Shown here: positions 1 through 22,966 of the stretch, piece by piece
How positions within the stretch are numbered: the first letter of the stretch is position 1
How the letters are laid out: each line of letters opens with the position of its first letter
Origin: a virus
DNA length: 22,966 bases
Strand: one strand, 5' to 3'
IMG/VR virus record: IMGVR_UViG_3300034102_000510
Coordinates: 1 to 22,966 of that record
Program-made: the position numbers and the translations under genes
Notes under the pieces: generated by a model
Told to the model about the DNA's origin: nothing
Seen by the model: the letters and a program-made list of their open reading frames with translations, nothing else
Databases searched by the model: none

Positions 1-100
1 ATGCGGCGAGCATGAGGCGCTCGGCGTAAGTGAGTGCCGCGCGCGGGGGAGTGTCGACGCAGACGGCGTCTGACATGCGCTCGAGGGATTCCGTTGTCAT
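1..100 (-). CDS. 5' part of a leftward hypothetical gene
   Basis: The complement reads from an ATG at 98-100 into the left edge without a stop, giving 33 codons beginning MTTESLERMSDAV. The start is supported by the Shine-Dalgarno sequence GAAAGG, 7 bases upstream. That sequence lies inside a 14-base element that is also found upstream of the next leftward gene (start at 456). The visible part has no recognisable domain, and the gene is cut by the window edge, so neither length nor function can be given. It is most likely a small accessory or early phage protein in the same leftward transcript as the 175-456 gene. Confidence 0.6.
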   Translation of the reverse strand, partial: MTTESLERMSDAVCVDTPPRAALTYAERLMLAA

Positions 101-101
101 C

Positions 102-115
102 GTCTTGCCTTTCGT
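102..115 (-). promoter_or_regulatory. Conserved Shine-Dalgarno element, copy 1
   Basis: On the minus strand this reads ACGAAAGGCAAGAC and lies directly before the ATG at 98-100. The identical 14-mer precedes the leftward gene starting at 456. The GAAAGG core is the probable ribosome binding site. Identity beyond the core suggests a duplicated leader or a bound sequence. Confidence 0.6.
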
Positions 116-122
116 ATTCGGC

Positions 123-178
123 CTAGTCGCCTTACGCGCGGCACGGACTCGAGCCCGTGCCTCACGTGAAACGACTAG
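123..178. repeat. Nested inverted repeats between leftward genes
   Basis: The outer arms CTAGTCG (123-129) and CGACTAG (172-178) are exact complements. Inside them is a second stem, GGCACGG (140-146) with CCGTGCC (155-161), around an 8-base loop. A palindrome TCACGTGA lies at 162-169. The outer right arm overlaps the stop codon of the 175-456 gene. The structure could terminate or attenuate leftward transcription before the 1-100 gene, but there is no T-run on the minus strand after it. Confidence 0.45.
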
Positions 179-456
179 CGCGCTTCCTCAATGAGTGACC
201 ACACGAGAGCATTCTCGGCGCGCACTCTGTCGGCGCGTGCGCTCTCGAATTGACGCGCGGTGACGTTGTCGCGCTCGAGGCGCTCGGCGCGCTTTACCTC
301 GCGCTTTGCGTGCGCGTCGGCGATGATCGGCGCGCCTGCCAGGGCGTCGGCGGTGCCTACGTAGGCGCCGCGTGCGTACACGTTGTACGTGTCGCGCCCG
401 AGAGTCTTCGCGACGGTGTACTCGCGCCCGTCCGTGGTGTACGTCCAAACGTCCAT
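175..456 (-). CDS. Small hypothetical protein
   Basis: A 93-residue protein beginning MDVWTYTTDGREYTVAK. A longer reading to 492 exists, but the ATG at 456 is preferred because GAAAGG sits 6 bases before it, in the same element that precedes the neighbouring leftward gene. The N-terminal half looks beta-rich (WTYTTDGREYTV, TYNVYARGAYVG). The C-terminal half, from about residue 50, is a highly charged Arg/Glu/Ala helix ending IEEAR. No family is recognised. It is transcribed away from the structural genes, so it probably belongs to the early or regulatory arm of the genome. Confidence 0.72.
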   Translation of the reverse strand: MDVWTYTTDGREYTVAKTLGRDTYNVYARGAYVGTADALAGAPIIADAHAKREVKRAERLERDNVTARQFESARADRVRAENALVWSLIEEAR

Positions 457-470
457 GTCTTGCCTTTCGT
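457..470 (-). promoter_or_regulatory. Conserved Shine-Dalgarno element, copy 2
   Basis: The minus strand reads ACGAAAGGCAAGAC immediately upstream of the ATG at 456, identical over 14 bases to 102-115. A shortened third copy, ACGAAAGG, lies at 542-549. The element decides the start of the 175-456 gene. Confidence 0.6.
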
Positions 471-541
471 TAGGTGAGGCCTTGCGCCTCATGTCTCAAG
501 CCTTCCACCATTCGACGTGCGCTAAACGTCTCGCGTTCCAT
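470..541 (-). CDS. Possible 23-residue leader peptide
   Basis: The minus strand encodes MERETFSARRMVEGLRHEAQ followed by GLT and TAA. The stop codon overlaps the first base of the Shine-Dalgarno element of the 175-456 gene, an arrangement typical of translational coupling. ACGAAAGG (542-549) lies immediately before the ATG, with no spacer, which is a poor ribosome binding arrangement. It may be a real leader, a remnant of a duplicated gene start, or chance. Confidence 0.2.
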   Translation of the reverse strand: MERETFSARRMVEGLRHEAQGLT

Positions 542-729
542 CCTTTCGTGTGACCTACGTCACGCGGGGGACGTGCCTACCGTGGGGGGCACCCATCCCG
601 CCCACGCGAGCCGCCCCCCCGCGCCCACGCCACACATGCCGCCGCACTCTGCCCCCCTGGCAGTGTCCGATAAGCGGACGTTCTACCCTCTCGCCGCCTG
701 ATGCGGCACAACCGCCCAGGAGGCATTCC
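542..729. other. Divergent hairpin-rich intergenic region, candidate cos/pac and promoter region
   Basis: This is the gap between leftward genes and the terminase operon. It is very GC-rich, with a G6 run at 584-589 and a C7 run within 612-619. It holds four inverted repeats: GTGAC/GTCAC (550-554, 559-563, extendable to 547-566 with one G-T pair), CGTGGG/CCCACG (581-586, 601-606), GTCCG/CGGAC (665-669, 675-679) and GCCGC/GCGGC (693-697, 703-707). No clear -35/-10 pair was found on either strand. Position just upstream of the small terminase is where cos or pac sites commonly lie. That role is inferred from position only. Confidence 0.45.
665..707 (+). promoter_or_regulatory. Two matched 15-base hairpins upstream of the terminase start
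   Basis: GTCCG-ATAAG-CGGAC (665-679) and GCCGC-CTGAT-GCGGC (693-707) each have a 5-base stem and a 5-base loop. Their centres are 28 bases apart, and the second ends 10 bases before the AGGAGG ribosome binding site of the small terminase. They could be leader-RNA structures, operator half-sites or terminase binding sites. Nothing in the sequence chooses between these. Confidence 0.4.
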
Positions 730-1194
730 ATGACCGCACCCGTCCCCATCGAGCGCAAGCGTGCACTCGGCAACCCTGGCAAGCGCGCCCTACCGAAGCC
801 TGGCGAGATCGCCATCATCGGTGCAGTGGCTGAGCCTCCAGTGGACCTGGGGGAGAAGGGCCTCGAGGCTTGGAACCGCATCCTCGACACTGCTCGTGCC
901 TGGACTGGCGCTACTGACTTTGACCTGCTCGCTGCGTACTGCGCGAAGGTCGATCGCCACGCTGAGATGGTCGAGCAACTCTCAAACTCGAACAACGCCT
1001 TCATCCTCTTCACCGACAAGGGCTACGCATACGCGAACCCACTGGTGGGCATGATCTCGACTATCGAGTCTGAGATGGTGAAGATGCTGTCCCTCCTCGG
1101 GCTGACTCCGACTGACCGCTCGCGCCTGGGCCTCGCTGAGGTGAAGGCGCAGTCAACTCTCGAGAAGTTGAAGGCGCTCAAGGACGCGAAGTGA
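730..1194 (+). CDS. terS: Terminase small subunit (P27 family)
   Basis: A 154-residue protein that would recognise the packaging site and recruit the large terminase. The reading frame extends upstream to 550, but the ATG at 730 is chosen because AGGAGG (719-724) precedes it at good spacing. The opening MTAPVPIERKRALGNPGKR matches the basic N-terminus usual in P27-type small terminases. It is followed by a helical core (LGEKGLEAWNRIL, FDLLAAYCAKVDRHAEMVEQL) and the C-terminal helical motif LLGLTPTDRSRLGL typical of the family. It overlaps the large terminase gene by GTGA, as usual for this pair. Family membership is recognised by eye; DNA-binding specificity cannot be read. Confidence 0.88.
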   Translation: MTAPVPIERKRALGNPGKRALPKPGEIAIIGAVAEPPVDLGEKGLEAWNRILDTARAWTGATDFDLLAAYCAKVDRHAEMVEQLSNSNNAFILFTDKGYAYANPLVGMISTIESEMVKMLSLLGLTPTDRSRLGLAEVKAQSTLEKLKALKDAK

Positions 1195-2720
1195 GTGCCG
1201 CGAACGGTTGGCCTCCCCGCTACATCACGAAGGCATCTGCTGCCGAGATGAAGCGCGGTGACGGCGACCTCGCGACGCAGTTCATCGAGAACTACGCGCG
1301 CGTGGTGAAGGACTCCGTCGGTGGTAAGACGGGTTCGCACATTCACTTGCGCCCGTGGCAGTCACATCTGATGGACTGGACGCTGTCGCGTCGCGCTGAC
1401 GGCAAGAAGCGTTTCCGCCAGGCTCTGATCGGTCTCCCGCGTAAGTCGGGTAAGTCCGCACTGCTGTCTGGTCTCGCTCTCTACGAGTTGATCCTCGGTG
1501 CCGACGGCGGTGAGGTGTTCACTGTCGCCACGACCCGTGAGCAGGCCCGTATCGTCTTCGGTACTACCCGACGCATGGTCGAACTCGATCCTGAACTGTC
1601 TGGTATGACGAAGTTGTACCGCGACGCCATCGAGGTGCCTGGTACTAACTCGGTGATGCGCGTCATGGCTGCTGAGGCCCCGCAACTCGAGGGCCTGAAC
1701 CCGACCTACGTCATCGTGGACGAGGTTCACGCCCTGCCTGACCGATCACTGTGGGACGTGTTCAGCCTCGCAATGGCTGCACGGCCTGATCCGCAGATGG
1801 TTGGCATCACGACGGCGGGCGTCAAGTACGACCGCTTCGGAAACGAATCGCTCTGCTATGGGATGTTCAACTACGGCGTCCGTGTAGCGGCTGGTGAGGT
1901 TGAAGACCCGTCGTTCGGCATGGCCTGGTGGGCGCCGAAGAAGATCGATGCTGATCACCGCGATCCCGAGGTGTGGAAGCAGGCGAACCCTGGCTTCGGA
2001 GACATCCAAGACCCCGAAGACTTCGCGGCTGCTGTGCTTCGCACGCCTGAGGCTGAGTTCCGTACGAAGCGACTCAATCTGTGGGTCGACACCGCAACTG
2101 CATGGCTCCCGACTGGTGCCTGGGACGCAGTTCAGGGTACGGCTGAGGTTGGCCTCGGTGATCCCGTGGTTCTCGCCCTTGACGGCTCGTACAACAACGA
2201 TACGACGGCGCTCGTCGGTGTGAAGATTCCCGTCAATGAAGACGAGAAGCCACACATCTTCGTCGCTGGTGTCTGGGAGCGCCCGCCACACGCGGATGAG
2301 CACTGGACTGTTGACGTTCTCGATGTCGAGGACCGTATCCGCGAGTGCGCACGCACGTGGAATGTCCTTGAGATCGCATGTGACCCGTACCGCTGGGCGC
2401 GCACGATGCAGGTTCTTCTTGATGAACGCCTGCCTGTCGTGGAGTTCCCGCAGACGGCTAACCGCATGGGCCCCGCTACCTCGCGCATGTACGAGGGCGT
2501 GGTGAATAAGACCATTCAGCATGACGGAGATTTGCGCCTGGCGCGTCACATCTCGAACGCCATGCTCAAGGTCGATAACCGTGGTTCTCGCCTGGTGAAG
2601 GAATCGCGCGGCACTTCTCGCAAGATCGACCTTGCGGTGTGTGCAGTTATGGCACTTGATCGTGCCGAGTTCTGGAAAGACGAGTACCGCAAGCCGAAGC
2701 CTAAGGTCTTCGCGTTCTAG
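1191..2720 (+). CDS. terL: Terminase large subunit
   Basis: A 509-residue packaging motor with an N-terminal ATPase and a C-terminal RNase H-like nuclease. It uses a GTG start overlapping the terS stop (GTGA), with AAGGA 6 bases upstream. The Walker A-type loop GLPRKSGKS is at residues 81-89, the Walker B strand YVIVDE at 173-178 (catalytic Glu178), and a coupling motif GITTAG follows at about 204. Nuclease acidic residues are visible at Asp331 (LALDGSYNNDTTALVG), Asp398 (EIACDPYRW) and Asp480/Asp490 (DLAVCAVMALD). Length and motif order fit the Terminase_1-type large terminases of actinobacterial siphoviruses. The protein would dock on the portal encoded next and cut the concatemer. Confidence 0.96.
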   Translation: MSAANGWPPRYITKASAAEMKRGDGDLATQFIENYARVVKDSVGGKTGSHIHLRPWQSHLMDWTLSRRADGKKRFRQALIGLPRKSGKSALLSGLALYELILGADGGEVFTVATTREQARIVFGTTRRMVELDPELSGMTKLYRDAIEVPGTNSVMRVMAAEAPQLEGLNPTYVIVDEVHALPDRSLWDVFSLAMAARPDPQMVGITTAGVKYDRFGNESLCYGMFNYGVRVAAGEVEDPSFGMAWWAPKKIDADHRDPEVWKQANPGFGDIQDPEDFAAAVLRTPEAEFRTKRLNLWVDTATAWLPTGAWDAVQGTAEVGLGDPVVLALDGSYNNDTTALVGVKIPVNEDEKPHIFVAGVWERPPHADEHWTVDVLDVEDRIRECARTWNVLEIACDPYRWARTMQVLLDERLPVVEFPQTANRMGPATSRMYEGVVNKTIQHDGDLRLARHISNAMLKVDNRGSRLVKESRGTSRKIDLAVCAVMALDRAEFWKDEYRKPKPKVFAF

Positions 2721-2753
2721 GCGTTGGATGCGCCGTCAGCCTTGGAGGGGCGC

Positions 2754-4094
2754 ATGGAAGTTGTCAAGACATTCGTCGACTTGATCGGCAATGCCAAGTG
2801 GGAGCAGTTGGAGCAGTGGGACAAGTACCACCGAGGCGAGTTTGAGCCTCCGTACCTGCCCAGTGTCAACCGTTCGATGCTCGCGCAGGAGTATCAGGAT
2901 CTGCTCTCCCGCGCTGACCTCAACATCTGTGCGCTGATCGTGTCTGCGGTGGTTGACCGCCTGCAGATCGAAGGTATCCGCTCGACTGGCACTGGTCAGA
3001 ACGATGACACGGTGTGGCAGTGGCTGCAGTCGTCGAACTTCGATGCTCGGCAGACGTTGCTGTACCGCGACGCCATGATCTTTGGCTCGGGCTTCCTGTC
3101 GGTGGTCCCGAATGGTGACATGCCGAAGTTCTCGGCAGAGTCACCCCTGAACCTGTCGGTGAAGTACGACCCAACTGACCCGACGAAGGTTTTGCTCGGC
3201 GCGAAGACGGTTGATGACTACGGCTGGCTCTACACGGACGAGGTGATCTACGCGCTGCGTAGGTCGACCAAGGACTGGGAGCGTGGCTGGGTCGTTGTCG
3301 AGGAAACGCCGCACAATGCTGGTGCTACGCCGCTGGTGCGCTTCCCGAACCGTCTTGACTCGCGCGGGCGTGACATGAGCGAGATCTCGCTTATTGCGTC
3401 ACCTCAGCGCCGCATTCTGCAGACGATCGCTGACCGCCTTCTGGTGCAGCGCGCTGCTTCGTGGCGCCAGCGCTACATCAGTGGCATCAGCATTGAGCAG
3501 GACGAGGAAGGCAATGCCATTCCGCCGTTCCGCGTCGGTGTTGACCAGATTGTGGTTAGTGAGAATCCCGATGCTCGCTTCGGTGAGTGGTCGGAGTCTC
3601 CGTTCGACGCTCATCTGCGTGCGGTTGAGGATGACATTCGCCAGGCTGCTGCTGTTTCACAGACTCCGCCGCATCTGCTGGCTCCGCACACTATCTCCAA
3701 CATCTCCGCTGAGGCACTTGTTGCTCTCGAGGCTGGTCTTGCTGCGAAGGTGCAGGAGCGCCAGTTGCAGTGGGGCGAGGCTATCGAGTACGCCGCGCGT
3801 CTCGGTGGCAACATCGTCGGGTACGAGATCGCTGATGATGCTGAGGTGCTGTGGGCTGATCTTGAGCGTCGTTCTGATGCGCAGCGCGTTGATGGTGCCT
3901 TGAAACTCCGCTCGATGGGCCTTCCGATGGAGTTCCTACTCGAGCGCCTCGGTCTCACTCCGCAGGCGATCAAGCGTGTGATGGATGCCTCGGCTAAGGA
4001 GCAGGCGACTGCTGCTGCTACTTCGGCTGCCGCATTCGGTATGGCTCCGAGCCAGGCCCCGATTGGTGCAGGGTCGGCTAACGGTGCTCCGTGA
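2754..4094 (+). CDS. Portal protein (SPP1 gp6-like)
   Basis: A 446-residue protein forming the dodecameric DNA channel at one head vertex. A TTG start at 2724 would add 10 residues, but the ATG at 2754 has GGAGGGG just upstream and is preferred. Family features include the N-terminal MLAQEYQDLLSRADLNICA segment, the RLQIEGIRSTG strand, the wing region around DGRDMS-type residues, the VSQTPPHLLAP motif near residue 305 with ISAEALVALEAGL after it, and an Ala/Gln-rich C-terminus. These match the SPP1-gp6 portal family common in actinophages. The gene ends in a GTGA overlap with the MuF-like gene, the usual order. Confidence 0.93.
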   Translation: MEVVKTFVDLIGNAKWEQLEQWDKYHRGEFEPPYLPSVNRSMLAQEYQDLLSRADLNICALIVSAVVDRLQIEGIRSTGTGQNDDTVWQWLQSSNFDARQTLLYRDAMIFGSGFLSVVPNGDMPKFSAESPLNLSVKYDPTDPTKVLLGAKTVDDYGWLYTDEVIYALRRSTKDWERGWVVVEETPHNAGATPLVRFPNRLDSRGRDMSEISLIASPQRRILQTIADRLLVQRAASWRQRYISGISIEQDEEGNAIPPFRVGVDQIVVSENPDARFGEWSESPFDAHLRAVEDDIRQAAAVSQTPPHLLAPHTISNISAEALVALEAGLAAKVQERQLQWGEAIEYAARLGGNIVGYEIADDAEVLWADLERRSDAQRVDGALKLRSMGLPMEFLLERLGLTPQAIKRVMDASAKEQATAAATSAAAFGMAPSQAPIGAGSANGAP

Positions 4095-5080
4095 GCACGA
4101 TGACGGGTGCGCGTTTCACTGCTCAGCAGCGTGCGCGCATCATCCGTGAACTGGAGACCTATCGTCGCCAGGGTGTGGTGATTGCTAGTCAGATCCTGAA
4201 CATGGTGACGCTGAGCAATTTCGAGCGCGAGTGGCCTCGTGTCGCTCCGTTGTATGCCCAGTTGATCGCTGCTCAGCAGATGGCGGGCCGCAACACGATG
4301 GCGGTGTATCTGTCGACGCTGGCGCTGGGCACTGGTGCGGGGCTGCATGGGATTGCAGTTCCTGTTGAGGCTGAGCAGCGAAACTTGCGTTTACCGTCTG
4401 GTTTGCCTGTGCAGAATCTGCTCGGCAGTGCGCCTTCCGCGATTCTTCACCGCATTGAGAACGGCATGCCTGCTGACCTCGCGATGCAGATGACCAAGGC
4501 ACACCTCATGGAGGCTGTCTCTGACGCTGTCCATGATGAGTTCCGCAAGGCGGCAGTGGATGTCCTCAAGGCTGACACGAATGACCTTGACTGGGCCGCG
4601 CGTGATGCTGAGTGGGAGCAGTGGCTTAAGGAGCATCGCTCTGCTGAGTTTGATGCTGAGACTCGTCGGGCGCGTCGGAACACGAGTCACACGCAGCGTA
4701 TGCGGCAGGGCATAGGCGACGTGATGCCAGGCGTGCAGCGGTACATCCGCGTGCCGTCTGTTGGTGCATGCTCGTTCTGCCTGATGCTGGCTACCAAGGG
4801 AGCGGTGTACTACCGCGACTCGTTCACGCACTCGCGTGACAATCACCGAGGTCCGCGTCCGTTCCGTGTGGACGGCAATGCGACGGTTCATGCTCATTGT
4901 CGGTGCACGTTGTTCCCTGTTCCGAGCAACAAGGCGTTCCGCAATGTGGTCGTCGGTGATTCCGATGCGTATGCGGCTGCGATCTGGTCGCACAAGAAGA
5001 CTGGCAGGAAGTACGAACTGGGTCGGATTATGGCTCAGAAGACGTTTCTGTCGCGCGAAGACTTCTTCGCGAATCTATAA
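4091..5080 (+). CDS. MuF/VG15-like minor capsid (head morphogenesis) protein
   Basis: A 329-residue protein. Its C-terminal region carries Cys227-x2-Cys230 and then His267-x-His-Cys-x-Cys272, the metal-binding-like signature of MuF/VG15 head proteins packaged with the portal. The N-terminal half is helical (QRARIIRELETYRRQG, LYAQLIAAQQMAG). The start used is GTG 4091, overlapping the portal stop; ATG 4100 is an alternative and neither has a strong ribosome binding site. No serine protease motif is visible, so I do not call it a maturation protease. Some MuF proteins carry C-terminal toxin domains; here the protein ends about 57 residues after the Cys motif, leaving little room for one. Confidence 0.85.
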   Translation: MSTMTGARFTAQQRARIIRELETYRRQGVVIASQILNMVTLSNFEREWPRVAPLYAQLIAAQQMAGRNTMAVYLSTLALGTGAGLHGIAVPVEAEQRNLRLPSGLPVQNLLGSAPSAILHRIENGMPADLAMQMTKAHLMEAVSDAVHDEFRKAAVDVLKADTNDLDWAARDAEWEQWLKEHRSAEFDAETRRARRNTSHTQRMRQGIGDVMPGVQRYIRVPSVGACSFCLMLATKGAVYYRDSFTHSRDNHRGPRPFRVDGNATVHAHCRCTLFPVPSNKAFRNVVVGDSDAYAAAIWSHKKTGRKYELGRIMAQKTFLSREDFFANL

Positions 5081-5089
5081 CCAAAGACT

Positions 5090-5125
5090 CCCGCCGTGTG
5101 GCGGGTTCCACTCCTAGATGGAGTG
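5090..5125 (+). promoter_or_regulatory. Two adjacent hairpins before the scaffold gene
   Basis: CCCGCC-GTGT-GGCGGG (5090-5105) is followed after three bases by CACTCC-TAGAT-GGAGTG (5109-5125). Both stems are perfect 6-mers. There is no T-run, so they are not classical intrinsic terminators. They end 12 bases before the TGGAGGG ribosome binding site of the scaffold gene and may affect mRNA decay, processing or translation. Confidence 0.55.
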
Positions 5126-5148
5126 ATGCGAGACCCCTGGAGGGTGCA

Positions 5149-5676
5149 ATGAGTGAAGTCAATGTGGAGAACGCAACCGAGGCCGTGGCTTCGGATGAGA
5201 CGGTCAGTGAAGACGTAACTGTCGACGCCGACACTGCCGACGAGGGCCAGTCCTTCGATGCTGAGTATGTCCGTCAACTCCGTAAGGAGTCGGCGAAGTA
5301 CCGCACGCAGAACAAGGAACTCGCCGATAAGGCTGCTAAGTACGACGAGTACGTGCAGTCGCAGAAGAGCGAGCAGGAACGTATGGCTGAGGCGCTGGCT
5401 TCGGCACAACAGGAGCGCGACACCCTCAAGGGCGAAATGCTCCGTTTCAAGGTTGCACAGTCGAAGAACCTTCCGCCGTCATTGGTGGATCGACTTCGTG
5501 GGGACACTGAGGAAGAGATGGCAGCGGATGCTGACGCTCTTCTCGAGGGTCTCAAGGGTCAGTTCGCCCCTAAGGCGAAGCCTTCCCCTGATGCGACTGG
5601 CGCAGGCGTCGTTGGTGACGCTGATGCACCTTCCAATCCGCTTGAACTGGCTGCTGCAGTACGCGGCAGTCGTTAA
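5149..5676 (+). CDS. Capsid scaffolding protein
   Basis: A 175-residue acidic, coiled-coil protein expected to guide procapsid assembly and then leave. The ATG at 5149 follows TGGAGGG at normal spacing. An acidic low-complexity N-terminus (residues 1-35, Glu/Asp/Thr/Val-rich) leads into a long charged helix from about 38 to 110 (YVRQLRKESAKYRTQNKEL, KSEQERMAEALASAQQER). Then come NLPPSLVDRLRGDTEEEM and a short tail ending AAAVRGSR. This is the standard layout of DUF4355-like or SPP1-type scaffolds, and the position directly before the coat gene agrees. Confidence 0.9.
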   Translation: MSEVNVENATEAVASDETVSEDVTVDADTADEGQSFDAEYVRQLRKESAKYRTQNKELADKAAKYDEYVQSQKSEQERMAEALASAQQERDTLKGEMLRFKVAQSKNLPPSLVDRLRGDTEEEMAADADALLEGLKGQFAPKAKPSPDATGAGVVGDADAPSNPLELAAAVRGSR

Positions 5677-5684
5677 TCCAGGCC

Positions 5685-5722
5685 CGCACGCCCGTGCGTG
5701 GCTGCTCAATGCCCGTACGGGC
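5685..5722 (+). promoter_or_regulatory. Two hairpins between scaffold and coat genes
   Basis: CGCAC-GCCC-GTGCG lies at 5685-5698. The perfect 12-base palindrome GCCCGTACGGGC lies at 5711-5722. Neither has a T-run. With the pair at 5090-5125 they bracket the scaffold gene. The AGGAG of the coat gene follows about 10 bases after the second. Confidence 0.5.
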
Positions 5723-5742
5723 GCTTCATCTAGGAGAAACAC

Positions 5743-6639
5743 ATGGCAGGTAATGCCCTTATCACCCAGCAGGTAGGCCCCGTCTGCTCGCAGGCACTTG
5801 GTCTTCTGCACACTCAGATTCTGCTTCCGAGTCTGCTCCGTTTCGACACTGGCGTCAGTGGTTCGCTCGCTGTCGGTGACACCGTCAACGTCCGCAAGCC
5901 CGCGTCGTTCGCCGCTAAGGCGTTTAACCGCGCGACTGGCATCGAGATTCAGGACATCGTCGAGACGACCGTGCCCGTGAAGATCGACAAGATTTGGGAC
6001 GTGTCGGTTGCTCTGACCGCCGAGCAGGTCACCCTGAGCCTGACCAACTTCGGTCAGCAGGTCACCTACCCCGCAACGATCGCTCTGGCCGAGAAGGCCG
6101 AGGCTCTGTGCATCGACATCCTCAAGACCGCAACGCTGACCGCTGACATCTTGGTTGCATCCCCCGTGCAGTCGCTGATCGATGCCGTTGCCATTCTGAA
6201 TGCCAACAAGGTCTCGATGGCGAACCGCAACATCGTTGTGGGCACCACGATGGCAGCAGCGCTCAAGAAGAGCGAGAACCTGCTTCGCGTTGACGCTTCG
6301 GGTTCCTCGGATGCGCTCCGCAACGCGATCATCGGTCGCGTCGCTGGTGCGACCGTGTACGAGTCCCCGTACGTCGGTGCAGAAGAGGGCTTCCTCTTCG
6401 GCCAGGACGCAGCAGTCTTTGTCTCCCGTGCAATGGAGACGATGGGCGGCACCGCTTCCGCACAGACGTTCGAGGGTGTCGCAATGCGCACCGTCATCGA
6501 CTACGACGTGCAGAAGAAGCAGACCGTTGCTTCCTTCGACATGCTCACTGGTGGCGCTCTGCTCACCAGCGAGGCCGTCGTGAAGTTGGCGCTCAACGAT
6601 AGCGCTGTCCCCGTCGTTGCGGCAGCCACGACCAAGTAG
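5743..6639 (+). CDS. Major capsid protein (P22 coat-like)
   Basis: A 298-residue HK97-fold coat subunit, best matched by eye to the P22-gp5-like coat family. The ATG at 5743 follows AGGAGAAACAC. Family-like features are the N-terminal helix region ending in LLPSLLRFDTGVSG, then GDTVNVRKPASFAAK, the strand run IQDIVETTVPVKIDKIWDV, TAEQVTLSL and the spine helix YPATIALAEKAEALCIDILK. The central NRNIVVGTTMAAALKKSE is the usual A-domain segment, and a late VAMRTVIDYDVQKKQ strand precedes the C-terminus. There is no cleavable delta domain, consistent with the separate scaffold and absent protease. A strong terminator-like hairpin follows. Confidence 0.93.
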   Translation: MAGNALITQQVGPVCSQALGLLHTQILLPSLLRFDTGVSGSLAVGDTVNVRKPASFAAKAFNRATGIEIQDIVETTVPVKIDKIWDVSVALTAEQVTLSLTNFGQQVTYPATIALAEKAEALCIDILKTATLTADILVASPVQSLIDAVAILNANKVSMANRNIVVGTTMAAALKKSENLLRVDASGSSDALRNAIIGRVAGATVYESPYVGAEEGFLFGQDAAVFVSRAMETMGGTASAQTFEGVAMRTVIDYDVQKKQTVASFDMLTGGALLTSEAVVKLALNDSAVPVVAAATTK

Positions 6640-6646
6640 TTCCTTC

Positions 6647-6680
6647 GGGGGAGGGGGTCGAGTAATCGGCCCTCTCCTCC
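6647..6680 (+). terminator. Strong hairpin after the major capsid gene
   Basis: Bases 6647-6660 pair with 6667-6680 over 14 positions (three of them G-T) around the loop AGTAAT. The sequence then continues GTTCACTTTCTAAC, moderately T-rich. It begins 7 bases after the coat stop codon. It is probably a partial terminator or a 3'-end stabiliser for the abundant coat mRNA. Confidence 0.7.
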
Positions 6681-6705
6681 GTTCACTTTCTAACTAGGAG
6701 GCTCT

Positions 6706-7116
6706 ATGGCTTACGACGCCGACCTCGCTGCTGCCATTGAGGCGCGCACTGGTCAGCCTGTCGATGCGGACTGGCTCGAGCAGGCATCTGCTGAGGCTAT
6801 GGCGTACGTGCGCCTCATGGCTCCGTGCAAGAAGTCCGAGTGGACTGATTTCGCATCTCTTCCGCCTGACGTTCAGGCGATCTTTGTCGCCGCACTTGCG
6901 CGCTCCGCTGACAACCCGCGTGGTATCAAGCAGGAGACCATCGGCGAGTACTCGTACACATTGGTTTCTGGCGCAGGCTCATCTAGCACTGGCCCGTTCT
7001 CTCCGTCGGAGCAGCGCATCATCACGTCGTCCTCTGGCTGTGGTGGCGCCGTTAAGTCCGTCGCGGTGACGATGCCTGAACTGCGCCCACTGGCGGTCCC
7101 GTATCAGGAGGACTGA
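6706..7116 (+). CDS. Head-to-tail adaptor
   Basis: A 136-residue small helical protein directly after the coat gene, the place of the connector ring that binds below the portal. AGGAGG lies 6 bases before the ATG. The N-terminal two thirds are helical (DLAAAIEARTGQPVDADWLE, SAEAMAYVRLMA, LPPDVQAIFVAALARSADNP). This is followed by a strand-rich GEYSYTLVSGAG segment and a Pro-rich end (PLAVPYQED). That pattern is common to the gp15/HK97-gp6-like adaptors of actinobacterial phages. Assignment rests on fold-like pattern and gene order rather than on a diagnostic motif. Confidence 0.78.
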   Translation: MAYDADLAAAIEARTGQPVDADWLEQASAEAMAYVRLMAPCKKSEWTDFASLPPDVQAIFVAALARSADNPRGIKQETIGEYSYTLVSGAGSSSTGPFSPSEQRIITSSSGCGGAVKSVAVTMPELRPLAVPYQED

Positions 7117-7451
7117 TGATTCCTGCTCACATGATGTCGCAGGACATCGAGATTCACTACCGAGTCGAGGATTCGGTATCTGCATACAACACGCCGCGAG
7201 TGTCGAGTTCCGTTGTGACGATCAAGGGGTACTTCCGTCCCCGCCGATCCAACACGTACGTCGCTGGTGGCGAAGTCATGTCGAGCGACGCAATGGTCAT
7301 CGTTCAACCGTCGGTGTCGATCACTTCGATCGAGTCCGTGGTCGTCGACGGCATTCGCTACCAGATGGATGGTGAGCCGATGCCGCATTGGAACCCGTTA
7401 CGGCGCTCCGTGCAGTACTACGCCCTTTACCTTCGCAGGGGGATCGGATGA
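7116..7451 (+). CDS. Head-to-tail stopper
   Basis: A 111-residue beta-rich protein whose ATG shares one base with the preceding TGA (TGATG). Alternating strands dominate: IEIHYRVEDSVSAYN, SSSVVTIKGYFRPRR, AMVIVQPSVSI, VVVDGIRYQMDGEP and RSVQYYALYLRRGIG. The ...RYxVDGxP... followed by ...YYxLxLRRG ending is typical of the small beta-barrel stopper proteins (SPP1 gp16-like) that close the connector after packaging. Position, second after the coat, agrees. No catalytic residues are expected. Confidence 0.76.
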   Translation: MIPAHMMSQDIEIHYRVEDSVSAYNTPRVSSSVVTIKGYFRPRRSNTYVAGGEVMSSDAMVIVQPSVSITSIESVVVDGIRYQMDGEPMPHWNPLRRSVQYYALYLRRGIG

Positions 7452-7879
7452 TTAGAGCAAAGGCTGGCTACGAGACCGTAAGGAACTCGGGCCCGTTCGG
7501 GCGCGCTAACCGCGCCGCAGCGGCGACTCCTGCCTTGCAGGAAACGATCAACAGGGTTGCTGACATGGTTGTTGATGAGACCAAGTCAGTGATCGCCAGT
7601 GAGTCACCCGCGAACCTGTCGGAGTCGTCGGAGTTGACGACCTACTACAACACTGTGCAGCGTGTTGATGCTGGCGTTGACTTTCCGCGTAAGAAGTTCA
7701 TGCGCGGGTCGACGATTCGTGTTGCGCTCGTGTCTCCTGTCGGCGGTGCTGCTTCGGCGAATGTCACGGAGTATGGCAGCGGCAAGACGCCTGGCTTGTA
7801 CCCGATGACGAAGGCTGTGTTGGCGCTCGGTGGAACTCTGTTCACTGGCCTCAGCAAGAAGTCGAAGAGTAGGGCCTGA
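7448..7879 (+). CDS. Neck/tail-completion protein (HK97 gp10-like)
   Basis: A 143-residue protein. The frame is open from 7388, but the ATG at 7448 overlaps the preceding stop by ATGA and gives the expected size. After a basic N-terminus and a helix (TPALQETINRVADMVVDETK) come beta segments (ELTTYYNTVQRVDAG, STIRVALVSPVGGA) and NVTEYGSGKTPGLYPMTKAV. The short phrase TEYGSGK...P is the hallmark of gp10-like neck proteins, which sit between stopper and tail terminator. It ends with a basic KKSKSRA tail. Confidence 0.78.
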   Translation: MIRAKAGYETVRNSGPFGRANRAAAATPALQETINRVADMVVDETKSVIASESPANLSESSELTTYYNTVQRVDAGVDFPRKKFMRGSTIRVALVSPVGGAASANVTEYGSGKTPGLYPMTKAVLALGGTLFTGLSKKSKSRA

Positions 7880-8277
7880 TGAGCCTCGATCCCGTAACTG
7901 TTGTTGTTCGCACACTGCTCGAGGATGACTCGGTCAGTGCTGCTGTGTCAGGAAGAATCTTCGGGGGCTTCATCCCTCCTGATTCGCTGACACCTCTTAT
8001 CTTGGTTCGGTCGATCTCGCGTCGTCCGACCACGGCCCCCACGACTCAGTGGTGGGACTTGACGGTCTCGGCGGATGTTCACGCAGTTGATCCTGCGGAG
8101 TCTTTCCAGATCGCTTGTGCTGTCGAGGCTGCAGTGAATGCAGTTGTCGGCGGTCAGCCAGAGGGCGTGGTCGCATACAGCGAAGCCCAACGCATTACCC
8201 CAGTTGAGGACGGGGCTTGGACCCCTACTCGGTATCGCAATGTCGTGACCGTTCAGATGACGGCGCGCAGTATCTAA
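7879..8277 (+). CDS. Tail terminator
   Basis: A 132-residue protein starting in a TGATG overlap with the neck gene. The N-terminal helix DPVTVVVRTLLEDDSVSAAV precedes the segment GRIFGGFIPPDSLTPLILV. A WWDLTVSADVHAVDP strand and a helix (FQIACAVEAAVNAVVGG) follow, then TPTRYRNVVTVQMTARSI. This alpha-beta order and the WxxxxVSxDVxAxDxxE-like run match the tail terminator ring proteins found just before the major tail gene in actinophages. It would cap the tail tube and join it to the neck. Confidence 0.82.
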   Translation: MSLDPVTVVVRTLLEDDSVSAAVSGRIFGGFIPPDSLTPLILVRSISRRPTTAPTTQWWDLTVSADVHAVDPAESFQIACAVEAAVNAVVGGQPEGVVAYSEAQRITPVEDGAWTPTRYRNVVTVQMTARSI

Positions 8278-8287
8278 GGAGAAGTAA

Positions 8288-8929
8288 ATGGCTCTTGATG
8301 GTGCGGAAGTCCGCGTCGCAGGAACTGGTCACGTCTACGTGGCCCCGAAGGGCACTGCCCTTCCGACTGATTCATCCACCGCTCTTACCGATGACTGGGT
8401 CGATCTCGGCTACGTCACCGAGGACGGTGTCACCTTCACGTTCGGTCGTGAGACCGAGGATCTGAACGCCTGGCAGGGTGACAAGGTTCGCGTGCTCACT
8501 CTCAAGGAGCCGAAGAGCATTGAATTTGCTCTCATGCAGTCAAACTCTGACGTTCTGACCACCGCTTTCGGTGGCGGCACCGTCACTGGCTCTGCTGGCG
8601 AGTTCAAGTTCACCCCCGCTTCTAGTGGCACCAACGAAGAGCGTTCGATCGTGATCGAGTTCACCGATGGTGACGTCACGTACCGTTACATCTTCGCGCG
8701 TGTTCAGGTCGAGGGCGAGGTTACCTTCACCCTGACCCGTTCGGGTGCAGTCACCTACCCGATCAAGTTCGGTGTTCTCGCGGCAACCCCTGCGTACGAG
8801 ATCCTCACGAACGATGAAGCGTTTGCAGCACCTGCTGCGCCCGCTCCTGATCCCGTTGTAGCGACTACTAAGGGATCGACCTCGGGTTCCACCAGCACCG
8901 CTACTGCGGCTGCGGACACCACGGTCTAA
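8288..8929 (+). CDS. Major tail protein
   Basis: A 213-residue tail-tube subunit; the ATG follows AAGGAGAAGTAA. Typical features are the N-terminal ALDGAEVRVAGTGHVYVAPK, then TDDWVDLGYVTEDGVTFTFG, WQGDKVRVLTLKEPKSIEFA, a long strand region (RSIVIEFTDGDVTYRYIF, VEGEVTFTLTRSGAVTYP) and the conserved close IKFGVLAATPAYEILTND. After residue 178 comes a low-complexity tail, first Ala/Pro then Ser/Thr/Gly/Ala, ending AAADTTV; it is probably disordered or surface-exposed. The gene is followed by a strong hairpin, as is the coat gene. Confidence 0.93.
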   Translation: MALDGAEVRVAGTGHVYVAPKGTALPTDSSTALTDDWVDLGYVTEDGVTFTFGRETEDLNAWQGDKVRVLTLKEPKSIEFALMQSNSDVLTTAFGGGTVTGSAGEFKFTPASSGTNEERSIVIEFTDGDVTYRYIFARVQVEGEVTFTLTRSGAVTYPIKFGVLAATPAYEILTNDEAFAAPAAPAPDPVVATTKGSTSGSTSTATAAADTTV

Positions 8930-8941
8930 CTAACGCTGCTG

Positions 8942-8970
8942 GCCCCGTCCTCTCACAAGGAGGGCGGGGC
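8942..8970 (+). terminator. Strong hairpin after the major tail gene
   Basis: GCCCCGTCCTC (8942-8952) pairs with GAGGGCGGGGC (8960-8970) over 11 positions with one G-T pair; the loop is TCACAAG. TTGCGCTTGC follows, not a true T-run. It starts 12 bases after the stop codon of the most abundant tail protein. Confidence 0.75.
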
Positions 8971-9009
8971 TTGCGCTTGCAATCAATCGGCTACGGAAGA
9001 GAGAAACAC

Positions 9010-9246
9010 ATGGCAACCCAGTTCACAGTTCAGTACGAGGACGGCGCGAAGAAGACCTACACGGTCAAGCCGAAGCACATCCTCAAGGTCGAGCGCGAGG
9101 GCGGCGGACTTTCCGCCAGCATTGAGTCGTCGTACAAATTGGCTTGGCTTTCGTCGAACACTGAGAAGACGTTCGATGAGTGGCTTGAGATCGTTGACGA
9201 CATTGAGCCTGTCGACGACACCGAGGGCGATACAAACCCTACTTAA
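9010..9246 (+). CDS. Tail assembly chaperone, short form (gpG-like)
   Basis: A 78-residue protein starting MATQFTVQYEDGAKKTYTV, then KPKHILKVERE, LAWLSSNTEKTFDEWLEIVDD and an acidic end. The ATG is chosen over the upstream open frame (from 8971) because GGAAGAGAGAAACAC precedes it and because the upstream part is inside the terminator. The position between major tail protein and tape measure, together with a slippery sequence at its end, identifies it as the gpG-like chaperone that binds the tape measure during tail assembly. It is the product of normal termination at TAA 9244-9246. Confidence 0.88.
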   Translation: MATQFTVQYEDGAKKTYTVKPKHILKVEREGGGLSASIESSYKLAWLSSNTEKTFDEWLEIVDDIEPVDDTEGDTNPT

Positions 9247-9542
9247 GGCGCGTCGCTGATCTAGCGGTGATGATGGGCGTGCCTCCAGACTCCATCACGG
9301 ATGATCCCGAGATGTTTGACGCTCTGGAGGACGCTGTCATCCGCCACGAGACGCGGTGGTCGCAGTCGGATGAGTTGCTTGCTTCCATCCTTGAACTGCT
9401 GCACGCGCTGTATCTACTTACTGCAAAAGCCAATGGTGCCAAGAATGTTGGTAAGCCATTGCATGTTCCGCGCCCGCATGAGAAGGATCTCAGGCCGAAG
9501 GCGATGACCCCGCGAGAGTTCGCACTGAAATCTAGGAGTTGA
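9010..9542 (+). CDS. Tail assembly chaperone, -1 frameshift form (gpGT-like)
   Basis: Ribosomes slipping -1 at 9234-9240 would read AAC CCT as AAA CCC and continue from T9240 as YLRRVADLAVMMGVPPD, giving about 177 residues (77 from the first frame, 100 from the second). The second frame has stops at 9195-9197 and 9204-9206 and is then open, so slippage must occur after 9206. The extension contains DSITDDPEMFDALEDAVIRH and a basic end (HVPRPHEKDLRPKAMTPREF), as in other T-domain extensions. The first ATG in the second frame (9270) has no ribosome binding site, which supports expression by frameshift only. Confidence 0.82.
9234..9240 (+). promoter_or_regulatory. -1 ribosomal slippery heptamer A AAC CCT
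   Basis: This fits X XXY YYZ in the zero frame of the short chaperone, two codons before its stop. A 7-position stem (9251-9257 with 9263-9269, two G-T pairs, loop GATCT) lies 10 bases downstream and may stimulate slippage. Confidence 0.78.
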
Positions 9543-9544
9543 GC

Positions 9545-12500
9545 GTGGCTGGTCAAAGTGCTGGCGTAGGTCGCCTTTGGGTTGCTGTTGATGCCAACAT
9601 CGGTCCTGCGATCACGAAACTGGATCTTCTCGACAAGAAGGTCCGCGAGGTCAAGAACAACATCAACACGATGGGTGGTAACGCCAACGCTACGGCGTCG
9701 GGGCTGCAGAAGACTGCCGCTGCTGCGGGCAAGGTCAGCACCGAGGCGAACAAGGCCGCGCGGGGTGTCGCCGAGGTTGGGCTCCGCGCTCAGTCGGCAG
9801 CCAAGCCAATGAAGGCTCTGGAAGCCGCCATGTTCCGCTCCTCGCAGGCATTCATCAACCTGCGCTACGGAAACCCGCTCGGCTTCCTCGCTGGTGCGAG
9901 CCAGGCTGCGGGTTCGCTCGGCACTGCACTCAAGGGCATAGCCCCCGCTGCTGGGGGTGCCGCTGCTGGAATGGCTGGGCTGATCGCGGCTATCGCCGCC
10001 GCACCAGTCGTTGTCGGTGTTGCTCTCACGGGCATCGGTGCGGCTATCGCCAAGTCTGGTGTTAGTGCTGCCGCCGATCTCGAGCAGTTGAAGATTTCGT
10101 TCGAGGGCATGCTGGGCTCTGCTCAGGCAGCCACAGAGGAAGTCGCGTTCCTGCAGTCGCTTGCTCAGACGAGCATTGTGCCGACCGACCAGATCATGGA
10201 GGCTAACCGCCAACTCATGGCGTTCGGCATCACCAGCCAGACCATGCGCCAAGACCTCGTCAAGTTCATGGCTGACTACGGGTCGGCGGTGAACCTGTCT
10301 ACTGGGCAGATTCAGGGCCTGGCTTACGTTATCGGTCAGATCAACGCACAGGGCAAGGCGTACACGCAGGACATCAAGCAGTTGGCGAATGCCTCGATTG
10401 GCATTGACAAGTTGGCTAAGTCACTGGGGATGACCACTGGCGAGTTCCAGAAGATGGTTGCCTCGGGTAATGCGACCGCTGACAAGTTGCTTCCCGCGAT
10501 CGTCAAGGTGGGTAAGTCGTCCGAAGAGACCGCCAAGAAGATGAACGAGTCCGCCAAGGGCATGATCTCGAACATCAAGGACATTGCCAACGTCAAGATG
10601 TCTAACGCTTTTGGTGGGTTGCTGGCGTCTCTGAAGCCGATCCTGCAATGGGTGAAGGACTTCATCAAGGCTTTCAACTTCGAGTACATCGCCCAAGCCT
10701 GGGAGCAGGTTGTTGGGTACTTCAAGCAGTCTATGGGCGACATGGGCGCCGACGCTGAGGGCACCGCTGCGAGCATTTCGCAGACCATTGCCAAGGCGAT
10801 CAATCTCATTGGTTACGTTGCCTCGATCACCTTTGCGGTGATGCGTGCGCTGTGGAACACCTTCATGTTGGTGGTCAACGGCGTATGGGCTGCAATCCAG
10901 TTGGTCGTCGGTCAGGTGCTCGACAAGTTGGGCGGCATCATCGAGGTTGCCTCGTATGTGCCTGGCCCGTGGCAGGATGCTATGAAGTCCGCTACCGAGT
11001 CGATCAAGACGATGGCGAACGCTGCGGTCGAGGGTGCCAACATCGCTGGTGGCGCATTCGTCAATAGCGCGGCAGCGGCAGGTAATGCCTGGGCTGGCTT
11101 GGTGATGAACTTCCCGAAGTTCAAGGAAGTCTCTTTCGGCAAGAACATCGGGTACACACCTGGCGGTAACGGATTCAAGACAAGCCCTACTCCTGGTTTC
11201 GAGGATACTGTCGGTGATACCACTGGCGATTCCAAGAAGGATCCGCGCCTGAAGAAGTGGCAAGAGTGGATCAAGTTCATGCGTGAACTGATCAACGACT
11301 TCAAGGAAGCGCTCAAGGAACTCAAGGGGCTCACCGCTCAGCCGTTCGGCGAGATGAGCAAGATCGCTGAGGCATTCTCCTTCGGAGACGCTTCGTCGAA
11401 CTACCAGGGCAACATCAAGTCGATCATCGGCATGTTCGACACCGTGTCTGCTGCGATCACCAAGTACTACAGGGTCTTTGCAAGCCCCAAGGCTGGTGGC
11501 AAGGCTGCTGCCGCTAAGGCAGCCGCCGAGCGCGACTCCATGCTGAACCGCTTGAAGGAAGACACTCAGCGCCTGGTCGATCTCGCTCGCGAGAACGAGC
11601 GGATTGCTAAGGAACTCGATACCTGGCAGAAGACCGAGACTGACCGTCTGCAGTCGCAGATGGACGCACTCGACGCCGCCTACAACGGCACCTTCGATGC
11701 CCGTGGGTACGCCATTGAGGGCGCGATCTCCAAGGCACAGTCCATGCTCGACAAGGCCACCCAGGCATACGACGACGCTAACGCGAAGTTGGCCGACCTG
11801 GTGTCCGCTCGTGATGAGTTCCTGAACGGAATCCGCGACTCTGCTCGTTCGTTCGTCAATGCACTTGAACTGTCCGCGAAGACGATCACCGAGTATACGC
11901 GCCTTGACAACGTCGGCTCGTTCATCTCCACGGAGAAGCAGAAGACTGCATCTCTCAAGGATCAGATGGCCGAGCGTCTCCAGACGCTCAAGGACTGGGC
12001 TGCCAACATCAAGGCCCTACAGGCCAGGGGTCTGAGCAGCACGCTGCTGCAGGATCTTGTTTCGCAAGGCCCCGAGGCCACCAGCCAGGTCATGACCGAT
12101 CTGGTGAACGGTTCGCAGCAGTCGATTGACGAGATCAACTCGATTCAGACCGAACTCGCTTCGGTGACTGCAGGTATCCAGCGGAACGCGTCGCAGACGT
12201 GGTTCGATGCGGGGATTGCTCAGCAGCAGGCGTTCGTCAATCAGATGCAGATCGCTAAGGATGCTGCGAATCAGGCGCTGCTTGATACGCAGGCTGCCTA
12301 CCAGATGAAGAAGGCAGCGCTCGATGCTGACCTCAAGGCTGTGGCAGATGCCACTGACGCTCACTCGCTGGTGCTCAAGGCGCAGTTGGAAGCCAACGCT
12401 AAGACGGCGGCTGACATCAGTGCGTCCATCGAAAAGAGCCTGGCGAAACTGACGGACCCGAAGAACCCGAAGAACACCGCGATTCTTGGTAAGAACGCGA

Positions 12501-12874
12501 TGGATGGGTTCATCAAGGGTCTCGAGGAGATGGAGCCGTTGGTTGTTGCGGCGGCTGAGCGCATTGCGAACAAGGTCTCTTCAACGATCTCGAAGGCCCT
12601 CAAGATCAACTCTCCATCGAAGGTGATGGAGCAGTACGGCGCTTGGGTGGGCGAAGGGCTTGCAATCGGCATGGAGTCGTCACTCTCCCGCGTGGAGGTG
12701 GCTTCGCTCAACATGTCGAACGCAACTCTTCCGAGCCTCAATGGATCAGGCCAGTCGGTGCCTGATGTTCGCGTCTACATCGGCGACCGTGAACTGACGG
12801 ACATGATCGATGTCCGTGTCGCGGCTGCCGACGGCAGTTCGCTCAACTATGTCACTTCGGGTAGGAGGTACTAA
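9545..12874 (+). CDS. Tape measure protein
   Basis: A 1109-residue protein that sets tail length and lies in the tube lumen. GTG 9545 is preferred to TTG 9539, because AGGAG (9534-9538) is 6 bases from the GTG but directly abuts the TTG. Residues 1-110 are helical. A hydrophobic Gly/Ala segment spans about 131-169 (GLIAAIAAAPVVVGVALTGI). A conserved tape-measure N-terminal domain covers about 178-325 (DLEQLKISFEGMLGSAQAA, QLANASIGIDKLAKSLGM). A second hydrophobic cluster is at about 418-469. Long charged coiled-coil helices fill about 650-1000, and the familiar INSPSKVMEQYGAWVGEGL motif is at about 1021. It is the longest gene in the window; no lytic transglycosylase or peptidase domain is seen. 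Confidence 0.96.
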   Translation: MAGQSAGVGRLWVAVDANIGPAITKLDLLDKKVREVKNNINTMGGNANATASGLQKTAAAAGKVSTEANKAARGVAEVGLRAQSAAKPMKALEAAMFRSSQAFINLRYGNPLGFLAGASQAAGSLGTALKGIAPAAGGAAAGMAGLIAAIAAAPVVVGVALTGIGAAIAKSGVSAAADLEQLKISFEGMLGSAQAATEEVAFLQSLAQTSIVPTDQIMEANRQLMAFGITSQTMRQDLVKFMADYGSAVNLSTGQIQGLAYVIGQINAQGKAYTQDIKQLANASIGIDKLAKSLGMTTGEFQKMVASGNATADKLLPAIVKVGKSSEETAKKMNESAKGMISNIKDIANVKMSNAFGGLLASLKPILQWVKDFIKAFNFEYIAQAWEQVVGYFKQSMGDMGADAEGTAASISQTIAKAINLIGYVASITFAVMRALWNTFMLVVNGVWAAIQLVVGQVLDKLGGIIEVASYVPGPWQDAMKSATESIKTMANAAVEGANIAGGAFVNSAAAAGNAWAGLVMNFPKFKEVSFGKNIGYTPGGNGFKTSPTPGFEDTVGDTTGDSKKDPRLKKWQEWIKFMRELINDFKEALKELKGLTAQPFGEMSKIAEAFSFGDASSNYQGNIKSIIGMFDTVSAAITKYYRVFASPKAGGKAAAAKAAAERDSMLNRLKEDTQRLVDLARENERIAKELDTWQKTETDRLQSQMDALDAAYNGTFDARGYAIEGAISKAQSMLDKATQAYDDANAKLADLVSARDEFLNGIRDSARSFVNALELSAKTITEYTRLDNVGSFISTEKQKTASLKDQMAERLQTLKDWAANIKALQARGLSSTLLQDLVSQGPEATSQVMTDLVNGSQQSIDEINSIQTELASVTAGIQRNASQTWFDAGIAQQQAFVNQMQIAKDAANQALLDTQAAYQMKKAALDADLKAVADATDAHSLVLKAQLEANAKTAADISASIEKSLAKLTDPKNPKNTAILGKNAMDGFIKGLEEMEPLVVAAAERIANKVSSTISKALKINSPSKVMEQYGAWVGEGLAIGMESSLSRVEVASLNMSNATLPSLNGSGQSVPDVRVYIGDRELTDMIDVRVAAADGSSLNYVTSGRRY

Positions 12875-13656
12875 TGGCTCTAGGTGAGATCACCTTCACC
12901 TCGGAACTGGACCCGACTTCGCGCTGGGTTGTTCTTACGCTCACGTGCGAAGGCATGACCGAAGCGACTATCAACCGACTCACCCCCGACGGTACGCAGG
13001 CTGTTCGCGGGGCCTTCAAGAAGGAAGCGGTCAACTCTCTGATCGCTGCCGACTACGAGGCCCCGCAGAACACGCCGATTTCGTACTATGCGGTGGTCAG
13101 TGACGGCACCCAGACTCGTAACTCGGATCTGGTAACACTTTCAGGCGAGATCGATCGCGGCGGTGATGTCGTGTTCGGGCTCACTAACCCGCTCGCCGTT
13201 CAGAAGGTAATCGTCGTCAGTGTCCCAAGCCTGGTGTCTGAGAGCCGTCAGGATGTTGTGCAGGTTGTCGGTCGCCGTGATGCGGTGGTCGTATCCGACG
13301 TGCGCTCCTTCCCTACAGGGACTCTCACACTCGCGACCCTCACCGATGGGGAGCGCTTCGGCCTCTACCAACTGTTGAACGACGGTGGGCTGCTGGCCTT
13401 CTCGCCGCATCAGCCGAACTATGGCTTCTCCGACGTGTGGTATCTCGCGGTTGGCAATGTCACGGAGCGGCGTATTTCGCCTATCGGGCACGCCCCCGAG
13501 CGCTACTTCGATCTCGAGTTCCGCCGTGTCGCACCACCGCCCGCTGACTTCGTCGGCCCCGCCTTCCGCACTTGGGGAGACCTCTGGTCGGAGAGCGTGT
13601 CGTGGGACAGCCTTAAGCAGGCAGGTATAACCTGGCTGAGACTGCAGGTGAAGTGA
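12874..13656 (+). CDS. Distal tail (Dit-like) minor tail protein
   Basis: A 260-residue beta-rich protein. Its ATG shares the last base of the tape measure stop (TAATG), with AGGAGG 5 bases before. The N-terminal region (LGEITFTSELDPTSRWVVL) opens a long all-beta protein with two halves: an Ig-like first part to about residue 95 (YYAVVSDGTQTRN) and a second part holding VVSDVRSFPTGTLTLATLTD and VWYLAVGNVTERRISP. It ends AFRTWGDLWSESVSWDSLKQ. The gene directly after the tape measure is normally the distal tail protein forming the hub at the tail tip. Assignment is from position and fold-like pattern. Confidence 0.75.
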   Translation: MALGEITFTSELDPTSRWVVLTLTCEGMTEATINRLTPDGTQAVRGAFKKEAVNSLIAADYEAPQNTPISYYAVVSDGTQTRNSDLVTLSGEIDRGGDVVFGLTNPLAVQKVIVVSVPSLVSESRQDVVQVVGRRDAVVVSDVRSFPTGTLTLATLTDGERFGLYQLLNDGGLLAFSPHQPNYGFSDVWYLAVGNVTERRISPIGHAPERYFDLEFRRVAPPPADFVGPAFRTWGDLWSESVSWDSLKQAGITWLRLQVK

Positions 13657-14882
13657 TGCTGGGTGCAAGCGATAAGTTCAAGACGCATCTGCGGTCTTCT
13701 CACAGCCGCAGGGTCCGCATCGGGCTGTACCTCCCCAACGAGTTGGGGGAGTACGAGTTCAACGGTCACTTCGGTGTAGTCGACGGAACGCTGACGATTG
13801 ACAACTCCCGCAACATCGTGCGGCAGGCTCAGATGCAGGTGTCTACCCTCGAGTCAACCATCGCAAGTGCTGTCACTGGCGACGCGGCCCGTGACTTCTT
13901 TGAGGCGCTCACAGCGAAGTCCGCTGAACTTGAGATCGAGTGGGGCTTGATCTACCCAGACCTCTCGGAGGAGTGGGTGACGTTGGCGCGCTTGCGCGTG
14001 GACGAGTCCGTGAAGGCTGCTGTCTCAGGCTCGCTGCAGGTCACTGCGGCGTACGATCCTGGTACTCGGATTGCAGACTTCTACCTCATCACTCCGTATG
14101 CACCGTTCAGCATCGACAACACGAAACTGACGTACCTAGAGGCCATTCAGGATCTAGTCAACGTGGCATACCCCAGCACTAACCCGCCCGAGTGGATCAT
14201 CAACGAAGGCGTCGATGGAACGTCCCTTCCGCCTGACGGCACTGTCTTCACTGGCAGCCGTTGGGATGCGATTCAAGCACTCGCGGTAGCAATCAACACC
14301 CGCGTGGCACCCGATCATCTCGGGCGGTGGACGGTGCAACCCGTGGTCGACAGTCACATTCCAGTGTGGGAAGTTGACGCTGGCGATAGCGGCGTGCTGG
14401 TCTCGGAGGAGACGACGTTCTCGCGACGTGAGCAGTACAACGCTGTCGGCGTTCGCTGGGAATCTCCCAATAGCGGCGGTGGCATTGTGTACCTTGTCGA
14501 CTCTGATCCCGAGTCGCCTACGTACTTCGATGGACCGTTCGGGCGCAAGCCTCGCCCCGAAGAGACGGTGTCAACCATCACCACGGAGGCGCAGGCTCTT
14601 GATGCAGCGCGTTCCTTGCTCGACAAGTACAAGGGACAGACGCGCGGCATTCAACTGCAGACGCTGCACAACCCGCTGATGGAACCTGGCGACGTGATTG
14701 CGGTGCAACTTCCTGACAACACCATTGAGCGTCACATCATCGACACGCTGTCGATCCCGTTGGCGGGCGGCGTGATGAGCATGCAGACGCGCGTGGTTCG
14801 CAGCAGCGGTGGCACGTACGACGCTGACGGAATCAACTACGGAAGCCCTGCACACACTTACGACGGTCACCCGACTGCCTGA
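13656..14882 (+). CDS. Tail tip/baseplate minor tail protein (Tal-like position)
   Basis: A 408-residue protein. ATG 13656 (TGATG overlap) is chosen over GTG 13653, which lies too close to the AGGTGA at 13646-13651. The opening LGASDKFKTHLRSSHSRRVR and following GVVDGTLTIDNSRNIVRQA resemble the DUF5047-type tail proteins of actinobacterial phages and prophages. The middle (RWDAIQALAVAINTRVAPDH, RWTVQPVV) and the C-terminal part (LDAARSLLDKYKGQTRGIQL, NPLMEPGDVIAVQLPDN) are the hub-like folds seen in Tal/gp27-related proteins. No peptidase motif is visible. It probably closes the tail tip and carries the fibre proteins encoded next. Confidence 0.72.
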   Translation: MLGASDKFKTHLRSSHSRRVRIGLYLPNELGEYEFNGHFGVVDGTLTIDNSRNIVRQAQMQVSTLESTIASAVTGDAARDFFEALTAKSAELEIEWGLIYPDLSEEWVTLARLRVDESVKAAVSGSLQVTAAYDPGTRIADFYLITPYAPFSIDNTKLTYLEAIQDLVNVAYPSTNPPEWIINEGVDGTSLPPDGTVFTGSRWDAIQALAVAINTRVAPDHLGRWTVQPVVDSHIPVWEVDAGDSGVLVSEETTFSRREQYNAVGVRWESPNSGGGIVYLVDSDPESPTYFDGPFGRKPRPEETVSTITTEAQALDAARSLLDKYKGQTRGIQLQTLHNPLMEPGDVIAVQLPDNTIERHIIDTLSIPLAGGVMSMQTRVVRSSGGTYDADGINYGSPAHTYDGHPTA

Positions 14883-14892
14883 GAAGGAAACT

Positions 14893-16530
14893 ATGCCTAC
14901 ATTGGTTAAGAACGCGGACCTCACAGTGTCCTTAGTGGTTACAGGGGCCAACTTCGCCTCTCACATGACTGTGCAGATAGATCGGATGAAGGTGCCGTAC
15001 ACGGAGTTCATCAACTCTGGTGAGTTCAGGTCGAACAACTTCGACCAATCAAGGTACGCCGAAGGTGTTCACCTCGTCAGAGTTGGCAGTAGTGCTTACT
15101 GGTCCAATGAGGTGCCCTTTACCATCGGCTCCGTAACCTCACCGCCTGTCGCTCCTGTGTTGAACTCACTCACTCCGTCGCAGATCGACCCGCCCGCAAC
15201 TGACCCGACCAAGATCACCCTCACAGGACTGAACTTCGCCGCAGGCTGCGGGGCCTACTTCGATGGCGTGGCTGTTCCGACAACCATCATCAGCAACTCG
15301 ACTGCGGAGATCCTGGTCCCCGCCTCGATGCTGCCTGGGAACTCGGCGCATACGGTCAAGATCGGATACGTCTCGCAGGGCATCTGGTCGAACGAGAAGG
15401 TGTTCATCGTTACCCCGCCGCCGCCGTTCATTTCTTCGCTGTCGCCAGTCACAATCACTAGCGCGCAGGCTGCCGATGGGGAGACTGTCACGATCACTGG
15501 CGGTAACTTCCTGACCGCCCCGACCGTGGCTGTCGATGGTGTCAGCAAGGCTTCTACGTTCGTGTCGGCGAGTTCAATCACCGTTGCACTGGCCGCTGCT
15601 GACCTGGCAACTGGCGACCACACCGTCAAGGTGACTAACACCGACGGCAAGTCCAGCAACGTGATGACGCTGACTGTGGAGCCGCCTGCCCCGCCTGCTG
15701 ACCCGACCCTGACCAGCCTGACCCCCGCGTCGATCAACCGTCAGATGATGGCTGACCCGACCATCGTGGTGTTGAAGGGCACTAACTTCCGTGACGGCAT
15801 GGTTGCCAAGATCGACGGAGGCGCGGCCCTGCGCTCACTGACGTTCGTGTCGGCCACGGAGATGCACCTGTCTGTGCCGCGCTCACTGGTTTCGACTGCT
15901 AAGACGTACACCGTCGAGGTCGGTATGACGGGGGAGACGTTCACGGCGTCGAAGAACCTGGTCGTGACCGCCGTGAACCCGACGATGGTGTCCGTTACGC
16001 CTGCTGCTCCCGCTTGGGAGTCCATCACCGACCCGATGGTGGTCACCCTCGCTGGAACGCAGTTCACCCCGAACATGACCGTGACCCGCACGGGTACTTC
16101 GGTGCCGTTCACGTTCGTGTCAGCGACCAGCGCCACGGTGTCCCTGCCGAAGTCGCAGTACGCCCCGTTCACGGCCTACGAGTTCAAGGTTGGCGTCCCC
16201 GCTAACTCGGTCCTGTCGAATGGCCGCACGGTGTCTGTCGCCCACGCCAAGCCGAACCTGACCTCTGCCACCCCGAACTCGGGTGTCACGGGTGGCACGG
16301 TTGCCGTGACATTCGCTGGCACGCTGTTCGCCTCTGGCCTCAAGGTGTACCTCGATGGCACCGATGTCGGAGCCGCTACTGGCGTCACCTCGACTGCTGC
16401 TTCGTTCAACCTGAACCTGGCGACTGTCGCCGCTGGCGCTCACACGCTGGCTGTCGGCTACTCGGACGCGAAGTCGAACACTGTGCCGTTCACGGTCGCT
16501 GCTGCTGACGCACCCGTGGTGACGGCCTAA
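14893..16530 (+). CDS. Minor tail protein made of six IPT/TIG Ig-like repeats
   Basis: A 545-residue protein built almost entirely of immunoglobulin-like IPT/TIG units. The ATG at 14893 follows GAAGGAAACT. Repeat starts are near residues 5, 89, 177, 271, 363 and 454, a period of about 90. Each of repeats 2-6 opens with a phrase like LTSLTPASI, then [T/A]xTGxNF (LTGLNF, ITGGNF, LKGTNF, LAGTQF, FAGTLF), a VDG/FDG turn and an AHTVKIGY-like closing strand. Three repeats share the DNA string ACGTTCGTGTC (15556, 15841, 16111), coding TFVS, which suggests recent internal duplication. It probably forms a stalk or surface adhesin at the tail tip. IPT repeats bind glycans or act as spacers in other systems; no ligand can be inferred here. 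Confidence 0.82.
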   Translation: MPTLVKNADLTVSLVVTGANFASHMTVQIDRMKVPYTEFINSGEFRSNNFDQSRYAEGVHLVRVGSSAYWSNEVPFTIGSVTSPPVAPVLNSLTPSQIDPPATDPTKITLTGLNFAAGCGAYFDGVAVPTTIISNSTAEILVPASMLPGNSAHTVKIGYVSQGIWSNEKVFIVTPPPPFISSLSPVTITSAQAADGETVTITGGNFLTAPTVAVDGVSKASTFVSASSITVALAAADLATGDHTVKVTNTDGKSSNVMTLTVEPPAPPADPTLTSLTPASINRQMMADPTIVVLKGTNFRDGMVAKIDGGAALRSLTFVSATEMHLSVPRSLVSTAKTYTVEVGMTGETFTASKNLVVTAVNPTMVSVTPAAPAWESITDPMVVTLAGTQFTPNMTVTRTGTSVPFTFVSATSATVSLPKSQYAPFTAYEFKVGVPANSVLSNGRTVSVAHAKPNLTSATPNSGVTGGTVAVTFAGTLFASGLKVYLDGTDVGAATGVTSTAASFNLNLATVAAGAHTLAVGYSDAKSNTVPFTVAAADAPVVTA

Positions 16531-16571
16531 CCCACGACCGCCCTCATCCAGCCCGACTTAAGGGAGTACGA

Positions 16572-17090
16572 ATGGCAAGCAACTACCCAGCAGGTTACGA
16601 CAACCTGAATAACCCCACAGCAGGCGACCCGCTGGACTCTCTTCAAGTCCCTCACGCCGAACAGCATGCGAATGCAAACAACGCGGTGGAGTCCATTCAG
16701 CAGGTGCTCGGCACAAACCCGCAGGGGCGTTTCCCCACCGTTCGCGATCGCCTCGCCGCCATCGAGGGTACGGGCGATGAGGGCAACAAGATCACGCATC
16801 TGACCGACCTTTGGGACGTGGATGTAACTGACCCCGTCACTGACGGTGCTCTCCTCACCTACGACGCAACCGCTGAAAGTTGGGTGGCTGGGTCAGCAGG
16901 TGAGGCAGCGCCCTCAGCACTCGGTGACCTGTCGGATGTCACTCTGACAGACCCGCAGGTTGGTGATGTCCTCACGTGGGACGGTACCGCGTGGGTAGAA
17001 GGTGCAGGCGCGAAGGGGTACACGGTCAGTGATCGTGTACCGACCGCAAGCGATGGTTCCGACGGGGACATGTGGGTGACGCTGCCGTGA
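16572..17090 (+). CDS. Tail fibre/tip adaptor with two 42-residue repeats
   Basis: A 172-residue protein; AAGGGAG precedes the ATG. The opening MASNYPAGYDNLNNPTAGD, followed by a short helix (AEQHANANNAVESIQQVLG), is a common start of actinophage tail fibre proteins and probably trimerises. Two tandem repeats follow at about 74-106 and 116-146: LTDLWDVDVTDP...LLTYDATAESWV and LGDLSDVTLTDP...VLTWDGTAWV. The protein stops at SDGDMWVTLP, a phrase that in many fibre proteins continues into further sequence. Here the next gene begins in a GTGA overlap with KNAGEW, so the two may work as one fibre made from two chains. Confidence 0.75.
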   Translation: MASNYPAGYDNLNNPTAGDPLDSLQVPHAEQHANANNAVESIQQVLGTNPQGRFPTVRDRLAAIEGTGDEGNKITHLTDLWDVDVTDPVTDGALLTYDATAESWVAGSAGEAAPSALGDLSDVTLTDPQVGDVLTWDGTAWVEGAGAKGYTVSDRVPTASDGSDGDMWVTLP

Positions 17091-17881
17091 CAAGTGCAAT
17101 CCGAGTGAAGAATGCTGGCGAATGGGTACAGGTGTATCCGCATCCGCCGCTACCTATAGCACCCGTGCTGACGGCGACAGGAGTCGGTAATGGCATCAGT
17201 CTGACTTGGACTGCTGGCACAGTGGCAGCGGGCTCGATCGGGTCTTATGAGGTCGAGAACGTTCCCGTGCCGTACAACGAGGCGACTGGCGGCACGATGA
17301 CTACCTACACCTCTGATGGCAGGAAGTTCGCTCGGCACACCTTCACCGCCAACGGCTCCCTCAATGTCGTCAAAAGCCCTAACCCGTTCTACGTCTACCT
17401 GATCGGCGGCGGAGGCGGCGGAGGCAAGAACGGCTTTGACGGCGGTGGCCCCCATGGCGGCGGCAAGGGTGGTGGCGGTGGCTACTACATTGGCGAAGCG
17501 GTTGGCGTTGCCATTGGGGCTGCGACCATCACGGTAGGTGCTGGCGGCTCTGCTGGCACTGCCCACGCTGGCGGCCCTGGCGGCGACTCGATTGCCCTTG
17601 GATTCACTTCTGGCGGCGGCGGTTACGGCGCGTGGGGCCAGGATGCAATCACGGGCGGCGATGGCCGACCTGGCGTACCTGCTCCCGCCGCTAACGGCGG
17701 CAACGGTGGCGGCAACAATCACCCGCAGACCAGCCCTTGCACAGGCAAGCAGGCCGCACTTGGGCTGGCAACAACCGTTGGCGAAGGTGGCGCAGGTGGC
17801 GCGCCAGACGGAGGGCAAGCCTCCATTCCTGGTCAGGCTGGCAATGCTGGCGCAGTTGTCGTGGAGTACGAGGTGGCCTAA
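17087..17881 (+). CDS. Glycine-rich tail fibre protein A with the N-terminal half of an FN3 domain
   Basis: A 264-residue protein; GTG 17087 overlaps the previous stop (GTGA) with GGTGA 7 bases upstream. Residues 5-12 are RVKNAGEW. Residues about 22-56 (APVLTATGVGNGISLTWTAG to GSIGSYEV) are the first strands of a fibronectin type III domain that then stops short. At 62-69 PYNEATGG opens a glycine-rich fibre module: a strand region, VYLIGGGGGGG from about 105, Gly-rich loops to about 250, and the closing AGAVVVEYEVA. The module resembles the glycine-rich domain found at tips of many phage fibres. The missing second half of the FN3 domain is at the start of the next gene. Confidence 0.75.
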   Translation: MTSAIRVKNAGEWVQVYPHPPLPIAPVLTATGVGNGISLTWTAGTVAAGSIGSYEVENVPVPYNEATGGTMTTYTSDGRKFARHTFTANGSLNVVKSPNPFYVYLIGGGGGGGKNGFDGGGPHGGGKGGGGGYYIGEAVGVAIGAATITVGAGGSAGTAHAGGPGGDSIALGFTSGGGGYGAWGQDAITGGDGRPGVPAPAANGGNGGGNNHPQTSPCTGKQAALGLATTVGEGGAGGAPDGGQASIPGQAGNAGAVVVEYEVA

Positions 17882-18642
17882 TGACTATTGACAACGTTGG
17901 CAACGTACTTGCCAAGACATACACAAGCCTCACGCCTGGCACTTCCTACGCCTATCGCGTGCGCGCAGTGTCCGCTGAGGGCAGGCGCTCCGCCTGGTCG
18001 AACGTCGCTGTAGCAACAGCACTGGAACCGTACAACGCGGCGACTGGTGGCACTGTGACCGACGTTACGAACTACAACGGCACGGGCCAGAAGTGGCGCG
18101 TCCACAGGTTTACGGGGAACGGCACGTTCACCGTGTCTACGGCGGCGCAACCGTTCCGCGTGTTTGTTTGTGGTGGCGGCGGCGCGGGCGGCGGCGCTGA
18201 TAATGCAAGGCACTCCCAAGGCGGAGAAGGCGCCTACTCCCTTACCAACGACAGTAAGGCGATTCCTGTCGGCGCCCATAGCGTCGTGGTGGGCGCTGGC
18301 GGCGCTCCTGTCGGTTGGGGCTACGCGGGTGAACGTGGCGGCACAGGAGGAACGTCAAACCTTGGCAGCGTCGCAACGGCTCAGGGCGGGCTCGGCGGGT
18401 ACTTCCCGTCGGCTGGTGAACCTGGCACGGGCCGCAACGTGACCTCCACAATCTCGGGCGCGTCGGTGACCTACTGCCAAGGCGGCGCGGGTATGGGATG
18501 GCCGCAACCAGCAAGCCCGCCCGCGAACAGCGGCACTGGAGGGCATTCCGGCTACACCACAGCGGGCGGCGCTCCCGGCTCGGGATACCAAGGCGGCGGC
18601 GGCGCGACGGGTGTCGTCATCGTCGCGTATCGAATCGGATAA
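17881..18642 (+). CDS. Glycine-rich tail fibre protein B starting with the C-terminal half of an FN3 domain
   Basis: A 253-residue protein. Its ATG shares the last base of the preceding TAA (TAATG), and GAGG at 17870-17873, inside the last codons of gene A, is its probable ribosome binding site. Residues 1-47 (VLAKTYTSLTPGTSYAYRVR, AVSAEGRRSAWSNVAV) are the last strands of an FN3 domain with no first half. PYNAATGG at 50-57 opens a glycine-rich module like that of gene A, ending TGVVIVAYRIG. The sequence could be the displaced C-terminal part of an original FN3-glycine-rich fibre gene. Whether it is translated and assembled cannot be told from sequence, but the frame is intact. Confidence 0.72.
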   Translation: MTIDNVGNVLAKTYTSLTPGTSYAYRVRAVSAEGRRSAWSNVAVATALEPYNAATGGTVTDVTNYNGTGQKWRVHRFTGNGTFTVSTAAQPFRVFVCGGGGAGGGADNARHSQGGEGAYSLTNDSKAIPVGAHSVVVGAGGAPVGWGYAGERGGTGGTSNLGSVATAQGGLGGYFPSAGEPGTGRNVTSTISGASVTYCQGGAGMGWPQPASPPANSGTGGHSGYTTAGGAPGSGYQGGGGATGVVIVAYRIG

Positions 18643-18650
18643 GGAGCAGT

Positions 18651-19418
18651 GTGGGTATCTACATCAAAGAAGCGGGCGAGTGGCAGGAGATCGGCCCCGC
18701 TAACCCGCCGAGCGTCAAGCAGAAGATGATCGGCAGCGGCGGAACCACGTCGTTTGTGTTCATCAACGATGTCCTTCACGCACTCCATGTTTTCAAGGCC
18801 AACTCATCGTTCATCTGCACCGCAGCGGGATCGGTCGAGTACGTCGTTGTAGGTGGCGGCGGTAACGGCGGAGCGTGGGCTGGCGGCGGTGGCGGAGGTG
18901 TTCTCACGGGAACCAAGGCGCTCACCCCCCAGACATACAACATCGTCATCGGTGCACCAGGCGCAGACACCACGTTCGCTGGCCTCACAGGCGGCGGCGG
19001 CGGTGGAGGTGGCGGCGGCACTGGTCGAGCCACTAACGGTTCTGGCGGTGGTGGTGCGTACCTGGACGGTGCTGGCGGTGGAACCGCTGGCGGCGGTGCA
19101 GGCAGTGGTGCTGGTAAGGCTGGCGGGGTTGGCGGTCAAGGTGCCGACTACGGCGGTAACGGCGCGGGCGGCGGTGGTGGCGGCGCTGGCGGTGTCGGTG
19201 GCAACTTCGGCTACCGAGGTGGCGGCGCTGGCGGTGTTGGCCTCGAAAGCCTGATCACAGGAACCGCGCTCATCTTCGGTCGAGGTGGAGACGGGGCGTG
19301 CCCGAATGAAGCAGGCCAAGGACTCCGCTCACCAGAAGCCAACAGTGGCGGTGGTGGCTCGGGTCGGGCTACTGGTGGCGCAGCAGGCGTCGTCATTATT
19401 CGTTATCCAGTCGAGTAG
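18651..19418 (+). CDS. Glycine-rich tail fibre protein C
   Basis: A 255-residue protein; AAGGAG (18641-18646) precedes GTG 18651. The frame extends further upstream, but that part lies inside gene B. Residues 1-12 (MGIYIKEAGEWQ) correspond to the RVKNAGEW start of gene A. There is no FN3 segment: a short linker (GPANPPSVKQ) leads to a strand region (VLHALHVFKANSSFICTAAG) and then a very glycine-rich body from about residue 66 (EYVVVGGGGNGG), closing AAGVVIIRYPVE. The G-rich sequence makes long proline-rich antisense frames that are not genes. It is probably a third receptor-binding or tip-decoration module. Confidence 0.75.
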   Translation: MGIYIKEAGEWQEIGPANPPSVKQKMIGSGGTTSFVFINDVLHALHVFKANSSFICTAAGSVEYVVVGGGGNGGAWAGGGGGGVLTGTKALTPQTYNIVIGAPGADTTFAGLTGGGGGGGGGGTGRATNGSGGGGAYLDGAGGGTAGGGAGSGAGKAGGVGGQGADYGGNGAGGGGGGAGGVGGNFGYRGGGAGGVGLESLITGTALIFGRGGDGACPNEAGQGLRSPEANSGGGGSGRATGGAAGVVIIRYPVE

Positions 19419-19429
19419 GAGATTCGCAA

Positions 19430-19648
19430 ATGAACGTTGCACGCATCAAGGACGGAGTCGTCGTCAACATCGAGGTTGCCGATGAAGAGTGGGTCGCCGC
19501 TAACAACGGCATCGATGGTTACGAGTTCATCGAGTCCACTGAGGAAATGCCCGCGCACATCGGTCTCTCATGGGAACCGATCAGTGGCTTCGAGCAGCCC
19601 TATGTTGCACCAGTCGATCCGCCTACGGAGCCTACTGAGGCAGCATGA
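19430..19648 (+). CDS. Small tail-region protein, unknown function
   Basis: A 72-residue acidic protein opening MNVARIKDGVVVNIEVADEE, a phrase recurring in small proteins encoded beside phage tail fibre genes (pattern: ARIxxGxVVNxxxAD). The middle has GYEFIESTEEMPAHIGLSW and the end is Pro/Glu-rich (PPTEPTEAA). AGGAG precedes the ATG. It could be a fibre-associated chaperone or a small tip component. No catalytic motif is present. Confidence 0.68.
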   Translation: MNVARIKDGVVVNIEVADEEWVAANNGIDGYEFIESTEEMPAHIGLSWEPISGFEQPYVAPVDPPTEPTEAA

Positions 19649-19902
19649 TGTCTCGCCGTCTCACCAATCAACTTCTCGACCAGACGGTACAGGCCGCGCG
19701 AATTGCTGCGGTCGACCAAACGGTCGTACTGCGCTACGGAACTGTCACAGCAGTTGACCCCACCAGCAAGACACTCTCTTGCGAGGTCGGGGGCACGGTG
19801 ATCCGTGGCGTGCCTCACATGGCGTCCTACACGCCAGCAGTCAACGACGTCGTGTGGCTTCTGCATCAGAACTCGCAACTCGTCGCAATCGGTAAGCGCT
19901 AA
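19648..19902 (+). CDS. Small OB-fold-like minor tail protein
   Basis: An 84-residue protein. Two ATG codons stand in tandem (19645, 19648); the second is chosen because GAGG (19637-19640) is 7 bases upstream and it makes a TGATG overlap. After an N-terminal helix (TNQLLDQTVQAARIA) comes a compact beta pattern: LRYGTVTAVDPTSKTLSCEV, GGTVIRGVPHMASYTPAVND, VVWLLHQNSQLVAIGKR. The G-x-V-x-x-V-D-P ... Y-x-P-x-V-x-D-x-V-x-L ... IGK order is that of small OB-fold tail-tip proteins in actinophages. Function is inferred only from fold and place. Confidence 0.7.
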   Translation: MSRRLTNQLLDQTVQAARIAAVDQTVVLRYGTVTAVDPTSKTLSCEVGGTVIRGVPHMASYTPAVNDVVWLLHQNSQLVAIGKR

Positions 19903-19911
19903 GGAGCCCTC

Positions 19912-20175
19912 ATGCCACAGCAGTACACCCCGTCGGGATCATCCCAGTCGTACACGATTCCCGAGTATGGCGACATCGTCGACGGTGAGACCGTCTTCCG
20001 CACTTACAGCGAAGACGTGGATCGCGCAGTGCAGACTCGCATCGGTAGCGCCGACGCCAGTGTCACTCAAGCGTCCACAAACCTCGCAGTGCTGCGCAAC
20101 ATCACCGTGTCGACTGCCGCGCCAGCGGGCAATACGGTCGGTATGGACGGCGACATCTGGTTCGTGTACGTCTGA
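19912..20175 (+). CDS. Short fibre adaptor ending in DGDIW
   Basis: An 87-residue protein; AAGGAG precedes the ATG. It begins MPQQYTPSGSSQSYTIPEYG and has an acidic helical middle (GETVFRTYSEDVDRAVQTRI). After TVSTAAPAGNTVGMDGDIWF it ends VYV. Its end matches that of the 16572-17090 protein (SDGDMWVTLP). As there, the next gene starts in an overlap (TGATG) with repeated KxxGxW segments. It is probably a second, shorter copy of the same fibre-adaptor design. Confidence 0.7.
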   Translation: MPQQYTPSGSSQSYTIPEYGDIVDGETVFRTYSEDVDRAVQTRIGSADASVTQASTNLAVLRNITVSTAAPAGNTVGMDGDIWFVYV

Positions 20176-20771
20176 TGGCGGCATCGAAGATCAAGGCTGC
20201 GGGGCAGTGGCATGACACTGCGAATGCGTTCGTCAAGGTCGACGGTGTCTGGCGGACCGTTACCGCGTCGTACGTGAAGACCCCTGGCGGCTGGGGACAG
20301 GGCACCATCGGGCAGCCGCCTGCAGCACCCGTGATGAAGCACACTGCGACGGGCAAGTTCACCATCCAGAATTACGACGCCACGCTCGCGTACACGACTG
20401 TGCGAGTAGCAGGCGGCGGCACTGCTTCCCGCAGCGGAGCGGTCGTAACACTGTCGGATGTCAATGCACGGTTCAGCATCACTGCTGGGTATGCGGCGTC
20501 CTCTCCGCAGTCTGGCCTCGGGTACTTCGAGCGCAAGGCGTACACCTACACCGACGGCGGTCAGTCGTGTTCCCCGAACTGTCGCCCCATCTCAGGTAAC
20601 TGTTTCAATGGCACAGGTTCGTGCCAGGGAGACGGTTCGTGTGGGGCTGACGGCACCATCTGCTGCGGTGGATCAATGGGCTCTACCTGCACTGACAACC
20701 CTGACATCAAGGACAACTACGGCCCGCAAGGCTACGTCGATCAATTCGGAGAGTGGGCAAAGACGGTATGA
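20175..20771 (+). CDS. Tail tip protein with KxxGxW repeats and an eight-cysteine segment
   Basis: A 198-residue protein starting in a TGATG overlap. The N-terminus has three short repeats: KIKAAGQW, FVKVDGVW and YVKTPGGW. Residues about 55-120 are Ig-like (TGKFTIQNYDATLAYTTVRV, GAVVTLSDVNARFSITAG). From 132 to 172 there are eight cysteines with spacing C-x3-C-x6-C-x6-C-x5-C-x6-CC-x7-C, among Gly, Ser and Asp. The protein ends VDQFGEWAKTV. The Cys-rich part could be a small disulfide knot or a metal site on the outside of the tail tip. I recognise no named family for it. Confidence 0.7.
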   Translation: MAASKIKAAGQWHDTANAFVKVDGVWRTVTASYVKTPGGWGQGTIGQPPAAPVMKHTATGKFTIQNYDATLAYTTVRVAGGGTASRSGAVVTLSDVNARFSITAGYAASSPQSGLGYFERKAYTYTDGGQSCSPNCRPISGNCFNGTGSCQGDGSCGADGTICCGGSMGSTCTDNPDIKDNYGPQGYVDQFGEWAKTV

Positions 20772-21094
20772 ACATGACAATCCCCCGAGGGGCGAACCTC
20801 ATTCTCGAGTTCGAGTTGCCATTCACTGACCCGCCCGAGTCAACCGTGCACCTGAACACTAAGGGTGAGGAACTTGCGTTCTCACACTACGGTGAACTCG
20901 TAGCGTCGCTAGACCGCGTCAACAACGCCGACGTGCTCAAACTCATGCACTACAACTCGAAGTGGTGGATCAGATACGAGAGCCCCGTGCCCTCGTTCCT
21001 CCCAGACGGTGTGTCCGAGTACGAGTTCATTGTCGTAGGGATGGACGACGAAGTGGTGATGCAGGAGTCAGGCACGGTGACCATCGATGGCTAA
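20768..21094 (+). CDS. Small beta-rich hypothetical tail protein
   Basis: A 108-residue protein. ATG 20768 overlaps the preceding stop by ATGA and is favoured over the open frame from 20753. Strands dominate: MTIPRGANLILEFELPFTDP, a middle with LAFSHYGELVASLDRVNN, then WWIRYESPVPSFLPDGVSEY and FIVVGMDDEVVMQESGTVTI. No family is recognised. The context (end of the fibre block, continuous overlaps) suggests a structural or assembly role. Confidence 0.65.
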   Translation: MNMTIPRGANLILEFELPFTDPPESTVHLNTKGEELAFSHYGELVASLDRVNNADVLKLMHYNSKWWIRYESPVPSFLPDGVSEYEFIVVGMDDEVVMQESGTVTIDG

Positions 21095-21293
21095 GACAAG
21101 CCCAATCGACCTACTGCGTCCGTCGGTGCCGCGCAGCATGGAGGAGACGGCTCTAACCCGTCTCAACATCTGCAATGGCTGCGACCGTCTGCACGCCAGG
21201 ATTTGCGGAGAGTGCAAGTGCTTCATGCCGATGAAGGTGAAGTTGGCACACGCAGAGTGCCCCATCGGCAAGTGGGGCGAAGAGTCCATCTAG
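21087..21293 (+). CDS. Small zinc-ribbon-like protein
   Basis: A 68-residue protein whose ATG lies 8 bases inside the end of the previous gene. Cysteines at 29, 32, 40, 43, 45 and 58 form CNGC, CGECKC and a late ECPIGKW. The RLNIC..C....C..C.CFMPMKVKLAHAxCPIGKW layout is a known short phage protein type, also seen in tailed cyanophages and T4-like phages, of unassigned role. It probably binds zinc. It is the last gene before a terminator. Confidence 0.75.
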   Translation: MAKTSPIDLLRPSVPRSMEETALTRLNICNGCDRLHARICGECKCFMPMKVKLAHAECPIGKWGEESI

Positions 21294-21311
21294 CCCCACC
21301 GCGTCACCAGT

Positions 21312-21337
21312 AGAGCCTCGCCCATCGGCGGGGCTCT
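21312..21337 (+). terminator. Intrinsic terminator before the lysis genes
   Basis: AGAGCCTCGCC (21312-21322) pairs with 21327-21337 over 11 positions with one G-T pair; the loop is CATC. TCCATTTTC follows, with a T4 run. This is the best classical terminator in the window and separates tail genes from lysis genes. Confidence 0.85.
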
Positions 21338-21362
21338 TCCATTTTCAGGCTAAGGAGTCCTC

Positions 21363-22262
21363 TTGCTCGGTATGCACTTCACAGGCTGGGAGAACGAGCC
21401 GTGGGTAGATGGCCCGACTCACGTTCGTCTGTGGGACAACGGTGTCTCATGGCGCGCTATCCACACGGCAGTAGACACGTACAACTGGGATCGCCTTGAC
21501 GCGATGGTGGACTTCTACACCGCCAAGGGCGTCAAGATCACATACGTCGCTTGCGCGACTCCGCAATGGCTGGCGATGGACCCGCACGCGCCGCACTTCG
21601 CGCCGTGGCTGGGCGAAGGTAGCAACTCGTTGCCGTATGACATTGACGAGTGGAACAAGTTCATCTGGAATCTGGCGACCCGCTACCAGGGCCGCATCCA
21701 CTACTACGAAATCTGGAACGAGCCGCAACTGGCCGACTTCATGTACCCGTATGACACTTCGACCTGCAACCGCCTGGCGACGATGACTCAGCGTGCGAAG
21801 AACACGATTGACTCGATCGACTCTGCCGCCATGGTGATCTCGGCGTCGGTGTTGCCGCGTCCGTCGTCTGGTGGCATGGACAAGGCGACGAAGTATCTAA
21901 CGGCTCTCAAGGACAAGGGCTGGCCTGTCGACGCATACGCCTGCCACATCTACCCCGAGGTTGGCTACTGGGCACCGCGCTGGCGCGACTACTTGGAAGC
22001 CGTGAAGGACAAGTTGGCCGCGCTGAACGCTCCGAACAAGAGCAAGGTCTGGGTGACGGAGACAACTTACGGCCTACTCGGTGACCCGATTCCCGAGGAG
22101 AAGGGTAACGACGTCGTAGACCAGACGTATCAGCACGCAGAAGCCCTTGGGGTGCAACAGATTTACTGGTACGCGTGGAATCGCCCCGACCTCGGTGGCT
22201 TGCAGATCAAGGACGGCAGCACCGCTTGGGCTGCGATCAAGAGAAATGGAAACCCGTCATGA
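21363..22262 (+). CDS. Clan GH-A glycoside hydrolase, probable cell-wall glycosidase (lysin)
   Basis: A 299-residue single-domain (beta/alpha)8-type glycosidase. The TTG at 21363 is used because AAGGAG lies 5 bases upstream; ATG 21372 would be 14 bases away. The acid/base Glu120 is in YYEIWNEPQLADF, the characteristic NEP of clan GH-A, and the likely nucleophile Glu233 is in KVWVTETTYG. Supporting motifs are HVRLWDNGVSW, VKITYVACATPQW, YACHIYPEVGYW and the late IYWYAWNRPD. There is no signal peptide. Placed before an M15-type peptidase endolysin, it is probably the glycan-cutting half of a two-gene lysin. A tail-borne exopolysaccharide depolymerase is the alternative. The bond attacked cannot be read from sequence. 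Confidence 0.8.
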   Translation: MLGMHFTGWENEPWVDGPTHVRLWDNGVSWRAIHTAVDTYNWDRLDAMVDFYTAKGVKITYVACATPQWLAMDPHAPHFAPWLGEGSNSLPYDIDEWNKFIWNLATRYQGRIHYYEIWNEPQLADFMYPYDTSTCNRLATMTQRAKNTIDSIDSAAMVISASVLPRPSSGGMDKATKYLTALKDKGWPVDAYACHIYPEVGYWAPRWRDYLEAVKDKLAALNAPNKSKVWVTETTYGLLGDPIPEEKGNDVVDQTYQHAEALGVQQIYWYAWNRPDLGGLQIKDGSTAWAAIKRNGNPS

Positions 22263-22957
22263 GTAGTTGGCAGTTGGTCAAAGGTGGCGTCACTCTGCGT
22301 GATCAGATCAACGCACGCTGGACGACCCGTGACAAGGCCAGCGACGGGTCGGTTGGAGATGCCGACCACGCCGACAGGGAGAGCGATCACAATCCCGACG
22401 CGAACGGTTGGGTTCACGCCATTGACGTTGACGAGGATCTTCGCGGGTCCAAGTACGACAATCGCTGGCTGGCTGATCAGTTGATCGCCTACGCACGCGA
22501 GAAGCGTTCGGGCTCCAACAGATTCAAGAACATCGTGTACGAGGACCAGGTGGCGTCAGGCACCTATGCCGATACTTACTGGACGTTCCGAGGTAGCGGG
22601 TATGGGCACACCCATCACCTGCACATCTCGTTCACGGCTGCCGCTGAGCAGGGTGGCCAGCACTACGACATTCCGATCCTGGATGGTCAGGCTGATCTGT
22701 GGGATGGCTCGGTGCCGTACTTCGACGTGATGATCCGTTCGCTGGAGAACGGCGAGAAGAACAAGGCGACCTGGCGGCTTGCGTGCCGTCTGGCCGAGTT
22801 GGGCTTCTACCACGGCGACGTTCAGCCCGAGGGAGAGCAAGGTTTCCCCGTGAAGGCCATCGAGTCGATGCAGAAGTGGATGGGCTGGACCGTTCAGCCG
22901 TACTGCGAGAAGACGCACAAGGCGATCTTCAAGAAGTTGGAGAACACCCCGTCATGA
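22259..22957 (+). CDS. Endolysin, M15-type peptidase with C-terminal wall-binding-like domain
   Basis: A 232-residue protein whose ATG overlaps the preceding stop (ATGA). The peptidase part has SDHNPDANGWVHAIDVDED (His44, and Asp56 or Asp58) and later GHTHHLHIS (117-124, with His120 and His122), the metal ligands of D-Ala-D-Ala carboxypeptidase/L-Ala-D-Glu peptidase-like M15 enzymes. Residues about 150-232 (YFDVMIRSLENGEKNKATWR, FPVKAIESMQKWMGW) resemble a peptidoglycan-binding repeat domain. The N-terminus SSWQLVKGGVTLRDQINARW is typical of actinophage M15 lysins. It would cut stem-peptide bonds after holin release. There is no export signal, so a holin is needed. Confidence 0.86.
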   Translation: MSSWQLVKGGVTLRDQINARWTTRDKASDGSVGDADHADRESDHNPDANGWVHAIDVDEDLRGSKYDNRWLADQLIAYAREKRSGSNRFKNIVYEDQVASGTYADTYWTFRGSGYGHTHHLHISFTAAAEQGGQHYDIPILDGQADLWDGSVPYFDVMIRSLENGEKNKATWRLACRLAELGFYHGDVQPEGEQGFPVKAIESMQKWMGWTVQPYCEKTHKAIFKKLENTPS

Positions 22958-22966
22958 ACCTTCGCG
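22954..22966 (+). CDS. First codons of the next gene (holin position)
   Basis: An ATG at 22954 overlaps the endolysin stop (ATGA) and reads MNLR before the window ends. The gene after an endolysin is often a holin or a small membrane protein, but nothing here shows it. Confidence 0.5.

Follow-up and report, generated by a model that had tools for sequence, protein, structure and literature searches.

The window analyzed here, a 22,966-base IMG/VR virus record, closes its tail module with a gene whose 198-residue product packs eight cysteines into 41 residues. We consider it probable, at roughly two chances in three, that this protein is a distal tail adhesin in which a variable, host-contacting knob held by four disulfides is carried on an Ig-like stem, with many unrelated counterparts upstream of DUF6171-like genes. 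The cysteine set, the scaffold around it, the variable but even cysteine numbers of its relatives and the gene order are all read from sequence, and from these we infer the disulfides, the position in the virion and the receptor contact of the window protein.

The cysteine-rich gene and its surroundings

The features referred to below are listed here by their positions in the window. L numbers denote individual loci or contigs.

20175..20771, plus strand: 198-residue tail-module protein with a cysteine-rich insert (open reading frame, translation, relatives)
20187..20303, plus strand: N-terminal repeat segment, residues ~5-43, a possible attachment part that other tail-module proteins also have (PHROG matches; putative role)
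20310..20546, plus strand: Ig/FN3-like beta-sandwich, residues ~46-124 (pLDDT ~90 over residues 51-100; Ig/FN3 matches)
20568..20690, plus strand: cysteine-rich insert, Cys132 to Cys172, eight cysteines, no histidine (translation; low pLDDT)
20568..20570, plus strand: Cys132, predicted partner of Cys172 (joint loss in L143; L142 strands)
20688..20690, plus strand: Cys172, predicted partner of Cys132 (same grounds)
20724..20762, plus strand: signature PxGYxDx[YF]GEW, residues 184-196, C-terminal here (invariant columns in alignments A1 and A4)
20768..21094, plus strand: 108-residue gene between the cysteine-rich and DUF6171-like genes, with relatives in L141 and L143
21087..21293, plus strand: 68-residue, six-cysteine DUF6171-like protein, the conserved neighbor (phrog_13558, E 1.4e-13)

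In the translation, the cysteines occupy positions 132, 136, 143, 150, 156, 163, 164 and 172, and the location and spacing that a sequence-only reading had given for them (x3, x6, x6, x5, x6, 0, x7, at 20568-20690) proved exact. All eight are kept in two near-identical contigs (99%). With 24 other, hand-picked window genes as background (34 cysteines in 6,633 residues, or 0.51%), the probability of at least eight cysteines in 41 residues is about 4e-11, and it is about 3e-11 once four further open reading frames are added to the background. The same reading had described the remaining tail genes of the window as poor in cysteine, which is borne out by the 0-3 cysteines in each tail-module gene between 9539 and 20175. 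The sole other cysteine-dense gene in the window is the DUF6171-like one.

The tail module includes a tape measure gene (9539-12874) and a tail protein (13653-14882, phrog_1887), and tail-fibre matches were also found upstream of the cysteine-rich gene. A 573-residue IPT/TIG-domain protein (14809-16530; PF01833, E 1e-27) lies in the same module. Three consecutive glycine-rich genes with long glycine runs (17072-19418) precede the cysteine-rich gene; they match PF21722 (the middle one over the cut-off), phrog_2295 (all three) and phrog_863 (two). While sharing the tail module with the cysteine-rich gene, these glycine-rich tail fibre proteins have 1-3 cysteines and, unlike the window protein, no cysteine-rich insert. 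Three short genes separate the trio from the cysteine-rich gene, with which the tail module ends. A C-terminal GDxW motif (variants GDIWFVYV, GDVWYVVP and GDIWLVYTP) is common to genes upstream of the cysteine-rich gene in the window (19912-20175), L145 (5684-5995) and L144 (3694-4467), and the window copy matches the end of a phrog_14064 tail fibre (E 1.7e-5).

On the other side, the 108-residue gene had no match among 57 intervening open reading frames of other loci. The DUF6171-like protein has CxxC motifs and scores 26.8 bits against PF19668, whose curated cut-off is 27. Past the tail module, a GH39-like glycosyl hydrolase (21363-22262; 25.1 bits, cut-off 26; Glyco_hydro_cc 21.2 bits, cut-off 21) perhaps serves lysis or depolymerisation, and the gene after it has no Pfam or PHROG match. 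Among the isolate records searched, the window terminase is nearest to that of Pontimonas phage phiPsal1 (47%), which hints at an actinobacterial host, short of establishing one.

A scaffold family with a variable insert

The family is defined here by an Ig-like domain, an RKxY strand, a cysteine-rich insert and the PxGYxDx[YF]GEW signature, all of which the window protein has in alignments A1 and A4, with the insert situated between the Ig-like domain and the signature. A scan for GYxDx[YF]GEW returned 15 stretches, eight of them members and seven unrelated. The members were the two near-identical IMG/VR contigs together with L127, L129, L130, L132, L135 and L137. These last six, more distant contigs supply five distinct versions, as the proteins of L130 and L132 share 97% identity, and the window's own makes six. 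An alignment search with A1 confirmed seven contigs, L135 not among them, and found none new, and a looser end motif yielded no further family member among 13 new loci. Identity to the window protein in A4 is 48% for L142, 47% for L141 and L143, 35% for L145, 32% for L144 and 30% for L135. The signature is not always the C-terminus, as 132 residues come after it in L144. In isolate phages, tblastn with the whole window protein gave no match at E 1e-3, nor did the L130 version and the L129 segment at E 0.1. With E allowed up to 10, the C-terminal part hit 129 isolate records, the best 40 among them having E 4-10; these were taken as chance, and the one that was checked runs antisense to two minor tail genes. 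Two scans of a bacterial and archaeal genome collection confirmed no relative.

Across both alignments the scaffold is constant and the insert variable. The insert holds 8 cysteines in the window, 10 in L142, 8 in L143, 6 in L135, 14 in L145 and 12 in L144, all of them even numbers; beyond it there are two more in L143 (near an uncertain start), three in L135 and one in L145. Conservation of the cysteines in homologues, on which the sequence-only reading had staked its proposal, thereby holds in part: cysteine-rich inserts are kept, but the numbers differ and only C136, C156 and C164 are invariant in A4. Judged by these sequences, it is the cysteine-rich state that is conserved in distant relatives, not the eight-cysteine set as such, its number or its spacing. 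A block within the insert, DGxCxADxTICCGGSxG, is shared by the window, L141/L142 and L143, which make up three of the six versions. The spacing was also searched for in viral_contigs as a DNA pattern covering the first seven cysteines, and at least 120 stretches with at least 200 places were returned; all 55 in-frame open peptides appeared by eye to be chance cysteine-rich or repetitive ones, with no likeness to the window protein. Since the near-identical relatives of the window were also absent among the open frames listed, this pattern search is uninformative.

The clearest hint as to pairing comes from L143, which is 65% identical to L142 and has all ten of its cysteines except the outermost two. 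In A4 these two align with window Cys132 and Cys172, and their joint absence therefore points to a Cys132-Cys172 bridge. In the L142 model, strands 94-101 and 156-163 flank the insert and carry C100 and C157, and the two strands probably pair with each other. Of the disulfides or metal that the earlier reading had envisaged for the dense segment, disulfides are thus likely, as favored both by the even counts in all six versions and by the loss of the first and last cysteines as a pair. A distinctly unlikely alternative is metal binding, with zinc or an iron-sulfur cluster coordinated by the cysteines and the insert as a metal-stabilised loop. Clusters made of cysteine only can bind either, the conserved neighbor is a six-cysteine protein with CxxC motifs and possibly of a metal type, and the inserts of some relatives contain 1-3 histidines; the window insert has none, however, and the loss in L143 is pairwise rather than by fours.

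The AlphaFold model of the window protein includes a confident Ig-like domain, with pLDDT ~90 over residues 51-100, for which a fold search returned generic Ig/FN3 matches (best Z 6.7). Fold searches as a whole, with queries larger than the insert, gave generic Ig, FN3 and cadherin matches. There was no match with E <0.001 in a viral structure library and no Pfam family for the window protein up to E 1. PHROG matches are confined to the first 43 residues, with phrog_36019 at E 5e-7 on residues 7-42 and phrog_21772 and phrog_25859 weaker; all three are of unknown function. phrog_25859 was also hit by the cysteine-dense proteins of L226 (together with phrog_36019) and L170. The insert itself has pLDDT ~35 in the window protein (residues 131-170) and ~43-59 in L142, so that a knob fold is putative, and this counts against the disulfide-knob reading. 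A confident prediction of disorder had been named beforehand as evidence against a knot-like segment, and the value of ~35 amounts to low confidence from eight sequences, not to confident disorder. It does lend something to the view, highly improbable in our estimate, that the insert lacks a defined fold, being a disordered linker rich in Gly and Ser whose cysteines are incidental; the cysteine density at the window's own rate, the even counts in six of six distinct versions and the block kept in three of them all argue against this.

According to the disulfide-knob reading, the N-terminal repeat would probably attach the protein to the tail and the Ig-like domain would serve as stem. The loop of 40 residues between two strands would form a small knob with four intramolecular disulfides, its base closed by the Cys132-Cys172 bridge, and this knob would be the fast-changing part and the probable site of host contact. 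Cysteine-dense tips of unrelated sequence would be carried by many uncultivated phages on proteins encoded at a shared genomic position, upstream of DUF6171-like genes. The sequence-only interpretation is supported in part, and the protease-resistant receptor-binding tip that it had pictured stays a proposal.

Cysteine-dense genes upstream of DUF6171-like genes

As in the window, the cysteine-rich gene is located two genes upstream of a DUF6171-like gene in L140, L141, L143, L144 and L145, and by profile such a gene is present in five of the seven family records. The L130 contig stops soon after the cysteine-rich gene, and the 48.8-kb record of L135 has no DUF6171-like match, which argues against a strict link.

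Two IMG/VR scans were made with the DUF6171-like gene as anchor, each keeping the best 80 of at least 600 matches, so neither set is random. Genes were called by simply picking the longest ORFs, without a trained gene finder, and counted as cysteine-dense when they had at least six cysteines in 60 residues. After removal of 10 loci without an upstream gene, 70 remained in set 1 (best 80 of at least 600), and 41 of these had a cysteine-dense gene at -1 to -3, or 39 of 70 once a second DUF6171 copy (L166) and an HNH/zinc type (L172) were removed; by comparison, 6 of 276 downstream genes (+1 to +4) were cysteine-dense. L166 also has a real six-cysteine gene of the dense kind that the pipeline missed and that stands outside both the 39 of 70 and the parity counts given below. 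Set 2 (again the best 80 of at least 600) was reduced to 66 by leaving out three loci shared with set 1, ten of the same DNA and one without anchor, and then to 62, since four had no upstream gene; here 43 of 62 had a cysteine-dense gene at -1 to -3, against 0 of 239 downstream genes. The sequence-only reading had called a dense cysteine motif uncommon in phage tail proteins. This is correct within the window but does not extend to IMG/VR contigs with the DUF6171-like neighbor, in which cysteine-dense genes are common at this position.

These cysteine-dense genes have no evident common scaffold with the window protein, as judged on visual comparison and from the absence of its motifs in the set-1 loci among the matches listed. 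Non-redundant proteins from both sets (best 80 each), 70 in all after four redundant ones were dropped from set 1 and eight from set 2, share a general layout: the last cysteine is at most five residues from the C-terminus in 58, the tip ends in cysteine in 35, and a P-, T- or F-rich linker stands ahead of the cysteine cluster in 43. When 30 of the 70 were scanned against PHROG, five matched tail families (L204, L209, L210, L218 and L225) and 21 had no match, so the label "tail" is mainly positional for this wider set. PFFPPFFPP-type repeats occur before the cysteine-rich end at the same genome position in L161, L166, L180, L187, L237 and L307, with PPVTPP, TTTT or TPTP repeats in their place at other loci. 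An apparent Hint/intein-like C-terminal domain, called by eye and with a loose pattern rather than a Pfam profile, was seen in the cysteine-rich proteins L160 1683-3986, L165 1248-3161 and L170 1796-3160.

The largest cysteine cluster is predominantly even in number. In set 1 (best 80 of at least 600), 33 of 35 were even at gaps 20 to 60, 29 at gap 15 and 26 at gap 12, as were the totals of 28 of 35 whole proteins. Several gaps had been tried in this set, and gap 25 was then fixed before set 2 (best 80 of at least 600), in which 33 of 35 main clusters were even, as were all 35 at gap 15 and 34 at gap 20; of the 35 whole proteins, 28 had even totals. Pooled over both sets (best 80 each), this gives 66 of 70, or 26 of 27 when similarity groups are counted by their first member, the fairer figure because 36 of the 70 proteins form one such group. 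Control genes from set 1, a small and not clean sample that may include proteins of the same kind, had even totals in 54/86 (at least 4 cysteines), 24/56 (at least 5) and 24/38 (at least 6), and even clusters in 21/29, 10/18 and 10/13, respectively. Cluster size was 2 modulo 4 in 38 of the 70 proteins (best 80 each), which speaks against tetra-cysteine metal sites as a general answer and weighs further against metal binding. Published work takes even against odd cysteine counts as pointing to disulfide use (PMC3177088), and since, by the same source, bridges between molecules permit odd counts, even counts favor pairing within one chain.

A reciprocal search, using one tip type as query and ignoring the neighbor, found a DUF6171-like gene 0.57-0.63 kb downstream in 16 of 16 loci. 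Four of these had already come from the DUF6171 scans, three of them the query's own, so the agreement stands at 12 of 12 new contigs, whose tips, among those listed, represent seven distinct sequences. Isolates with DUF6171-like genes include T4-like cyanophages and Stenotrophomonas phages. Among selected genes in five isolate DUF6171-like regions, none but the DUF6171-like ones reached six cysteines in 60 residues, S-IOM18 having one gene with five in 60, two genes upstream. The annotation of phage Moby has no tail gene near its DUF6171-like gene (cysteines were not counted there), and the picked open reading frames of phiPsal1 contain no DUF6171-type motif. What the link to the neighbor reflects may be the end of the tail module and not a common function. 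Openly licensed PMC papers yielded nothing for DUF6171.

One point against a disulfide knob is that the cytoplasm in which phage proteins fold is reducing. One proposal that takes this into account, which we hold to be unlikely, is a general hypervariable disulfide-knob system of uncultivated phages, serving for host contact, in which cysteines are gained and lost in pairs on unrelated stems, the DUF6171-like protein being a dedicated redox or metal helper that would allow the knobs to form, or keep them unlocked, in the reducing cytoplasm until release.

Relation to known systems and biological meaning

Phage tail adhesins are a known kind, and no earlier description of such cysteine-rich tips was found in openly licensed PMC papers; passages from PMC5313236 and PMC12750041 proved unrelated to cysteine-rich tail tips. 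Inhibitor cystine knots and WAP domains are, like the window insert, small and cysteine-dense with an adjacent CC pair. Knottins have the order C-C-CC-C-C, with two cysteines past the pair and connectivity 1-4, 2-5, 3-6, and the WAP four-disulfide core has eight cysteines, likewise two past the pair. The window insert fits neither order, Cys172 alone coming after Cys163-Cys164, and phmmer matches to antileukoproteinase were at chance level (E 4.9 and 8.1).

Disulfide-linked phage virions exist (PMC10491603; PMC10811340), and Milano shows that functional disulfides can be borne by phage virions. The Agrobacterium phages Milano and 7-7-1 are tailed, as is the window phage, but the virion disulfides described for them are only predicted here. 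They have many-subunit networks of bridges, with cysteine raised across the structural proteome (2.4% in Milano structural proteins; PMC10491603), whereas the window has one dense gene with a variable insert and 0.51% cysteine in 24 other genes. Their extensive inter-subunit disulfides provide a precedent for a reading we regard as rather unlikely, in which the cysteines form intermolecular bridges that lock tail subunits together, Milano-like, with no receptor role. That 35 of the 70 wider tips (best 80 each) end in cysteine agrees with such bridges. Confinement of the cysteines to one tail gene, at a background so far from the Milano value, does not, and the even counts favor intra-chain pairing (PMC3177088).

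A likeness to the disulfide-knob reading is offered by bovine antibodies with cysteine-rich CDR H3, in which an Ig-type domain likewise carries a variable cysteine-rich loop, there disulfide-bonded, and in which the shorter CDR H3 are reported to prefer an even cysteine total (PMC7366855). The analogy is one of working principle, without homology, and no somatic diversification is known in the window system.

If the disulfide-knob reading is true, an even-numbered cysteine cluster just upstream of a DUF6171-like gene could be used as a finder of host-contact genes in uncultivated phages, and such variable, compact and stable scaffolds would make useful natural binder libraries. It would also raise the question of how the knob forms despite the reducing cytoplasm, and of whether the DUF6171-like neighbor is involved. 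It would mean that many uncultivated phages tune host contact by small, disulfide-locked tail peptides, akin to some antibodies.
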